From contig JAKLGA010000007.1 in the NCBI GenBank assembly GCA_022710975.1, positions 248,001 to 312,000 of the forward strand: 64,000 bases of DNA, written 5' to 3'. Numbering within the stretch: position 1 is the first letter of the stretch; each line of letters starts with the position of its first letter. Position numbers and translations under genes: made by a program. The DNA comes from Myxococcota bacterium. GTDB lineage: Bacteria; Myxococcota; B64-G9. Under the pieces are notes generated by a model, which was given only the letters and a program-made list of their open reading frames with translations, ran no database searches and had not been told where the DNA came from. This document shows positions 1 through 64,000 of this stretch, piece after piece.

Positions 1-695
1 ACCTGCTCGCGCGACGTCCGGGCGTCGGCGAACTCCGCGCTGCCCGCGAGCAGGCCGCGGTGGAGGTAGGTGAACACCAGCCGGCTGCCCGGCGCGAGCA
101 GGCCCGCCAGGGCGCGCAGGCTGGCGTCCACGGCCTGCGCGCCCAGGTAGTGCGTCACCCCCTCCCACACCACCAGGGCGGGCGCGCGCGCGTCCAGGCC
201 GGATGCCCGCAGGACCCCGCCCAGCTCCTCCCGGGCCAGGTCCGCCCCGACGTAGCTCACCTGCCCGCGCGGCGGCGTCGGGCGCCTCGCCAGGCACGCC
301 CGCTTGCGGGTCTGGGTGTCGGGGTGATCCACCTCGAAGACCGGACAGGCCGCCAGCTCCGGCAGGCGGTGGGCGCGGCAGTCGAAGCCCGCGCCCAGGA
401 GCACCACCTGGGCGATCCCGGCGCGCAGCGCCGCCCGCAGGTGATCGTCGATCAGCCGGGTGCGGGCGATGCCCGAGGTCATCGCGCCCGGCCAGCGCCG
501 GTCCACGTAGGTGAACACGGCCGGGCCGACGGCCGGCAGGCCCGCGAGCCACACGAAGCGGCGCAGGCCGGCGTCCAGGAAGTGGACCGCGAAGGGATCC
601 TCGAACAGGCGCGCGCTGGCGGGGCGGCGGACGGACTCGAGGGCCCGGAAGGCGGCGGCGTACTCCGCGGTGCGGCTGGCGGTCCCGGGCCTCAA
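1..695 (-). CDS. SAM-dependent methyltransferase, LCM/TIGR00027-like (runs off left edge)
   Basis: Translating the minus strand from a TTG at 695 gives an open frame to the window edge (231 full codons). Near the N-terminus TASRTAEYAAAFRAL and LFEDPFA match the leucine-carboxyl-methyltransferase-like family. Further on VVLLGAGFDCRAHRL is the SAM-binding glycine loop and FEVDHPDTQTRKR the acidic end of the second strand. Such proteins methylate a carboxyl or small-molecule acceptor; the substrate is unknown. The frame is the same as the upstream DUF748 gene and begins 21 bases after its TGA, with GGAG/G-run as ribosome site, so the two are probably co-transcribed. TTG is chosen because no in-frame ATG or GTG lies between the stop and the conserved start. 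The C-terminus is outside the window. Confidence 0.85.
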   Translation of the reverse strand, partial: MRPGTASRTAEYAAAFRALESVRRPASARLFEDPFAVHFLDAGLRRFVWLAGLPAVGPAVFTYVDRRWPGAMTSGIARTRLIDDHLRAALRAGIAQVVLLGAGFDCRAHRLPELAACPVFEVDHPDTQTRKRACLARRPTPPRGQVSYVGADLAREELGGVLRASGLDARAPALVVWEGVTHYLGAQAVDASLRALAGLLAPGSRLVFTYLHRGLLAGSAEFADARTSREQ

Positions 696-716
696 GGCGC
701 CCCCCCCCCGACTCCG

Positions 717-3700
717 TCAACGGATGTCGATCAACACGCCGCTCTTGAGCTTGGCGGCTTTCTCCTGGTCCTTCGGATCCGGCTGGCGGACGAAGAGCCG
801 CTCCGGCGAGATGGCCGGATCCGCGCGCAGCGCCTGCATGACCACCTCGACCCGCGCCAGGCCGAGCTCGCGGAGCTGCTCCGGCCCGGCGGCCAGGCTC
901 TGGCGCAGGAACTCCTCCTGGCTCCCCTGCCGCGCCTCGGGCGTCAGCTCGCCCGCGGGCGCCGCCCAGCCGGACGCCAGGGCCACCTGCTCGACCAGGC
1001 GGGGGCGCTCCGCGGGGGCGAACACCACGTCGGCCGGCCTGGTCGGGGGGGCGCCGCTGTCCTCGAGCTCGGCGTGCTTCTGCCGCCTGAGCGCCTGCTC
1101 CACCCGCTGTCGGGTGAGCGCCTCGCCGTCCAGGGCGGGGTCGATGATGGGCGCGATCGCCAGCCGCACGCCGGGCCTCTTCTTCATGGCCTGGATGAGC
1201 AGCCCGGCCTTCTCGGCCGAGCCTGCCTGGAGCTGGGTCGTCCCCGGCTCCATGGCGAGGAGGTCGATGTCCTCCCCGCCCACCAGGCTCGCCAGGAAGG
1301 TGAAGGGCGAGGTGACGATCTTGGTGAGCACGTTGGCGATCGCGCGCCAGATCACCTTTCCCAGCGCGAACTCGGGATCGTCCAGGTCGCCGCTCACCGG
1401 CACGTCCAGCTCGATCCCGTTGTCGCTGTCCCGCACCAGCATCAGCACCAGCCCGACCGGGATGCCCACGTCGTCCGGGCTCTCTCGCTCGTCGCCCAGG
1501 GTGAAGTTGGAGAACACCGCCTTGTTCTGCCCCGAGAGCTTGCCGTCGGCGACCTCCAGGTGGACGTGCAGGTCGAGCTTGCCCGTCGCCACCGGGTGAG
1601 AGATGAAGCGTAGGGTGTACGGGGAGAAGGCGGTCACGTCCGCGCCGTTGATCTTGACGTCCACCATGGGGTTCAGCCCGCGGTCGTTCGGGTTGGCCGC
1701 GCCCTCGACCGCGATGCGGCCCTGCGCGCCCGCGTCCGCGCTGGCCGTCAGGGCGGCGCGGCTGCCGGGCAGGGTCGAGAAGCCGCGCAGCTCGACCTCG
1801 AGGTCCTTGAGCACGCCCACGAAGGGCGGCGTGAGGTTCTGATCGACGAACTGCACCTGGCCCTTACGCAGCGCGATGCGCGGCAGGCTGAAGGCCGGCC
1901 CGGGCTCCGCCGCGGGCGCCGCCGGCGCGGGGGCCGGCGTGTCCTCGGCCTTCGGCGCCGGCGGGCCGAAGAGCACCCGGGCCACGTTGAAGCCCCCGGA
2001 CGGCTCCAGGGCCGCGTTCAGCACGGGCTCCTGCAGCCACACGTTGCCGACCGTGACCAGCGCGGCCGCCTGGTCGAAGACGGCGCCGCGCAGACCCGCG
2101 CTGCTGAACCCGACCACCAGCTCCACGCCCGCCTTCTCCCGCACCGAGAACCGGCCGAGATCGATGGCCTGCGTCTCGACGCGCGGCGGCTCCAGCCCCA
2201 CCGCCAGCCCGGACAGCTTCAGGGAGGCGAGCCGCGCCCGGCCCGGCTTGGCCCGGGTGAAGGCCGGCAGGTCCAGGACCAGCTTGCGCAGCTCGATGGC
2301 GGCCACCGCGGCCTCCCGGGAGGCGAGCGCGAAGGACAGGCCCGTCAGCCCCAGGCGGTCCCACTTCAGCCTGGCGCCCCGCCAGTCGGGCGAGGTCACG
2401 GCCACCCCGGTCAGCTCGAGCCAGCCGTCCCGGGTGGCGAGCTCGACCGGCGCCTCGGGCCTCAGCGCGACGCTGAAGTCCGTGCCCGTCGCCAGCCTCG
2501 CGGACTCGATCAGCGCGGGCAGGTCCCTCAGGTAGACGGCGTAGTCGGGCACCGAGACCGCCTGCAGGGAGAGCTTCCCGGAGGCCGAGAAGTGCGGCGC
2601 CACCGCGAACTTCCCCTGGAGCTCGAGGCGCTCCCCGGCCGGGGCGCCGACCCGCAGCCCGAGCCCGGCCTCGCCGGCCGAGCTGTCGAAGTCCGTGACG
2701 TCGAGCTGGATCGGCCCGACGTCCTTCTGGAACTCCCAGCCCGGCCGGCGATCGGCGAAGGGCACGGAGCCGCCTTCCAGGACGAGCGCCCTGACGGTCA
2801 CCCGGAAGGGCTCTCCCGCGGAGCGCGGGGCCGGCTCGGGCCGGGAGGGCGGCAGGAAGCGCAGCGCCGGGAGCTCGCCCTGCGGATCGACGGTGACGGC
2901 GAGCGTGGGCCGGGTCAGGCGGACGGCGCCGAGGCTCAGCCGCTGGCCGAACACGTCGAAGCGATCGATCTCCACGGCCAGGGCCTCGAACGACAGCAGC
3001 GGCTCCTGGGCCCCGCCGGACAGGGCGACACCCTCGACCGTCACGCTCCCGGTCAGGTCCAGCTCGGGCCGGGTCTCCTGTCGGAAGCTCAGGGCCAGCC
3101 GGCAGGAGAGCGTCCCGGACTCCAGCCTGGGCTTCGGGTCGAGCGGGACGTACTCCCAGAGCGGGACCAGGTCGAGACCGGACAGCTCGAAGTTGAAGGC
3201 CGACTCGAGGGTGTCGTGGAAGGGCTGGCTGCGCCCGTTCAGCGCGAGCGTCCGGCCGTCGAGCCGCGCTTTGACCGACGGTCGGACGTCCTCCGCGCGA
3301 TCGTCCTCGCGCATGGAGACCAGCGGCAGCACGACCTCGAGCTGGTCGAGCACATGGCGCTGGCCCCTGGGCGCGTCGACGAACTGGAGCTCCCCGCCCT
3401 GGATCAGCAGGTTCTCCAGCATCACCGGCAGGCTGGCGGCCTCCGCCCCCGCCCCGGGCGGCGGCGGCTCCGCCGGGGCCTGCGCCAGCCGGTCGACGAC
3501 GTCGGAGAAGTTGAAGCGCCCATCCTCGCGCAGCTCGACCCGCGCGAACGGCCGCTCGAGCCGCAGCTCCTCGAGCACCAGCGCCCAGCGGAACAGGGAG
3601 GACAGGCTGAGGTTCGCGCGCAGCAGGTCGAAGCCGACGAAGCGCTCCGCCGAGCCCGCCTCCGCGATGGCGAGCCGCTCGACCTCGGCCACCAGGGAGT

Positions 3701-3896
3701 AGGGGTTGAAGCGCACGTCCTCGATCGTGGCCGTGCGGCCCAGCGCTTCGGTCAGCTCGGACTGGAGCACCGAGCGGGCGATCCAGGGCACGATCAGGAA
3801 GCCGAGCAAGGAGTAAACCGCGACGGCGATCGACACGCCGATGAGCCAGCGCCGCTGACGCCTGTGTGCGTGGAGGTAGGCGAGGACGGCTCTCAT
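717..3896 (-). CDS. DUF748 / AsmA-like envelope protein
   Basis: 1059 residues. A single hydrophobic segment (about residues 13-35, after a basic stretch HRRQRRW) anchors the N-terminus in the inner membrane. The rest is a long beta-rich periplasmic domain of the DUF748/AsmA type, with repeated patterns such as LENLLIQGGELQFVD and IALRKGQVQFVDQN. The family resembles bridge-like lipid transfer and outer-membrane biogenesis proteins; the exact role here is inferred only from family. The ATG at 3896 was chosen over upstream codons because a TTGACG-17-GATGGG promoter-like pair ends at 3904, which would place the transcript start at about the start codon. It lies divergent from the exonuclease gene and upstream of the methyltransferase in the same frame. 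Confidence 0.88.
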   Translation of the reverse strand: MRAVLAYLHAHRRQRRWLIGVSIAVAVYSLLGFLIVPWIARSVLQSELTEALGRTATIEDVRFNPYSLVAEVERLAIAEAGSAERFVGFDLLRANLSLSSLFRWALVLEELRLERPFARVELREDGRFNFSDVVDRLAQAPAEPPPPGAGAEAASLPVMLENLLIQGGELQFVDAPRGQRHVLDQLEVVLPLVSMREDDRAEDVRPSVKARLDGRTLALNGRSQPFHDTLESAFNFELSGLDLVPLWEYVPLDPKPRLESGTLSCRLALSFRQETRPELDLTGSVTVEGVALSGGAQEPLLSFEALAVEIDRFDVFGQRLSLGAVRLTRPTLAVTVDPQGELPALRFLPPSRPEPAPRSAGEPFRVTVRALVLEGGSVPFADRRPGWEFQKDVGPIQLDVTDFDSSAGEAGLGLRVGAPAGERLELQGKFAVAPHFSASGKLSLQAVSVPDYAVYLRDLPALIESARLATGTDFSVALRPEAPVELATRDGWLELTGVAVTSPDWRGARLKWDRLGLTGLSFALASREAAVAAIELRKLVLDLPAFTRAKPGRARLASLKLSGLAVGLEPPRVETQAIDLGRFSVREKAGVELVVGFSSAGLRGAVFDQAAALVTVGNVWLQEPVLNAALEPSGGFNVARVLFGPPAPKAEDTPAPAPAAPAAEPGPAFSLPRIALRKGQVQFVDQNLTPPFVGVLKDLEVELRGFSTLPGSRAALTASADAGAQGRIAVEGAANPNDRGLNPMVDVKINGADVTAFSPYTLRFISHPVATGKLDLHVHLEVADGKLSGQNKAVFSNFTLGDERESPDDVGIPVGLVLMLVRDSDNGIELDVPVSGDLDDPEFALGKVIWRAIANVLTKIVTSPFTFLASLVGGEDIDLLAMEPGTTQLQAGSAEKAGLLIQAMKKRPGVRLAIAPIIDPALDGEALTRQRVEQALRRQKHAELEDSGAPPTRPADVVFAPAERPRLVEQVALASGWAAPAGELTPEARQGSQEEFLRQSLAAGPEQLRELGLARVEVVMQALRADPAISPERLFVRQPDPKDQEKAAKLKSGVLIDIR

Positions 3897-3903
3897 GCCT
3901 CTC

Positions 3904-3932
3904 CCCATCGCACCGGCGGGCGTCCCCGTCAA
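3904..3932 (-). promoter_or_regulatory. Predicted leaderless promoter of the DUF748 gene
   Basis: Minus strand: -35 TTGACG (3932-3927), 17-base spacer, -10 GATGGG (3909-3904). Only seven bases separate the -10 from the ATG at 3896, so the mRNA would have almost no leader. The -10 match is weak (3 of 6), but the same TTGACG/GATG form recurs at 12040 and 12657. Confidence 0.4.
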
Positions 3933-3948
3933 CCCCCTCGCGCAGACC

Positions 3949-3978
3949 TGGACCGGCAGGCGGCCCATCGGCCATGAT
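3949..3978 (+). promoter_or_regulatory. Possible promoter of the exonuclease gene
   Basis: TGGACC, 18-base spacer, CATGAT, about 40 bases upstream of the ATG at 4018. Both hexamers match the sigma-70 consensus at 4 of 6 positions. Confidence 0.3.
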
Positions 3979-4017
3979 GGGCGTGTCCCGCGGCGCTCCC
4001 GCCGCCGAGGGTGGTGC

Positions 4018-4629
4018 ATGACAGCGCCCGCACACGAGCCCCGGCTGTTCGCGCCTGGCCCGCCGCCCCGCCACCTGCTGGTGGTCGACCTGGAGGCCAC
4101 CTGCGACGAGCGGGGCGCGCTGCCGCGGGAGGAGATGGAGATCCTGGAGATCGGCGCGGTGCTCGTCGCCCCCGCGCCCGGATTCGCGACGCTGGGCGAG
4201 TTCGGCGCCCTGGTGCGGCCGGCCCGGCACCCGCGGCTGAGCGCCTTCTGCTCCCGGCTCACCGGCATCACCCAGGCCCAGGTGGACGCGGCCCGGCCGC
4301 TGGCGGAGGCGCTCGCCGACCTGGGCGCCTGGCTGCGGCCCTTCGAGGAGCTGGCCTGGGGATCGTGGGGCGACTACGACCGCCGGCAATGGGCCCAGGA
4401 CCTGGCCCGGCAGGCCCGCCCGGATCCCCTGCCCGCGCGCCACCTGAATCTCAAGCACCTCTACGCCGCCGCCACCCGGAGCTTCCGCAACCTCGGCCTG
4501 GGCCGGGCCCTGGCGCGGGCAGGGCTCGAGTTCCAGGGCCGCCCGCATCGCGGCCTGGACGACGCCCGCAACGTCGTCCGCCTGTTGCAGCTCGCGTCCG
4601 GGGTCGGGCGTGGGTCCGGGCGGCCCTAG
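4018..4629 (+). CDS. DEDDh 3'-5' exonuclease, ERI1/KapD-like
   Basis: 203 residues from the ATG at 4018, preceded by GAGGGTGG. The exonuclease motifs are complete: DLEAT (Exo I, Asp and Glu), the region LSAFCSRLTGITQAQVD, WGDYDRRQW (Exo II Asp), and HRGLDDARN (Exo III His and Asp). Together these give the DEDDh two-metal site of RNase T/ERI1-type enzymes that trim single-stranded 3' ends of RNA or DNA. The ERI1-like LNLKHLYA segment favours RNA as substrate, which is an inference. The gene converges on aclA, and their stop codons share the palindrome CTAG at 4626-4629. Confidence 0.93.
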   Translation: MTAPAHEPRLFAPGPPPRHLLVVDLEATCDERGALPREEMEILEIGAVLVAPAPGFATLGEFGALVRPARHPRLSAFCSRLTGITQAQVDAARPLAEALADLGAWLRPFEELAWGSWGDYDRRQWAQDLARQARPDPLPARHLNLKHLYAAATRSFRNLGLGRALARAGLEFQGRPHRGLDDARNVVRLLQLASGVGRGSGRP

Positions 4630-6473
4630 TCCACGCTCTCGGGCGCAGCCGGGACGTCGTAGAGGATGTCGTCGAGCGGGTGGCGGAAGAGCCCCTGGTT
4701 GAGCCGCTTCTGGTCGAAGTAGTGCCCCATGAAGCCGATCGAGCGGCCCAGCAGGAACACGGCGTTGAAGAAGCCCATGTCCGTGAGCTTCTGGATGTCC
4801 TGGTCGCTGTAGCCGATGGCCAGCAGGAGGTCCACGAACAGCACGCCGATGCAGCCGTCGACGTTGAGGATCAGGTTGTTCTTCTTGCGGGAGGTGACGT
4901 CCGCGACCGACAGGGCGTAGTCGAGCACGGGGGTCCTGGGGAAGTGCTTGCGGGCGAAGGCGATCATGATCTCGACGCGGGCGTCCGGGTTGTCGACGCT
5001 GTGCAGGCGGTGGCCGATGCCCTGGATGTTGATGTTCTGCTGCTTCATGTACTCGACGAACTCCCGCGGGCCGAGCTTCTTGTTCAGCCCCAGGCGGAAG
5101 TGGTCGGCCGCGCCGTTGACCGCGCCCCCGAAGCGGGGGCCGATGGTGACCAGGCCCGAGATCAGCGACTCGATCAGCCCCTTGCCCGCGCGGGCGGTGA
5201 CGATGGTGTTGTGCGCGCCGGACACGGCTGGGCCGTGATCGGCGATGATCTGGATGACCAGCTCGATGAAGTCGCAGGCGTACTTGGGCAGCTTCTTCTT
5301 GAACCACAGCAGCCCGATCACGCCGCCGATGCCGTAGTCCTGCTTGATCACCTCGTCCATGGGGACGCCGCAGTAGTTGTGGACCTCGCCGCGCTCGTCG
5401 CAGATGGTCGACATGAAGTTGGTCGGCTTGCGCACCAGGCCGCGCTTGAGCGCGTCGGCGTAGTCCATGGGGATGGGCGGCGGATCGAACTCCGGCGCCG
5501 GCTTGATGACGCCCTTGCGCTTGAGCTCCTCGTAGGTCTCGTGGATCTTCTGGTCATAGTCGTCGAAGGAGTTGGGCACCACCGCGCCGGCCTTCTTCAG
5601 CGCCGCGTTCTTGGCCTGCGCGCCCTCGCTGGCGCTGTCGGCCTTGGCGCCGGCGTGGCCAAACTGGACACCGCCGGCCAGCATCGGGGCGCAGGTGCCG
5701 GTCACCCAGATCACCAGCGGCTTGGTGAGCTTCTTCTGCTGCAGGGCCTCGACGATGTCGTACTCCTCCCGGCCGCCCAGCTCGCCCAGGCAGACCATCA
5801 TCTTCACGTTGGGGTCCGCCTCGTAGCGCAGCAGGTGGTCGAGCAGGCCGGAGCCCGGGTAGGCGTCGCCGCCGATGGCGATGCCCTCGTAGATGCCGTC
5901 GGTGTTGCGCGCCACGATGTTGTAAGCCTCGTTCGACAGGCCGCCGCTCTTGGCCACGAAGCCGACCGAGCCCGGCCGGTAGAGCTTGCACTCGCGGATG
6001 TTCTCCAGCGTGCCGGCGGTGTTGCCGATGCGGAAGCAGCCGGCCTTGATCCCGCCCACGGTGGCCGGCCCGATGAGCCACTTGCCCCGCTGCTTGGCCA
6101 GCAGCCGCAGCTCGCGCGCGTTGCGCTCGGGGACGCCCTCGGCGATGACCGCGACCACCCGGATGCTCTCGGTCTCCAGCATCTCCTTGGTGCAGGCGTA
6201 GGCCGAGCGCTCGGAGGCGAAGTTCACCACCGTGTCCGCCTCGGGGTGCGCCTTCACGGCGTCCTGGACCTTGCGGAACCGGTGGATGACGATCTCCTTC
6301 GTGCCCCAGAAGAACTTCTCGAAACCGCCCTGCTCGGGGGTGATGAGGCCCACCACGGAGGGGGCGTCCTTGCGGCACATGTAGTCGAAGTCCAGCATGC
6401 GCTGCACCGCGCGCAGCTGGTTGCCGTACACGAAGGCCTTGGTGCCCTTGTGGAACAGGTCGTAGCTCGCCAT
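4626..6473 (-). CDS. aclA: ATP-citrate lyase alpha subunit
   Basis: 615 residues, the usual AclA length, corresponding to the C-terminal part of animal ATP-citrate lyase. The N-terminal half is CoA-binding and succinyl-CoA-synthetase-alpha-like; the phospho-histidine lies in FGHAGAKADS (His273). The C-terminal half is a citrate-synthase-like lyase domain with ADHGPAVSGAHN (about 411-422) and GIGHR (485-489). With AclB it cleaves citrate with ATP and CoA to acetyl-CoA and oxaloacetate in the cytoplasm. The ATG lies three bases after the aclB stop, with GGAGGG inside the end of aclB, so translation is probably coupled. It is the last gene of the acnA-icd-aclB-aclA cluster. Confidence 0.97.
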   Translation of the reverse strand: MASYDLFHKGTKAFVYGNQLRAVQRMLDFDYMCRKDAPSVVGLITPEQGGFEKFFWGTKEIVIHRFRKVQDAVKAHPEADTVVNFASERSAYACTKEMLETESIRVVAVIAEGVPERNARELRLLAKQRGKWLIGPATVGGIKAGCFRIGNTAGTLENIRECKLYRPGSVGFVAKSGGLSNEAYNIVARNTDGIYEGIAIGGDAYPGSGLLDHLLRYEADPNVKMMVCLGELGGREEYDIVEALQQKKLTKPLVIWVTGTCAPMLAGGVQFGHAGAKADSASEGAQAKNAALKKAGAVVPNSFDDYDQKIHETYEELKRKGVIKPAPEFDPPPIPMDYADALKRGLVRKPTNFMSTICDERGEVHNYCGVPMDEVIKQDYGIGGVIGLLWFKKKLPKYACDFIELVIQIIADHGPAVSGAHNTIVTARAGKGLIESLISGLVTIGPRFGGAVNGAADHFRLGLNKKLGPREFVEYMKQQNINIQGIGHRLHSVDNPDARVEIMIAFARKHFPRTPVLDYALSVADVTSRKKNNLILNVDGCIGVLFVDLLLAIGYSDQDIQKLTDMGFFNAVFLLGRSIGFMGHYFDQKRLNQGLFRHPLDDILYDVPAAPESVD

Positions 6474-6476
6474 GGC

Positions 6477-7748
6477 TCAGCCCTCCAGGACCATGCGGAC
6501 GATCTTGGTCATGTGGGTCTCGGGGCCGAACACCTCGATGGGCAGCTTCAGCCGCTCGCCGAGCTGGCGCATCTTGGCCAGGCCGGTCTCGAAGTTCGGG
6601 CCGCCCCGGCGCACCAGGATGCGGGCGTTCACCCCCACCAGGCGATCGCGGTACTCCTCGATGGCCTTGATGATGCCGGTGAAGGTCGAGGCCACGTCGG
6701 TGAAGTTGGCGATGCCGCCGCCGATCAGCAGGAACTTGGGCTTGCCCTGCTTGTCCTTGTGGCGCGTCATGAGGTCCAGCACGGTCTTGGTGTACTCGTA
6801 GGTGTCCTCCATCGAGGGATCGCCGGAGTACTCGCCGTAGTTGGCCAGCTCCTTGGCCAGGCCCAGGTCGACCACCGTGTCGGCGTAGATGACCGAGGCC
6901 CCGCCGCCGGCCACCAGGTTCCAGATCCGGCCGTCGGGGTTCAGCACGTTGAGCTTCAGCGAGGCGCCGGTGCGCTCGTCGAGCTCCTCGATGCGCTTCT
7001 CCTCCGGCGTCAGCGTGGTGCCGAACGGCTTGGGGAACTCGAGCGCGCCCCACTTCTCGGCGCAGGGGAAGGCGGCGTAGTCGTCCACGCGCGACTTCAG
7101 GTCCATCAGCACCACCTTGCCCTGCTCCAGCGCGAAGGGGTTGATCTCGAGGTAGGTGAAGTGGAAGTCGACGAAGAACCGGTACAGCGCCTTGGCGAAG
7201 GCGGTCGCGGTCTGCTTGTCCTCGAGATCCGCCGGCAGCTTGACGTCGACCTTGTCGATGTCGTCCAGGAGGCCGACCCGGGTCTCGACCACCGAGGACC
7301 AGGCCTCCTCGATGTCCACGCCGCCCTGGGTGGAGAAGTAGATCGAGTCGTAGTCCCGGGCGGTGGTCAGGCCGATGTAGTACTCCTTGCCGTGCGGGGC
7401 GAAGGGCTCGATCAGGAAGTGGGTCAGCTTGCCCGTGGTCTGGCCGGTGGTCTGGGTGATGGTGATCTCCTTGCCCAGCCGCTCGCGGATCCACTTCTTG
7501 GCGTCGTCGAAGGAGGCGTCGAGGCACAGGAGCTTGTTCTTGCCTCGCTTGCCGAACAGCTGGTCGGGCTTGACCACCAGCTTGGTGGTCTTCAGCCACG
7601 GGTGCGCCTGCGGCAGGCCGTCGAGGTCGGTGTCCGCGGACACCAGCACCAGCCTGGGGTCCACGCTGAAGCGGCCGCCGGAGATCTCGGCCAGCCCCTT
7701 CGCCAGCATGCGTTTCGCGTCGTACTCCCGGATCGCTCGCTTGGCCAT
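6477..7748 (-). CDS. aclB: ATP-citrate lyase beta subunit
   Basis: 423 residues, matching the N-terminal ATP-grasp and citrate-binding part of eukaryotic ATP-citrate lyase. Visible features are the N-terminal ATP-grasp region (REYDAKRMLAKGL), THFLIEPFAPH, FTYLEINPFALE (metal/ATP site), WNLVAGGGASVIYAD, and the Rossmann-like citrate-binding part LLIGGGIANFTDVA (about 340-355). It supplies the phosphoryl-transfer half of citrate cleavage and needs AclA. AGGAGC precedes the ATG, and it begins 22 bases after the isocitrate dehydrogenase stop. Truncation is unlikely, as all landmarks are in order. Confidence 0.97.
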   Translation of the reverse strand: MAKRAIREYDAKRMLAKGLAEISGGRFSVDPRLVLVSADTDLDGLPQAHPWLKTTKLVVKPDQLFGKRGKNKLLCLDASFDDAKKWIRERLGKEITITQTTGQTTGKLTHFLIEPFAPHGKEYYIGLTTARDYDSIYFSTQGGVDIEEAWSSVVETRVGLLDDIDKVDVKLPADLEDKQTATAFAKALYRFFVDFHFTYLEINPFALEQGKVVLMDLKSRVDDYAAFPCAEKWGALEFPKPFGTTLTPEEKRIEELDERTGASLKLNVLNPDGRIWNLVAGGGASVIYADTVVDLGLAKELANYGEYSGDPSMEDTYEYTKTVLDLMTRHKDKQGKPKFLLIGGGIANFTDVASTFTGIIKAIEEYRDRLVGVNARILVRRGGPNFETGLAKMRQLGERLKLPIEVFGPETHMTKIVRMVLEG

Positions 7749-7770
7749 GGTCTGTGCTCCTGTTCTCGAG

Positions 7771-9006
7771 CTAGAGCAGCTTGTCGAGGTTCTTCTTGAT
7801 CGCGTCCAGGAACTCCTCGGTGTACACGAACTTCTCCGGCTTCGGATCGGCGAAGGGGATGAGATCCTTGGTCATCACCCCGCCCTCGATGGTGCCGATG
7901 GCGGCCTTCTCCAGCAGCTCGGCGAATTTCCCCAGCTCGGGGGTGCCGTCGAGCTCGCCCCGCTTGCACAGGGCGCCGGTCCAGGCGTACAGCAGCGCCA
8001 TGCAGTTGGTCGAGGTCTTCTCGCCCTTGAGGTGCTGGTAGTAGTGGCGCTGGACGGTGCCGTGGGCCGCCTCGTACTCGAAGTAGCCGTACGGCGAGAT
8101 GAGGTCCGAGGTCATCATGGCCAGCGAGCCGAAGGACGAGGCGACCATGTCGCTCATCACGTCCCCGTCGTAGTTGCGCAGGGCCCACAGTATGCCGCCC
8201 TCGGACTTCATGATGCGGGCCACGGCGTCGTCGATCAGCGTGTAGGTGTAGGTGATGCCGGCGGCCTCGAACTTGGCCTTGTACTCGCGGTCGAACAGGT
8301 CGCGGAAGATCAGCCGGAACTGGGCGTGGTAGATCTTCGAGATGGTGTCCTTGCAGGAGAAGATCATGTTGATCTTGTGATCGAGCGCGTAGGTGAAGCA
8401 GGCGCGCGCGAAGCTGGTGATCGAGTCGACCAGGTTGTACATGCCCATGCTCACGCCCGGGCCCTTGAACTCGTGCACCACCATGCGCCGTTCCTGGTCG
8501 CCGTCGGCCGGGGTGTAGACCAGCTCCACCTTGCCGGGCCCGGGGATGCTCATCTCCACGTTGCGGTACACGTCGCCGTAGGCGTGGCGGCCGATGACGA
8601 TGGGTTTCTTCCAGCCGCTGACGGCCGGCTTGATGCGCGGGGTGAGGATCGGGCAGCGGAACACGGTCCCGTCCAGCATGGTGCGGATGGTGCCGTTGGG
8701 GCTCTTCCACTGCTTCTTCAGGCTATACTCCTTCACGCGTCCGGCGTCGGGCGTGATGGTGGCGCACTTGACCGCCACCTTGTGCTTCATGGTGGCGTTG
8801 GCCGCGTCGATGGTGATCTGGTCATCGGTCTCGTCGCGCCTCTTCAGCCCCAGATCGTAGTACTCCGTCTTCAGATCAAGGTACGGCAGCAGCAGCTTGT
8901 CCTTGATCATCTGCCACATGACCCGGGTCATCTCGTCGCCGTCCATCTCGACGATGGGGTTCTTCATCTCGATCTTCGACCTGGAACTCGCCTTGCCTTT
9001 CGCCAT
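7771..9006 (-). CDS. icd: NADP-dependent isocitrate dehydrogenase, eukaryotic-type dimer
   Basis: 411 residues. The start [19 protein letters not shown], the metal-site block [21 protein letters not shown] and the cofactor block [13 protein letters not shown] followed by KGEKTSTN match the homodimeric NADP-IDH family shared by eukaryotes and many bacteria. They do not match the E. coli Icd type. The enzyme interconverts isocitrate and 2-oxoglutarate with NADP and can run reductively. A strong AAGGAGG lies eight bases before the ATG. It sits between aconitase and ATP-citrate lyase, which suggests that it works toward citrate cleavage; direction cannot be read from sequence. Confidence 0.96.
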
Positions 9007-9051
9007 CGGTTCCTCCTTGGGTTGCCCAGCCGGGTTGCCTCGTCCAGCGGT

Positions 9052-10998
9052 TCAACGGGCCTGGCTCTTCACTGCCGACAGGGCCCCGCCGGCCAGCACG
9101 ATCTGGCGCTGGCGCTCGGTGAGCTCGCAGCTCACCTCCAGGGTCGTGCCCCGGGTGCGGTTCTGCACGCCGAAGCGGTTGTCCCGCGCCAGGCGCGCGC
9201 GGATGTCCCCGAAGTCGAGCCGGTCGTCGGCCTGCAGGGCGTCGTAGTCGGCCTCGTTCACGAAGGTCAGGGGCACGATCCCGAAGTTGAGCAGGTTGGC
9301 CGCGTGGATGCGCTCGAAGCTCTTGGCCAGCACGACCTTCACCCCCAGGAAGCTCGGGCAGATCGAGGCGTGCTCGCGCGAGGAGCCCTGGCCGTAGCTC
9401 ACCCCGCCCACGATCACGTTGTGCAGCCCCTGATCGCGGTAGCCCGCGGCGCGCTTGGGGAAGCCGGCGTCGACGTTCTCGAACACGAACTCGGAGTACT
9501 TCTTGATGTTGCTGCGGTACTTCATGCGCGCGCCGGCGGGGATGATGTGGTCGGTGGTGATCTTGTCGCCGACCTTGATGGCCACGACGCCCTGCAGGCT
9601 GGCCGGGAAGGGCGGATTCACCAGCGGCTCGCCGATGTTGGGGCCGCGCTGGATGGCGACCTCGGCCGGGCGCTCGGTCTCCTCGGGCCGGATGATCAGG
9701 TTGTCCTCGACCACGAAGGCCTGGGGCATCTGGACCTCGGGGTAGCGCAGCCCGAGGTCGCGCGGATCGGTCACCGCGCCGGTCAGCACGGCCGCCGCCG
9801 CCACCTCGGGGGACACCAGGTAGACCTGGGCGTCCTTGGTGCCCGAGCGGGCCTCGAAGTTGCGGTTGCTGGTGCGCAGGCTCACCGCGCCGGAGTTGGG
9901 GCTCTGGCTGTTGCCGATGCAGAAGCCGCAGGTCGGCTCGACCATGCGCGCGCCGGCGGCGATCAGCGTCGCCAGGTGCCCGTCGCGGGCGATCGTCTGC
10001 ACCACCTGCTTCGAGCCCGGGGTGATCACGAAGGAGACGCCCGGGTGCACGGTCTTGCCGGCGAGCATCCGGGCCACGCGCACGAGGTCGGTGTAGGCGG
10101 AGTTGGTGCACGAGCCCAGGCAGACCTGGTCGACCTTGAGGCCGGCCAGCGCCCGCACGGTCTTGATGTTGCCGGGCGAGTGCGGCGTGGCGGCCAGCGG
10201 CTCCAGCGTGGACAGATCCAGCTCGACGACGCGGTCGTAGGCGGCGTCGGCGTCGGGCAGGAGCTCGGTCCAGTCGGCTTCGCGCCCCTGCGCGCGCAGG
10301 AAGGCGCGGGTGGCCCCGTCGCTGGGGAAGATCGAGGTGGTGACGCCGCACTCGGCGCCCATGTTGGTGATGGTGGCACGCTCCGGCACGCTCAGGCCCT
10401 CCAGGCCGGGGCCGTGGTACTCGAAGATGCAGCCGACGTTGCCCTTGGTGCTGAACAACTCGAGCACCTTGAGGATGACGTCCTTGGCCGAGACCCAGTC
10501 GCGCAGCTTGCCGCGCAGGTGGATGCCGATGACCTTGGGGCAGGCCAGGTAGAACGGCGCGCCGCCCATGGCCATGGCCACGTCCAGGCCGCCGGCCCCG
10601 ATGGCGATCATGCCGATGCCGCCGCCGGTCGGGGTGTGGCTGTCGCTGCCGAGCAGGGTGCGGCCGGGCTTGCCGAAGCGCTCGAGGTGCACCTGGTGGC
10701 AGATGCCGTTGCCGGGCCGCGAGAAGTGGATGCCGTACTTGCGGGCGACGCTCTGCAGGTAGCGGTGGTCGTCGGCGTTCTCGAAGCCGATCTGGATGGT
10801 GTTGTGATCCACGTAGCTGACCGACAGCTCGGTCTTGACGCGCGGGATGCCCATGGCCTCGAACTGCAGGTAGGCCATGGTGCCCGTGGCGTCCTGGGTC
10901 AGGGTCTGATCGACGCGGATGCCGATCTCCTCCCCGGGACTCCAGCTCCCCTCCACGATGTGCTTCTCCAGGATCTTCCGGGTCAGGCTCATTCCCAT
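9052..10998 (-). CDS. acnA: Aconitate hydratase (about 650-residue type)
   Basis: 648 residues. The 4Fe-4S ligands are visible as GSCTNS (Cys297) and PTCGFCIGN (Cys357, Cys360). Substrate and cluster motifs include GSDSHTPTGGGIG near 117-129. The C-terminal swivel domain carries GGVSYGQGSSREHAS. It isomerises citrate and isocitrate. It is shorter than E. coli AcnA and resembles the mitochondrial-length bacterial form. The ATG at 10998 has GGAGGG seven bases upstream. A promoter-like pair lies at 11051-11023, and two repeated dyad sites lie further upstream, so this is probably the first gene of the operon. Confidence 0.96.
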   Translation of the reverse strand: MGMSLTRKILEKHIVEGSWSPGEEIGIRVDQTLTQDATGTMAYLQFEAMGIPRVKTELSVSYVDHNTIQIGFENADDHRYLQSVARKYGIHFSRPGNGICHQVHLERFGKPGRTLLGSDSHTPTGGGIGMIAIGAGGLDVAMAMGGAPFYLACPKVIGIHLRGKLRDWVSAKDVILKVLELFSTKGNVGCIFEYHGPGLEGLSVPERATITNMGAECGVTTSIFPSDGATRAFLRAQGREADWTELLPDADAAYDRVVELDLSTLEPLAATPHSPGNIKTVRALAGLKVDQVCLGSCTNSAYTDLVRVARMLAGKTVHPGVSFVITPGSKQVVQTIARDGHLATLIAAGARMVEPTCGFCIGNSQSPNSGAVSLRTSNRNFEARSGTKDAQVYLVSPEVAAAAVLTGAVTDPRDLGLRYPEVQMPQAFVVEDNLIIRPEETERPAEVAIQRGPNIGEPLVNPPFPASLQGVVAIKVGDKITTDHIIPAGARMKYRSNIKKYSEFVFENVDAGFPKRAAGYRDQGLHNVIVGGVSYGQGSSREHASICPSFLGVKVVLAKSFERIHAANLLNFGIVPLTFVNEADYDALQADDRLDFGDIRARLARDNRFGVQNRTRGTTLEVSCELTERQRQIVLAGGALSAVKSQAR

Positions 10999-11022
10999 GT
11001 CGGTCCCTCCGGTTGGCCAGAA

Positions 11023-11051
11023 TCTATCAAGCCCGGACGGCCCCAGGTCAA
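11023..11051 (-). promoter_or_regulatory. Predicted promoter of the acnA-icd-aclBA operon
   Basis: Minus strand: TTGACC (11051-11046), 17-base spacer, GATAGA (11028-11023; TAGATT overlaps it). The predicted transcript would start near 11016 and leave a short leader containing GGAGGG. The paired dyad repeats lie 44-100 bases upstream of the -35. Confidence 0.5.
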
Positions 11052-11094
11052 GGTCTTTTGGGCAGGATCCTGGCTGGACCGGTGGCGGCCAGCC

Positions 11095-11111
11095 GACATA
11101 ATGTCAGCGCC
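11095..11111. promoter_or_regulatory. Operator-like dyad site 1
   Basis: GACATAATGTCAGCGCC. The first 11 bases form a perfect five-base inverted repeat (GACAT/ATGTC) around one base. A near copy occurs 41 bp away, about four helical turns, in the same gap between divergent genes. This looks like a pair of binding sites for one dimeric regulator; the regulator is unknown. Confidence 0.5.
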
Positions 11112-11135
11112 GACCTCCACCCCGGCGCCGCGGCG

Positions 11136-11152
11136 GACATTGTGTCAGCGCC
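11136..11152. promoter_or_regulatory. Operator-like dyad site 2
   Basis: GACATTGTGTCAGCGCC, 15 of 17 bases identical to site 1 and with a four-of-five dyad (GACAT/GTGTC). Same orientation and same AGCGCC flank as site 1. Confidence 0.5.
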
Positions 11153-11288
11153 ACGCCGGGACCTGGCCGGCCGGCGCCGCGAAAACTGGGCGGTTCCGCG
11201 CCTGGCGTGGCGTTGGCACGCGGCTTGCTGGCTGCGGTTGGCCGTGCGCGTGGAGGCGTGGAGACCCGCGAACAAGGAGGGTACCCCG

Positions 11289-12017
11289 ATGAGAACCCCG
11301 ACCGGTCCTGGGCTCGTCACCGTCCTGCTGCTCGCCGCCCTGGTCTCGCCCGGCGCGGTCCAGGCCAAGGGTCCGCAGGACGGCAAGCTCAAGCTGAACC
11401 TCGACGGGGTGCCGCTGGCAGAGGCGGTCAAGCAGGTGAGCGCCTTCACCGGGAAGAACTTCGTGGTCGAGCAGGCGCTCCGCGAGCGCAGGCTGACCGT
11501 GATCTCGGCCACCCCGGTGACCCCGGAGGAGGCCTACCGCGGCTTCCTGCTCGCCCTCCAGCTCGAGGGCCTGGCGGCCATCGAGGAGGAGAAGTTCGTC
11601 AAGATCGTGAGGGCCGAGGAGCGCGAGGCGGCGCCGCGCGTTCGCGCCTCCGCGGCCTGCGACGCCGTGCCCCCGGGCAGCATCCGGCAGCTCGACGACA
11701 CCACCTGGGCGGTCCGGATCGGCACCTCCGGCGGCTGGTCCGAGCGGACGAGCTGCCTGGCCTCGCAGGCCCGCATCGTGCCCGCGCTGAAGGACGGCAA
11801 GCCGAACGGTTTCAAGTTGTTCGCCATACGCCCCGGCTCGCTGCACGCCGAGCTCGGGATCATGAACGGAGACGTGATCCAGTCCGTCAACGGGATCGAG
11901 CTCAGCTCGCCGGAGCAGGCGCTGGAGGCCTACACCAGGCTGCGGACCGCGAGCGAGCTCGTGGTGCAACTCGAGCGCCGCGGCCAACCCCGCAAGCACA
12001 CCTACCGGCTCGAGTGA
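11289..12017 (+). CDS. Secreted STN-PDZ protein, resembling secretion-system GspD/GspC parts
   Basis: 242 residues. The start has AAGGAGG upstream and encodes a signal peptide (hydrophobic TVLLLAALVSPGAVQA). Residues about 35-95 (KLNLDGVPLAEAVKQVSAF, then TVISATPVTPEEAYRGF) look like the secretin/TonB short N-terminal (STN/N1) fold. The C-terminal 80 residues (FKLFAIRPGSLHAELGIMNG, then DVIQSVNGIELSSPEQALEA) form a PDZ domain like that of GspC. So it joins two periplasmic parts of type II secretion machinery without a membrane anchor or pore. No other secretion gene is nearby. It could be an accessory or a free-standing protein-binding factor; I infer only a periplasmic adaptor role. Confidence 0.72.
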   Translation: MRTPTGPGLVTVLLLAALVSPGAVQAKGPQDGKLKLNLDGVPLAEAVKQVSAFTGKNFVVEQALRERRLTVISATPVTPEEAYRGFLLALQLEGLAAIEEEKFVKIVRAEEREAAPRVRASAACDAVPPGSIRQLDDTTWAVRIGTSGGWSERTSCLASQARIVPALKDGKPNGFKLFAIRPGSLHAELGIMNGDVIQSVNGIELSSPEQALEAYTRLRTASELVVQLERRGQPRKHTYRLE

Positions 12018-12039
12018 CCCCTCCGGCCAGCCGCCGCCC

Positions 12040-12069
12040 TTGACGGTCCGCCCCGCCCCGCCGGATGAT
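12040..12069 (+). promoter_or_regulatory. Predicted promoter of the ExbB-like gene
   Basis: TTGACG, 18-base spacer, GATGAT, 36 bases upstream of the ATG at 12106. The -10 matches 4 of 6 positions. Same TTGACG/GATG form as at 3904 and 12657. Confidence 0.42.
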
Positions 12070-12105
12070 GGCGCGGCCAGACAGCTCGGGCACGCGGGAG
12101 GCCCC

Positions 12106-12633
12106 ATGTTCGCGCTCACCTGGGTCCACGTCCTGGCCGGCGCAGCCCTGCTGGCGGGGGCGCCACCGCTCGCGCGCCTGGTGTTCAGGCTCCAGATCCA
12201 TTCGCAGACCTTCCTGGCGGCGATCGTCAAGCTGCTCGACTCGGACAACCTCGCGCGGGCGATCAAGCTGTGCAGCGCCGTCCCGTCCGTGCCGCTGGCC
12301 CGGGGCGTCCGGCGCATGCTGCAGGCCCACGAGGCCGGGACGACCGACTCGCGCGCGCTGCGCGAGGCCTTCGAGCACGAGCCCGGCGGCATCGGCCACG
12401 CCGTCCTGGGCTGGACCTGGCTGTCCTGGCTGGCCCTGGCCCTGTTCGCCGGGGCCGCGGTGTCGGCCGCGCTGCCGGGGGTCCCCCCGCGGCCCGAGGA
12501 GCTCGGCCTGGGGCTGGCGGCCCTGCTGGTCGCGGCCCTGGGCCTCAGGAAGGCCTACCGGCTGCGCGCCCAGATCGCGGAGGCGCGCGAGGCGCTGCTC
12601 ACCCACCTCCAGGAGCGGGCCCTGCGCCGCTGA
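12106..12633 (+). CDS. Small membrane protein with ExbB/TolQ-like segment
   Basis: 175 residues from an ATG with GGGAGG upstream. An N-terminal hydrophobic stretch (LTWVHVLAGAALLAGAPPL) is followed by a helical region resembling the ExbB/TolQ cytoplasmic arm (FLAAIVKLLDSDNLARAIKL, then PLARGVRRMLQAHE). Two further membrane segments follow (WLSWLALALFAGAAVSA and LGLAALLVAALGL), and the basic C-terminal tail is probably cytoplasmic. The full MotA/ExbB motif is not complete and no ExbD/TolR partner lies next to it, so channel function is uncertain. It sits between the STN-PDZ gene and the LRR lipoprotein, each with its own promoter-like sequence. Confidence 0.65.
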   Translation: MFALTWVHVLAGAALLAGAPPLARLVFRLQIHSQTFLAAIVKLLDSDNLARAIKLCSAVPSVPLARGVRRMLQAHEAGTTDSRALREAFEHEPGGIGHAVLGWTWLSWLALALFAGAAVSAALPGVPPRPEELGLGLAALLVAALGLRKAYRLRAQIAEAREALLTHLQERALRR

Positions 12634-12656
12634 GCGGCCTCCGCGGCCAGGGCGGG

Positions 12657-12685
12657 TTGACGCCGCCGCGCGGCGGTGAGATGGT
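12657..12685 (+). promoter_or_regulatory. Predicted promoter with a palindromic spacer, upstream of LRR lipoprotein
   Basis: TTGACG (12657-12662), 17-base spacer, GATGGT (12680-12685). The spacer holds a perfect 14-bp palindrome, CCGCCGCGCGGCGG (12663-12676). That position between -35 and -10 is where MerR-type regulators bind; in GC-rich DNA it may also be chance. Confidence 0.38.
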
Positions 12686-12780
12686 GGGTTCCAAGATTCC
12701 GTGCAGGCTGCAGATCGGCTCCAGCCCCCGCCTCGGGAGGGCCCGGCGGGAGGGCCGGACATCACATGGAGGGAGGACCC

Positions 12781-14019
12781 ATGCTCAGGAAGTGTCTGGT
12801 GCTGGCGGGGTTGATGCTCTTCGCCGTGTCGTGCAAGCAGGGCGGCCAGGAGCCGGGCGCGGCTGCCCCGGCCGAGCCCGCCGCGGCTGCCCCGGCCGAG
12901 CCCGCCAAGGCCGCCCCGGCCGAGCCCGCCAAGGCCGCCCCGGCCGAGCCCGCCAAGGCCGCCCCGGCCGAGCCCGCCGCGGCCGCCCCGGCCGAGCCCG
13001 CGGCGCCGTCCAAGCCGGAGATCAAGCTGGAGTGCGGCGATCTGGACTGCAAGATCGAGGAGCACCTGTCCGCGGAGGTGCTGGCCCAGGTCAAGCAGGA
13101 GGGCCACCTGGCGACGAAGAAGCTCGTCGTCTACAACGTCGTGCACGAGGAGCTGGCCCTGCTGGCCCAGATCAAGGACGACCTGCGCCGCCTCCAGGTC
13201 GATGGCATGGAGGGAAAGGACCTCGACTTCCTCAAGCCGCTGGCCGGCTTGGAGGAGCTGCGCATCTGGACCAAGCGCTCGGTCGACCCGGTGGACTCCG
13301 CGGGCCTGGCCGACAAGCCCAAGCTGAAGACGCTGATCCTGTTCGCCACCAAGGTGAAGGATCTCTCGCCGCTCAAGGGCTCGCCCGACCTCGCGGAGCT
13401 CGGGGTCGAGGGCACCGCGGTCGAGGACCTCTCGTTCCTCAAGGATCTCAAGCAGCTCAAGGTCCTGATCCTGGGCAGCACGCAGAAGGACATCGCCCCG
13501 GTCGCCGGGCTCACCGAGCTCACCACGATCGGCCTGAACTACACCAAGCTGGCGGACTACAGGCCGCTCGCCAAGTGCACGAAGCTCGAGGACATCACCG
13601 CCCTGGACTCCGAGCTCGACACCCTCGACTTCATCAAGGGCATGCCCGCCCTGCGCGAGCTCAAGATCAAGGGCTCGAAGATCAAGAAGTGGGAGCCGCT
13701 GGCCAAGGCGACCAAGCTGCACGTGCTGTCGCTCGAGGGCACCACCTTCACCGACGTGAAGCTGCTGGTCGGCATGAAGCAGCTGACCAACCTGACCCTC
13801 GCGCGCGGGCCCAAGCTGAAGAACGGCGCGTTCCTGGCCAAGCTGAAGTCGGTCGAGTACCTCGACATCGCCGGCACGAAGGGCGTCGAGCTGAAGACCC
13901 TCAAGGCGATGACCCAGCTCAAGGGGCTGTCCGCCAGCAAGTCGCTCGTCAGCGACAAGGACGCGGAGGCGCTCAAGAAGGGCAAGCCCTACATGCGCGT
14001 CTCGACCTACGACGAGTGA
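12781..14019 (+). CDS. Leucine-rich-repeat lipoprotein with Ala-Pro-Glu repeat linker
   Basis: 412 residues; GGAGGGAGG precedes the ATG. The signal sequence ends in a lipobox (FAVSC, Cys18), so the protein is probably lipidated in the envelope. Residues about 27-74 are six copies of an eight-residue Ala/Pro/Glu(/Lys) unit encoded by 24-bp repeats, likely a flexible spacer across the cell wall. From about 150 onward there are regular repeats of 22-23 residues (for example LKQLKVLILGSTQKDIAPVA and LRELKIKGSKIKKWEPLAKA), an internalin-like LRR solenoid, which generally binds proteins. The ligand is unknown. A similar anchor-spacer-LRR layout is common in surface proteins. Confidence 0.85.
   Translation: MLRKCLVLAGLMLFAVSCKQGGQEPGAAAPAEPAAAAPAEPAKAAPAEPAKAAPAEPAKAAPAEPAAAAPAEPAAPSKPEIKLECGDLDCKIEEHLSAEVLAQVKQEGHLATKKLVVYNVVHEELALLAQIKDDLRRLQVDGMEGKDLDFLKPLAGLEELRIWTKRSVDPVDSAGLADKPKLKTLILFATKVKDLSPLKGSPDLAELGVEGTAVEDLSFLKDLKQLKVLILGSTQKDIAPVAGLTELTTIGLNYTKLADYRPLAKCTKLEDITALDSELDTLDFIKGMPALRELKIKGSKIKKWEPLAKATKLHVLSLEGTTFTDVKLLVGMKQLTNLTLARGPKLKNGAFLAKLKSVEYLDIAGTKGVELKTLKAMTQLKGLSASKSLVSDKDAEALKKGKPYMRVSTYDE
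12859..13002 (+). repeat. Six tandem 24-bp repeats coding Ala-Pro-Glu linker
   Basis: Six in-frame 24-base units within the LRR lipoprotein gene. All share the core GCCCCGGCCGAGCCCGC and differ at the first two codons (GCGGCT, AAGGCC or GCGGCC) and slightly at the end. The three middle units are identical. Copy number is likely to vary by slippage or recombination without breaking the frame. Confidence 0.9.
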
Positions 14020-14034
14020 GGCCCAGGCCGCGAG

Positions 14035-14063
14035 TTGACACCGGCGGCCTGCCACGGTAGACA
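14035..14063 (+). promoter_or_regulatory. Predicted promoter of the synthase / LtaS-like pair
   Basis: Perfect TTGACA (14035-14040), 17-base spacer, TAGACA (14058-14063), 77 bases before the GTG at 14140. Confidence 0.5.
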
Positions 14064-14139
14064 GTTGCCCGCCAGTTGGACGCACCACCCCCCCGCCGAC
14101 ACCCGAGCCGTCAACTGACAGGAAAGCCGAGCGGTCGCG

Positions 14140-17100
14140 GTGATATTCGAGGATCCCAGACAGCGCCGCTGGCGCTACACCCTGATGCTCCTCGGGGCGG
14201 TGGCTCTCACCGGCCTGGTGATCACCGGCCTGGTGGGGGCCGGGCTGCTCATGCCCCCCCCCATCCCGGACACCTTCCTCCGCCACAAGATCATCTCCAA
14301 GGCCGAGGTCCGCGCGGAGATGGAGCGCACCATCAAGCCGCGCTTCACCAAGGAGCAGCTCGCCCGGCTGGACCGCATGCGCGCCAGGAACCGCTGGCGC
14401 CGGGATCGACTGGTGCGGGACGCGCGGGAGGGCGCCATGCCCTTCGCCGCGGGCACCCTGGTGGCCTTCGTCCTGGAGGACGACCCGCTCTCGGTCGCCT
14501 CGCTGGAGAAGAACCTGGGGCAGCTCGACGTGGTGGTGCCGGACTGGTTCGAGCTGCCCGGCCCGGGCTGCGAGCTCGTGGAGCACAGCGGCGAGCGGCT
14601 CCGCCGGCTGCTGGCCCGCGCCGAGGTGCTGGTGCTGCCGCGGCTGGCCAACCTCTACAAGGGCCAGTGGCGGGGAGAGGAGACGGGCGAGTTCCTGGCC
14701 AGCGACGAGGCCCGCGCCTGCCTGGTGAGAAAGCTCGTCCAGCGGCTCGTGGAGCTCAAGGCCGCGGGCGTGAACGTCGACCTGGAGGACCTGTCGCCGG
14801 AGGACTCCGAGCCCTTCCTCGAGTTCCTGGTCGAGCTGCGCAAGGAGCTCCACCAGAGCGGCCTGCGCCTGACCGTGGACGTCCCCTTCCAGGATCCGGC
14901 CTTCGACTACGAGTACATCGGCAAGGTCTCGGACGCCGTCCTGGTCATGGCCTACGACGAGCACTTCCCGTCGTCGGTGCCGGGCCCGATCGCCTCCCGC
15001 CCGTGGCTGGAGCTATCCCTGGACGACATCCTGCCGCGCATCCCCGCCGACCGGCTGGTCATGGTCCTGGGCGCCTACGGCTACGGCTGGAACGTGGATC
15101 GGCCCAAGGAGTTGGCCGAGGGCATCTCGTTCCTGACCGCCGTGGGTCTGGCCCGGGCGGCCGGCAGCCAGCCGCGGTTCGCCGAGGGCGCGGAGAACGC
15201 CCACTTCGCCTACAAGGACGAGGACGGCGACACCCACGAGGTCTGGTTCCAGGACGCCCTGACGCTGTGGAACCAGGTGCAGCTCGCCAGGCTCGCCAGC
15301 GAGGGCAAGCTCACCCGGTTCGGCCTGTGGCGGCTGGGCACCGAGGACGAGACCCTGTGGAGCTTCCTCGGCCAGGATCACCCGCCGGACCAGCCGTACG
15401 AGCTGGTCCAGCTCCCGGCCGGGCGCACGGTGGAGTTCTACGGCGAGGGCGAGATCCTGACGGTCCGCAACCGCCCGCAGCCGGGGCACCGCGAGATCCA
15501 GACGGCCGAGGACGGGCGCATCGTCAGCGGCGTCTACGCCCAGGTGCCCACCGGCTTCCTGGTGGAGCGCCGGGGCGGGCCGCCGAAGCAGGTGGTGTTC
15601 ACCTTCGACGACGGCCCCAGCGAGGAGTGGACGCCGCGCATCCTGGAGGTGCTGGAGCAGACCAAGGCCCCGGCCGCCTTCTTCGTGATCGGCGAGCAGG
15701 TGCTGCGCTTCCCCGAGCTGGTGGAGGACGCCTCGGAGGCCGGCCACTTCATCGGCAACCACACCTTCCTGCACCCGCACCTGGAGGAGCTCACCCCCCA
15801 GGAGTCCCTGGCCGAGCTGGCCTCCACCCAGCGGCTGATCGAGGGCCTGACCGGCAGGCGCACCTCCCTGTTCCGCGCCCCCTACACCGCCGACGTGATC
15901 ATCGACGACGAGAAGGGGCTGGCCCCGATGCGCACGGCCCTGGAGGCCGGCTACGTGGTGGTGGGCGCCAACGTGGACAGCCAGGACTGGAAGCTGCCGG
16001 ACGGCCTGGCCATCGCCGCGCGCGTGGTCGCCGAGATCGAGCGCGGCGCTGGGCAGGTCGTGCTGTTCCACGACGGCGGCGGGGATCGCAGCGCGACCGT
16101 GGAGGCGGTGCGCCTGCTGGTGCCTGCCCTGCGGACCCGGGGCTACGAGATCGTGCCGCTCGACAAGCTGCTGGGCCTGCCCCGCAGCGAGATCGAGCCG
16201 CCCATGCCGCTCGGCGAGCGGGTCATCTCCTGGGGCAACGCCGCCCTGGCCTGGCTGCGCTCCTGGGCCTGGGCCATCATCGCCGTGCTGTTCTTCGCCT
16301 GCACGGTGCTGGCCGCGCTGCGCATCCTCTTCCTGGGCGCCATGGTGCTGTTCGAGCACCTGATGCTGCGGCGGGCCAAGCAGGCGGAGGCCGCCCAGGC
16401 GTACCAGCCGCTGGTGACGGTCATCATCCCGGCCTTCAACGAGGAGAAGGTCATCGCCTCCACCCTGGCCTCGCTCCAGGCCACCGGCTACCCCGAGGCG
16501 GAGTTCCTGGTCATCGACGACGGCTCGAAGGATCGCACGGCCGAGGTGGTGACCGCCATCGCGGCGCGTGACCCGCGCGTGCGGCTGCTCAGCCAGCCGA
16601 ACTCCGGGAAGGCCGCCGCGGCCAACCACGCGCTGCGCGAGGCCCGCGGCGAGGTGATCGTGGCCGTGGACGCCGACACGCTGGTGGCGCCCGACGCCAT
16701 CCCGAAGCTGGTGCGCCACTTCGTCGATCCCAACGTGACCGCGGTGTGCGGCAACGTGGAGGTGGGCAACGTCAACTCCTGGCTGACCGCCTTCCAGGCC
16801 GTCGAGTACGTCACCAGCCAGAACTTCGATCGGCGGGCCTTCTCGGCGCTGAACTGCATCTCGGTGGTGCCCGGGGCGCTGGGCGCCTGGCGACGCGCGG
16901 CGGTGCTGGCCGCCGGCGGCTACAGCCAGGACACCCTGACCGAGGACGCCGATCTCACCCTGACCATCCTCAGGTCGGGGGGACACGTGGTGTACGAGTC
17001 GCAGGCCATCGCGCGCACCGAGGCCCCCGAGTCCATGGGCGGCTTCCTGAGGCAGCGCTTCCGCTGGACGTACGGCACCTACCAGTGCCTGTGGAAGCAC

Positions 17101-17499
17101 AAGCGGGCGTTCGGCCGCGGCACCCTCGGCTGGGTCGGGCTGCCGAACATCGTGCTGTTCCAGATCCTGTTCCCGGCCCTGAGCCCCATCGGGGACGCCG
17201 TGATGGTCTTCTCCGTCATCCGCGGGGACTGGAACGCCTTCCTGTCCGGCTACCTCGCCTTCCTGGCCATGGACCTGTGCGCCTCGCTGCTCGCCTTCTG
17301 GCTGGACAGGAAGCCCAAGTGGTGGCTGCTGCTGCTGCTGATCCAGCGTTTCTGCTACCGGCAGATCATGTACTGGGTCTCGCTGAAGGCCATGGTGGCC
17401 GCGCTGCGCGGGATGCGCCACGGCTGGCGCAAGCTGGATCGCCAGGGCTCGGTGTCCCCGACGCCCACCCGACCGCCCGAGCTCACCGGGACCGCATGA
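14140..17499 (+). CDS. Tripartite GH18-like / polysaccharide deacetylase / GT2 polysaccharide synthase
   Basis: 1119 residues from a GTG with AGGAAAG upstream. An N-terminal membrane helix (about 12-38) is followed by a GH18-like barrel (about 95-400, AGVNVDLEDLSPED as the DxxDxDxE-like strand, VLVMAYDEH later). Next is a NodB deacetylase domain (about 480-690; TFDDGPS and NHTFLHPH give the metal Asp/His residues). The C-terminal membrane-embedded GT2 synthase (about 755-1080) has VDADT, TEDADL and QRFRW plus membrane helices. The layout fits a machine that makes and modifies a beta-linked GlcNAc-type exopolysaccharide; product and direction are inferred. Its stop overlaps the next ATG (ATGA), so the two are coupled. 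Confidence 0.93.
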   Translation: MIFEDPRQRRWRYTLMLLGAVALTGLVITGLVGAGLLMPPPIPDTFLRHKIISKAEVRAEMERTIKPRFTKEQLARLDRMRARNRWRRDRLVRDAREGAMPFAAGTLVAFVLEDDPLSVASLEKNLGQLDVVVPDWFELPGPGCELVEHSGERLRRLLARAEVLVLPRLANLYKGQWRGEETGEFLASDEARACLVRKLVQRLVELKAAGVNVDLEDLSPEDSEPFLEFLVELRKELHQSGLRLTVDVPFQDPAFDYEYIGKVSDAVLVMAYDEHFPSSVPGPIASRPWLELSLDDILPRIPADRLVMVLGAYGYGWNVDRPKELAEGISFLTAVGLARAAGSQPRFAEGAENAHFAYKDEDGDTHEVWFQDALTLWNQVQLARLASEGKLTRFGLWRLGTEDETLWSFLGQDHPPDQPYELVQLPAGRTVEFYGEGEILTVRNRPQPGHREIQTAEDGRIVSGVYAQVPTGFLVERRGGPPKQVVFTFDDGPSEEWTPRILEVLEQTKAPAAFFVIGEQVLRFPELVEDASEAGHFIGNHTFLHPHLEELTPQESLAELASTQRLIEGLTGRRTSLFRAPYTADVIIDDEKGLAPMRTALEAGYVVVGANVDSQDWKLPDGLAIAARVVAEIERGAGQVVLFHDGGGDRSATVEAVRLLVPALRTRGYEIVPLDKLLGLPRSEIEPPMPLGERVISWGNAALAWLRSWAWAIIAVLFFACTVLAALRILFLGAMVLFEHLMLRRAKQAEAAQAYQPLVTVIIPAFNEEKVIASTLASLQATGYPEAEFLVIDDGSKDRTAEVVTAIAARDPRVRLLSQPNSGKAAAANHALREARGEVIVAVDADTLVAPDAIPKLVRHFVDPNVTAVCGNVEVGNVNSWLTAFQAVEYVTSQNFDRRAFSALNCISVVPGALGAWRRAAVLAAGGYSQDTLTEDADLTLTILRSGGHVVYESQAIARTEAPESMGGFLRQRFRWTYGTYQCLWKHKRAFGRGTLGWVGLPNIVLFQILFPALSPIGDAVMVFSVIRGDWNAFLSGYLAFLAMDLCASLLAFWLDRKPKWWLLLLLIQRFCYRQIMYWVSLKAMVAALRGMRHGWRKLDRQGSVSPTPTRPPELTGTA

Positions 17500-19214
17500 G
17501 CACGCCCGGCGCATTCCGCTACCTCTTCACCGCGGGGGCCTGCCTGCTCCTGCTGCCGCTGAAGATGATCCAGGGCTGGAACGCGGAGGCGGCCTTCCCG
17601 CTGTTCTCCTCCTGGGTGGCCGACTGCTGCTTCCTGTTCTGGCTGTGCTGGCTGGGCGTCGAGGCGGGCGGCGCCCGGCCCCCCAGGAAGCTCGTCCTGG
17701 GGGGGCTGGTGTTCGGGCTGCTCCAGCTGCCGGCGCTCCTGACGATCGGCACCCACACCTTCTTCCTGGAGGAGGCCACCGCCCGGCAGTTCTCCCTGCT
17801 GGACGCCACGCCGGACGCCGTGCTCTTCTTCCTGCGCGAGGTCACCCCGCCGGAGCTGCTGCTCGCGGGCGCCGGGGTCCTGCTGGCGCTGGTCGCGGCG
17901 GCGTGGCTCCTGCGGCGCCGGGTGGCCATCCCGCCGCGGAGGCCGATGCTCCTGGTGGCCGGCGCGCTCACCTGCCTGGTGCTGATCCACCAGGCCCTGT
18001 GCCAGTTCTACCCCACGGTGCTGTGGGAGGTCGGGCGCGATGTCATCGAGGCCTACTCCCACCCCGCGGTGGAGGGTGCGCCGCGCGCCGAGGAGCTCGC
18101 CGACGCCGGCGTGGGGCGCCCCGCGGACTGGTCCGGGCCGATCGCCTACGACAAGGTGCTGGTCTTCGTGATGGAGAGCGTCCCCTGGCGGGAGCTGCAG
18201 GAGCGCAGGCGCGAGCTGCCCCCCGAGCACTTCTTCAACCGTCACCTGGCGCACGCCCACGTGTACTCGAACTACTTCACCACCAACCAGGACAGCCGCA
18301 CGGGGCTCCTGGCCATGCTGTTCGGCCGGCTGATCCCCTTCGAGGCCTACACCGAGCGCGACGCCCGCCGCTACCTGTTCCTGAAGACCGAGCCGTCGCT
18401 GGTCGACCGCCTGTCCGCGCAGGGCTTCGCCACCGCGGTGGCGGCCGCCCAGACCGACGTGGAGCTGGTGGTGTTCGAGCTGCCCTCCTGGGACGAGCAG
18501 CTGGTGCTGTCGCAGGCGCAGTTCGAGGATCACGGGCCGTTCCTGTGCTTCAACCCCTACAAGTTCGAGCACGACTGCGAGGACAAGATCCTCCTGCCCC
18601 GCATCCTGGCCACGCTCGCCGCCCACCCGCGCGTCTTCGTCCTCCAGGAGGGCGTGTACGGGCACATCGGCGACTACTACCGCGCCACGGGCCAGAGCGC
18701 GACGGCCTACTACGGGGACCACCTGCAGGCCGTGGTCGAGCACCTGCAGGCCCGGGGCGAGCTGGAGCGCACGCTGCTGGTGGTGACCTCCGACCACGGC
18801 ATCCGGGACTGGGAGTACCGGCAGCGCCGCTGGGTCTACCGGCTGCCGCTGCTGTTCGTCAACCCCGGCCTCTCCCCCCGGGAGGAGCCCGGGCTCTACA
18901 ACCAGAGCGACTTCCCCGCCCTGCTGGCCGCGGAGCTGTCGGGCCGCCCGCCGCCCGCCCCGCGCCGCGTGAGCCTGTTCGTCGGCTGCACCAACTCCTC
19001 CGTCCTCGGCGGCGTCAGCGCGGAAGGCGACCTGCTGGTGGTCAAGAACCGCAGGTGGCGCAAGTACGTCCTGGCCGAGGGGCACTGCTCCGGAGACGAC
19101 TTGCCCGACGGCCCCGCCCGGCACCCCATCCGCGCGGCCGGGCTGATCGGGACCTTCGAGCGACTCCAAGAAAGCTTCACCCGCGCGGGCCTGGCCGGGG
19201 GCGCAGCGCGCTGA
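17496..19214 (+). CDS. Membrane-bound alkaline-phosphatase-superfamily enzyme, LtaS/sulfatase-like
   Basis: 572 residues; the ATG overlaps the preceding TGA. About four or five membrane helices occupy the first 165 residues. The periplasmic catalytic domain follows, from KVLVFVMESVP (first metal-binding Glu). SNYFTTNQDSRTG then provides the likely nucleophile Thr or Ser, and LLVVTSDHGIRD the metal Asp/His. The family transfers phosphoglycerol or phosphoethanolamine, or cleaves sulfate esters. Given the tight coupling to a polysaccharide synthase, I infer that it decorates that polymer with a phosphate-linked group. The exact donor cannot be read from sequence. Confidence 0.86.
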   Translation: MSTPGAFRYLFTAGACLLLLPLKMIQGWNAEAAFPLFSSWVADCCFLFWLCWLGVEAGGARPPRKLVLGGLVFGLLQLPALLTIGTHTFFLEEATARQFSLLDATPDAVLFFLREVTPPELLLAGAGVLLALVAAAWLLRRRVAIPPRRPMLLVAGALTCLVLIHQALCQFYPTVLWEVGRDVIEAYSHPAVEGAPRAEELADAGVGRPADWSGPIAYDKVLVFVMESVPWRELQERRRELPPEHFFNRHLAHAHVYSNYFTTNQDSRTGLLAMLFGRLIPFEAYTERDARRYLFLKTEPSLVDRLSAQGFATAVAAAQTDVELVVFELPSWDEQLVLSQAQFEDHGPFLCFNPYKFEHDCEDKILLPRILATLAAHPRVFVLQEGVYGHIGDYYRATGQSATAYYGDHLQAVVEHLQARGELERTLLVVTSDHGIRDWEYRQRRWVYRLPLLFVNPGLSPREEPGLYNQSDFPALLAAELSGRPPPAPRRVSLFVGCTNSSVLGGVSAEGDLLVVKNRRWRKYVLAEGHCSGDDLPDGPARHPIRAAGLIGTFERLQESFTRAGLAGGAAR

Positions 19215-19229
19215 CGCGGACAGGCCGCC

Positions 19230-20015
19230 TCAGCCCTCGCCCCGGGGCGGGATCCCGGTCCAGGCGCGGATGGCGAGGTGCTCCGGCGTGCGCCGGCCGT
19301 CCGCGCGGCGCAGCACGAGCGGCGCGGCGTCCGCCGCCTCGGCCGCCGGGGCGGGCGCCTGCGCGCCCACCAGCAGGCTCAGGAAGGGCGCCTTGCCCTC
19401 CCGGGGCAGCACGTACCGGTGCTGGACGAGGGTCAGGCCGGCCCGGAGGAGCGCGCCGCGGTCGCGGCCCGGCGGCGCCGCGCCGGCGCAGGCGGCGAAC
19501 ACCCCGCCGGGGGCCAGGACCTGGCTGGCGGCCAGGGCGTACTCCTCGATGCCACCGTGCAGCTCGAAGTGGGCCGCGGCCCGGGCCGGGTCGGCGCACG
19601 GGGTGCCGGAGCCCGGGGCGAAGTAGGGCGGGGAGCCGGTGACCAGCTCGAAGCGCCCGAGCGACGCCAGGAGCGCGCGATCGCGCAGGTCGCCCGCCGC
19701 GATGCGCACCCGGGGCGCGCAGCGGTTCAGCAGCACGTTGCGCCTGGCGAACTCCGCCAGCTCCGGGTTCAGCTCCAGGCCCACCAGCTCGGCCTCGGGG
19801 AAGGCCCAGGCCGTGATCAGCAGCACCGAGCCCAGGCCGCACCCGAGATCCAGCACCCGCCGCGGCGCGCCGCCCCGGGTGCCGGCCAGGTGCCCGACCA
19901 GCATGTCGTCCACGGAGTAGCGGTGCCCGCGCCGCTTCTGGAGGAGCCGGAAGTCCCGGGTCAGGGCGATGCTCTGCTCCCCTGGCCGGGCCGAGGGTGA
20001 CCGCGCGGATTCCAC
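19230..20015 (-). CDS. tRNA1(Val) adenine-N6 methyltransferase-like (TrmN6/YfiC family)
   Basis: 261 residues from a GTG. A Rossmann SAM site is visible (RVLDLGCGLGSVLL near 55-68, ELVGLELNPELAEFARRN next). RGHRYSVDDMLVGHLA near 30-45 is typical of the YfiC/TrmN6 family. The catalytic motif, usually NPPY, is here SPPYF, with Asn replaced by Ser; that is unusual for an N6-adenine methyltransferase and may change activity or substrate. A basic C-terminal tail ends in HLAIRAW. It converges with the LtaS-like gene, only 15 bases apart. Other amino-methyltransferases with (N/D/S)PPY remain possible. Confidence 0.8.
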   Translation of the reverse strand: MESARSPSARPGEQSIALTRDFRLLQKRRGHRYSVDDMLVGHLAGTRGGAPRRVLDLGCGLGSVLLITAWAFPEAELVGLELNPELAEFARRNVLLNRCAPRVRIAAGDLRDRALLASLGRFELVTGSPPYFAPGSGTPCADPARAAAHFELHGGIEEYALAASQVLAPGGVFAACAGAAPPGRDRGALLRAGLTLVQHRYVLPREGKAPFLSLLVGAQAPAPAAEAADAAPLVLRRADGRRTPEHLAIRAWTGIPPRGEG

Positions 20016-20069
20016 GGATCCTACCTACGTCGTTTTCCCCGGCGGATCCAGCGGCGGCGGACGTGGCGA

Positions 20070-20098
20070 TTGATCCTCGCGCCGGGCTCGGGGAAGAT
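20070..20098 (+). promoter_or_regulatory. Possible promoter of the YgbA-like gene
   Basis: TTGATC, 17-base spacer, GAAGAT, followed by GAGGAGAGCG and the ATG at 20122. The -10 is a weak match (3 of 6). Confidence 0.32.
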
Positions 20099-20121
20099 GC
20101 AGGCCGGACCCGAGGAGAGCG

Positions 20122-20466
20122 ATGGACACGCGCCCCCGTGATGACGAGCGTTCTGCCCGCAGGCTCAGGCGGGAGCTGGCCACCGTGCGCGCCATGCTGG
20201 CGCTCCACTGCCGCGCCGCGCACGGCAGCCGGCGCGGGCTGTGCGCGGAGTGCGAGGAGCTGTGGGGCTACGTGCAGGCGCGCGTGGGCCGCTGCCCGTT
20301 CCGCGCGGACAAGCCCACCTGCCAGAGGTGCACGGTCCACTGCTTCAAGCCCGAGCGGCGGGAGCAGATCCGGAGGGTGATGCGCTTCGCGGGCCCGCGC
20401 ATGCTGTGGCGCCACCCGCTGCTGGCCATCCTGCACCTGCTGGACGGCCGGCGGCGGCCGCGGTGA
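20122..20466 (+). CDS. YgbA-like nitrous-oxide-stimulated-promoter family protein
   Basis: 114 residues. Seven cysteines (30, 41, 44, 58, 67, 70, 74) are arranged as in E. coli YgbA: LCAEC, GRCPF, KPTCQRCTVHCFKPERREQI, then RRVMRFAGPRMLWRHPLLAI. The cysteine pairs probably bind metal or an Fe-S cluster. YgbA is induced by nitric oxide through NsrR and helps recovery from nitrosative stress in enterobacteria; that role is transferred by homology only. The gene stands alone, with GAGGAG before the ATG and a converging propeller gene 16 bases beyond its stop. Confidence 0.88.
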   Translation: MDTRPRDDERSARRLRRELATVRAMLALHCRAAHGSRRGLCAECEELWGYVQARVGRCPFRADKPTCQRCTVHCFKPERREQIRRVMRFAGPRMLWRHPLLAILHLLDGRRRPR

Positions 20467-20482
20467 GCGGCGCGGCCGGCGC

Positions 20483-21145
20483 CTACTCCGTCTCGACCGC
20501 CCACAACTTGCCGCCGCTGATGGCGTAGAGCTTGCCGTCCAGGGCCGCCAGCCCGGCCATCTGGTCCCAGCCGCCGCCGAGATCCTGGTACTTGCCGTCC
20601 TTGGTGGTGGCCCACAGTTTGCCGCCCGAGATCACGTACAGCTTGCCCCCCAGCGCGGTCATGCCGCCGATCGTGCTCCAGCCGCCGCCCAGGTCCTTGT
20701 ACTTGCCGTCCTTCTCGGTGGCCCACAGCTTGCCGCCCGAGATCACGTACAGCTTGCCGTCCAGCGCGGCCATGCCGCCGATCTTGGCCCAGCCGCCGCC
20801 CAGGTCCTTGTACTTGCCGTCCTTCTCGGTGGCCCACAGCTTGCCGCCCGAGATGATGTACAGCTTGCCGTCCAGCGCCGCCAGGTCGCCGATCTGATCC
20901 CAGCCGCCGCCCAGGTCCTTGTACTTGCCGTCCTTCTCGGTGGCCCACAGCTTGCCGCCCGAGATGATGTACAGCTTCCCGTCCAGGGCCGTGATGCCGC
21001 CGATATTGTCCCAGCCGCCGCCGAGATCCTGGTACTTGCCGTCCTTCTCGGTGGCCCACAGCTTGCCGCCCGAGATCACGTACAGCTTGCCGTCCAGCCC
21101 GACCATACCGCCCACGCCGTCCCAGCCACCGCCCAGCTCCTGGTA
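20483..21145 (-). repeat. Six tandem 111-bp repeats of the propeller gene
   Basis: In-frame units of 111 bases (37 codons), for example the matching words at 20583 and 20694. Units in the middle differ by only a few bases, while the first and last are the most diverged. The array ends exactly at the stop codon. Confidence 0.92.
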
Positions 21146-21220
21146 GGCCCCCGGCCTGGCCTGCGCGCGCACGACGAGCAGGCAGGCGAGCAGGGCCAGA
21201 CCGATCGAGATCTTCCGCAT
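20483..21220 (-). CDS. Secreted six-blade tectonin-like beta-propeller
   Basis: 245 residues from the ATG at 21220 with GGAGAGG upstream. A signal peptide (ISIGLALLACLLVVRAQA) is followed by six 37-residue repeats, each reading close to LGGGWDxIGGMxALDGKLY then xISGGKLWATEKDGKYK. The W-x-x-I-G and ISGGKLWA pattern resembles tectonin/TECPR propeller blades, which bind sugars or lipid A in some species. Almost nothing else is present, so the mature protein is one closed six-blade propeller. The repeats are nearly identical at protein and DNA level, pointing to recent expansion. Its promoter-like sequence lies in the end of uvrA. Binding to a glycan is inferred. Confidence 0.85.
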   Translation of the reverse strand: MRKISIGLALLACLLVVRAQARPGAYQELGGGWDGVGGMVGLDGKLYVISGGKLWATEKDGKYQDLGGGWDNIGGITALDGKLYIISGGKLWATEKDGKYKDLGGGWDQIGDLAALDGKLYIISGGKLWATEKDGKYKDLGGGWAKIGGMAALDGKLYVISGGKLWATEKDGKYKDLGGGWSTIGGMTALGGKLYVISGGKLWATTKDGKYQDLGGGWDQMAGLAALDGKLYAISGGKLWAVETE

Positions 21221-21242
21221 GGTCCTCTCCTTTTTCGCCACT

Positions 21243-26234
<4,992 letters not shown>

Positions 26235-26238
26235 GCGT

Positions 26239-27033
26239 TCAGCCGTGCACCTTGCGGCCGAAGTCGCGCATCCAGCGCTCCTCGTCCGGAGAGAGGGGCC
26301 CGCGCTCCAGGGCGGCCAGGTTCTGCTCGAGCTCCGTCCGGTTCCTGGGCGCGCTGAGCGCGAGATCCACGTGCGGGCTGGAGAGCTGGAAGCGGTAGCA
26401 GTCGCCGGCCGTCATGACCTGGCCGTCCCAGCCCCGCGGCCGCCGGAGCAGCTTGCGCCAGGAGGTGGCCGTGTAGGCCAGGATGGTCGGCCGGCCCTCG
26501 CGCCGGTGGGGGAAGACGTCCCGCTCCGCGCCGGGGTGGGCCGCGTTGTAGCGGATCATCAGCAGGTCGAGCGGCGAGGCGGCGGCCAGCCGCCCGGCCC
26601 GGGGCCGATCGTGGATGCTCACCCCGAGGGCCCGCACCTGGCCGCTCTGGCGGAGCCTGAGCAGCTCGCGCTCGGTGGCCGCGCTCCAGGCGGACCCCAC
26701 CCCCAGCCAGCCGAGCAGCAGCACGTCCAGGTAGTCCGTGCCCAGGCTCGCCAGCGCCTTCTCCGCGCCCCGGCGGACGCCCCAGCCGAACCAGCCGATG
26801 TTCGCGTAGGCCACCACGGCCACCTGCTCGCGCCGGGAGCGCAGCGCCTCCTTGAGCGGCGCGCGCAGCCCCGCCCCGCGGGCGGTCACCAGGAACAGGT
26901 TCACCCCGCGCTCCATGGCCAGGCGCACGCCACCCTCGTCCAGGCCGTAGTTGGCCGCCAGGCCCAGGCGGAAGAGCAGTTTTCCGGGGAAGGCCGATGG
27001 GGTACCGTGGAGCCAGTCGTTCATGGGGTGCAT
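26239..27033 (-). CDS. Aldo/keto reductase-family protein
   Basis: 264 residues from the ATG at 27033 (GGAG 11 bases upstream); an ATG nine bases later is an alternative start. The fold is recognisable from KLLFRLGLAANYGLDEGGV, DYLDVLLLGWLG (strand with the usual YiDLYlLH position), GQVRALGVSIHD, LDLLMIRYNAAHPGAE and the C-terminal DLALSAPRNRTELEQNL. It is shorter than classic reductases, and the Asp-Tyr-Lys-His set is incomplete by eye: the catalytic Tyr may be YGLDEG, while the usual His in LLH is replaced by Gly. NADPH-dependent reduction is therefore plausible but not assured. It shares an operon with uvrA. Confidence 0.75.
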   Translation of the reverse strand: MHPMNDWLHGTPSAFPGKLLFRLGLAANYGLDEGGVRLAMERGVNLFLVTARGAGLRAPLKEALRSRREQVAVVAYANIGWFGWGVRRGAEKALASLGTDYLDVLLLGWLGVGSAWSAATERELLRLRQSGQVRALGVSIHDRPRAGRLAAASPLDLLMIRYNAAHPGAERDVFPHRREGRPTILAYTATSWRKLLRRPRGWDGQVMTAGDCYRFQLSSPHVDLALSAPRNRTELEQNLAALERGPLSPDEERWMRDFGRKVHG

Positions 27034-27078
27034 TCTCGCGGATGCTCCCTCGCCTGTCCAGCCAACGCTGATCCGGAA

Positions 27079-27107
27079 ATGACCCGCGGCGTCCGGCCTG
27101 CTACAAT
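27079..27107 (+). promoter_or_regulatory. Predicted promoter of the DUF1460-GT2-DUF4922-SpoIID operon
   Basis: ATGACC (27079-27084), 17-base spacer, TACAAT (27102-27107; 5 of 6). Only nine bases separate the -10 from the ATG at 27117, so the leader would be nearly absent. Confidence 0.52.
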
Positions 27108-27116
27108 CCGCGCGAG

Positions 27117-27848
27117 ATGCCTGCACGCGAACCCACCCGTGGAGCCTGGCGGCGCGCGGCGGCCGCGCTGCTGCGCCAGCTCGCGCCGGCCGCGGGCGCG
27201 CCGGCCCGGCTGCGCCTGGCCGCCCGGGAGCTGTGCGGCCGGCCCTACCTGGCCGGCTCGCTCATCGGCGGCCCGGCGCTGCCCGAACGCCTGGTCGTCC
27301 GGCTGGACGCCTTCGACTGCGTCACCTTCGTCGAGGCCTGCCTGGCGCTCGCGCGCAGCGCGGACGGGGACGGCTTCCTGGCCGAGCTGGTGGCCACCCG
27401 CTACCGCCACGGCCGGGTGAGCTGGCCCGACCGGCTGCACTACTTCTCGGACTGGCTGCGCTGGAACCGGCGGCGCGGGGCGCTGCGCCTGCTCAGCGCC
27501 GGGCCCGGGTCGCGCGAGCTCACGCCCCGCCTGGCCGTCCTGGAGGGGCTGCCCGCCCGGACCGCGCGCTTCCACGTGGTGCCTCGCCGGGCCCTGGCCC
27601 GGGCGCGCGCGCGGCTGCCGGAGTCGGCGCTGGTGGCCTTCGCCTCCCTGCGCGCGGGCCTGGACTTCTTCCACACGGGTCTGCTATTTGGCGACGCGCC
27701 GGGGCAGGCGCTCGAGGCGCGCGTCCTGATCCACGCCTCACGCAGCCGCGGCGGGGTGACGGCCGAGCCGCTGGGCGCGTTCCTGCGGCGGAACCGCACG
27801 CGCGGCCTCGCCCTGGCCGGGCCCTTGCCTGGTGGAGAGCATCGATGA
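27117..27848 (+). CDS. DUF1460 amidase-like protein (NlpC/P60-type fold)
   Basis: 243 residues. PYLAGSLIGG, then ERLVVRLDAFDCVTFVEACL and FFHTGLLF match the DUF1460 family, N-acetylmuramoyl-L-alanine amidase-like papain-fold enzymes; the likely nucleophile is Cys68 and the His lies in FFHTG. Family members with this fold cut muramoyl-peptide bonds. No hydrophobic signal peptide is seen at the N-terminus, which is instead Arg/Ala-rich, so the enzyme may act in the cytoplasm on imported fragments. It is the first gene of a four-gene unit: its TGA overlaps the next ATG (ATGA at 27845). Confidence 0.82.
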   Translation: MPAREPTRGAWRRAAAALLRQLAPAAGAPARLRLAARELCGRPYLAGSLIGGPALPERLVVRLDAFDCVTFVEACLALARSADGDGFLAELVATRYRHGRVSWPDRLHYFSDWLRWNRRRGALRLLSAGPGSRELTPRLAVLEGLPARTARFHVVPRRALARARARLPESALVAFASLRAGLDFFHTGLLFGDAPGQALEARVLIHASRSRGGVTAEPLGAFLRRNRTRGLALAGPLPGGEHR

Positions 27849-29326
27849 GCGCGCTGGCCACCGTCCTCCCCTGGAGCGGCGCGGGCGCGGAGCCCGCGGC
27901 GCGGGCGCTGCCCGGGCCGCTGGCCGTGATCGCGCCGCCCGGCCTGGACGCCCCGGCCGGCGCCGCGCGGCTGCTGCGCGCGCCGAGCCCGGACAGCGGC
28001 GCGGCGGCGCTCGAGGTGCTGCGCTGGTTCGAGGGCACCGGGGCCGAGCACCTCCTGTGGCTGCTCGACCCGGCGGCCGAGCTCGACCCGGCCGGGCTGC
28101 GCCGCCTGCGGCTCGCCGCCGAGGACACGGGCGCCAGCCTGGTCTACGGGGACTTCCTCGAGCGCGGCGCCGACGGCGCGCTGCACCCGCACCCGCTGCT
28201 GGACTACCAGCCGGGCAGCCTGCGCGACGACTTCGACTTCGGCCCCCTGCTGCTCTGCTCCCGGCGGGGGCTGGCCGGCCTGGCCGAGGGCCTGGCCGCG
28301 GACGCGGCCGGGCTGCGCTTCGGGGGGCTGTACGACCTGCGCCTGCGCCTGTCCGAGCGGGGCGCGCTGCTGCGCCTGCCCGAGCCCGTGTGCGTCCTGC
28401 CGGCCCGCGCGGAGCGGCCGAGCGGCCAGCAGATCTTCGACTACGTGGATCCGCGCAACCGCGACCGCCAGCGCGAGCTGGAGCTGGTGGCCACGGCCCA
28501 CCTGCGGCGCATCGGCGCCTGGCTGCCGCCGCCCCGCGCGCCCCGGGCCGCGGACGCGGGCGCCTTCCCGGTCGTGGCCAGCGTGGTCATCCCGGTCAAG
28601 GACCGGGCGCGCACGGTGCTGGACGCGGCCCGCAGCGCGCTCGGCCAGCGCGCCCCGTTCCCCTTCAACTTGCTGGTGGTGGACAACCACTCCAGCGACG
28701 GCACCACCCAGGCCCTGGCCGGGCTGGCCGCCCAGGACGCCCGCCTGGTGCACCTCGTCCCGGCCCGCCGCGACCTCGGCATCGGCGGCTGCTGGAACGA
28801 GGCCGTGTTCTCGCCGGCCTGCGGCCGGTACGCGGTCCAGCTCGACAGCGACGACCTGTACGCCGACGACCGGGTGCTGGCGCGCGTCGTGGCCGAGCTG
28901 GAGCGCGGGCCCTTCGCCCTGGTGATCGGGGCCTACACCACGGTCGACTTCCAGCTCCGGGAGCTCCCGCCCGGGCTGGTGGACCACCGCGAGTGGAGCG
29001 ACGAGAACGGCCACAACAACGCGCTGCGGGTGGCGGGGCTGGGCGCGCCGCGCGCCTTCCACGTGCCCAGCCTGCGGGCGCTGGGCTTCCCCAACGTCAG
29101 CTACGGCGAGGACTACGCGGTCGCGCTGCGCCTCAGCCGCAGCCACCGGATCGGGCGCCTGTACGACTCGCTGTACTGGTGCCGGCGCTGGGAGGGCAAC
29201 ACCGACAGCGCGCTCAGCCTGGAGGCCAGCAACCGCCACCTGGCCTACAAGGACCGCCTGCGCTCCATCGAGCTCGCCGCCCGCCAGGCGCTCGCGCGCG
29301 GCGGCCAGCCGGGGGTCGCGCCTTGA
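27845..29326 (+). CDS. GT2-family glycosyltransferase with extra N-terminal domain
   Basis: 493 residues. The first 225 residues resemble a degenerate second glycosyltransferase lobe (LLWLLDPAAELDPAGLRRL, LVYGDFLE). The active GT-A domain follows: VVASVVIPVKDRARTVLDAA, FNLLVVDNHSSDGTTQALAG, and the metal motif QLDSDDLYADD (DxD). SYGEDYAVALRLS carries the likely catalytic Glu-Asp. It is soluble; no membrane helices are seen. Sugar donor and acceptor are unknown. It is translationally coupled on both sides (ATGA before, TTGA after), so it probably works with the amidase and the DUF4922 enzyme. Confidence 0.85.
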   Translation: MSALATVLPWSGAGAEPAARALPGPLAVIAPPGLDAPAGAARLLRAPSPDSGAAALEVLRWFEGTGAEHLLWLLDPAAELDPAGLRRLRLAAEDTGASLVYGDFLERGADGALHPHPLLDYQPGSLRDDFDFGPLLLCSRRGLAGLAEGLAADAAGLRFGGLYDLRLRLSERGALLRLPEPVCVLPARAERPSGQQIFDYVDPRNRDRQRELELVATAHLRRIGAWLPPPRAPRAADAGAFPVVASVVIPVKDRARTVLDAARSALGQRAPFPFNLLVVDNHSSDGTTQALAGLAAQDARLVHLVPARRDLGIGGCWNEAVFSPACGRYAVQLDSDDLYADDRVLARVVAELERGPFALVIGAYTTVDFQLRELPPGLVDHREWSDENGHNNALRVAGLGAPRAFHVPSLRALGFPNVSYGEDYAVALRLSRSHRIGRLYDSLYWCRRWEGNTDSALSLEASNRHLAYKDRLRSIELAARQALARGGQPGVAP

Positions 29327-30276
29327 GCTGGGAGCAGGTCGCCCTGGAGCCGGCCCGCGAGCCGACCGGGCTGGGCGCGCAGCTCGAGGCGCTGTTCGCC
29401 GATCAGCGCGCGCGCTGGCCGGCCCTGCGCGCGGGCGAGGCAGCCCTGGCCGGCCTGCGCACCCGGGTGCTCCACGAGGAGGGGACCTGGGTCGTGGCCC
29501 AGGCCAACCCGGGCCGGCGCGCCTCGACCCAGGCCCGGGTCGAGCCGCAGGCCATCGCCGCCCGGCCCTGCTTCCTGTGCCCCGAAAACCTGCCGCCCGA
29601 GGAGCGCGGGCTGCCCTTCGGCGAGCTGGTGCTGCTGCCCAACCCCTTCCCCGTGCTACCGCGCCACTGCACCGTGCCCGCGCGCGTCCACGCGCCACAG
29701 CGCCTGGCCGGCCGGCTGGAGTGCATGCTGGCCCTGGCCCGGGCGCTGGGACCCGAGCTGACGGTGTTCTACAACGGCCCGCGCTGCGGGGCGTCCGCCC
29801 CGGACCACGCCCACTTCCAGGTGGTCGCCGCGCGCGCGGTGCCGCTGTTCGAGCAGCTCCCGCTGCAGGGCCTGGCCGACGAGCGCCGCGCCTGGGAGAG
29901 CTTCGGGCGGCGCATGCTGCTGGCCGTGCACCGCGACCCGCGGGCCGCCCGGGCCTACCTGGAGGCCGCGCTCCTGGCGCTCGCCCGGCTGCAGCCGGGC
30001 GAGGACGAGCCCATGCTCAACCTGTTCCTGCTGGCGCGGGGCGGGCGCCTGTGGAGCGTGGTGTTCCCCCGCCGCGCGCACCGTCCGGCCTGCTTCTCCG
30101 CCGAGGGCGCGGCCCGCCTGAGCGTCAGCCCGGCCGCCCTGGAGATGGCCGGCGTGCTGGTGGTGCCCGAGCCGGAGCAGCTCGATCGGCTGGACGCCGC
30201 CGCGGCCCGGGCGATCTACGCCGAGGTCTGCCTGGAGGCCGGGCCCTTCGCCCGGCTGGCCGAGGAGCTGGCATGA
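29323..30276 (+). CDS. DUF4922 HIT-like nucleotidyltransferase/phosphorylase
   Basis: 317 residues from a TTG that overlaps the preceding stop (TTGA). PCFLCPENLPPEERGLPFGE and LPNPFPVLPRHCTVPARVH, with APDHAHFQVV as the His-x-His catalytic loop, place it near the DUF4922/GDP-sugar-phosphorylase branch of the HIT superfamily. Such enzymes transfer or release nucleotidyl groups from sugar phosphates; the substrate here is unassigned. TTG is chosen because no other in-frame start precedes the conserved region and the overlap arrangement repeats along the operon. Activation or phosphorolysis of an amino-sugar nucleotide is an inference from its neighbours. Confidence 0.8.
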   Translation: MSWEQVALEPAREPTGLGAQLEALFADQRARWPALRAGEAALAGLRTRVLHEEGTWVVAQANPGRRASTQARVEPQAIAARPCFLCPENLPPEERGLPFGELVLLPNPFPVLPRHCTVPARVHAPQRLAGRLECMLALARALGPELTVFYNGPRCGASAPDHAHFQVVAARAVPLFEQLPLQGLADERRAWESFGRRMLLAVHRDPRAARAYLEAALLALARLQPGEDEPMLNLFLLARGGRLWSVVFPRRAHRPACFSAEGAARLSVSPAALEMAGVLVVPEPEQLDRLDAAAARAIYAEVCLEAGPFARLAEELA

Positions 30277-31589
30277 CGGCGCCGCCGACCGGCCAGGAGC
30301 CGCGCATCGAGGTGGGCCTGCTCGACGGGGTCGCGGAGCTCGCGCTCCGCCTGGAGGGCGCCTTCCGCGCCGCGGACGGAAGCCGCGCGGGGCCAGGGGA
30401 GCTCCGCCTGCAGGCCGGGGGACCGGGCCTGCCCGACGGCGCGGAGCTGCGGCTCGAGCCCGAGGAGCCCGGGCGCGCGGCCTTCGCGCTCGAGGCCACC
30501 ATCGGCATCGACTTTCACTGGCAGCAGCGCGAGCTCCAGCGTTTCCAGGGCGGGCTGCGCGTGCTCGCCCGCCGCGGCCGGCTCACGCTGGTGAACACGG
30601 TGCCGCTGGAGACCTACCTGCGCTCGGTCATCGGCTCGGAGATGAACGCCGCCTCGCCGCCTGCGCTGGCGCGCGCCCACGCGATCATCTCGCGCTCCTG
30701 GCTGCTCGCCCAGCTGGCGGGGCGGGGCGCGCAGGCGCGGGCCGCGGCCGGGATGCTCGACGAGCCCGGGGAGCTGCGGCGCTGGACCGATCGCCAGGCC
30801 CACGCCGACTTCGACGTGTGCGCGGACGACCACTGCCAGCGCTACCAGGGGCTCAGCCGGGTGGCGCCCGCCGCGGCCGAGGCCATCGCCGCCACGCGCG
30901 GCGTGGTGCTGACCCACGGCGGCGCCGCCTGCGACGCGCGCTTCAGCAAGTGCTGCGGCGGGGTGAGCGAGGACTTCCGCACCGCCTGGGGCGACGAGCC
31001 GGTGCCCTACCTCGTGCCGGTGCGGGATCAGGCCGGTCCGGCCGGGCCGCTGCCCGGGCTGGAGACCGAGCCGGGCCTACGGGCCTTCCTGTCGGCGCCG
31101 CCAGCGGCCTACTGCGCCCAGGCCGAGCCGCACATCCTGGCGCGCGTGCTGAACAGCTACGACCTCGGCACCCGGGACTTCTTCCGCTGGCGGGTGCGCC
31201 TGCCGGCGGACGAGGCCGGCCGGCTGGTGCGTGAGCGCGTGGGGCGCGATCTCGGGCGGTTGCTCGCGCTCGAGCCCCTGGCGCGCGGGCCCTCGGGCCG
31301 GCTCCACCGCCTGCGGCTGCGGGGCGAGCGGGGGGAGCTGGTGCTGGGCAAGGAGCTGCTGATCCGCCGGGCGCTGTCGGACAGCCACCTGCTGAGCTCG
31401 GCCTTCGCCGTGGACGCGGAGGGGCCGGCCGCGCGGCCCGAGGCCTTCGTGCTGCGCGGGGCGGGCTGGGGGCACGGGGTGGGCCTGTGCCAGATCGGCG
31501 CCGCGGTGATGGCCTGCCAGGGCCACGCGCACGAGGCGATCCTGGCGCACTACTACCCGGGTACGGCGCTCGCGCGCTGCTACCCCTGA
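30273..31589 (+). CDS. SpoIID/LytB-domain protein
   Basis: 438 residues; ATGA overlap with the DUF4922 gene. The SpoIID core is clear: NTVPLETYLRSVIGSEMNAA, with the Glu of SEM corresponding to the catalytic acid of SpoIID lytic transglycosylase, then HAIISRSWLLAQ, AATRGVVLTHGG, KCCGGVSEDFRTAW and GWGHGVGLCQIGA. SpoIID cleaves glycan strands that have lost their stem peptides. That would fit downstream of an amidase such as the DUF1460 enzyme in this operon. No signal peptide is visible (the start reads MTAPPTGQEPRIEVGLLDG), unlike most secreted relatives. The gene ends the coupled unit; a hydrolase gene follows after 10 bases. Confidence 0.88.
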   Translation: MTAPPTGQEPRIEVGLLDGVAELALRLEGAFRAADGSRAGPGELRLQAGGPGLPDGAELRLEPEEPGRAAFALEATIGIDFHWQQRELQRFQGGLRVLARRGRLTLVNTVPLETYLRSVIGSEMNAASPPALARAHAIISRSWLLAQLAGRGAQARAAAGMLDEPGELRRWTDRQAHADFDVCADDHCQRYQGLSRVAPAAAEAIAATRGVVLTHGGAACDARFSKCCGGVSEDFRTAWGDEPVPYLVPVRDQAGPAGPLPGLETEPGLRAFLSAPPAAYCAQAEPHILARVLNSYDLGTRDFFRWRVRLPADEAGRLVRERVGRDLGRLLALEPLARGPSGRLHRLRLRGERGELVLGKELLIRRALSDSHLLSSAFAVDAEGPAARPEAFVLRGAGWGHGVGLCQIGAAVMACQGHAHEAILAHYYPGTALARCYP

Positions 31590-31599
31590 GGAGCCCGGC

Positions 31600-32535
31600 G
31601 TGCCGCAGACCGCCCCCACCGCCCCCCCGGGTTGCGCCTCGAGGTTCGTCGAGGTGCTGGGCCACAGGCTGCACTGCCTGGAGGCCGGCGCGGGCGGCCC
31701 GCCGGTGCTCTTCCTGCACGGCATCCCCACCCACGCCGGGCTGTGGCGGAACGTCCTGCCGTGGGTCGCGCCCCGGGCGCGCTGCGTCGCGCTCGACCTG
31801 CTGGGCTTCGGCCAGTCGGACAAACCGCTCGACGTGGAGTACGGGCTGACCACCCAGGCGCGCCACGTGGCGGGGGCGGTCGAGGCCCTCGGGCTGGCTG
31901 GCGCGCTGGTGGTGGGCATGGACCTCGGCCTGCTGGTCGGGCTGCGCTACGCGCGCGAGCACGAGGCGGACGTCCGCGGGCTGGTGCTCCTCGAGGGGTT
32001 CATCCAGCCCATGGCGCAGGCCTACCGGGCCCTGCCGCTCGCCAGCCGCGTGCCCCTGGCGCTCTCCCGGCCGCGCTGGCTGGCCGAGCTGATGATCGTG
32101 CGCGGCGGCACCCGGGTGGTCGAGCGCATGCTCACCGGGGGCACGCTGCGCCGCTACACCCCGGAGGAGCTGGAGGCCTACCGCGCGCCGCTCCGCGACC
32201 CGGCCGTGCGCCGCAAGGTGTGGCTGGAGGGCGCCGGGCCGCGCTCCATCCGACCCGTCTCCCGGGCCCCCGGCGACCTGGTCGAGCAGATCGATCAGGG
32301 CGCCACCTGGCTGCGCGGCTCCAGCCTGCCCAAGCTGCTGCTGCACGGGGAGCCGGGCATGGCCGTCTCGGCGCCGACGCTCACCTACGCCCGAGAGCAC
32401 CTGACCGCGCTCGAGATCGAGAGCGTGGGCCCGGGCAAGCACTTCCTGCCCGAGGACCAGCCCGAGGCCATCGGCCGGGCCATCGCCGGGTTCCACGCCA
32501 GGCTGCCCGGCCCCGGCGCCTCCTCGGCCTCCTAG
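31600..32535 (+). CDS. Alpha/beta hydrolase with Asp nucleophile, haloalkane-dehalogenase-like
   Basis: 311 residues from a GTG with GAGGAG upstream. The layout follows haloalkane dehalogenases: oxyanion loop LFLHGIPTHAGLWRN, nucleophile elbow VVGMDLGLLVG (Asp), acid in VLLEGFIQPM (Glu), His in GPGKHFLPEDQPEAIG. Two halide-stabilising residues are missing: the Asn of HGNP is Ile here, and the Trp right after the nucleophile is Leu. Dehalogenation is therefore doubtful; another Asp-nucleophile hydrolysis, such as of epoxides, is possible. It probably reads through from the SpoIID operon. It converges with the metallophosphoesterase, sharing CTAG at 32532-32535. Confidence 0.83.
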   Translation: MPQTAPTAPPGCASRFVEVLGHRLHCLEAGAGGPPVLFLHGIPTHAGLWRNVLPWVAPRARCVALDLLGFGQSDKPLDVEYGLTTQARHVAGAVEALGLAGALVVGMDLGLLVGLRYAREHEADVRGLVLLEGFIQPMAQAYRALPLASRVPLALSRPRWLAELMIVRGGTRVVERMLTGGTLRRYTPEELEAYRAPLRDPAVRRKVWLEGAGPRSIRPVSRAPGDLVEQIDQGATWLRGSSLPKLLLHGEPGMAVSAPTLTYAREHLTALEIESVGPGKHFLPEDQPEAIGRAIAGFHARLPGPGASSAS

Positions 32536-33629
32536 GCGGGGCGCAGGACCACGCGCAGGATCTCCCCCGGCGGCCACAGTCGCATGCGCGGCCCCCAGGT
32601 GCCGGTCCCGCGGGAGACCAGCAGGGTCATCCCACCCAGCTCGAACCGCCCGGCCAGGCGCGGGAAGCCCAGCCGGGTCAGGTAGCCCAACGGCCAGATC
32701 TGCCCGCCGTGGGTGTGCCCCGCGAGCATGAGGCCGACGCCTGCGGCGGCCGCCTCCTCCTCGCCCTGGGGCCGGTGGGACAGCAGGATGGTGGCCGCGC
32801 CCGCGGGCCGACCGGCCAGAGCGACGCCCAGCCGGCCCGGGGCCAGCCCCCGCCCCATGTGCCCGGAGTCCTCCAGCCCGGCCAGCAGCAGCCCGGGGCG
32901 GAGCTCCCGCCAGCCGTCGCGCAGCACCCGCACCCCGGCCCGCTCCAGGGCGCGCACCACCTGCTCGGGGTCGCCGTGGTTGTCGTGGTTGCCGAGCACG
33001 GCCCAGACCCCCAGGGCAGGCGCGAGCCCGCGGAGATCTTGGAGCAGCTCGTCCGGCGCCTCGGAGTGGCCCTCGACCAGATCGCCGAGCAGCACCACCA
33101 CGTCCGGCTCGAGCGCCCGGACCTGCGCGAGCCGCGCCTGCAGCCATTCCCGGCCCAGCAGGCCGCCGAGGTGCAGATCGCTCAGCGCCACCAGGCGCAG
33201 GCCGTCCGCCTCCGGGGGCAGCCCGGCCAGCCGCACCTCGTGCTCCGAGACCACCGGCGCCCGCAGGCCCTGCGCCAGGGCCAGGCCGGACAGCAGCAGC
33301 CCCGCGGCCAGCGCCACGGCGCGCGTGCGCGGCAGGAGGCCGAGCAGCCTCCGGCGCAGCACGGGCAGCGCCAGGACCGCGAGCGCGTCGTGCAGGAGCA
33401 GGCAGAGGGTGAGCAGGATCATCACCCCCAGCCAGTGCATGCCGAACCACTCGATCAGGCCGGCCCAGCTCGCCAGGCGGGCGAGCGGCAAGAGCGCCCA
33501 CAGCCCCAGGGCCGCGAGCGCCACCCGGCGGCGCCGGACCCGGCCCTGGAGCGGCCAGGCCCCGGAAAGGTGCCAGGCCACGTAGGCGTGCGCCAGACTC
33601 CAAAGCACCAGGATGCCCGCGAAGAACAC
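32532..33629 (-). CDS. Membrane-anchored metallophosphoesterase, YkuE/YaeI-like
   Basis: 365 residues from a GTG. Four hydrophobic segments fill the first 120 residues, then a calcineurin-like domain: LVALSDLHLGG, VVVLLGDLVEGHS, WAVLGNHDNHGD, ILLSHRP and LMLAGHTHGGQIW, which are the five metal-binding blocks in order. The C-terminal GGMTLLVSRGTGTWGPRMR is typical of the UDP-2,3-diacylglucosamine-like/YkuE branch of integral membrane phosphoesterases. Substrate is probably a lipid or nucleotide phosphodiester; not determined. It is the last gene of the btpA-pfkB-symporter operon, 15 bases after the acetyltransferase. Confidence 0.9.
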   Translation of the reverse strand: MFFAGILVLWSLAHAYVAWHLSGAWPLQGRVRRRRVALAALGLWALLPLARLASWAGLIEWFGMHWLGVMILLTLCLLLHDALAVLALPVLRRRLLGLLPRTRAVALAAGLLLSGLALAQGLRAPVVSEHEVRLAGLPPEADGLRLVALSDLHLGGLLGREWLQARLAQVRALEPDVVVLLGDLVEGHSEAPDELLQDLRGLAPALGVWAVLGNHDNHGDPEQVVRALERAGVRVLRDGWRELRPGLLLAGLEDSGHMGRGLAPGRLGVALAGRPAGAATILLSHRPQGEEEAAAAGVGLMLAGHTHGGQIWPLGYLTRLGFPRLAGRFELGGMTLLVSRGTGTWGPRMRLWPPGEILRVVLRPA

Positions 33630-33644
33630 GACTGCGCGCCCCTT

Positions 33645-34160
33645 CTAGCCCCGCAGCCTGGCGTAGACCAGCTCATCGACCCACTGGCCGTCCTTGAAGG
33701 CCGCCCGGCGCAGGCGCCCCTCGAGCTGGAAGCCGGCCTTCTCCAGCACCCGGCAGGAGGCCGGGTTCCAGGCGAAGGGCGTGGCGACCAGGCGCTCGAG
33801 CCCGCGCTCGCCGAGCGCGAGCTCGCTCACCGCCCGCACGGCCGCGCTCATCAGGCCCCGCCCCCAGTGCGGCTCGGCCAGCCAGTAGCCCAGCTCGGCG
33901 CTGAAGCGCTCCACGTCCTCCCGGGTGTGGTAGCCGATGGCGCCGGCCGCCTCGCCGCCCACCTCCAGGCACAGCACGCTGGGCGGCGCGCCCTGCCGCC
34001 ACCTGGCCAGGAAACGCCGGGCGTCCTCGAGCAGGTAGGGGTGCGGGAAGCCGTCCCGCAGGTTGCGCCACACCTTGCGGTTGTTCGCGTGCCGGGCCAG
34101 GCTGGCCGCGTCGGCCTCCACGAAGTCCCGCAGGACCAGGCCGGGTAGCTCGATGCGCAT
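33645..34160 (-). CDS. GNAT N-acetyltransferase, RimJ/RimL-like
   Basis: 171 residues. LVLRDFVEADAASLARHAN at the start, the middle strand VGGEAAGAIGYHTRED, the acetyl-CoA loop ELGYWLAEPHWGRGLMSAAV and NPASCRVLEKAGFQLEG near the end form the standard RimJ/RimL-type GNAT pattern. Such enzymes acetylate protein N-termini, antibiotics or small amines; substrate unknown. The ATG at 34160 starts the family-conserved MRIELPGLVLRDF, although no good ribosome site is seen. It starts 14 bases after the stop of the symporter gene, so it is likely translated from the same mRNA. Confidence 0.88.
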   Translation of the reverse strand: MRIELPGLVLRDFVEADAASLARHANNRKVWRNLRDGFPHPYLLEDARRFLARWRQGAPPSVLCLEVGGEAAGAIGYHTREDVERFSAELGYWLAEPHWGRGLMSAAVRAVSELALGERGLERLVATPFAWNPASCRVLEKAGFQLEGRLRRAAFKDGQWVDELVYARLRG

Positions 34161-34174
34161 GCCCAGGTGATAGG

Positions 34175-35944
34175 TCAGGACGGCCCGCCAGGCAAGCCCG
34201 GCTCCAGGCGGGGCCGCAGGCGCCAGGCCAGCCAGGCCAGCGCCAGCGCCGCGGCGCCCAGGAAGAGCGGCGCCTCCCAGCGCGGCCCGAGCAGCAGCCG
34301 GCCCAGCCCGAACAGCGAGCCGTACACAGCCACCAGCGCCAGGCCGAGGTGCGCGAGGGCACCCGGGGCGCCGCCCAGGGGCTCGCGCGGCAGGGCCGCC
34401 GCGGCGCGCACCGGCCCCCAGCCGGGGCCGCCCGGCCGGATCCGGCGGTAGAAGGCCAGCAGGTGGGCGGGCGGCTCCGGGCGGGTGAGCAGGGTGACCG
34501 CCACCCAGACCAGGCTGGTGAGCCCGGTGGTCCACAGCATCAGCAGCGCGCCCTCCCGGCCGTCGGCCGGATCGAATACGCCCGAGGCGGTCAGCGCCAC
34601 GAACGCGGTCAGCGAGGCCAGCATGGCGGAGATCTCGCTCCAGGCGTTGATGCGCCACCAGAACCAGCGCAGGATGTAGACGGCCCCGGAACCGGCGCCG
34701 AGCGCGATCAGGATGCGCCAGGCGCCCTCCACCGAGCCCACCTGCGCGAGCCACCAGGTCACCCCGGCCGAGGCCAGCATCAGCCCCGCGGTGGCCAGCC
34801 GGGAGGCGGCCACCACCCTGCGCGGCGGGGCCCCGGGGGCCACGAAGCGCAGGTACAGGTCGTTCACCAGGTAGGCGGCGCCCCAGTTGAGCTGGGTGGA
34901 GAGCGTCGACATGTAGACCGCGGCGAAGGCCGCCAGCAGCAGGCCCTTCACCCCCGGGGGCAGCAGCTCGACCGCCGCACGCACGAACCCGCTGCCCGGG
35001 TCGGCCAGGCCGGGGTACAGCACCACCACCGCCAGCGCCGTCAGGATCCAGGGCCAGGGCCGCACGGCGTAGTGCGCCAGGGTGAACCACAGGCAGGCCA
35101 GCACCCCGTCGCGCTCGCTGCGCGCCGAGAAGATGCGCTGCGCCACGTAGCCGCCGCCGCCCGGCTCGGAGCCCGGGTACCAGGCCGACCACCACTGCAC
35201 GGTCAGGTAGATCAGGAAGACGCCGAGCGGCATGAAGCCGTCGGCCGACGGCAGGAGGCCCAGGGCCGCCTGGCGCGAGCCGAAGCGCTCGGCGGCCCGC
35301 GCGGCCAGCTCGTCCAGGCCGCCCACCGCGCCCACGGCGAACACGGCCAGCGCCACGCAGCCCAGCATGGCCACCACGAACTGCAGCGCGTCGGTCACCA
35401 CCACGCCCCACAGGCCCGAGAGCGCCACGTACAGGCCGGTGACGCACAGCATGCCCAGCATGGCGGCGAAGGGCGGCAGGTCGAGGGTGATGGCCAGGAT
35501 CTTGACCATGGCCAGGTTGACCCAGCCCATGATGATCAGGTTGATGGGCAGCGCCAGGTACGCCGCGCGCAGGCCCCGCAGGATGGCCGCCGGCCGGCCG
35601 GAGTAGCGCAGCTCGGTGATCTCGGCGTCGGTGCTCACCCCCGCGCGGTGCCACAGGCGGGCGAAGAAGAACACGGTCAGCAGGTTCCCCGCGACCATGT
35701 TCCACCACACCCAGTTGCCGGCCAGGCCGTGCTCGGCCACCAGCCCGGTGACCGCCAGCGGGGTGTCGGCCGCGAAGGTGGTGGCCACCATCGAGGTGCC
35801 GGCCAGCCACCAGGGCAGCGCACGGCCGGCCACGAAGTAGTCCCTGCCGCCCTGGCCGGCCCGGCGGGTGAGGCGCAGGCCGAGGAAGAGCGACAGCGCG
35901 AAGTAGGCGCCGATGACCAGCCAGTCCAGCCAGGCGAGCGACAT
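34175..35944 (-). CDS. Sodium:solute symporter (SSS family)
   Basis: 589 residues, about 13-14 membrane helices. The family start WLDWLVIGAYFALSLFLGLR, the GRALPWWLAGTSMVATTFAA block (sodium-site helix 1), LYVALSGLWGVVVTDALQF and FAAVYMSTLSTQLNWGAAYL (SSS signature, Na2 site Ser/Thr in MSTLSTQLN) are all present. The closest family form is the group carrying sugars, nucleosides or small carboxylates. Its place behind btpA and pfkB suggests import of the sugar or nucleoside that those enzymes use, which is an inference. It starts 49 bases after the pfkB stop. Confidence 0.93.
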   Translation of the reverse strand: MSLAWLDWLVIGAYFALSLFLGLRLTRRAGQGGRDYFVAGRALPWWLAGTSMVATTFAADTPLAVTGLVAEHGLAGNWVWWNMVAGNLLTVFFFARLWHRAGVSTDAEITELRYSGRPAAILRGLRAAYLALPINLIIMGWVNLAMVKILAITLDLPPFAAMLGMLCVTGLYVALSGLWGVVVTDALQFVVAMLGCVALAVFAVGAVGGLDELAARAAERFGSRQAALGLLPSADGFMPLGVFLIYLTVQWWSAWYPGSEPGGGGYVAQRIFSARSERDGVLACLWFTLAHYAVRPWPWILTALAVVVLYPGLADPGSGFVRAAVELLPPGVKGLLLAAFAAVYMSTLSTQLNWGAAYLVNDLYLRFVAPGAPPRRVVAASRLATAGLMLASAGVTWWLAQVGSVEGAWRILIALGAGSGAVYILRWFWWRINAWSEISAMLASLTAFVALTASGVFDPADGREGALLMLWTTGLTSLVWVAVTLLTRPEPPAHLLAFYRRIRPGGPGWGPVRAAAALPREPLGGAPGALAHLGLALVAVYGSLFGLGRLLLGPRWEAPLFLGAAALALAWLAWRLRPRLEPGLPGGPS

Positions 35945-35993
35945 GTCCGGGATGCTAGCGCGCGCGGAGGGCGCAGCGAAAGTCCCTGGCCCG

Positions 35994-36902
35994 TCAGGCC
36001 GCGCCGAACCAGGCCGCGCGGCGAGCGCGCGCGGCCGCGGGGGTCGCGGCCAGCAGGCCCGCGGGGCCCCAGCCCTCGAGCGCGAAGCTGGCCGAGACCA
36101 CCCCGCGCTCGAGGGCCGCGGCGGGCGGTTCGCCCGCGAGCAACCCCGCGAGGAACCCGCCGGCGAAGGCGTCGCCGGCCCCCGTCACGTCGACCACCGC
36201 CGCGGCGCGCGCCGCCCAGGGCGTGCTCACCCCTAGGGCGCCGTCGTGGAGCAGCCCGCCCCGCGCGCCCAGCTTCCACAGCACCTGGCGGAGCCGCCCT
36301 CCGGCGGCCGCGCGCAGCGCGCGCAGCGGCTCCTCCCCCGCCCCGGGCAGGCGCAGCTCCTCCTCGTTGGCCAGGAACACGTCCACCCCCGCGAGCGTCT
36401 CGCCCCAGGCGCCGAGCGTCGCGGGCGTCACCTGCTCGCACGGGTCGAGGGACAGCAGCGCCCCCCGCTCCCGGGCCAGAGCGGCGACCAGCGCGGCCTG
36501 GCTCGCGCGCGGCTGGGGCGCCAGGTGGTAGATCCGCGCCCCGCGGGCCGCCGCGCAGGCCAGGTCCGCGGGCCCGGGCGAGCCCTCGGCGTGCCCGGGG
36601 CGGCCCTCGCGGGGCACGATGCGCCGGCCCTCGGGAGCGTACACCAGCCAGGCGCGCAGCCCCGGCCGGCAGAGGGGGCGCAGCCCCGAGAGATCGACGC
36701 CCCGCCCGGCCAGCGCGGCCAGGGCCTCCGCCGGGTAGTCCTCGCCCACGGGCGCCACCACGGCCACCCGCGCCCCCCAGGCCGCGGCGCCCAGGGCGAC
36801 GTACAGCACCGCCCCGCCGGCCTGCCCGACTCGCGTCCCCCCGTCGGGGAAGACCACATCGTCGACCACCAAGTTGCCCAGGCAGACCAGCTCGCTCGGC
36901 AT
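35994..36902 (-). CDS. PfkB-family carbohydrate or nucleoside kinase
   Basis: 302 residues. Ribokinase fold: the N-terminal glycine motif GGTRVGQAGGAVLYVALGAA, middle GVDVFLANEEELRLPG, and the PfkB signature VVDVTGAGDAFAGGFLAGLL, in which the Asp is the catalytic base and GAGD the anion hole. It phosphorylates a sugar, nucleoside or related alcohol with ATP. Substrate residues cannot be read with confidence. It lies 21 bases after btpA in a catabolic-looking operon with a symporter. Confidence 0.92.
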   Translation of the reverse strand: MPSELVCLGNLVVDDVVFPDGGTRVGQAGGAVLYVALGAAAWGARVAVVAPVGEDYPAEALAALAGRGVDLSGLRPLCRPGLRAWLVYAPEGRRIVPREGRPGHAEGSPGPADLACAAARGARIYHLAPQPRASQAALVAALARERGALLSLDPCEQVTPATLGAWGETLAGVDVFLANEEELRLPGAGEEPLRALRAAAGGRLRQVLWKLGARGGLLHDGALGVSTPWAARAAAVVDVTGAGDAFAGGFLAGLLAGEPPAAALERGVVSASFALEGWGPAGLLAATPAAARARRAAWFGAA

Positions 36903-36923
36903 GGCTCCTCGGGCCCCGCGGGC

Positions 36924-37748
36924 TCAGCGGGCGGGCGGAGGCAGCTCGCGGGCCGCCCGCACCAGCTCGGCCACCCGGGCTTCGTCCAGGGGGCGGTCCC
37001 AGGTCCCGCCCTGCTTGACGGACGAGCCCACGATGAAGCCCGCGGCGCCCTGGTAGCGGCCCAGGTTGTCCGCGTGGACGCCGGAGCCCACCAGCACCGG
37101 CAGCGACGCGGCCGCGGCGGCCGCCTCGACGTCGGCGGGATCGGCCGGATCGCCGGTGGCCGCGCCGGTCACCACCAACCCGTCGGCCAGGAAGAACTCG
37201 GCCGCCCGGGCCGTCTCGGCCAGGCTCACGTCGGCGGTGATGGCGTGGGCGGAGTGCTTCTTCTTGATGTCGGCGAAGACCCGGATGCCCTCGGCCCCGA
37301 GCGCGCGCCGGTAGCGCAGCAGCTCGCCGGCCGAGGACTCGATCAGCCCCTCGTCGGCCACGTGGGCGAACACGAAGCCCTCGACCCGCACGAAGACGGC
37401 CCCGATGGCCAGGGCCACGGCCAGGGCCTCGCGGTTGGCCCCGGCCAGCACCTGCACCCCCAGCGGCAGCGCGACCGCCCGGCGCACCTCGACCCCGACC
37501 GCGGTCATGCCGGCCACGATCTCCGGGCCGACCGCGCCCTTGAGGTAGGGCCGGTCGTGCATGTTCTCCAGGAGCAGCGCGTGGAAGCCCGCGTCGCGGT
37601 AGACGCGCGCCTCCCGCACCGCGCGCTCGGCGAGCGCCGCCAGCGGCTCCCTCGCGGCCGGCGTGCCCGGCAGCGCGCCCACGTGCAACATCCCGATCAG
37701 CGCCCGCGGGGCGCCGCACAGCTCGAGCATGCGTTGGCTGCTTTCCAT
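36924..37748 (-). CDS. BtpA/SgcQ-family protein
   Basis: 274 residues. ALIGMLHVGALPGTPAAR at the start, AGFHALLLENMHDRPY, VFADIKKKHSAHAITAD and GLVVTGAATGDPADPADV are BtpA/SgcQ hallmarks, a TIM-barrel family named from photosystem I assembly in cyanobacteria and from the E. coli sgc sugar operon. In non-photosynthetic genomes it often sits with PfkB kinases and transporters, so a carbohydrate or nucleoside catabolic step is the likelier role; the reaction is not assigned. The ATG at 37748 is supported by a TACAAT -10 ending seven positions upstream, giving a leaderless transcript. Confidence 0.88.
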   Translation of the reverse strand: MESSQRMLELCGAPRALIGMLHVGALPGTPAAREPLAALAERAVREARVYRDAGFHALLLENMHDRPYLKGAVGPEIVAGMTAVGVEVRRAVALPLGVQVLAGANREALAVALAIGAVFVRVEGFVFAHVADEGLIESSAGELLRYRRALGAEGIRVFADIKKKHSAHAITADVSLAETARAAEFFLADGLVVTGAATGDPADPADVEAAAAAASLPVLVGSGVHADNLGRYQGAAGFIVGSSVKQGGTWDRPLDEARVAELVRAARELPPPAR

Positions 37749-37754
37749 CCGGGC

Positions 37755-37784
37755 ATTGTACCCGGGACAGCGGCGCGGGGTCAC
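37755..37784 (-). promoter_or_regulatory. Predicted leaderless promoter of the btpA operon
   Basis: Minus strand: GTGACC (37784-37779; 4 of 6), 18-base spacer, TACAAT (37760-37755; 5 of 6). Six bases separate the -10 from the ATG at 37748, so transcription should begin at or next to the start codon. Confidence 0.55.
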
Positions 37785-37838
37785 CAGGAATGTCTCCCGT
37801 CCCGGGGGCGCTGGGCGGAGAGGCGCCCTGGAGCCCAG

Positions 37839-37928
37839 TGATTCACGAATTACCATCGAATTCCAAGCCATAAGCAAATGTACACCATTTTGATTGACTT
37901 TCAGGACAATTTGAATCGAGAATTCCTC
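37839..37928 (+). promoter_or_regulatory. AT-rich control region of Rrf2-cysK-mnmA
   Basis: About 90 bases much richer in A and T than anything around them. It holds TTGACT (37894-37899), an 18-base spacer and GAGAAT (37918-37923) as a promoter-like pair. It also holds two related words, ATCGAATTCC (37855-37864) and ATCGAGAATTCC (37915-37926), the second overlapping the -10. Such a site is a good candidate for autoregulation by the Rrf2 protein encoded just downstream. Confidence 0.5.
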
Positions 37929-37951
37929 TGCGACCGGACCGGAGGTGTGCG

Positions 37952-38401
37952 GTGAAGATCTCGACCAAGGGTCGTTATGGGCTGCGGGTGATGCTGGAGC
38001 TCGCCAGCCACAGCGGCCAGGGCGCCCTGCGGGTCGAGCAGATCGCCCGCCGCCAGGGCATCTCCGCCAAGTACATCCACGTCCTGGTGAGCAGCCTGCG
38101 CTCCGCGGGTCTGGTGAACACCGTGCGCGGGCCGAACGGCGGCTGCACGCTGGCGCGCAGCCCCTCGGCCATCACCGCGCTCGACGTGGTCGCGGCGCTC
38201 GAGGGCGCGAGCGCCCCGGTCGAGTGCGTGCTGGACGCGGCCGGCTGCAAGCGCTCGGCGGAGTGCGCGACCCGGGAGGTTTGGTGCGAGGTGGCCGCCG
38301 CGATGGACCGGGTCCTGGCGGGCCTGACCCTCGAGCAACTCGCCCGCCGCCAGCGCGACAAGGAAGCCGGTCGCGCCGCGACCTCGAACTACCAGATCTG
38401 A
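37952..38401 (+). CDS. Rrf2-family regulator, IscR-like with Fe-S cysteines
   Basis: 149 residues from a GTG with GGAGGTG upstream. The N-terminal winged helix is typical of Rrf2 ([19 protein letters not shown], then [20 protein letters not shown], with [20 protein letters not shown] as the wing). Cys92, Cys99 and Cys105 have nearly the spacing of the three E. coli IscR cluster ligands, and Cys112 is extra. So it probably senses iron-sulfur or redox state through a 2Fe-2S cluster. Its position before cysK also resembles CymR, the cysteine regulator. It is likely to regulate itself and the two downstream sulfur genes. Confidence 0.92.
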
Positions 38402-38414
38402 GCCAGGAGGAAAC

Positions 38415-39386
38415 ATGTCGAAGATCTACGCGGACAACGGCCAGACCATCGGCAACACGCCCCTCGTGCGGCTGAACCGGCTCACCCAGGGCCTGCCGGG
38501 CACGCTGCTCGTCAAGATCGAGGGCCGCAACCCGGCCTACTCCGTCAAGTGCCGAATCGGCGCCGCGATGCTGTGGGCGGCCGAGCGCGCGGGCACCCTC
38601 AAGCCAGGCTCGCGGGAGATCTCGGTGATCGAGCCGACCAGCGGCAACACCGGCATCGCGCTGGCCTTCATGTGCGCGGCGCGCGGCTACCCGCTGCTGC
38701 TGACCATGCCGGAGACGATGTCCCTCGAGCGCCGCAAGATGCTGGCGGCCTTCGGGGCGCAGCTCGTGCTCACCGAGGGGGCCAGGGGCATGGTGGGCGC
38801 GGTGGCCAAGGCCGAGGAGATCGTGGCCTCCAGCCCCGCCAGGTACTTCATGCCCCAGCAGTTCAAGAACCCGGCCAACCCGGAGATCCACTTCACCACC
38901 ACCGGCCCGGAGATCTGGAACGACACCGACGGCCTGGTGGACATCTTCGTGGCCGGGGTCGGCACCGGCGGCACCCTCACCGGCGTGACGCGTTACCTCA
39001 AGCAGGCGCAGCGGCGGGCTGTGCGCGCCGTGGCCGTGGAGCCGGCCAGCTCGCCGGTCCTGACCGCCATCCGCAAGGGCGAGCCGCCCCGGCCCGGGCC
39101 GCACAAGATCCAGGGCATCGGCGCCGGGTTCAAGCCCGACGTGCTCGATCTCGAGCTCGTCGACGACATCGCCACGGTCTCCAACGAGGAGGCCCTGGAG
39201 TTCGCCCGCCGCCTGCACCGGGAGGAGGGCATCACCTGCGGCATCTCGAGCGGCGCGGCCGTGGCGGTCGCCCACCGCTACGCCGCGGCGCCCGAGAACA
39301 AGGGCAAGCTGATCGTGGCCCTCCTGCCCGACGCCGGCGAGCGCTACCTCAGCACCGCCCTGTTCGAGGACGCGCAGGCGAGCTGA
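38415..39386 (+). CDS. cysK: Cysteine synthase (O-acetylserine sulfhydrylase)
   Basis: 323 residues. PLP-dependent fold type [13 protein letters not shown] at the start, the Schiff-base lysine in [10 protein letters not shown] (Lys45), the substrate loop [12 protein letters not shown], phosphate-binding [11 protein letters not shown] and [11 protein letters not shown]. It makes L-cysteine from O-acetylserine and sulfide in the cytoplasm. It usually carries Asn or Ser after NPAYSVK as here, so it belongs to the CysK rather than the cystathionine beta-synthase group. AGGAGG precedes the ATG, 13 bases after the Rrf2 gene, with mnmA immediately downstream. Confidence 0.96.
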
Positions 39387-39388
39387 GC

Positions 39389-40492
39389 GTGCCGGACGCG
39401 AGGCCAGCGGCCGGATCGACTCCGGCGCCCGAGCGGATCGCCGTCGCCATGAGCGGCGGGGTCGACAGCTCCGTCGCCGCGGCCCTGCTGCGGGAGCAGG
39501 GGCACGCGGTGCTGGGCCTCAGCCTGCAGCTCCAGCCCCGGGCCGGCCGTGCGTGCGGCGGCACCGACGGCCTGGAGCGCGCGCGGGTGGTGGCGGGTCA
39601 GCTCGGCATCCCCCTCCACACGCTCGACGTCGCGCGGGAGTTCGAGGCGCTGGTGCTGCGCCCGGCCTGGGAAGAGTACGCCCGGGGCCGGACGCCGAAC
39701 CCCTGCCTGCTGTGCAACGAGCACATCAAGTTCGGCCTGCTGCTCGCCTGGGCCCGCCGGCTCGGCGCCGAGGCCCTGGCCACAGGGCACTACGTCAGGC
39801 TGGAGCGGGACGCGCGCGGGCGGCCGCAGCTGCTGCGCGGCCAGGACGCCGCCAGGGACCAGTCCTACTTCCTGGCCGGCCTGACCGCCGAGCAGCTCGA
39901 GCCCCTGCGCTTTCCGCTGGGCGCGCTCGCCAAGCCGGAGGTGCGCGCCCTGGCGCGCCGCCTGGGGCTCGCCAGCGCGGAGGCCCCGGACAGCCAGGAC
40001 GCCTGCCTGCGCCAGCCCGGCCAGGCCTTCGCGGAGGTGCTGCGAAGGCGCTTCGGGGCCGAGGCGCGGCCCGGCCCCGTGCTGGACGGCGCGGGCAGCG
40101 TGCTCGGGCGGCACCCGGGCATCCACCTGGTCACGGTCGGCCAGCGCAAGGGCCTGGGGATCCCGGCGGCCAGCCGCCGCTGGGTCAAGGCGCTGCGGAC
40201 CGAGGACGCGGCCGTGGTGCTGACCGCCGACGAGCGCGAGCTCGACTCCCGCGGCCTGACGGTCCGGGGGGTGCGCTGGATCGACGGCCAGCTCCCGGAC
40301 GGGCCGCTGGCCTGCCAGATCCAGGTGCGCTACCGGACCGCGGCGGTGCCCGGGCACCTCGAGCGGACCGGCGCGGACGAGGCCCGCGCCACCTTCGAGC
40401 GGCCCGTGCGGGCGGTCAGCCCGGGCCAGGCCGCCGTCTTCTACGACGGCGAGCGCGTGCTGGGCCGGGGCTGGATCCTGGCCGCGGGCTGA
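39389..40492 (+). CDS. mnmA: tRNA-specific 2-thiouridylase
   Basis: 367 residues from a GTG two bases after the cysK stop. The PP-loop AMSGGVDSSVAAALL (about 20-34) activates U34 of tRNA with ATP. The two catalytic cysteines are Cys109 in RTPNPCLLCN and Cys206 in APDSQDACLRQ. HLVTVGQRKGLGIP and the C-terminal beta domain (VRYRTAAVPGHL, FYDGERVLGRGWILA) complete the family. It places sulfur at position 2 of wobble uridine in Lys, Glu and Gln tRNAs, with sulfur coming from a cysteine desulfurase. The link to cysK and an IscR-like regulator makes a sulfur-supply operon. It is widespread and normal in length. Confidence 0.95.
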   Translation: MPDARPAAGSTPAPERIAVAMSGGVDSSVAAALLREQGHAVLGLSLQLQPRAGRACGGTDGLERARVVAGQLGIPLHTLDVAREFEALVLRPAWEEYARGRTPNPCLLCNEHIKFGLLLAWARRLGAEALATGHYVRLERDARGRPQLLRGQDAARDQSYFLAGLTAEQLEPLRFPLGALAKPEVRALARRLGLASAEAPDSQDACLRQPGQAFAEVLRRRFGAEARPGPVLDGAGSVLGRHPGIHLVTVGQRKGLGIPAASRRWVKALRTEDAAVVLTADERELDSRGLTVRGVRWIDGQLPDGPLACQIQVRYRTAAVPGHLERTGADEARATFERPVRAVSPGQAAVFYDGERVLGRGWILAAG

Positions 40493-40558
40493 GGTCCGCC
40501 GGGCGCGCGGACCGGCCGGCGAGGGTGCTATGCTGGGAGCCGCGGAGGTCGGCCAGAC

Positions 40559-41164
40559 ATGAAGGACAGCCAGGCGCCGGTCGGGTTCGACTTCCTGGTC
40601 CGGATCCTCGAGGCGCTCCCCCACCCCTTCTACGTGATCAAGGCGGACGACTACACCATCGTCCTGGCCAACGCGGCCGCGCGGCTGGGCGCGCTGACCG
40701 GCGAGACCACCTGCCACGCGCTGACCCACCACAGCCCGACGCCCTGCGAGGGCGACCACCCCTGCCCGGTGCGGCTCATCCGCGAGACCCGCCAGCCGGT
40801 GGTGGTCGAGCACACGCACTTCGACGCCGACGGCCAACCCCGCACCATCGAGGTGCACGCCTTCCCCATCCTCGACGCGGCCGGCCAGCTCACCCACATC
40901 ATCGAGTGCGGCATGGACATCTCCACGCGCCGGCAGGCCGAGCTCGAGCGCCAGGCGGTGCTCGAGCGCCTGGAGCGCGCCCTCGAGCAGGTCAAGCAGC
41001 TCAGCGGCCTGCTGCCCATCTGCGCCGCCTGCAAGAAGATCCGCGACCCCGAGGGCGGCTGGCGGCAGCTCGAGGCCTACATTCGCGATCACTCCGAGGC
41101 GGACTTCAGCCACACCCTGTGTCCGGCCTGCGCGGACCGCCTCTACCCCAAGAAGGGCTCCTGA
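40559..41164 (+). CDS. PAS-domain protein with C-terminal CxxC motif
   Basis: 201 residues, GCGGAGG before the ATG; a TATGCT -10 candidate lies at 40529-40534. A single PAS domain spans about residues 12-125 (LVRILEALPHPFYVIKADDY, then IECGMDISTRRQAE). A short coiled coil (QAVLERLERALEQVKQL) follows, and then a conserved tail, LLPICAACKKIRDPEGGWRQ and FSHTLCPACADRLYP. This tail, with two cysteine pairs that may bind metal, recurs at the end of many sensor proteins and response regulators. No kinase, cyclase or DNA-binding domain is attached. It is followed after five bases by a rhomboid gene, so it may act as a signalling partner; its ligand is unknown. Confidence 0.86.
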   Translation: MKDSQAPVGFDFLVRILEALPHPFYVIKADDYTIVLANAAARLGALTGETTCHALTHHSPTPCEGDHPCPVRLIRETRQPVVVEHTHFDADGQPRTIEVHAFPILDAAGQLTHIIECGMDISTRRQAELERQAVLERLERALEQVKQLSGLLPICAACKKIRDPEGGWRQLEAYIRDHSEADFSHTLCPACADRLYPKKGS

Positions 41165-41169
41165 GCACC

Positions 41170-42084
41170 ATGCTGCTGCTGTTGCCCTACAGGGTGGACG
41201 CGCTCGAGGACCGCAGACCCTGGGCCAACCACCTGCTGCTCGCCTGCCTGGTCGCCGTCCACGCGGTGCTTCTTGCGCGCGGCCAGGGCCTGCCCGAGGC
41301 GCTGGTGCTGCGGGGCTGGAGCCCGGCCGGCCTGCTCGGCTCGATGTTCCTGCACGCGGACTGGTGGCACCTGATCGGCAACCTGGTCTTCCTGTGGGTG
41401 TTCGGCAACGCGGTGGCCTCGCGCCTGGGCAACCTGGTGTTCCTGGCGCTCTTCCTCGGCGCGGGGGTGGCGGCGAGCGCATTTCACGTGCTCCTGTCCG
41501 ACGCTCCCGCGGTGGGCGCGTCCGGGGCCATCAACGGAGTGGTGGGCGCCTACCTGGTGCTGTTCCCCCGCACCCGGGTGTCCATGCTGTGGGTGGTGCT
41601 GTACCGCGGCGGGACCATCCGGGTGCAGAGCGCCTGGCTGCTCGGCTCCTGGTTCTGCCTGGATCTGCTGGGCGCCCTCCTGGGCGCGCCGGGCATCGCC
41701 TACCTGAGCCACGTGGGCGGGTTCGCCAGCGGGTTCCTGCTGGCCGCGCTGCTCGCGCGGGCCGGCCGGGTCAGGTTCGAGGCCTTCGAGCGCCCCCTGT
41801 TCCGGGGGCCCGGAGAGCCGGCCCCAGCGGGCCCGCCGGAGGCCCGGCCCGGACGCGCGGCGCTGCCCTCGCCGCCGCGGCCCGCGCCGTCGCCCCCGCC
41901 CGCGCCGTCGCCCCCGCCCGCGCCACCAGCCGGCCCGCCCGGGGAGGGCGTCTCGATCACCTGCGGCTGCGGGCGCGAGCTCCACCTGTCGAGCCGGTTC
42001 CGCGGGGGGCGGACCGTCTGCCCGGCCTGTTTCCGTGAGCTCGAGGTGCCGCGCGCGCCGGAGCGGGCGCGGGACCAAGGCTAG
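41170..42084 (+). CDS. Rhomboid-family intramembrane serine protease with zinc-ribbon tail
   Basis: 304 residues. About six membrane helices: FLHADWWHLIGNLVFLWVFG (GxxxH/WRxxT-like region), the nucleophile in AVGASGAINGVVGAYL (Ser118) and the general base in YLSHVGGFASGF (His181). So the catalytic dyad is intact. After the last helix comes a Pro/Ala-rich linker (about 222-263, PSPPPAPSPPPAP) and a small zinc ribbon, TCGCGRELHLSSRFRGGRTV then CPACF, with four cysteines. The substrate is unknown; the tail probably binds a partner or nucleic acid. The ATG follows the PAS stop by five bases. Confidence 0.9.
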   Translation: MLLLLPYRVDALEDRRPWANHLLLACLVAVHAVLLARGQGLPEALVLRGWSPAGLLGSMFLHADWWHLIGNLVFLWVFGNAVASRLGNLVFLALFLGAGVAASAFHVLLSDAPAVGASGAINGVVGAYLVLFPRTRVSMLWVVLYRGGTIRVQSAWLLGSWFCLDLLGALLGAPGIAYLSHVGGFASGFLLAALLARAGRVRFEAFERPLFRGPGEPAPAGPPEARPGRAALPSPPRPAPSPPPAPSPPPAPPAGPPGEGVSITCGCGRELHLSSRFRGGRTVCPACFRELEVPRAPERARDQG

Positions 42085-42091
42085 GAGGAGC

Positions 42092-42625
42092 ATGGAGCTC
42101 GAGCTGCTCAGCGGCGAGGCGCTGCACCGGCGGGTGATCCAGGAGACCCTGCTGGCGGCCAGGAAGCGCGTGTGGATCGCCACCGCCAACCTCAAGGACA
42201 TGCAGCTCGCCATGGCCGCCGGGCGCTACCAGCCGGTGCTGGAGGCCTTCGATCGGCTGGCCGCCGAGGGGGTGGCCTTCCGCCTGGTGCACGCGGACCT
42301 CCCCTCGCGGCCCTTCCGGCGCACCCTGGAGCGTTTCCCGCGCCTCACGGGCGGCGGGCTCGAGCTGCAGATCTGCCCGCGCTCGCACTGGAAGATGGTG
42401 CTGGTGGACGGGCGGGCGGCCTACTGCGGCTCGGCCAACTTCACCGGCGCCGGCCTGGGCGCGAGGAACGAGCGCCGGCGGAACCTCGAGATCGGGGTGT
42501 TCTCGCGGGACCCGGCCCTGGTGCGCCCGCTGGAGGAGCTGTACGACGCCTTCTGGCGGGGCGAGCACTGCCCGCGATGCGCCTTCCGCCGCGCCTGCCC
42601 CGACCCGATCGGCGCCGAGAGCTGA
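42092..42625 (+). CDS. Phospholipase D-like protein with a single HKD motif
   Basis: 177 residues, GGAGGAG before the ATG. One HKD motif is present, SHWKMVLVDGRAAYCGSANF (His99, Lys101, Asp106), so two chains must pair to form an active site, as in Nuc endonuclease. The N-terminal half is the usual PLD strand-helix part. The C-terminus has CPRCAFRRACPDP, a small cysteine cluster not typical of Nuc. It might cut DNA or RNA or a phospholipid; the basic surface and size favour a nuclease, which is an inference. It lies seven bases after the rhomboid gene. Confidence 0.83.
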   Translation: MELELLSGEALHRRVIQETLLAARKRVWIATANLKDMQLAMAAGRYQPVLEAFDRLAAEGVAFRLVHADLPSRPFRRTLERFPRLTGGGLELQICPRSHWKMVLVDGRAAYCGSANFTGAGLGARNERRRNLEIGVFSRDPALVRPLEELYDAFWRGEHCPRCAFRRACPDPIGAES

Positions 42626-42684
42626 GCCAGCCGGATCGTCAGCAAAGCCTGGGCAACCCGACTAGGTATACGGGGGGGGTGCGA

Positions 42685-42704
42685 GTCCGGGCACGCGCCC
42701 GGAC
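42685..42704 (+). promoter_or_regulatory. Leader hairpin 1 upstream of universal stress protein
   Basis: Perfect 8-bp stem GTCCGGGC/GCCCGGAC with a four-base loop ACGC. No T-run follows, so it is not an intrinsic terminator. Confidence 0.5.
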
Positions 42705-42711
42705 GGGCAGA

Positions 42712-42731
42712 CGGGCCCGAGCGCGGGCCCG
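42712..42731 (+). promoter_or_regulatory. Leader hairpin 2 abutting the ribosome site
   Basis: Perfect 8-bp stem CGGGCCCG/CGGGCCCG with loop AGCG, seven bases after hairpin 1. Its 3' arm runs directly into the GGAGGAGG ribosome site of the next gene, so folding could restrain translation. Confidence 0.5.
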
Positions 42732-42744
42732 GAGGAGGTGGGCC

Positions 42745-43224
42745 ATGTCCGAAAGGGTGCTGGTCCCTCTGGACGGGACGAAGGCGGCCGAGCAGGTCCT
42801 CCCGCTCCTGCAGCAGATGCTCGATTGCGGCCAGGTCCGCGAGGTCATCCTGGCGCGGGCCGAGGAGACAATGGCCCCGGTGATCTACGACTACGTGCTG
42901 AGCCCGGCGCAGCTCGCGCAGGCCGAGGAGGCCTCCCTGCGCGAGGCGGCCGACTACCTCCGCGCGATCGAACGCCGGCTGCGCTTCGGCCAGGCCGGGC
43001 ACCGCACCGCGGTGCTCGAGGGCCGCGCGACCGAGATCATGCCCGTCTTCGCCACGCGGGAGGCGGTCGACCGGGTGCTCCTGGGCGTGCCCGAGAAGAA
43101 GGGCCTGCTCGGCCGCATCCACCGCCGCCTGGCCGAGACGCTGGCGCACGCCTTCCAGGTGCCCGTGAGCCTGTGCTCGTCCCCCGCGTGCGCGGAGCAG
43201 CACCTGAGCCTGGGGACGTGCTGA
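42745..43224 (+). CDS. Universal stress protein (UspA-like)
   Basis: 159 residues. SERVLVPLDGTKAAEQVLPL at the start and the C-terminal half EAVDRVLLGVPEKKGLLGRI then AETLAHAFQVPVSLC fit a UspA fold. In the nucleotide loop, usually G-2x-G-9x-G(S/T), only part is clear here (LLGVPEKKGLLGRI), so ATP binding is uncertain. The C-terminus has three cysteines (CSSPACAEQHLSLGTC), unusual for the family. Expression probably rises under stress, but only the two leader hairpins hint at regulation. It converges with the EGF lipoprotein gene 12 bases away. Confidence 0.83.
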   Translation: MSERVLVPLDGTKAAEQVLPLLQQMLDCGQVREVILARAEETMAPVIYDYVLSPAQLAQAEEASLREAADYLRAIERRLRFGQAGHRTAVLEGRATEIMPVFATREAVDRVLLGVPEKKGLLGRIHRRLAETLAHAFQVPVSLCSSPACAEQHLSLGTC

Positions 43225-43236
43225 GGGCGGGAGCGA

Positions 43237-44211
43237 CTAGGGGAAATGCTCCTCGAGGGTGCCGTAGTACTCCACCTGGGCGTCGGTGGTGGACCACTCG
43301 GTGACGCAGGAGTTGAAGTTGCCCTCGATGGTGTACACCGTGGACCCGTCCGGTGAGAGCTCCTTGACCATGGCGTAGTGCTGGAAGGTGTACTTGACGA
43401 GGTCCCCGGGCCGGGGCCGCCAGCCGGCCGGCAGCTCGCCCACCCGCCGCTGGGGCAGGTAGTAGGGCTGCGTCAGGCCCTCGCCGGACTCGGCGTACAC
43501 CCAGTCGACGAAGTCGTAGCACCACAACCCGGGCTGACCCAGCATGTACGGACGCTCGTCGACCCCCTCGCACATGCCCACCTCGGCGAGCGCGATCTCG
43601 ACCAGCCGGGCGCGCACCCGCTCCTCCTCGGACGAGGGCGGCTGGCAACCGGCCAGGGGATCGCCTGTGGTGTCCGGGTCGCAGACGCAGGCCCCGGCGT
43701 CACAGTGGGCGTTCACCCCGCAGCCCACCCCGGCGCAGGGATCGTCCGGTACGCAGCTCAGGCCGACCGGGTGGGTGCCGCCCGGGCAGACGCACACGGC
43801 CGCGCCCTGCTGGACCTGACAGGCGCCCAGCCCGGAGCAGGTCTGACCTTCGCAGGGATCCGCCGGGTCGACCAGGCAGGCGAGCCCCTCGGCGTGGTAG
43901 CCAGGCTCGCAGTCACAGGCGGCCGCCTCGGCCACCACCCGGCAGGCGCCGTGGCCGGCGCAGTCCACCCCGTCGCACGGCCCGGCGGGGGTGGGCGCGC
44001 ACTCGAGCCCCTCGGGCTGGTAGCCAGGGTCGCAGCGGCAGACGGGCTCGCCGTCCACCGCCTGGCACAGCCCGTGGCCGGAGCAGGCCAGCCCCACGCA
44101 GGCGTCCTCCGCCACCGTGCCCGCCTCGCAGCCTCCCGCGGGAACCAGGAGGGCGAGGGCCCCCAGCCACGGCGACCACCCGAGGATCAGGGACAGCAGG
44201 CGGCCCCGCAT
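43237..44211 (-). CDS. EGF-repeat lipoprotein with C-terminal cysteine-peptidase-like domain
   Basis: 324 residues. The signal sequence ends at a lipobox-like AGGC (Cys28). About four EGF-like, six-cysteine modules follow (CVGLACSGHGLC, VCRCDPGYQPEGLEC and so on; about 38-190). The C-terminal domain (about 195-324) has LWCYDFVDWVYAESG (likely Cys), PRPGDLVKYTFQHYAMVK (His) and a later Asn in IEGNFNSC, in the order of a CHAP/NlpC-type amidase. So it may anchor in the outer membrane, bind a partner through the EGF repeats and trim peptidoglycan. EGF-like lipoproteins are common in Myxococcota. It is alone at the end of a minus-strand run. Confidence 0.83.
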   Translation of the reverse strand: MRGRLLSLILGWSPWLGALALLVPAGGCEAGTVAEDACVGLACSGHGLCQAVDGEPVCRCDPGYQPEGLECAPTPAGPCDGVDCAGHGACRVVAEAAACDCEPGYHAEGLACLVDPADPCEGQTCSGLGACQVQQGAAVCVCPGGTHPVGLSCVPDDPCAGVGCGVNAHCDAGACVCDPDTTGDPLAGCQPPSSEEERVRARLVEIALAEVGMCEGVDERPYMLGQPGLWCYDFVDWVYAESGEGLTQPYYLPQRRVGELPAGWRPRPGDLVKYTFQHYAMVKELSPDGSTVYTIEGNFNSCVTEWSTTDAQVEYYGTLEEHFP

Positions 44212-44242
44212 GGCTCACCCTCCGGTGTGTGTCCTCCCTCGA

Positions 44243-45589
44243 CTATCGCGGTTCGTCGTTGGATTGGCAAGGCGTGGCCTGCACGAAGGAGGCGGCCACC
44301 TTGCCGGAGACGCCCTTGAGCTCCAGCTCGCCGGCCGGCTCCAGGGCGAAGGCGTCGCCCAGCAGGCGCGCGGTCTCCGGGCCGATCAGGATGCGGCCCG
44401 GCCGGGAGCGCGACTCGAGCCGCGCGGCCACGTTCACCGCCGGGCCGAGCACGGTGTAGTCCGAGCGCACCAGCGAGCCGAAGTTGCCCACCACCGCCTC
44501 GCCGGTGTTGATGCCGGTGCGGGCCCGCAGGCCGTGCTCGGGGGCCACCGCGGGGATGGCCGCCTGCATCTCCAGCGCCAGGCGCACGCAGCGCCGGGCC
44601 TGCTCGGCGGGCTCGAGCGGCTCGGGGGCGCCGAACACGATCATGATCGCGTCGCCCACGAACTTGTCCACCGTGGCCTGGTGGCGGTGGGCGATCTCGC
44701 ACATGCAGGTCAGGTAGTGGTTGAGCAGCCGGCCCAGCGCCTCCGGGCCCAGCCGCTCGGACATGGGGGTGAAGCTGACGATGTCGGTGAACATGACCGT
44801 GACCACGCGCCGGTCGGGCGGGGCGTCCAGGCGAAGCTCCCCCCGCGCGGCGCGCCGCACCAGGGGCTCGGGCAGGTAGCGGCGCAGGACCGACTCGGTG
44901 ATGTAGCGGTGCAGCTTGACGGTCTGGTTCACCCCGTAGTTCACCGCGCCGAAGGCGATGAGCAGGCTGGCGGCGATGGCCACCAGGCTGAGCGCGCCCC
45001 CCTGCGCGTAGGCCGGGTGGACCAGGGGGAAGGTCATCCCCGGCGCCACCGGGATGAGCCCCGCCAGCTCGAGCGAGCCCGTGGTCAGGTACAGGCAGCC
45101 GCCCAGCGCGACCGCGCTCAGGCCCATGCGGTAGTCGAAGAACACCCGGTACACCGCCATGGCGACCACGATGTTGACCACCGCCGGGTTGGTCAGGGTG
45201 CCGAACGAGTAGATGATCACGTGGTTCGTGGTCAGCTCGATCGCCAGCGAGGCGTAGCTGGCGGCGACCTGGAAGCGGAGCGCCCGGCCGCGCAGCGCCA
45301 GGGTCGCCGCGTTCAGCAGGATGTACACCACGAACTCGGCGCACCAGACGGCGAACACCGGCCGGGCCAGCCAGTGCGCCTCCGGGGCCCGCAGGCCCTC
45401 GAGGAAGCCGATCAGCGTGGGCAGGGCGATGAACGGCACGACCAGGAGCAGGCGCACCCAGGCCGCCGCGCGCAGCCGCCCCGCCTCCGCCTCGCCCCCG
45501 CCGCTGCCGGTCAGGAAGTCCCGCAGGAACGCGCGCGCGCCGAGGTCCCCGCCCAGCGCCCCGGGGGCTTGCGGCTCCACGCGGGCCAC
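44243..45589 (-). CDS. Membrane-bound class III adenylate cyclase
   Basis: 448 residues from a GTG one base after the AI-2E gene stop. Six or so membrane helices fill residues 45-225; the catalytic domain (about 255-430) has VVTVMFTDIVSFTPMSERLG (metal Asp), ATVDKFVGDAIMIVFG (adenine-selecting Lys, second metal Asp), TGINTGEAVVGNFGS and SDYTVLGPAVNVAARLE (purine Asp and transition-state Asn/Arg). The Lys plus Asp set fits adenylate rather than guanylate cyclase. The membrane part may sense a signal. Linked to a channel-like protein upstream, but a shared role is not shown. Confidence 0.92.
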   Translation of the reverse strand: MARVEPQAPGALGGDLGARAFLRDFLTGSGGGEAEAGRLRAAAWVRLLLVVPFIALPTLIGFLEGLRAPEAHWLARPVFAVWCAEFVVYILLNAATLALRGRALRFQVAASYASLAIELTTNHVIIYSFGTLTNPAVVNIVVAMAVYRVFFDYRMGLSAVALGGCLYLTTGSLELAGLIPVAPGMTFPLVHPAYAQGGALSLVAIAASLLIAFGAVNYGVNQTVKLHRYITESVLRRYLPEPLVRRAARGELRLDAPPDRRVVTVMFTDIVSFTPMSERLGPEALGRLLNHYLTCMCEIAHRHQATVDKFVGDAIMIVFGAPEPLEPAEQARRCVRLALEMQAAIPAVAPEHGLRARTGINTGEAVVGNFGSLVRSDYTVLGPAVNVAARLESRSRPGRILIGPETARLLGDAFALEPAGELELKGVSGKVAASFVQATPCQSNDEPR

Positions 45590-45590
45590 C

Positions 45591-46964
45591 TCAGCTCTTG
45601 TCCGCCGCCAGCAGCCGCTCGAGGCCGCGGCTGAAGTTGAAGTAGGAGGACAGGATACGCATGAGCGCCACCAGCGGGGTGGCCAGGAACATGCCGGGGA
45701 TGCCCCACAGGAAGCCCCAGAAGATCAGCCCCAGCAGGATGGCCACCGGCTTGATCGCCAGGCGGGTGCCCATCAGCTTGGGCTCGAGCACCTGCCCCAT
45801 CAGCACCTGCAGCACCACGAACAACCCGGCGAACCCGACGATGGCGGCCCAGGAGTCGAGCTGCACCATGGCCAGCAGGATCGGCGGCACGGTGGCCACG
45901 ATCGAGCCCACGCTGGGGATGAAGTTGAGCAGGAAGCCCAAGGTGGCCCAGAACAGCGCGAAGTCCACCCCGAACGCCCAGCACAGCAGGTAGGTCACCA
46001 GGCCGGTCAGCAGGCTCATCAGCGTCTTGATGGTGATGTAGGCGCTGATCTTCTCGTTCATCTCCTGCAGCACGCCGGTGAACGAGGTCGTGGAGAATAC
46101 CAGGAAGCCGGTGAAGATGACCACCAGCACGAAGTTCCCCAGCAGCTTGATGAGCGAGCCGAGGAATCCGCTGACCGTGGAGCCGATGGGCAGCTGCTTG
46201 AGCTGCTCCAGCACGCCGTTCTCCTGCATCCAGGCCAGGGCGGCCTGGGCGGTCGGCGACTCCTGCAGGGTCTGGGACATGCGCGTCTCGTAGTAGGGGA
46301 AGCGCGTGGCGATGTCCCGGGCCGAGACCACGGCCGCCATGACCAGGCCGAACAGCACCCCCAGGATGAGCACCATGGCGGCGATCTTGTTCAGCCAGCG
46401 GAAGCGGCGCAGCCCGAGCGCCCGGGCCACCAGCCCCTCGACCTTGTGGATGATCATGGTGATGAAGATGGCGATCACCAGCGGCACGATGACCGCCTGG
46501 GTGAAGTACAGGATGACGCCGATGGCCAGCAGGCCGAGGATGGCGGTGAAGGTGTCGTTGATGCTGTAGACCGAGCGGATGATCGCGTCCGCGTCGGTGT
46601 CGGCAACGCCCAGGCGCTCGGCCAGATCCAGGATGCTCCCGTGCTCCTCGGGGTTGAAGGCGCCCTTGGACTGGACGAGCTGGGCCAGGTTGTAGATGAA
46701 GCGGCGCTTCTCGGCCATGCTGAGCTCGGCCGCCGCCCGCCGGGTGAGCTCCTCGAGCTCGTGCTCGTCGCAGCCACCGCAGGCGATCAGCTCCGCCAGG
46801 TGCGGGAGCAGGTGGGCCAGGCCGTGGTCGTTCAGGTAGCGCTTGATCCACACCTGCTCGCGCCGCTCGATCTGGCGATCGGCCAGGCTGAGCTGGACGA
46901 AGCTGTGCAGGTAGAAGTGGCCGCGCCAGTCGTCCCCGAAGGGGGTGGTCTTGGGATCGGGCAT
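45591..46964 (-). CDS. TerB-like domain fused to AI-2E-family transporter
   Basis: 457 residues. The first 115 residues form an acidic helical TerB-like domain (FYLHSFVQLSLADRQIERRE, then ELSMAEKRRFIYNLAQLV). The remaining part is the AI-2E/PerM family, eight helices: GVILYFTQAVIVPLVIAIFI at the start, LVVIFTGFLVFSTTSF, WATLGFLLNFIPSVGSIVAT and PVAILLGLIFWGFLWGIPGM as signature. Members export autoinducer-2 or act as ion antiporters; the substrate here is not shown. The ATG at 46964 is supported by a TATCCT -10 ending eight positions upstream. It is followed by the cyclase one base later. Confidence 0.88.
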   Translation of the reverse strand: MPDPKTTPFGDDWRGHFYLHSFVQLSLADRQIERREQVWIKRYLNDHGLAHLLPHLAELIACGGCDEHELEELTRRAAAELSMAEKRRFIYNLAQLVQSKGAFNPEEHGSILDLAERLGVADTDADAIIRSVYSINDTFTAILGLLAIGVILYFTQAVIVPLVIAIFITMIIHKVEGLVARALGLRRFRWLNKIAAMVLILGVLFGLVMAAVVSARDIATRFPYYETRMSQTLQESPTAQAALAWMQENGVLEQLKQLPIGSTVSGFLGSLIKLLGNFVLVVIFTGFLVFSTTSFTGVLQEMNEKISAYITIKTLMSLLTGLVTYLLCWAFGVDFALFWATLGFLLNFIPSVGSIVATVPPILLAMVQLDSWAAIVGFAGLFVVLQVLMGQVLEPKLMGTRLAIKPVAILLGLIFWGFLWGIPGMFLATPLVALMRILSSYFNFSRGLERLLAADKS

Positions 46965-46971
46965 GCCGCGT

Positions 46972-47000
46972 AGGATACCACGACTCACAGGCGCAGCCAG
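46972..47000 (-). promoter_or_regulatory. Possible leaderless promoter of the TerB/AI-2E gene
   Basis: Minus strand: TATCCT -10 (46977-46972; 4 of 6), with a weak CTGGCT -35 17 bases upstream. Seven bases separate it from the ATG at 46964. Confidence 0.32.
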
Positions 47001-47605
47001 GTCAAGCCCCCGTCCCGCCACCACACGGCCACCGCCCGGCCGACGATCAGCTCGCGGGGCACCAGGCCGAACACGCGCCCGTCGGCGCTGTTGCCGCGGT
47101 TGTCGCCCAGCACCAGGTAGCGCCCGGGCGGCAGGCTGAGCGGCCCGAGGTCCGGCCCGCCTCCGCGGTCCAGGCTCAGCAGGTGGGCTCGCCCGGGCAG
47201 CTCCTCGACCAGGCCGCCCGCGCCGGCCCGCAGCGGCACGGGCCTGCCCTCCAGCACGAGCCGTCCCCCGCGCACCGCGATCCGGTCGCCGGGCACGGCC
47301 ACCACGCGCTTCACCAGCCGCTCCCCGTCCACCGGGGAGTCGAGCACCACCACGTCGCCCCGGGCCGGGCCGCCGAAGTCCCAGGCCACCAGGTGGCTGA
47401 AGGGCACCCGCAGCCCGTAGGCCAGCTTGTCCACCAGGATGTGGTCGCCCTCCAGGAGCGTCGGGCGCATGGAGCCGGAGGGCACCACGTTGTGATCGGC
47501 CAGCGAGGAGCGCGCCGCCAGCAGGACCAGCAGCAGCGCGAGGAGCTTCAGCGCGTCCCTGAGCCGGCCCCTCTGCCTGTCACGGTCCGGAGCCTTCGCC
47601 TGCAT
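46985..47605 (-). CDS. lepB: Signal peptidase I
   Basis: 206 residues, GGAGGTGG before the ATG. One N-terminal membrane helix (LKLLALLLVLLAARSSLA), then VVPSGSMRPTLLEGDHILVD with the nucleophile Ser45, GERLVKRVVAVPGDRIAV with the general base Lys99, and GDNRGNSADGRVFGLVPREL as box E. The Ser/Lys dyad is complete. It removes signal peptides from exported proteins, of which this window has many. It is shorter than E. coli LepB and lacks its second membrane helix. It is separated from the upstream secreted-protein gene by a short gap with a hairpin. Confidence 0.95.
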   Translation of the reverse strand: MQAKAPDRDRQRGRLRDALKLLALLLVLLAARSSLADHNVVPSGSMRPTLLEGDHILVDKLAYGLRVPFSHLVAWDFGGPARGDVVVLDSPVDGERLVKRVVAVPGDRIAVRGGRLVLEGRPVPLRAGAGGLVEELPGRAHLLSLDRGGGPDLGPLSLPPGRYLVLGDNRGNSADGRVFGLVPRELIVGRAVAVWWRDGGLTWLRL

Positions 47606-47635
47606 GCTCCACCTCCTGGTCGTGGCCCGCCAACC

Positions 47636-47652
47636 GCCCTGGCGGCCAGGGC
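47636..47652. promoter_or_regulatory. Hairpin between secreted-protein gene and lepB
   Basis: Perfect 7-bp stem GCCCTGG/CCAGGGC around CGG. It lies in the 65-base gap upstream of lepB on the minus strand. No T-run follows, so attenuation or processing is more likely than full termination. Confidence 0.35.
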
Positions 47653-47670
47653 ATTCCCCGGGCCGCGCGC

Positions 47671-49491
47671 TCACTCCGCGGCGGGAGCACACTCGGCCTC
47701 GCCCTGGAAGGGCTCGGGGTCGACCGCGCGCAGGTGGGCCCAGCGCGCCCGCTCGCACTGGAACAGGTGCAGCCACAGGTCCTCGAGATCGGTGGGCTGG
47801 CCCTCGGCGCTGTCCAGCGCGAGCAGCCCCTCGGCCGCCTCGCGCACTCGCGCCAGCGCCACCAGGTAGGCGGCGCTCTCCGCCTGATCGGCGAAGTAGC
47901 GCCCGCGCACGCGGTGCACGCCAGGCGGGAGCGCGGCGCAGTCGGCCGCGAGCCCCCCGCCTCGCGCGGCGAAGCGCAGCCCATACCCCACCAGCTCCGG
48001 GGGGGGCAACGTCACCCCCTCGGCCCGCACCGTGACCAGGCAGCGGCCCTGGTCGGGCCGCCCGCGCAGCCCGCGCGCCAGCCGGTAATCGAACAGCAGG
48101 CTGTCGCCCAGGCCGTCGTGCTCGGCGAGCGGATCCAGCTCGTACCTGGCCTCCAGCCGCACCGGCCGCCCCGCCGGCAAGACCAGCTCGGCGGCGGCGT
48201 ACTCGCGGCGGTAGCGCGCGGGCCGCACACCCCGGCAGACACCCTCCCGGGAGCCGAGGCACAGGCTCAGGTCGTCCGGCAGGGCCCCGGGCTCCGGCGC
48301 CGCGCCGGCGACCAGCAGCCGGGTCGGCAGGGCCTGGCCCTCGGCCGTCAGGCGGAAGCCCCGGGGCAGGCCGAGCCCGGGCTGCTCGCCCACCAGGACC
48401 GCGAAGGGAACGCCCAGGGTCACCGGCGCGTCCTCCTCCGGGCTGACGAGCGAGTAGCGGGCGGTGACCCGGACGCCCCCCCGGGTGAGGAGCAGGTCCA
48501 CGCGCTGATCGCCGAGCCGCGGGCCAGCGGCCGGGAGGGTCCAGGTGCCCGGGACGGGGCGCAGGTCGCCCGGGGCGAACATGGGGGCCGGGCCGCGGAC
48601 GTCCAGCGCGTCGCGGTGCAGCCAGCGGAACACGCTCAGCCGCTTGGTCAGGCGCTCGCGCAGATCCCGCTCCACCGGGATGAACAGGTCGTCCGCCACG
48701 CGCGGCGCGAGATCCGTCTGCTCCCGGACCAGGCTGTCCCCGGCGCGCCGGAAGCCCTCCAGCTCGGGCAGCAACACCCCGCGCGCGGTGAGGACGACCT
48801 CCAGCCGGCCGATGCGCCCTCCCCGCCAGGCGCCGCCGGTGGACAGCAGGTAGCTGAACACGCGCTCGCGTCCCAGCGGGTCCTGGGTCACCAGGGTGTC
48901 GACGGCGTAGCGCACGCGCACCCTGACGGGCCGGCCCGCGGGGAAACGGAGCTCGCTGGCGAAGAAGCCCCAGCGCCGTGTGTCCTCCGGGGCGGCCTGC
49001 TTCCAGTCCTCGACGAACCCGGCCCGCACGAACCGCGCCCGCCAGCGGGGCGCGACCTCCTCGGGCACCGGGCCGCCCAGCACGAAACGGCTCTCGACCT
49101 CCCGGCCGTCCACCTCGAGGGAGTAGCGCCGCGGCTTGCCCGCCAGCCAGTCGCCCCCGCGCGCGCTGCGGCCGCGGATCAGCACGAAGGGGAAACCGTA
49201 CGTGAGGGTCTTGTCGGCCCCGTGGTTGAGGTAGGTGTAGTCCACCTCGACCCGCGCCTCTTCCCTGCGCAGCTCGATCTCGAGGCGCTCGGTCTGGCAG
49301 GCCACGTCCGGCTCCACGGCCATGCGCGCGCCGTCGAGGGGGGCGCCCGGGCCGACCCCGAAGTTGGTCGCGGGGCTGTCCGCCCGCAGGCTGAGCCCGT
49401 TGGCCGCTGCCGGCGAGGCGGCCAGGCTCAGCCCGAGCAGCAGCAGGCCCGGAGGCAGGCGGAGGTGTGGTCGTGCTCGCGGGGTCGGCAT
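47671..49491 (-). CDS. Secreted protein, DUF4424-like repeats
   Basis: 606 residues from the ATG at 49491. A signal peptide (LRLPPGLLLLGLSLAASPAAA) is cleaved before NGLSLRADS. Two beta-rich halves (about 40-290 and 310-560) share similar features: LEIELRREEARVEVDYTYLN then GFPFVL, VRVRVRYAVDTLVTQDPLG and, later, VRLEARYELDPLAEHDGLGD. The shape fits the DUF4424 type of unknown function, probably a periplasmic or outer-membrane beta-sandwich. No enzyme motif is seen. The terminal tail is Cys-containing (LFQCERARWAHLR, AECAPAAE). The function is unassigned. Confidence 0.62.
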   Translation of the reverse strand: MPTPRARPHLRLPPGLLLLGLSLAASPAAANGLSLRADSPATNFGVGPGAPLDGARMAVEPDVACQTERLEIELRREEARVEVDYTYLNHGADKTLTYGFPFVLIRGRSARGGDWLAGKPRRYSLEVDGREVESRFVLGGPVPEEVAPRWRARFVRAGFVEDWKQAAPEDTRRWGFFASELRFPAGRPVRVRVRYAVDTLVTQDPLGRERVFSYLLSTGGAWRGGRIGRLEVVLTARGVLLPELEGFRRAGDSLVREQTDLAPRVADDLFIPVERDLRERLTKRLSVFRWLHRDALDVRGPAPMFAPGDLRPVPGTWTLPAAGPRLGDQRVDLLLTRGGVRVTARYSLVSPEEDAPVTLGVPFAVLVGEQPGLGLPRGFRLTAEGQALPTRLLVAGAAPEPGALPDDLSLCLGSREGVCRGVRPARYRREYAAAELVLPAGRPVRLEARYELDPLAEHDGLGDSLLFDYRLARGLRGRPDQGRCLVTVRAEGVTLPPPELVGYGLRFAARGGGLAADCAALPPGVHRVRGRYFADQAESAAYLVALARVREAAEGLLALDSAEGQPTDLEDLWLHLFQCERARWAHLRAVDPEPFQGEAECAPAAE

Positions 49492-49566
49492 GGTTGCGGA
49501 GGCCCTCGTCCTGGCGGCGCCGCGGCGGGCAGCGCCCCCTCCATAAGACGGAAACTCCACGCCGCC

Positions 49567-50130
49567 TCACTCCCCCTGGGACTGGGGCGTGAAGCGGCGG
49601 ATGAGCTCGCGCTGGGCCTCGGTCTCGGGGCAGTCGGGGCTGCGCACCTCCCGCAGCGTGGCCAGGGCCTCCTCCGGGCCGAGCCCCCGCAGGCGGAGCC
49701 AGCAGCCGGCCACCGTGCCGGTGCGCCCCAGCCCGCCCGCGCAGTGCACCGCCACCCGCCGGCCCGCGGCCGCGGCCCGGTCGATGCGCAGGACGAGCTG
49801 CCGCACCGGGGCAGGATCGGGCAGCACCCCGCCGTCCGGGATGGGCAGGCGCCAGACCTCGAGCCCGCGGGCCTCGGCGCGCGGGACGAGCTCCGGGATG
49901 GCGAGCCGCGCGAGCTCGTGGTCCTCGAGCAGGCAGACCAGCACCGCGACCCGCTCGACCTCGACCAGCCGGGCGAGGTCCGCCTCGAGGTCGCGCGCCC
50001 AGGCGCCGCCCAGGTACCTGGACACCGAGCGCTTGCCCGGGGCGAAGGTCAGCCCCACCCGCCCGGGCAGCCCGAGGTCGGGCAACCAGTCCACCCGCAG
50101 CGGGTGGGTCGTGGAGGTGCGGGTGCTCAA
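49567..50130 (-). CDS. Dual-specificity/tyrosine phosphatase-like protein
   Basis: 187 residues. The start taken is a TTG overlapping the porin stop (TTGA at 50130); a GTG nine bases earlier is an alternative. The P-loop is VAVHCAGGLGRTGTVAG (Cys130, Arg136), and the general acid is probably Asp99 in LPIPDGG. This is the cyclin-dependent-kinase-inhibitor-3/dual-specificity phosphatase shape, also found in bacteria with inositol-phosphate or protein-tyrosine activity. FAPGKRSVSRYLGGAWARDL at the N-terminus is typical of the CDKN3-like group. The substrate is unknown; coupling to a porin gene may be only positional. Confidence 0.88.
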   Translation of the reverse strand: MSTRTSTTHPLRVDWLPDLGLPGRVGLTFAPGKRSVSRYLGGAWARDLEADLARLVEVERVAVLVCLLEDHELARLAIPELVPRAEARGLEVWRLPIPDGGVLPDPAPVRQLVLRIDRAAAAGRRVAVHCAGGLGRTGTVAGCWLRLRGLGPEEALATLREVRSPDCPETEAQRELIRRFTPQSQGE

Positions 50131-51323
50131 AACGCCCACACGAGCTGGCTCAGCACGCGGTGGTCGAGGCGATCGTCCGCGCCCGGATCCTGGCCCGAGA
50201 GCACGCCCGGGTTCACCCGCGCGGCGTACTGCGTCTGCCACTTGAAGGCGTGCTTGTGGAAGTAGACCGACACCGCCGCGGCCGCCTCCTGGGCCGACTT
50301 GCGCCCCTCGGGCACCACCAGGGTGTAGCGCACGATCGGCTCCACGCGCTCCGCGATCAGGTAGCCCGCCTGCAGGTAGGCGCCGCTGGCCGCGAGCTCC
50401 TGGTCCGCGAAACCGGTCTCCCCGCCCGCGCCCGCCGCGCGCTGGCGGGCGGAGACGAAGAAGGCCCCGCCCAGCGAGAAGCCGTACGCCTTGAGCTGGT
50501 AGTCGAGCTCGGCCCGCACGGCCGCGTCCTCCCCCCCGTCCGCGTCGGGGTCGAGGATCAGGCTGGCCCCCAGGCCCAGGCGCGGGCCGCCGCCCTCGAA
50601 GTCGGTCTCGGTGTAGGGCTCCACCGCGCCGAGGTTCAGCCCCAGCCGTGCGACCAGCAGCGGGTGGAGCTCGTCGGGCACGTTGGTGAAGGCGCCGGAG
50701 AGGATCTCGCCGGTCTCGAGATCCACCCGCCCCTCGAGCCAGGGCTTGTCGGCGTTCGAGCCGTTCCACACCCCGACCGACCACTCGAGCAGGCCGGCGC
50801 GCTCGCAGCCGTCGTGCAGCATCAGCCCGAGATCGTAGCCCTCGCCGAAGAAGGTGTTGGCGAAGGAGCGATCCACCATCTGGTAGCGGCCCGAGGAGTG
50901 GAGGAACTGGCGCGCGAAGGGCCGCTTCATCAGGCCCACCCGCAGCTCGAGGACCCGGGGCAGGAAGGCGTAGTTCGCGTACACGTCGAGCAGCACCATG
51001 GTTCCCTTGGCGAAGTCGACCTCGAAGCGGAACTCGAGCTCGGGCCCCATCAGGTGGCCGGTGAACATCAGCCGGGCCACCGAGATGGCGAAGTTGAACT
51101 CCTGGTCGCGCCCGTCCGCGCCGTCCAGGCTCTGGAGGCTGAAGAGCGTGTGGGCCCGGACATTCAGCCGGAGCAGGTGGTCTCCGTCGGCCGAACGGAC
51201 GAAGAAGCCCTTGTCGTAGCCGAACGCCGGCTCCGCGTCAGCGGCGGGCTCCTCGGCCCACCCGGGAGCCGTCCAGGCTACCGAGAGCGCGACCACGAGG
51301 AACCCGCCCAGCCACCGCGCCAT
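50127..51323 (-). CDS. Outer-membrane porin, OprO/OprP-like
   Basis: 398 residues, GGGAGGCGGC before the ATG. A signal peptide (LGGFLVVALSVAWTAPGWA) is cleaved before EEPAADAEP. Alternating beta strands fill the rest: LLRLNVRAHTLFSLQSLDG, LEFRFEVDFAKGTMVLLDVY, FLPRVLELRVGLMKRPFARQ, and a C-terminal aromatic residue (LSQLVWAF), a hallmark for outer-membrane barrel assembly. It resembles phosphate-selective porins O/P, although the phosphate-binding Arg ladder cannot be confirmed. A TTGATC-18-GAAGGT pair overlapping the end of the RarD gene (51370-51341) may be its promoter. It precedes the phosphatase gene with overlapping stop and start. Confidence 0.86.
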   Translation of the reverse strand: MARWLGGFLVVALSVAWTAPGWAEEPAADAEPAFGYDKGFFVRSADGDHLLRLNVRAHTLFSLQSLDGADGRDQEFNFAISVARLMFTGHLMGPELEFRFEVDFAKGTMVLLDVYANYAFLPRVLELRVGLMKRPFARQFLHSSGRYQMVDRSFANTFFGEGYDLGLMLHDGCERAGLLEWSVGVWNGSNADKPWLEGRVDLETGEILSGAFTNVPDELHPLLVARLGLNLGAVEPYTETDFEGGGPRLGLGASLILDPDADGGEDAAVRAELDYQLKAYGFSLGGAFFVSARQRAAGAGGETGFADQELAASGAYLQAGYLIAERVEPIVRYTLVVPEGRKSAQEAAAAVSVYFHKHAFKWQTQYAARVNPGVLSGQDPGADDRLDHRVLSQLVWAF

Positions 51324-51366
51324 GCCGCCTCCCGGGCCCGACCTTCCCACGCCTGGCGGGGCGGGA

Positions 51367-52251
51367 TCAACCTCGCCGCCGGGCCAGATCCACCGAGAAG
51401 AGCGCCAGGGCCGCCCAGATGAGCGCGAAGGCCAGCCAGCGCCCCTCGGGCATGGGCTCGCGGAAGGCGAGCACGCCCAGCAGGAACTGCCCGCTGGGCG
51501 CGAGGTACTGCAGGAAGCCCGCCGTGGACAGCGGCAGCAGGCGCACCGCGCGGTTGAAGCACACCAGCGGCACGGCGGTGATCAGCCCGGCCAGGAGCAG
51601 CAGGCCGTCGAGCAGCCCGCTGCGCCGCAGGAAGGCGAGCTGGCCGTCCAGCCCGAGCCAGGCGAGCGCGGCCAGGGCCAGCGGGGCGAGCAGCGCGGTC
51701 TCGACCGCCAGGCCGAGCGCGGCCTCGACCGGCGCGAGCTTCCGCAGGAGCCCATAGAGCGCGAAGCTGAAGGCCAGGGCCAGGGCGGGCCAGGGCAGCC
51801 CTCCCTGCTGGAACGCCTCCAGCCCCACCCCCGCCGCCGCCAGGCCCACCGCCGCCCAGGCCAGGGGCCGCAGGCGCTCGCGCAGGAAGACCACCCCGAG
51901 CGCCAGGCTGAGCAGCGGGTTGATGAAGTAGCCGAGCGAGGCCTCGACCACCCGGCCGTTCATCACCGCCCAGATGTAGACCAGCCAGTTGGAGGCGACC
52001 AGTAGCCCGGTCAGGGAGAGGAGCGCGAGCACGCGCGGGCGCAGCGCGGCGCGCACCTCCTGCCGCGAGCTGCGCAGCCACACCCAGCCCCACAGCAGCA
52101 GGGCCGAGCCCAGGACGCGGTGGCACAGCACCTCGAGCGGGCCGACCCCGCCGAGCGCCTTGAAGTACAGCGGCAGCAGCCCCCACAGCCCGTAGGCCGC
52201 GACGCCGTACAGCAGGCCCGCGCGCGAGACCCGGGCGGACGGGGCGGGCAT
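51367..52251 (-). CDS. rarD: RarD/EamA-family transporter
   Basis: 294 residues from an ATG at 52251; an upstream in-frame TTG at 52269 is an alternative. Ten membrane helices, with GVAAYGLWGLLPLYFKALGG, LLVASNWLVYIWAVMNGRVV then EASLGYFINPLL and STAGFLQYLAPSGQFLLGVL as the conserved RarD parts. It is a drug/metabolite-superfamily permease whose substrate is not known; E. coli RarD was named for chloramphenicol sensitivity. It follows the methyltransferase gene after 33 bases on the same strand. Confidence 0.9.
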   Translation of the reverse strand: MPAPSARVSRAGLLYGVAAYGLWGLLPLYFKALGGVGPLEVLCHRVLGSALLLWGWVWLRSSRQEVRAALRPRVLALLSLTGLLVASNWLVYIWAVMNGRVVEASLGYFINPLLSLALGVVFLRERLRPLAWAAVGLAAAGVGLEAFQQGGLPWPALALAFSFALYGLLRKLAPVEAALGLAVETALLAPLALAALAWLGLDGQLAFLRRSGLLDGLLLLAGLITAVPLVCFNRAVRLLPLSTAGFLQYLAPSGQFLLGVLAFREPMPEGRWLAFALIWAALALFSVDLARRRG

Positions 52252-52284
52252 GGCGGACGCAGCGGTCAAGGAGCCCGTTCTTCC

Positions 52285-52833
52285 TCAGCCCGGGCGGCCG
52301 AGCAGCGCGGCGCGGCTCAGGCGGATGCCGTCGAGGGGGCGGGCCACGAGACCCTGGCGCGCGGCGGCGGCCAGCCCGCGCTCGAACTTCGCCCGGTCCA
52401 CGTGCAGGCGCGGCTCGGCCACCAGCACCCGCCCGGCCGGCGCGAGCGCCGCGGCCAGCTCGGCGAAGAAGCGGTCCTGCTCCGGCACCTCGTGCACCAT
52501 CCAGAAGGCCAGCGCGAAGTCGAGCGGGCCCTGGAGCCCCAGCCTCTCGGGGCTGGCCCGCAGGCACTCGACCCGCTCCGCCACCCCCGCCCGGGCCGCG
52601 CGCCGCGCGACCCGGGCCAGCTGCTCGGGCTGGAGATCGACGGCCTGCACCCTCCCGCCCGGGCCCACCAGGCGCGCCAGCGCGGCGGTGAAGTAGCCCA
52701 TGCCGCAGCCGATGTCCGCCGCGCGCATGCCCGGCCGCAGGTGGGGCCCGAGGATGCGGGCCGGATCGTGCAGCAGGCGCCGCAGCGGGTTGTCGAAGGT
52801 GTAGGTCAGCCACCAGGGGCACAGGTGCGTCAT
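52285..52833 (-). CDS. Class I SAM-dependent methyltransferase
   Basis: 182 residues. The SAM fold is clear from MRAADIGCGMGYFTAALARL (glycine loop), GRVQAVDLQPEQLARVARRA (acidic second strand) and FALAFWMVHEVPEQDRFFAE with LAPAGRVLVAEPRLHVD. It begins with THLCPWWLTYTFDNPLRRLL, seen in a group annotated as methyltransferases of unknown substrate. The ATG overlaps the previous TGA (ATGA, 52830-52833), so it is coupled to the glycosidase-like gene. Small size and lack of extra domains suggest a small-molecule target. Confidence 0.88.
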   Translation of the reverse strand: MTHLCPWWLTYTFDNPLRRLLHDPARILGPHLRPGMRAADIGCGMGYFTAALARLVGPGGRVQAVDLQPEQLARVARRAARAGVAERVECLRASPERLGLQGPLDFALAFWMVHEVPEQDRFFAELAAALAPAGRVLVAEPRLHVDRAKFERGLAAAARQGLVARPLDGIRLSRAALLGRPG

Positions 52834-53702
52834 CGCTGCTCCTCGCCCGCGGGGCGTGCCACGCCCAGCACGTTCGGGATGGGCCACTGGCCGCGGTTGC
52901 TCTCGTCCTCCAGGAAGCCGGTCTCGAAGCTGCCGCACAGGTCGAGGTCCAGCCCGCCCGCGTGCACCGACAGCGAGGCCTCGGGTCCGCCCTCCAGGTG
53001 CTGGGCCCGGCGCACGCCGAGCGGCAGGTCGAGCAGCAGCCGGTTGAAGGCGTGCATCGAGCGCGGCGCGCGCAGGAAGACGAGCAGCAGCCGGCCCTGG
53101 TCGTCCTCGGCCAGGGCCACCTCGCTCCAGCGCCGCGCGCCCTGCGGCCAGGCGTTCTCCCCGGCGCCGCGGATGAGCCGCAGGTTCTGCACCACCTCGG
53201 CGTAGTCCTCGAGCAGGGCGCGCTCCGGCGCCCTGTCCAGATCGAGCAGGCGGGCCGGGGCGAGCCCGGCCCGGCGCGGCCCGAGCACCAGGGCCTGGTG
53301 GTAGCTCTTGACCCAGGTGGCGCTGTGCAGGCGCTGCCCACGCCGGACGTGGCCCACGTGGGTGCGGCCGTCGGTGGCGAACATGCCCAGGTTGGCGACC
53401 ACGCTGAGCTGGTGCTCGCGCGCCCAGTCGGCCGCGCTGCGCGGCTCGAGCTGGAGCTCGCCCGCGAGCAGCAGCCGCAGCGGCGCCACGGCCGGGTCGA
53501 GCCGCACCAGGTGCAGCTCGCCCTGCCCGGCCCCGGGCTGGCCCGCGAGATCGACCCGCGCGTACTCCACCCCGGGCTGCAGCGCCCGGAAGCCGATCCG
53601 CGCGGGGGGCGCGACGGGCTCCGCGCCGCGCGCGGCTGCGGTCAGAACCAGGAGCCCGAGCAGCGCTCCGGCGCACGGGTGGCGGTGGAGGAAGGTCCGC
53701 AT
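52830..53702 (-). CDS. Phosphodiester glycosidase-family (NAGPA-like) exported protein
   Basis: 290 residues. A signal peptide (LHRHPCAGALLGLLVLTAAA) is followed by a domain of the phosphodiester-glycosidase/DUF2233 type: VEYARVDLAGQPG, LSVVANLGMFATDGRTHVGH, and the C-terminal LCGSFETGFL plus WPIPNVLGVA. In animals the family removes GlcNAc from lysosomal enzymes; in bacteria some act on cell-wall phosphodiesters. Periplasmic wall-polymer trimming is the inferred role. It begins a minus-strand run with the methyltransferase coupled by ATGA. Confidence 0.8.
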   Translation of the reverse strand: MRTFLHRHPCAGALLGLLVLTAAARGAEPVAPPARIGFRALQPGVEYARVDLAGQPGAGQGELHLVRLDPAVAPLRLLLAGELQLEPRSAADWAREHQLSVVANLGMFATDGRTHVGHVRRGQRLHSATWVKSYHQALVLGPRRAGLAPARLLDLDRAPERALLEDYAEVVQNLRLIRGAGENAWPQGARRWSEVALAEDDQGRLLLVFLRAPRSMHAFNRLLLDLPLGVRRAQHLEGGPEASLSVHAGGLDLDLCGSFETGFLEDESNRGQWPIPNVLGVARPAGEEQR

Positions 53703-53735
53703 GCCCGCCCATGCTACCCCAGGCACACGGCCCAC

Positions 53736-53765
53736 TTGAAGCCCGGCCTCCGCCCGGGGTAGACC
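53736..53765 (+). promoter_or_regulatory. Possible promoter of the cupin gene
   Basis: TTGAAG, 18-base spacer, TAGACC (first five bases shared with the TAGACA at 14058). The ATG at 53799 lies 33 bases further on, with AGGAGG before it. Confidence 0.35.
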
Positions 53766-53798
53766 TGGCCAGGCGGCGGCGTCCGCAGGAGGTGCCCG

Positions 53799-54152
53799 AT
53801 GGAGCCGAAGAGACCCGGGGAGCTCGCCAGCGGCCTGGTCCCCTCCACGGCCGTGGAGCTGGCCGAGCTGGTGGCCTACCAGCCGGGCGCGGTGGTCAGC
53901 CGCACCTTGCTCCAGCGCCCGGGCGGCACGCTGACCGTGTTCGCCTTCGATCAGGGCCAAGCCCTGTCGGAGCACACCGCGCCCTTCGACGCCCTGGTGC
54001 AGGTGCTGGACGGGGAGACGGAGCTGGTCATCGGCGGCCAGCCCGTGCGCGTGGTCAAGGGGCAGATCGCGCTCATGCCGGCGAACGTGCCCCACGGCGT
54101 CCGGGCCGTGCAGCGCTTCAAGATGCTGCTCAGCATGATCCGCGGCGGCTGA
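53799..54152 (+). CDS. Small cupin-domain protein
   Basis: 117 residues; AGGAGGTGCCCG precedes the ATG. One cupin barrel: SEHTAPFDALVQVLDGETEL carries the first His (and Asp instead of a second His), LVIGGQPVRVVKGQIALMPA and NVPHGVRA the second motif with its His. It lacks the full three-His/Glu set of metal cupins, so metal binding may be weak. Family members range from sugar isomerases to ligand-binding regulators; function not assigned. It is a lone plus-strand gene between two minus-strand groups. Confidence 0.85.
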   Translation: MEPKRPGELASGLVPSTAVELAELVAYQPGAVVSRTLLQRPGGTLTVFAFDQGQALSEHTAPFDALVQVLDGETELVIGGQPVRVVKGQIALMPANVPHGVRAVQRFKMLLSMIRGG

Positions 54153-54158
54153 CCGGGC

Positions 54159-55664
54159 TCACAGCGGGACGCCCGGGGCGGGGTGACGCCGGCGGCGCGG
54201 CCGGCGGCGGCGGCCGGCGGGCTGGCCCGCGGCCGGTGGCGTGCTCCCGGGCCGCGCGGCGGCCGCGGCGGGTCGGCCGGAGCTGGTGGCGTACGGGTTC
54301 CGCCCGGGGGTCGCGTCGGGCCTGCGGTCGGTGCGGCCGTCCTGGCGGCTCTCGCGGCGGCGCTCCTGGCCCGCCTCGGCGCGCGCCCGGGACTCCGCGG
54401 CCTCGGACTTGCGCAGCGCCTTCTCCCGGGAGCGCGCGCGCTCCTCGGCCTTGCGCTTGCGGATCTCGGCGATGCGCACCCCGATGGGCACCTCGAAGCG
54501 CTCCGCGGGCCGGTGGTCGTAGTCGAAGCCGGGCAGCTTCAGGCGCGGCAGGCGGTGGCCGAGGTGGCGCTCGATCTGGGCCAGGTCGCCCTCCTCCTCG
54601 CGCGCCACCAGGGTGATGGCCACGCCGGTGCGATCGACCCGCGCGGTCCGCCCCACCCGGTGGATGTAGTCCTCGGCCATGTGCGGCACGTCCACGTTGA
54701 CCACCAGCGCCAGGGCCTCCACGTCGATGCCCCGGGCGGCGATGTCGGTGGCCACCATGACCCGGAAGGTTCCGTCCTTGAAGCCGGCCAGGGCCTCGGT
54801 GCGCCGGGTCTGGCTGCGGTTGCCGTGGATGCGGGTGCAGGGCACCCCGCGGCGCTCGAGCATCTCGGCCAGGCGGTTGGCCCGGTGCTTGGTGCGGGTG
54901 AAGGCCAGCACGCTGTCGTACTTGCCGATCTTGAGGATGGCGGCCAGGAGATCCGGCTTGAGGTCGTCCGCCACCGGGTAGACCTCGTGGGTGATGCCCC
55001 TGGCCGGGGCGCTCTTGCGCTCGATGTTGAGCGCCACCGGCTGGTGCAGGAGCTCCCGCGAGAGCGCCACGATGGGCGCCGGCATGGTGGCCGAGAACAG
55101 CATGCCCTGCCGGCGGGTCGGCAGCTGCGCCAGCACCCGCTTCACGTCCGGCAGGAAGCCCATGTCCAGCATGCGGTCGGCCTCGTCGATGACCAGGATC
55201 TCCAGGCCGGACAGGCGGGCGTAGTCGTGCTGCATGTGGTCGAGCAGCCGGCCCGGGGTGGCCACGATCACGTCCACCCCGCGGCGGAAGGCGTCCACCT
55301 GGGGAGACATGCCCACCCCGCCGAACACGGAGGCCGCGCGCAGCCGGGTGTGCTGGGCGAGCAGGTTGAGGTGCTCGGCGATCTGGGCGGCCAGCTCACG
55401 GGTCGGGGCCAGCACCAGCGCCCGGGTCACCCCGCGCGGCTTGCCGAGCAGGCGGTGCAGGATGGGCAGCCCGAAGGCGGCCGTCTTGCCCGAGCCGGTG
55501 GCGGCCGCCCCCAGCACGTCGCGCCCGTCGAGCAGCGGCCGGATGGCCACGGACTGGATGGCGGTGGGGCGCTCGAACCCCAGCTCGCGCACGGCGCGCA
55601 GCAGCGCGGCATCGAGGCCCATGTCGTCGAAGGTCGAGGTCGTGGGAACGGGCGCAGACGTCAT
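54159..55664 (-). CDS. DEAD-box RNA helicase, RhlE-like
   Basis: 501 residues. Q motif (FERPTAIQ), motif I AAATGSGKTAA, Ia APTRELAAQ, II VIDEADRMLD, III FSATMP, then IV-VI: LAFTRTKHRANRL, VMVATDIAARGID, YIHRVGRTAR. The core ends at about 380. The C-terminal 120 residues are very basic and Glu/Ala/Arg-rich (a helical KAEERARSREKALRKSEAAE run, then a Pro/Arg-rich end), typical of RhlE tails that hold RNA. It unwinds RNA in ribosome assembly or cold adaptation; the exact substrate is not shown. A GGAG lies before the ATG at 55664, and a hairpin in the leader. Confidence 0.94.
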   Translation of the reverse strand: MTSAPVPTTSTFDDMGLDAALLRAVRELGFERPTAIQSVAIRPLLDGRDVLGAAATGSGKTAAFGLPILHRLLGKPRGVTRALVLAPTRELAAQIAEHLNLLAQHTRLRAASVFGGVGMSPQVDAFRRGVDVIVATPGRLLDHMQHDYARLSGLEILVIDEADRMLDMGFLPDVKRVLAQLPTRRQGMLFSATMPAPIVALSRELLHQPVALNIERKSAPARGITHEVYPVADDLKPDLLAAILKIGKYDSVLAFTRTKHRANRLAEMLERRGVPCTRIHGNRSQTRRTEALAGFKDGTFRVMVATDIAARGIDVEALALVVNVDVPHMAEDYIHRVGRTARVDRTGVAITLVAREEEGDLAQIERHLGHRLPRLKLPGFDYDHRPAERFEVPIGVRIAEIRKRKAEERARSREKALRKSEAAESRARAEAGQERRRESRQDGRTDRRPDATPGRNPYATSSGRPAAAAARPGSTPPAAGQPAGRRRRPRRRRHPAPGVPL

Positions 55665-55681
55665 GCCGGGGTGACTCCTCG

Positions 55682-55698
55682 CGCCGCGGACCGCGGCG
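55682..55698. promoter_or_regulatory. Hairpin in the helicase leader
   Basis: Perfect 7-bp stem CGCCGCG/CGCGGCG with a three-base loop GAC. It lies between the predicted promoter and the ATG of the RNA helicase. Such structured leaders often serve RNA-helicase autoregulation; that is an inference. Confidence 0.35.
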
Positions 55699-55706
55699 GC
55701 TGCCCC

Positions 55707-55735
55707 TGGATACAGGCTCCCGGGAGAAACCGCAA
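55707..55735 (-). promoter_or_regulatory. Possible promoter of the RNA helicase gene
   Basis: Minus strand: TTGCGG (55735-55730), 17-base spacer, TATCCA (55712-55707). Weak (3 of 6 each). Confidence 0.3.
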
Positions 55736-55740
55736 GGATC

Positions 55741-56793
55741 TCAGGGGCCGCGCCGCCCTCGGCCGAGGAGCCCCAGGGCCAGGAGGCCGAGGGCCAGCCC
55801 CTGGCCGACCGCCTGCCCGGCGCTCGCGCAGCCGGCGTCCGCGTCCTGGCCACCTGGGTGCTCGAGCTCGTCCTGGCCGTCGGGCGGCGGGCCCTCGAGC
55901 AGGCGCTGCACCTCCGCGGCCGGGGCGTCGCTCGCCTCCAGCCAGGCGCGCACCTCGTCCGAGAACACCCCCAGGCGCACCTCCTCGGCCGAGGCGGCCA
56001 CGGCCTCGGAGAGCAGCGCGGGCCCCTGGCCCGGGCCGAACTCGGCCTCGTCCAGCGCGCGCACCATCTGGGCCAGCTCCAGGGTCCGGCGATCGTCGCC
56101 CCAGGCGAAGGGGAAGGTCAGGGCCGAGACGGCGTCGTTGTTCGCGGCCAGCATCTGCGCGCGCAGCTTGCCGAGGGTCTCGAGCGTCACCGGGCAGCCC
56201 TCGCCCCCGCCGCGCGCCGCGCACCAGTCGTCGGCCGCGCGCTGCATCAGGGCCAGCAGCCCGTCGTCGAAGGTCCCCCAGCTCCAGGCGCCCGGCTCGG
56301 CGTCGAGCCCCCAGCCGAGCAGCAGCTCGAGCGGGCAGCTGAGCTGCGGGTAGCCCTCGTGCTCACCGAGCAGGCTGAAGGCCAGGGAGGCGTCCCGCAC
56401 CAGGTGGCGGGCGGCGTCTCCGTGGGGGCTGATGTAGATGCGGTGGCCCGGTCCGTCGCCGAGGATGTGCCCGTGGTAGCCGAGCGCGAAGGAGAGCTCG
56501 CGCACGGTCAGGCTGCGGGCGACGAGCAGGCGCACGTACTCCCCGTCCTCCTCGATGCCCGGCGGGATGGTCACCCCGGCGTAGCCGGCCGTGTACCAGA
56601 GGTCCGGCCCCGGGGCGCCGGCCAGGTAGGCCTGCAGGTCGAGGCCCGTCAACACCGGGCCGCCGGCCTGACCGGCCGCCCGGGCGTCGCGGCGGGCCTG
56701 CCAGTCGACCAGCGCGTGCAGGTCCGCGCCCCAGCCGAGGGCCAGCCCGGGCCAGATCCACGCCAGGCACAGCAAGGCGAGCGCGGAGCGCAT
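55741..56793 (-). CDS. Secreted zinc phospholipase-C/S1-P1-like protein with MYXO-CTERM-like tail
   Basis: 350 residues. The signal peptide (SALALLCLAWIWPGLALGWG) leaves a mature start at or near GADLHALVDWQ. HALVDW, FALGYHGHILGDGPGHRIY and LVRDASLAF place His and Asp as in zinc-dependent phospholipase C (the N-terminal residue and later His/Asp bind three zincs). The C-terminus reads DADAGCASAGQAVG then LALGLLALGLLGRGRR, a Cys, a short hydrophobic span and an Arg-rich end, like MYXO-CTERM sorting signals of Myxococcota. Thus it is probably surface-anchored. The substrate is unproved. It lies divergent from murI with tandem repeats between them. Confidence 0.7.
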   Translation of the reverse strand: MRSALALLCLAWIWPGLALGWGADLHALVDWQARRDARAAGQAGGPVLTGLDLQAYLAGAPGPDLWYTAGYAGVTIPPGIEEDGEYVRLLVARSLTVRELSFALGYHGHILGDGPGHRIYISPHGDAARHLVRDASLAFSLLGEHEGYPQLSCPLELLLGWGLDAEPGAWSWGTFDDGLLALMQRAADDWCAARGGGEGCPVTLETLGKLRAQMLAANNDAVSALTFPFAWGDDRRTLELAQMVRALDEAEFGPGQGPALLSEAVAASAEEVRLGVFSDEVRAWLEASDAPAAEVQRLLEGPPPDGQDELEHPGGQDADAGCASAGQAVGQGLALGLLALGLLGRGRRGP

Positions 56794-56843
56794 GCGTCCT
56801 CCCTGCCCACGAGGGTCGCATGGGCTCGGGCTGCGAGGCAATG

Positions 56844-56871
56844 CGCTGCGGGCCATGCGCCGCGGGCCATG
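56844..56871 (+). repeat. Two tandem 14-bp direct repeats upstream of murI
   Basis: CGCTGCGGGCCATG (56844-56857) and CGCCGCGGGCCATG (56858-56871), differing at one base and abutting each other. The second ends four bases before the predicted -35 of murI, a typical place for an activator site. Confidence 0.6.
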
Positions 56872-56875
56872 GCGC

Positions 56876-56905
56876 TTGAGCCTCCATGCGCCTTGCTGCT
56901 ATCGT
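56876..56905 (+). promoter_or_regulatory. Predicted leaderless promoter of murI
   Basis: TTGAGC (56876-56881), 18-base spacer, TATCGT (56900-56905; 4 of 6). Six bases lie between the -10 and the ATG at 56912, so the transcript should start at the start codon. Confidence 0.52.
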
Positions 56906-56911
56906 GCCCGC

Positions 56912-57748
56912 ATGCCCGCCCCAGCCCCCCTCGGCGTGTTCGACTCCGGCTTCGGCGGCCTGACCATCTTCAAGCGCGTGCGCGAGCTGCTGCCGGACTA
57001 CGACTACGTCTACCTGGGGGACAACGCCCGCGCGCCCTACGGCCAGCGCTCGTTCGAGGTGGTCCTGCGCTTCACCCAGGAGTGCGTGGACCACCTGTTC
57101 GCGCTCGGTTGCCCGCTGGTGGTGATCGCCTGCAACACGGCGTCCGCCAAGGCGCTGCGCAGCATCCAGCAGCGCCACCTGCCGGCCGCCTTCCCCGACC
57201 GGCGGGTGCTGGGCGTCATCCGGCCCACGGTGGAGGCCATCGCCGGCCACACCCGGACCGGCCAGGTGGCCGTGTGGGCCACCCCCGGCACGGTGCGCTC
57301 GGAGAGCTTCCCGCTCGAGATCGCCCACCACGCGCCGGGCGTCCGGCTCACCCAGCAGGCCTGTCCGCTGCTGGTGCCGCTGGTCGAGGCCGGCGAGCTG
57401 GAGGGGCCCGGCCTGGATCACTTCATCTCGAAGTACTGGCAGGAGACCGCGGCCCGGGCAGCGGCCGCGGGCGCGGCGCCCGACCTGCTGCTGCTCGCCT
57501 GTACCCACTACCCGCTCATCCAGCCGCGCATCCGCGCCCTGGTGCCGCCCGGGGTGGCGCTGCTCGCCCAGGACGCGCTGGTGGCCCCCAGCCTGGCCGA
57601 CTACCTCCGGCGCCACCCGGACATGGACCGGCGCCTCAGCCGGGGCGGCTCCTGCCGCTACCTGACGACCGACGTGGCCGATCACTTCGACCGCCTGGCC
57701 GAGGTGTTCCTGGGCCAGCCGGTCGCCTCGGAGAAGCTCGCGCTGTAG
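56912..57748 (+). CDS. murI: Glutamate racemase
   Basis: 278 residues. LGVFDSGFGGLTIFKRV at the N-terminus, catalytic VIACNTASAKALR (Cys74) and LLACTHYPLIQPRI (Cys197) are the paired acid/base cysteines; YLGDNARAPYG is also conserved. It makes D-glutamate for peptidoglycan in the cytoplasm. The ATG start is supported by a leaderless promoter. The C-terminal YLTTDVADHFDRLAEVFLG is the usual end. It stands alone, converging with the adenylate-kinase-like gene 15 bases away. Confidence 0.95.
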   Translation: MPAPAPLGVFDSGFGGLTIFKRVRELLPDYDYVYLGDNARAPYGQRSFEVVLRFTQECVDHLFALGCPLVVIACNTASAKALRSIQQRHLPAAFPDRRVLGVIRPTVEAIAGHTRTGQVAVWATPGTVRSESFPLEIAHHAPGVRLTQQACPLLVPLVEAGELEGPGLDHFISKYWQETAARAAAAGAAPDLLLLACTHYPLIQPRIRALVPPGVALLAQDALVAPSLADYLRRHPDMDRRLSRGGSCRYLTTDVADHFDRLAEVFLGQPVASEKLAL

Positions 57749-57763
57749 GGATCGGCCGGGCCG

Positions 57764-58579
57764 TCAGCCGCCCAGCACCGGGCGGATGGCCGTCCGCACG
57801 CTCTCGCGCACGGCCTCGTCGGTGAACACGGGCAGGTTGCCGGGCACCTTGGCCTGGGGCACGCCGGACCTCACCAGCCGCTCGATGGCCGGGAGCGCCT
57901 TGTCGCGGAACTCCTGCAGCCGGGTGCGGATCTTCTCCTCGGTGTCGTCCGAGCGCTGGATCACCTTGGCCCCGCAGGCGCTGCAGGTGCCGTCGGCCTT
58001 GGGCGGCTTGTGCTCCAGGTGGAACACCTTGCCGCAGGCCTTGCTCGAGCAGATGCGCCGGCCCACGGTGCGCTTCACGATGGCCTCGTCCTCGTTGTCC
58101 ACCACCAGCACGAGATCCAGCTTCGTGCCGCACTCCTTCACCAGCGCCAGCAGGAAGTCGGACTGCTCGGGCGTGCGCGGGTAGCCGTCCAGCACCAGGC
58201 CCTTGCCGCCCGCGGCGCGGAAGGCGGCCGCCAGCAGCTCGTTGGTGATGGGGTCCGGGACGAACTTGCCCCGGTCCACGTACTGGGCGGCCTTGAAGCC
58301 GAGCACGGCCGAGGCGAGCTCCACCTTGGCCTTCTTGGCGGCCGCGCGCAGCGCCTTCTGGATGTCCTGGTCGGGCGCCAGCGCGCCGTCCCGCCACAGG
58401 CCGGCCAGCGCGCTCTCGTCGCCGAGCGCCTCGCGCACCTTGCCGTAGGCGCCCAGGTACTCGCGGAAGATGTTGCCGGTCGAGAGCTGCTTCAGCCCGT
58501 AGAGCTGGAGGAGCACGTCGATGCGCGGCTGCTTGCCGGCCCCGCTCTTGCCCGCCACCACGATGTTCTGCACCTGCAT
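57764..58579 (-). CDS. Adenylate-kinase-like protein with altered P-loop and zinc LID
   Basis: 271 residues, longer than most adenylate kinases. QLSTGNIFREYL, GLVLDGYPRTPEQSDFLL and a zinc LID (RRICSSKACGKVFHLEHKPP then GTCSACGAKVIQRSDDTEEK with four Cys) are adenylate-kinase features. But the Walker A, usually GxPGxGKGT, reads AGKSGAGKQPR: Gln takes the place of the residue after Lys, so the usual Gly-Thr is lost. About 40 residues are inserted between the NMP-binding part and LVLDGYPRT. ATP use may be altered or lost, so this may be a paralogue with another role rather than the main Adk. RBS GAGGAGGCGAG is present. Confidence 0.8.
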   Translation of the reverse strand: MQVQNIVVAGKSGAGKQPRIDVLLQLYGLKQLSTGNIFREYLGAYGKVREALGDESALAGLWRDGALAPDQDIQKALRAAAKKAKVELASAVLGFKAAQYVDRGKFVPDPITNELLAAAFRAAGGKGLVLDGYPRTPEQSDFLLALVKECGTKLDLVLVVDNEDEAIVKRTVGRRICSSKACGKVFHLEHKPPKADGTCSACGAKVIQRSDDTEEKIRTRLQEFRDKALPAIERLVRSGVPQAKVPGNLPVFTDEAVRESVRTAIRPVLGG

Positions 58580-58614
58580 GGTCTCTCGCCTCCTCGGGTT
58601 CGTTCCGGGCCTGG

Positions 58615-58643
58615 AGGCTACACCGGACGGTGGAGGCGATCAA
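58615..58643 (-). promoter_or_regulatory. Possible promoter of the adenylate-kinase-like gene
   Basis: Minus strand: TTGATC (58643-58638), 17-base spacer, TAGCCT (58620-58615). It is back-to-back with the promoter at 58658 of the divergent gene; the two -35 boxes are 14 bases apart. Confidence 0.38.
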
Positions 58644-58657
58644 TCGGCGCGCGGCCA

Positions 58658-58687
58658 TTGAGCCCGGCGGGCGGCCGGGGATAGGAT
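58658..58687 (+). promoter_or_regulatory. Predicted promoter of the DUF21-CBS-EIIA gene
   Basis: TTGAGC (58658-58663), 18-base spacer, TAGGAT (58682-58687; 4 of 6). The -10 covers the ATG at 58686, so the true start should be the GTG at 58704. Confidence 0.48.
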
Positions 58688-58703
58688 GGGCCCGGGAGGC
58701 CCC

Positions 58704-60194
58704 GTGGACATCTTCGTGCTCAGCCTGGTGCTGGTCCTGCTGCTCGCGCTCAACGCCTTCTACGTGCTGGCCGAGTTCGCCATCGTCAAGGTGCGCCCTT
58801 CGCGCGTGGCCGAGCTCGAGGACCAGGGTGACCCCCGGGCGCGCACCCTGGCCGAGGTCCTCAAGCACATGGACGAGTACCTGGGGGTGTGCCAGCTCGG
58901 CATCACCTTCGCCAGCGTGGCCCTGGGCATGGTGGGCACCAAGCTCACCGAGGCCATCATGGGCCACCCGGACCATTCCCTGTGGACCTACACGCTGGCC
59001 ATCGCCGCCTCCTACCTGCTGGTCTCCGGCGCGCACATCGTGCTGGGCGAGCAGGTGCCCAAGTCGGCCGCCATCCGCATCGCCGACCGGGCCGCGCTGG
59101 CCTGCGCCAAGCCGCTGCGCATCTCGCGGGCGGTGTTCTTCCCCGTGCTGTGGCTGCTGACCATGGCCGCCCGCGGGGTGCTGCGCCTGCTGGGCATGTC
59201 GCGCGCGGCGGTCGGCTCCCAGCCCAGCGAGAACGAGCTGCGGCTCATCCTCGAGAAGAGCCAGGAGCGGGGGCTGATGAGCTTCCGCAGGCTGCTGTTC
59301 ATGGAGAACGTGTTCGACTTCGGCCGGCTCATCGCCCGGGACGCCATGCGCCCGCGCTCGAGCGTGCGCGCGCTCGACGCCCGCCAGCCCTGGGCCCACA
59401 ACCTCGAGGTCATCCGGGCCACCCGCTTCACCCGCTACCCGCTGGTGACCGGGGACGGGGACAAGCCGGTCGGCTTCGTGCACCTGAAGGACCTGATCAT
59501 CCGCCCCGTGGAGGGGGAGCCGGATCTCCGCAAGCTGGTGCGCCCCATGCTCACCACGACCGAGGCCACGCCGCTCGAGGGGCTGCTGGCCGAGATGCAG
59601 CGCCGCCGGCTGCACCTGGCCCTGGTGACCGGCGCGGAGGGCCGCTGGACCGGGTTCATCACCCTGGAGGACGTGATCGAGGAGCTGGTGGGCACCATCC
59701 GCGACGAGTTCGAGGACGAGGAGCCCGCGCGCCTGTCCGACAGCCTGGCCGCCGATCGCATCCACCTCTCGGTCGCGGGCGACTCCCCCATCGCCGCCCT
59801 GCGCGCGGCCCTGGCCACCATGCCGCCCGAGTCGCTGCCCATGCCGGCCGAGCAGATCATCAAGGCCATCGAGGAGCGCGAGCACCTGGTCAGCACCTAC
59901 CTGGGGGACGGGGTGGGCATGCCGCACGCCCGCGTCAACGGCCTGCAGAAGCCCTTCATGCTGGTGCTGCGCATCCCCGAGGGGGTGCCCTGCGTCGGGA
60001 CCACCGAGAAGGGCAGGCTGCTGTTCGTGCTGCTCACCCCGGCCGGCCAGCCGCGCGTGCACCAGCAGCTCCAGTCCGTCATCGTCACCCTGGTCAACGA
60101 GAGCGAGTTCGTCAAGGAGCGCCTGCTGACCGCCAGCACGCAGGCCGAGGTGCTGGACGTGCTGCGCACGGCCGAGCAGGCCGTGCTGGACTGA
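58704..60194 (+). CDS. CNNM/CorC-type membrane protein (DUF21-CBS) with C-terminal EIIA domain
   Basis: 496 residues. The GTG at 58704 (GGGAGG upstream) is preferred over the ATG at 58686, which overlaps a predicted -10. DUF21 membrane part to about 185: FYVLAEFAIVKVRPSRVAEL, GVCQLGITFASVALGMVG, VLGEQVPKSAAIRIAD. A CBS pair follows (about 205-340, RFTRYPLVTGDGDKPVGFVH, GFITLEDVIEELVGTIRDEF). In place of the usual CorC/HlyC domain is a PTS EIIA-2-like domain (about 375-490, STYLGDGVGMPHARV with a phospho-His near 408). It is a magnesium/cobalt or ion-linked transporter; the EIIA tail could sense PTS state, inferred. Confidence 0.9.
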   Translation: MDIFVLSLVLVLLLALNAFYVLAEFAIVKVRPSRVAELEDQGDPRARTLAEVLKHMDEYLGVCQLGITFASVALGMVGTKLTEAIMGHPDHSLWTYTLAIAASYLLVSGAHIVLGEQVPKSAAIRIADRAALACAKPLRISRAVFFPVLWLLTMAARGVLRLLGMSRAAVGSQPSENELRLILEKSQERGLMSFRRLLFMENVFDFGRLIARDAMRPRSSVRALDARQPWAHNLEVIRATRFTRYPLVTGDGDKPVGFVHLKDLIIRPVEGEPDLRKLVRPMLTTTEATPLEGLLAEMQRRRLHLALVTGAEGRWTGFITLEDVIEELVGTIRDEFEDEEPARLSDSLAADRIHLSVAGDSPIAALRAALATMPPESLPMPAEQIIKAIEEREHLVSTYLGDGVGMPHARVNGLQKPFMLVLRIPEGVPCVGTTEKGRLLFVLLTPAGQPRVHQQLQSVIVTLVNESEFVKERLLTASTQAEVLDVLRTAEQAVLD

Positions 60195-60216
60195 GCGCGC
60201 AGAAGAGGAGGCCGCC

Positions 60217-61509
60217 GTGGGACACCTGGGACAGCTGAAGGCGGAGTACCGGGCGCTCGTCCAGCGCCTGGACGCGAGCTTCATGCCCTTCCCGGCGCCG
60301 GAGGACGAGCGCGCCTTCGCGGGCTTCCGCGAGGCGCTCGAGATCCTCTACCGGCCCGAGGACGCGGCGCTGGCCGCCCGCATGCCGCACAAGCCCGCCC
60401 GGCTGGAGGAGCTGGCCGCGCGCCTGGGGCTGCCGGCCGCGGAGCTCGCCCCGCGGCTCGAGGAGCTGTGCGAGCGCGGGCTGGTCATGGATCTCATCCA
60501 CCCCAAGAGCGGAGAGGTCCGCTTCATGCTCTCCCCGCCGCTGGGCGGCTTCCTCGAGTTCTCCATGATGCGGGCCCAGGATCACATCCCCAAGAAGCGC
60601 CTGGCCGAGGCGCTCGAGGCGTACCTGCTGGGCGACGACACCTTCGCCCGCGAGCTGTTCGCCCGGCCGACCAAGTTCGGCCGGGCGCTGGCCGACGAGG
60701 GCGGCCTCGGGGACGCGCCCGAGGTGCTCGACTGGGAGCGGGCCAGCGCGGTGATCGCGGAGGCCAGCCACCGGGCGGTCAGCCTGTGCTACTGCCGCCA
60801 CCTGGCCGAGCACCTGGGCCCGCGCTGCGACGCCCCGCTGGACGTGTGCCTGTCGCTGGGCAGCGGGGCCGACTTCGTGGTGCGGCGCGGCTTCGGCCGG
60901 GCGATCGAGCGCCAGGAGGCGCAGGCCATCCTCGAGGCCAGCCGCGAGGCCGGGCTGGTGCAGCTCGCCGACAACGTGCAGCGCCGGCCGGTCTTCCTGT
61001 GCAACTGCTGCGGCTGCTGCTGCGAGCAGCTCCAGGCCATCCGCCGCCACGGCCTGCCGGCGGTGAACCCGAGCGGCTTCCAGCCCACGTCCGACCCGGC
61101 CGCCTGCAAGGGCTGCGGCCGCTGCGCCCGCTCCTGCCCCATCGGCGCCATCGCGCTCGAGCCCACGCCCGGGGTGGCCAAGCGCCGCCAGGTGCTGGCC
61201 CCGGTGGTCGATCTCGAGCGCTGCATCGGCTGCGGGGTGTGCGCGCGCGCCTGCCCGCAGCACGCGCTCTCGCTCGTGCGCCGGCCGAAGCAGCCCACCG
61301 TGCCGGCCAGCGCCTTCGAGCGCGTGACCGCCATGGCGCTCGAGCGCGGCAACCTGGGCGCGCTCCTGTTCGACGACGCCGGGGCGGGCGGGCGCTTCCT
61401 GGGCAAGGTGCTCGACGCCCTCACCCGCCTGCCGGCGGCGCAGCGCGCGCTGGCCCAGACGCAGGTCCGCTCCCGCTTCCTGGGCTTCTTCCTCGGCAAG
61501 AAGACGTGA
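60217..61509 (+). CDS. 4Fe-4S ferredoxin-domain protein with extra cysteine clusters
   Basis: 430 residues from a GTG with GAGGAGG upstream. The N-terminal 140 residues look like a winged-helix fold (PARLEELAARLGLPAAELAP). The middle has CYCRHLAEHLGPRC (about 190-203) and later FLCNCCGCCCEQL (about 262-270). Two 4Fe-4S sites follow: ACKGCGRCARSCPIGAIAL and RCIGCGVCARACPQHALSL. Similar proteins occur in anaerobes and are thought to feed electrons to an oxidoreductase; no partner is seen here. It lies 22 bases after the DUF21 gene, perhaps on the same mRNA. The exact reaction is unassigned. Confidence 0.88.
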   Translation: MGHLGQLKAEYRALVQRLDASFMPFPAPEDERAFAGFREALEILYRPEDAALAARMPHKPARLEELAARLGLPAAELAPRLEELCERGLVMDLIHPKSGEVRFMLSPPLGGFLEFSMMRAQDHIPKKRLAEALEAYLLGDDTFARELFARPTKFGRALADEGGLGDAPEVLDWERASAVIAEASHRAVSLCYCRHLAEHLGPRCDAPLDVCLSLGSGADFVVRRGFGRAIERQEAQAILEASREAGLVQLADNVQRRPVFLCNCCGCCCEQLQAIRRHGLPAVNPSGFQPTSDPAACKGCGRCARSCPIGAIALEPTPGVAKRRQVLAPVVDLERCIGCGVCARACPQHALSLVRRPKQPTVPASAFERVTAMALERGNLGALLFDDAGAGGRFLGKVLDALTRLPAAQRALAQTQVRSRFLGFFLGKKT

Positions 61510-61519
61510 CTGGACTACC

Positions 61520-61549
61520 TTGACCCACCCACACGCCCGCGCGCACAAT
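61520..61549 (+). promoter_or_regulatory. Predicted promoter of the right-edge secreted protein
   Basis: TTGACC (61520-61525), 18-base spacer, CACAAT (61544-61549; 4 of 6), about 83 bases before the ATG at 61633. Confidence 0.48.
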
Positions 61550-61632
61550 CGATCTGTCAGCGGACCAGCCAACGGCGGGCGGATTGTCTCGGGGATGGAT
61601 CCCTCGCCGGCGGCGCCACCCGGGAGGGACGT

Positions 61633-64000
61633 ATGATCGGGACGGCGGCGAAGCGGCGCGGGTTCGACTCATCGAAGGCCTGTTCCTTGCAGGGGGGGCG
61701 TCACGGTAGCCCATCCGGGCTCCAGCTCGTCCTGCCGCTGCTCTTGCCGCTCGCCGTCCTCATCTCTCCGCTGACCGCACCCGCGGCCGTGCCGTGCGAC
61801 GAGCCGCTCGTCCAGGTCGCGTACGAGGCCGACACCCTGCCCGAGGACGATCCTGTCGCCCCTTGGATCGCCAACGTCACAGGCGACGTGCTGGCCTTCG
61901 TCGAGAGCGGCATCCTGACCATCGTGGCCCAGGCCAACGGCTCGGTCGTCTACGACCGCGGCGAGGAGCGCATGGCGAACTCCGATGCCTACGCCTTCTC
62001 GGCCCGCGTGTGGCTCGAACAGACGCAACCCGACGCAAGCCGGGCGGGGATCCTCATCGGGGGGAAGGACGGCATCAAGTCCCCGCGGATCATCCTGTTC
62101 GACTGGCCGGACTACGGCCGGCGCTTCGTGCGGCTGGAGACCCTGTCCTGGCCAGCGCCCGAGGTGGAGCTCGACTGGAGCGAGCCGCACGCCTACCGGC
62201 TGGAGGTGGTCCGCGCCGGCCTGGCCCGGGTGTACGTGGACGGCAACCTGATCATCGAGCACCCCTACGCGGACCTCACCGATTGCACGCCAGGAGAAGA
62301 GAGCTTCGGTTTGAGCCAGTTCGGCATGGCCGAGAGCATCGTGCACTGGGACTGGGTGCGTTACGAGTTCTGCGCCTCGCCCGCGGGGCCCGAGAACCAG
62401 ACTCCCGTGGCCGAAGCCGGCGAAGCCCAGGAGGTCTACGAGGGCGACTGGGTGACGCTGGACGCGACCGGGAGCGCGGATCCCGAGGGTCAGGAGATCG
62501 GGCTGCTGTGGACCCAGACCGAGGGGCCGCGGGTGAAGCTCGACGAGCCTTCCTCGGCCACGCCCGGGTTCTTTGCCCCGGAGGCGCCGGACGGGACCCC
62601 GCTGGGTTTCAAGCTGCTGGTCATGGATCCGGAGGGCGCCACGGGCGCGGACGAGGTGCTGGTCCTGGTCCGCTCCCGCCTGCCCGACCAGGGGGTCTCC
62701 AGCCTGCTCTCCGCGGTGAGCACGGCGCCCATCCCTCAGGGCCAGCGGCGGCGCCTCGCCCGGCTGCTCGAGGAGGCGATGGAGGCCACGACCTGCCTGG
62801 CCAAGGAAGAGGCGCTGAGAGGATTTCTCGAGGAGGTGGGGAGGGCCGGCCGATGGCTGCCGACCGATCTGGCCGATGCCTGGGCGGCGGCCGGTCAGGA
62901 ACTGCTCGCCGAGGTCGGGCCCTGCGCCAAGAGCTGCCGGGAGGAAGGCGGCATCGAGGGCACGAACCTGGCGCTGACTTCGCTCGGGGCGAGGCCTGTG
63001 CCTGGTCCCACAGGATCGACGGCGTGCGCGGGCTGCACCGGGGCCGGGCTCGCGCTCGACGGGGACGAGGGCACGGCCTGGGTCGCGCCAGGCGAGGGCT
63101 CGGAGCTGGTGGTGGACCTCGGAGCGCGGCAGGTCATCAAGGGCGCCCGGGTGGTCGGCCCCTTCCCGCAGGCCTACCGGCTGGAGATCTGGAACGATCT
63201 CACCTCGGCCTGGGAGCAGGTGGCCCATCGCACCCAGGCGGTGAAGGTGGGGCTCGAGGACTTCTGCGACACGCAGACCCGGTTCGTACGCTTCGTCAAC
63301 GAGGGCACCGAGGGCAGCGGGGACACGGTGGTCAGCGAGCTCGAGGTGTACGGGACCGCGCTCCGCCAACCGCGGACGGTGTGGCCCGGCAACGACCCCT
63401 CGTTGACCCACGAGGTGGGTCGGGCCGAGGAGACTGCCTGGGTGGCTGGCGCGGACGAGGTGGGCTGGCTCAGCGCCGGCCCGCACACCCTGGTGAGTGC
63501 GGGCCGGCGCTGGGTACAGTTCCATGTCCAAACCGACGGACAGCGGTCGGATGGCGAACCGGTCGGCCGGGTCTTGGTCATCCGTGAGCGGGGTGGCCAG
63601 CAGTTCGTCGAGGCGGAAGGACTGGTTTGGGGGCGCCCCGCCGAGAATCCCAAGACCCTGGAATTCAAAGCCAGTGCGGACAGCCGATATTCATTCGCGG
63701 TTTACGACCATGGAGGGGTCGGTCTCATCCTCGAGAAAATCGTTCTCAAGGACCATCCCGGAGGTTTTTCGTACCAGCCGCTCACATACCTTGTAGGGCC
63801 ATCGGGCCGTAGAGTCGAGGTACTGGAGCGAGAACACATCCTGCGTGACTTGGTTGTCCAGTTGCCAGGCAGTTCAGGCCAGACTCTGTTGCACGTCGAG
63901 CCGGCCAGGCCCAGTGTGCCGAACGGTCCAGCAAGCACTATGGGACCCGGGGTTCACCTGACGACCGACACCCCACTGAGTGACACACGACACCTGCGGG
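61633..64000 (+). CDS. Large secreted multidomain protein (runs off right edge)
   Basis: Open from the ATG at 61633 (GGGAGGGACGT upstream) to the window edge, 789 full codons, with no stop. The N-terminus has a hydrophobic signal region (LQLVLPLLLPLAVLISPLTA). A concanavalin/LamG-like domain follows (about 55-250, GILIGGKDGIKSP, YRLEVVRAGLARVYVDGNLI). Then comes a PKD-like domain (QTPVAEAGEAQEVYEGDWVT, DATGSADPEGQEIGLLWTQT). A helical FIMAH-like segment (about 360-435) and a discoidin-like F5/8C domain (about 445-575, NLALTSLGARPVPGP, LDGDEGTAWVAPGEGSELVV) come next. The rest is unassigned. These modules bind glycans or cell surfaces. The last 400 bases are clearly lower in GC than the rest. 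Confidence 0.8.
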   Translation, partial: MIGTAAKRRGFDSSKACSLQGGRHGSPSGLQLVLPLLLPLAVLISPLTAPAAVPCDEPLVQVAYEADTLPEDDPVAPWIANVTGDVLAFVESGILTIVAQANGSVVYDRGEERMANSDAYAFSARVWLEQTQPDASRAGILIGGKDGIKSPRIILFDWPDYGRRFVRLETLSWPAPEVELDWSEPHAYRLEVVRAGLARVYVDGNLIIEHPYADLTDCTPGEESFGLSQFGMAESIVHWDWVRYEFCASPAGPENQTPVAEAGEAQEVYEGDWVTLDATGSADPEGQEIGLLWTQTEGPRVKLDEPSSATPGFFAPEAPDGTPLGFKLLVMDPEGATGADEVLVLVRSRLPDQGVSSLLSAVSTAPIPQGQRRRLARLLEEAMEATTCLAKEEALRGFLEEVGRAGRWLPTDLADAWAAAGQELLAEVGPCAKSCREEGGIEGTNLALTSLGARPVPGPTGSTACAGCTGAGLALDGDEGTAWVAPGEGSELVVDLGARQVIKGARVVGPFPQAYRLEIWNDLTSAWEQVAHRTQAVKVGLEDFCDTQTRFVRFVNEGTEGSGDTVVSELEVYGTALRQPRTVWPGNDPSLTHEVGRAEETAWVAGADEVGWLSAGPHTLVSAGRRWVQFHVQTDGQRSDGEPVGRVLVIRERGGQQFVEAEGLVWGRPAENPKTLEFKASADSRYSFAVYDHGGVGLILEKIVLKDHPGGFSYQPLTYLVGPSGRRVEVLEREHILRDLVVQLPGSSGQTLLHVEPARPSVPNGPASTMGPGVHLTTDTPLSDTRHLR

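Follow-up and report, generated by a model that had tools for sequence, protein, structure and literature searches.

A conserved GT2-DUF4922-SpoIID gene triad with a predicted role in cytoplasmic peptidoglycan salvage

Proteins of the DUF1460 and SpoIID families are normally exported. What, then, is the role of an operon in a Myxococcota bacterium that encodes one member of each family, neither with a signal peptide, together with a glycosyltransferase and a putative nucleotide enzyme? This question is raised by four genes at positions 27117-31589 of the window, by which we mean the entire stretch of 64,000 nt that was analysed. An earlier note on this DNA had suggested a cytoplasmic pathway that trims and re-uses imported wall fragments.

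Four overlapping genes and their predicted active sites

All four genes lie on the + strand. Gene A (27117-27848) encodes a DUF1460 protein of 243 aa, or AmiA-like muramoyl-L-alanine amidase (PF07313), gene B (27845-29326) a GT2 glycosyltransferase of 493 aa (PF00535), gene C (29323-30276, TTG start) a DUF4922 protein of 317 aa (PF16269), and gene D (30273-31589) a SpoIID/LytB-domain protein of 438 aa (PF08486). Every frame is open, and GC3 values of 0.93-0.99 are coding-like. The earlier note had described overlaps of ATGA, TTGA and ATGA and had named the four families; the overlaps are exactly 4 bp each (at 27845, 29323 and 30273) and Pfam matches agree with the families. From these overlaps, genes A-D are probably translationally coupled. 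Gene A has no in-frame start upstream, and the starts of genes B, C and D are fixed by ortholog alignment. A haloalkane-dehalogenase-like alpha/beta hydrolase gene (31600-32535) begins 10 bp past the end of gene D; it has no match in related loci of the phylum and was rejected as a fifth operon member.

The match of gene A to PF07313 (E 1.4e-32) covers positions 4-200 of the 202 in the profile, and its relatives in the PDB are 4h4j/4q68, 2im9 and 2p1g. The predicted catalytic Cys68 (27318-27320, +) sits in an FDCVTF motif and, like H186 and H206, is invariant across five DUF1460 sequences. The catalytic triad of the family is Cys-His-His (PMC10318531), and H186 and H206 are the predicted catalytic histidines. 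AmiA of Bacteroides uniformis shares the family and the catalytic cysteine, whereas gene A lacks a signal peptide and is coupled to genes B-D. In work attributed to Xu et al. 2014, this AmiA is said to be specific for GlcNAc-anhydro-MurNAc-peptides, the cargo of AmpG. From its family, gene A is predicted to cut the stem peptide off imported anhydro-muropeptides.

In gene B, the PF00535 match (E 5.7e-16) falls in the C-terminal GT2 domain. A profile match to chondroitin synthase (2z87/2z86, E 6e-20) comes in two stretches, and we read the N-terminal region as a probable degenerate GT-A domain. The DSDD sequence (D334-D337; 28844-28855, +), the predicted donor/metal-binding DXD motif, is invariant in 28 orthologs.

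Gene C matches PF16269 (E 1.7e-44). Its AlphaFold model (pLDDT 93) matches yeast Apa2 (4i5t) in Foldseek (E 1.2e-9, probability 1.00), as does its sequence profile (E 2e-5), with an identity to this best match of just 16-19%. The HxHxQ motif (H162-A-H164-F-Q166; 29806-29820, +) has H162, H164 and Q166 invariant across 30 orthologs, and H164 is presumably the nucleotidylated histidine, as in the GalT family. The protein is therefore predicted to be a nucleotidyl transferase or phosphorylase of the GalT/Ap4A-phosphorylase type. Fold and motif are common to Ap4A phosphorylase (Apa2), ADP-glucose phosphorylase, GalT and GDP-L-galactose phosphorylase; unlike these enzymes, DUF4922 adjoins a GT2 gene, mostly within wall-salvage gene clusters. 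No relatives of DUF4922 were found in viral contigs, and a literature search on DUF4922 returned only plant papers on GDP-L-galactose phosphorylase.

Gene D matches PF08486 (E 2e-21) and TIGR02669 (E 1.3e-46, above its cut-off), and its model matches SpoIID 5i1t in Foldseek (E 7.7e-11). Identity as the sporulation SpoIID was rejected because TIGR02870 scores under its cut-off. Alignment to 4rwr places the predicted catalytic Glu123 (30639-30641, +) in an SVIxSEM motif, invariant in 18 orthologs; its counterparts are E101 in C. difficile and E88 in B. subtilis (PMC6934232, PMC6635528). A predicted Zn site (H177, C183, H187 and C188; 30801-30836, +; all invariant) resembles the clostridial yCxdxxHCQ motif minus one residue between C183 and H187, the C. 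difficile ligands being H134, C140, H145 and C146 (PMC6934232). Gene D thus shares its fold and catalytic Glu motif with SpoIID/LytB of B. subtilis, C. difficile and Waddlia, with Zn ligands of the clostridial type. Those proteins work on the sacculus after export. The gene D subfamily, by contrast, lacks a signal peptide and has an extended N-terminus, and some species encode it as a fusion with GT2 and DUF4922. We predict that gene D encodes a cytoplasmic lytic transglycosylase/muramidase.

A conserved triad and its wall-salvage neighbours

The earlier note took all four genes as the unit. Their order is indeed conserved elsewhere, but the conserved core is the triad GT2-DUF4922-SpoIID, and DUF1460 is part of the unit only in the phylum of the window; it precedes GT2 also at loci L013, L016, L017 and L018. 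The order of the triad is kept across at least six phyla, with representatives in Planctomycetota, Bacteroidota, Fibrobacterota, Acidobacteriota, Ignavibacteria and deltaproteobacterial lineages. Identities in clusters of the same order are 45-63% in other families of the phylum and 31-62% in other phyla. This conservation is far above chance and rules out a gene order confined to this genome, the case that the earlier note had named as fatal to its idea. Distance matrices of the three proteins correlate (r 0.89-0.91), and natural fusions, confirmed with Pfam, join GT2-DUF4922-SpoIID (1218 aa, at L089), DUF4922-SpoIID (758 aa) and GT2-DUF4922 (841 aa). SpoIID is absent beside DUF4922 in about a third of the sampled carriers.

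A Tannerella-type AmpG transporter (MFS) gene is found near the triad in 51 of 86 loci. Other recurring neighbours are NamZ (35 loci), MurK-like (19) and MurQ-like (13) genes, as well as NagZ, Mpl and GHL10 genes. For example, a Mpl-type ligase, NagZ and a serine hydrolase adjoin the same four genes at L018, NagZ, AmpG and GHL10 accompany the triad in Planctomycetota (L021), GH3 does so in Ignavibacteria (L088 and L092), and an exported DUF1460 is encoded beside it at L020. Of 15 other carriers searched for AmpG, 13 gave a match, which was strong in ten; the two without a match are Acidobacteriota. A link to AmpG-like importers, raised in the earlier note, is therefore seen at many loci but does not extend to the window, where no AmpG, NagZ, MurK or MurQ gene adjoins the operon and the AmpG homolog lies elsewhere in the genome. 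As a universal rule, adjacency to AmpG fails in this phylum.

The best-studied setting is that of Tannerella forsythia, in which the triad corresponds to Tanf_08350 (GT2), Tanf_08355 (DUF4922) and Tanf_08360 (SpoIID) (L061, contig NZ_JUET01000082). Genes Tanf_08345-08385, among them functional ampG and murTKQ, form a single transcript, and the triad is annotated there as two glycosyltransferases and a LytB or "amidase enhancer" precursor (PMC5388701). The triad and its order are the same in both organisms. The Tannerella transcript, which includes ampG, namZ (ybbC), murT, murK and murQ, has no DUF1460 gene, whereas the window has no adjacent ampG, namZ or murTKQ. We found no function for the triad in the literature on this operon (PMC5388701, PMC7670621), and a search for SpoIID with AmpG turned up no paper on the GT2-DUF4922-SpoIID module. 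Where the earlier note recognised no described pathway, the setting thus proves to be published, while no function was found assigned to the triad.

Because the triad travels together, usually beside a wall-fragment importer, a step in cell-wall recycling is its most likely role, and we consider it probable that the operon encodes enzymes that jointly process imported peptidoglycan fragments in the cytoplasm (muropeptide salvage). An AmpG-type permease would import anhydro-muropeptides or wall disaccharides, cytoplasmic DUF1460 amidase would strip the stem peptide, which Mpl could rejoin to precursor, and NagZ would take off GlcNAc. The three triad proteins would act jointly on the sugar part: SpoIID may form or break the MurNAc C1 bond (glycosidic or 1,6-anhydro), DUF4922 may transfer or phosphorolyse a nucleotide-activated sugar, and GT2 may move sugar between the nucleotide donor and the fragment. 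We know of no salvage route that needs a glycosyltransferase and a nucleotide-sugar phosphorylase, which counts against this proposal, as do the lack of salvage genes next to the operon in the window, the carriers without an AmpG match and those in which SpoIID is not beside DUF4922.

It is possible, if unlikely, that the triad instead serves the cytoplasmic synthesis and trimming of a different glycan, such as a storage, capsule or lipid-linked oligosaccharide. GT2, closest by profile to chondroitin synthase, would polymerise it, DUF4922, from the GalT/Apa2 group of nucleotide-sugar enzymes, would tune the NDP-sugar pool, and SpoIID would trim the product, with the salvage neighbours sharing regulation only. 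In an earlier report, the operon of Tannerella had been labelled "glycosylation related" (PMC5388701). The AmpG-type MFS gene of this genome (G000:C7:90303-91544, 44% identical to T. forsythia AmpG) adjoins a GH31 glycosidase and a LamB porin and so may carry another sugar, and several carriers have no AmpG match, among them three of the same phylum (G002, G003 and G005). Against such a glycan stand the recurrence of wall-salvage neighbours in Bacteroidota, Ignavibacteria, Planctomycetota and the phylum of the window, the active site of wall enzymes retained in SpoIID, and a fourth gene in this phylum that encodes a muramoyl amidase.

Recycling genes of the genome and the absence of AnmK

Recycling of the E. 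coli type (AmpG/NagZ/AmpD/LdcA/AnmK/Mpl) has the cytoplasmic processing of imported wall fragments in common with the proposed salvage unit. This genome matches it with homologs of NagZ and of Mpl, the last present besides MurC, and the AmpD step could be carried out here by the cytoplasmic DUF1460; its AmpG-type MFS is a candidate for the importer, though it may carry another sugar. It differs in having neither AnmK, which was not found, nor MurQ, whose model reaches 31 bits against a cut-off of 302 and which we counted as absent. The GT2, the GalT-type enzyme and the cytoplasmic SpoIID have no counterpart in the E. coli route.

These absences bear on a sub-hypothesis of the salvage proposal, in which SpoIID replaces AnmK: acting as a reverse lytic transglycosylase, it would use water or a sugar acceptor to open the 1,6-anhydro ring of imported GlcNAc-anhMurNAc, making MurNAc available for re-use. 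T. forsythia uses GlcNAc-anhMurNAc without AnmK by a route stated to be open (PMC7670621), and SpoIID of Waddlia has both lytic transglycosylase and muramidase activities (PMC6635528). AnmK was searched for in 195 genomes of the phylum as well as in 32 named carriers; within the phylum, neither this genome nor any of the six others that carry the full cassette has it. However, 16 of the 32 cassette carriers elsewhere possess AnmK, so its replacement is not a general role of the triad, and most AnmK genes of the phylum occur in another family, so the absence here may reflect ancestry. This idea also leaves GT2 and DUF4922 unexplained, and we regard it as doubtful.

Cytoplasmic location and its implications

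None of the four operon proteins has a signal peptide. In place of SignalP, a home-made hydrophobic-segment score (threshold >=2.2) served as a proxy for export; it was positive for 92% of NamZ proteins, which are exported, and for 5-8% of MurK/MurQ proteins, which are cytoplasmic. The score was reached by 0 of 59 SpoIID, 0 of 85 DUF4922 and 0 of 6 DUF1460 orthologs and by 3% of GT2 orthologs. In the same genome, a signal peptide or lipobox is present on all four other SpoIID genes and on the one other DUF1460 gene; one of these SpoIID paralogs (L121) is counted as exported with its start placed by GC3 onset. The gene starts, ortholog scores and exported paralogs rule out that misplaced starts hide signal peptides. 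The earlier observation that signal peptides are missing thus holds, and the orthologs and natural fusions support a cytoplasmic location for SpoIID, DUF1460 and their partners. Judged by sequence, the operon SpoIID is a cytoplasmic subfamily. The trimming idea of the earlier note stands as to location, conserved order and the AmpG/wall-salvage link, and gives way in that the core is three genes and the setting partly published.

That SpoIID and DUF1460 work in the periplasm as usual, through an unrecognised export route, is very improbable. Such a route would suit the habit of both families, paralogs of this genome included, and the "amidase enhancer precursor" annotation of the Tannerella SpoIID gene. 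It conflicts with the ortholog scores, with an N-terminal part of SpoIID that begins within residues 1-10, and with the fusions: in these, SpoIID is joined to GT2 and DUF4922, enzymes that depend on nucleotides of the cytoplasm, and the N-terminus carries no signal peptide. Chance adjacency of four functionally unrelated genes has next to no likelihood: the unrelated hydrolase gene starts only 10 bp after SpoIID, so close spacing alone says little here, but the conserved order in other families and phyla, the fusions and the published co-transcription of the triad refute it.

More tentatively, and with somewhat less than even confidence, we suggest that GT2, DUF4922 and SpoIID form one cytoplasmic complex for a sugar cycle of peptidoglycan salvage that has not been described before. 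A lytic-transglycosylase fold would act on (anhydro)MurNAc inside the cell, linked to glycosyl transfer and to phosphorolysis of a nucleotide sugar; bacteria that lack AnmK, such as T. forsythia and the organism of the window, would thereby have the missing route for the anhMurNAc that they import. The triad lies inside the best-studied wall-salvage operon of Bacteroidota, yet we found no function assigned to it. It would also bring a lytic transglycosylase fold, unexpected in the cytoplasm, into that compartment alongside a GalT-type nucleotide enzyme and a glycosyltransferase. If the triad does process imported MurNAc fragments, it would fill the stated gap in T. forsythia, the use of anhMurNAc without AnmK, and would give Bacteroidota, Planctomycetota and other little-studied phyla a defined route of wall recycling.

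Gene order and natural fusions

The operon comprises genes for DUF1460, an AmiA-like amidase (27117-27848), GT2 (27845-29326), DUF4922 (29323-30276, with a TTG start), and SpoIID (30273-31589), all on the forward strand. The coordinates and family names given in the earlier note are correct, and Pfam and NCBIfam profiles assign all four proteins clearly. Each junction is a 4-bp overlap, and GC3 in the four genes (0.93-0.99) is at the level expected for genes in the window DNA, which lies on contig C27 of a 7.1-Mb genome (G000). An alpha/beta hydrolase gene resembling haloalkane dehalogenases (233.8 bits versus a cut-off of 241; 31600-32535, forward strand) begins 10 bp past SpoIID and is not kept with the cassette in same-phylum loci. 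On the reverse strand, a 1663-aa ORF (21243-26234) matches the UvrA DNA-binding domain twice and contains several ABC ATPase motifs; it is a double-length UvrA paralog within one polypeptide.

The four-gene order is conserved in three other genomes of the phylum (G005, G023, and G037). G007 has DUF1460-GT2-DUF4922 without SpoIID, and GT2-DUF4922-SpoIID (the triad) is found in G002 and, at a contig end, in G003. A scan of the DUF4922 alignment against 84,980 species genomes yielded 572 confirmed relatives. The best 80 and six same-phylum stretches make up 86 loci, two of which (L017 and L019, the latter being G007) are one and the same contig; because only the best 80 of 572 were kept, this sample is skewed to close relatives. 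Within it, GT2 is encoded in 84 loci and SpoIID in about 59, and the triad order is nearly always kept. Besides the window's phylum, the loci represent Planctomycetota, Fibrobacterota, Acidobacteriota, Bacteroidota, Ignavibacteria, and Syntrophaceae-type lineages. Across 51 loci, pairwise distances correlate between GT2, DUF4922, and SpoIID (r = 0.89-0.91), as would also be expected from shared ancestry alone.

Pfam-confirmed natural fusions, two of the three from MAGs, join the triad proteins: all three domains in a 1218-aa Prevotellaceae protein without a signal peptide, DUF4922 and SpoIID in a 758-aa protein of Carboxylicivirga linearis, and GT2 and DUF4922 in an 841-aa Syntrophaceae protein. 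Thus, the three share one compartment, and the fusions suggest that they form a complex.

Cytoplasmic location

That none of the four proteins carries a signal peptide, as was noticed from the sequence alone, is borne out. There is no in-frame start upstream of the DUF1460 gene, so no signal peptide can be hidden there, and N-terminal alignment with relatives fixes the other three starts. As a proxy, we used a simple hydrophobicity score over the first 45 residues, with exported NamZ (92% passing) and cytoplasmic MurK/MurQ (5-8%) as controls. No ortholog of SpoIID (0/59), DUF4922 (0/85), or DUF1460 (0/6) passes, and 3% of GT2 orthologs do. The best control is the genome's own paralogs: outside the operon it has four further SpoIID genes and a second DUF1460 gene, and all five start with a signal peptide or lipobox, so the operon copy is the cytoplasmic one in both families.

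Association with wall-salvage genes

In Tannerella forsythia ATCC 43037 (contig NZ_JUET01000082), Tanf_08345-08385 form a single transcript by RT-PCR, annotated as a "xanthan lyase," two "glycosyltransferases," a lytB "amidase enhancer precursor," ampG, ybbC (NamZ), murT, murK, and murQ (Ruscitto et al., PMC5388701). By position and Pfam, Tanf_08350, Tanf_08355, and Tanf_08360 are GT2, DUF4922, and SpoIID, to which the publications consulted on this operon assign no function. One transcript therefore holds the triad together with ampG, namZ, murT, murK, and murQ.

Clustering of neighbors over the 86 loci, with representatives checked by Pfam, places an AmpG-type MFS gene near the cassette in 51 of them, at a median of 2.6 kb downstream. 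NamZ is a neighbor in 35 loci, while a MurK-like kinase recurs in 19 and a MurQ-like protein in 13. A Planctomycetota locus (L021) has NagZ-type GH3, AmpG, and GHL10 beside the cassette; two Ignavibacteria loci (L088, L092) have GH3 and AmpG; and L020 has an exported DUF1460. L018, with the same four genes in the window's phylum, has a serine hydrolase and an Mpl-type ligase upstream and NagZ downstream. In Syntrophaceae-type loci (L069:9079-9633, L077:8956-9510, L052, L080), a 184-aa M15 peptidase of the D-alanyl-D-alanine carboxypeptidase family follows DUF4922 in SpoIID's place, possibly a functional swap.

Other neighbors recur as well. An exported golvesin-domain protein (37 loci; for example L037:1437-4505, ~1000 aa, Golvesin_C), the T. 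forsythia "xanthan lyase," is nearly always first in the Bacteroidota operon. Some Bacteroidota loci (L029, L031, L039, L048, L064, L074) have a GH9-polysaccharide deacetylase fusion between SpoIID and AmpG. A ~950-aa GlcD-type FAD/Fe-S oxidase occurs in 26 loci (L028, L033, L058, and others); D-lactate freed from MurNAc by MurQ would make a natural substrate for it.

The proposed link to AmpG-like importers thus holds for many loci, but no AmpG match was found in same-phylum carriers G002, G003, and G005. Of 15 carriers tested elsewhere, 13 have a match, which is strong in ten, and two, both Acidobacteriota, have none. G000 itself encodes an MFS protein 44% identical to T. forsythia AmpG (G000:C7:90303-91544; L110:9268-10554). 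Immediately after this homolog, the only one of Tannerella type in G000, comes a GH31 protein of 1211 aa that contains EGF-like repeats, and a LamB porin is close by; these surroundings suggest a different or shared sugar cargo. NagZ is present in G000, as is Mpl besides MurC; no MurQ match exceeds the cut-off.

Enzymes and a proposed route

SpoIID keeps catalytic Glu E123 and clostridial-type Zn ligands (compared with PMC6934232) in 18 of 18 aligned orthologs, and its predicted model matches SpoIID structure 5i1t; on these grounds it is probably active on an amino-sugar glycan. The confident DUF4922 model (pLDDT 93) best matches yeast Ap4A phosphorylase Apa2 in the PDB, and the protein has an invariant HxHxQ motif of the kind found in GalT-type nucleotidyl transferases. 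GT2 has chondroitin synthase as its nearest profile match. DUF1460 retains its catalytic Cys, and a published family member is reportedly specific for anhydro-muropeptides.

Most likely, imported GlcNAc-anhMurNAc(-peptide) would lose its stem peptide to DUF1460 and its GlcNAc to NagZ, and the triad would act on the MurNAc end. There, SpoIID may form or cleave the bond at C1 of MurNAc, DUF4922 may carry out phosphorolysis or exchange of a nucleotide sugar, and GT2 may transfer a sugar. The cytoplasmic location and the salvage pathway are well supported; the chemistry of these steps we infer. A narrower idea, that SpoIID stands in for AnmK, fits T. forsythia, which has no AnmK and for which the fate of anhMurNAc was left open (PMC7670621), and G000, where AnmK was not found; however, AnmK is present in 16 of 32 carriers.

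The finding of the earlier note is real, and stronger than was visible to its reader. The triad is a peptidoglycan-salvage module that is conserved, lies in the cytoplasm, and has apparently not been characterised, although it first came to view within an operon already published.
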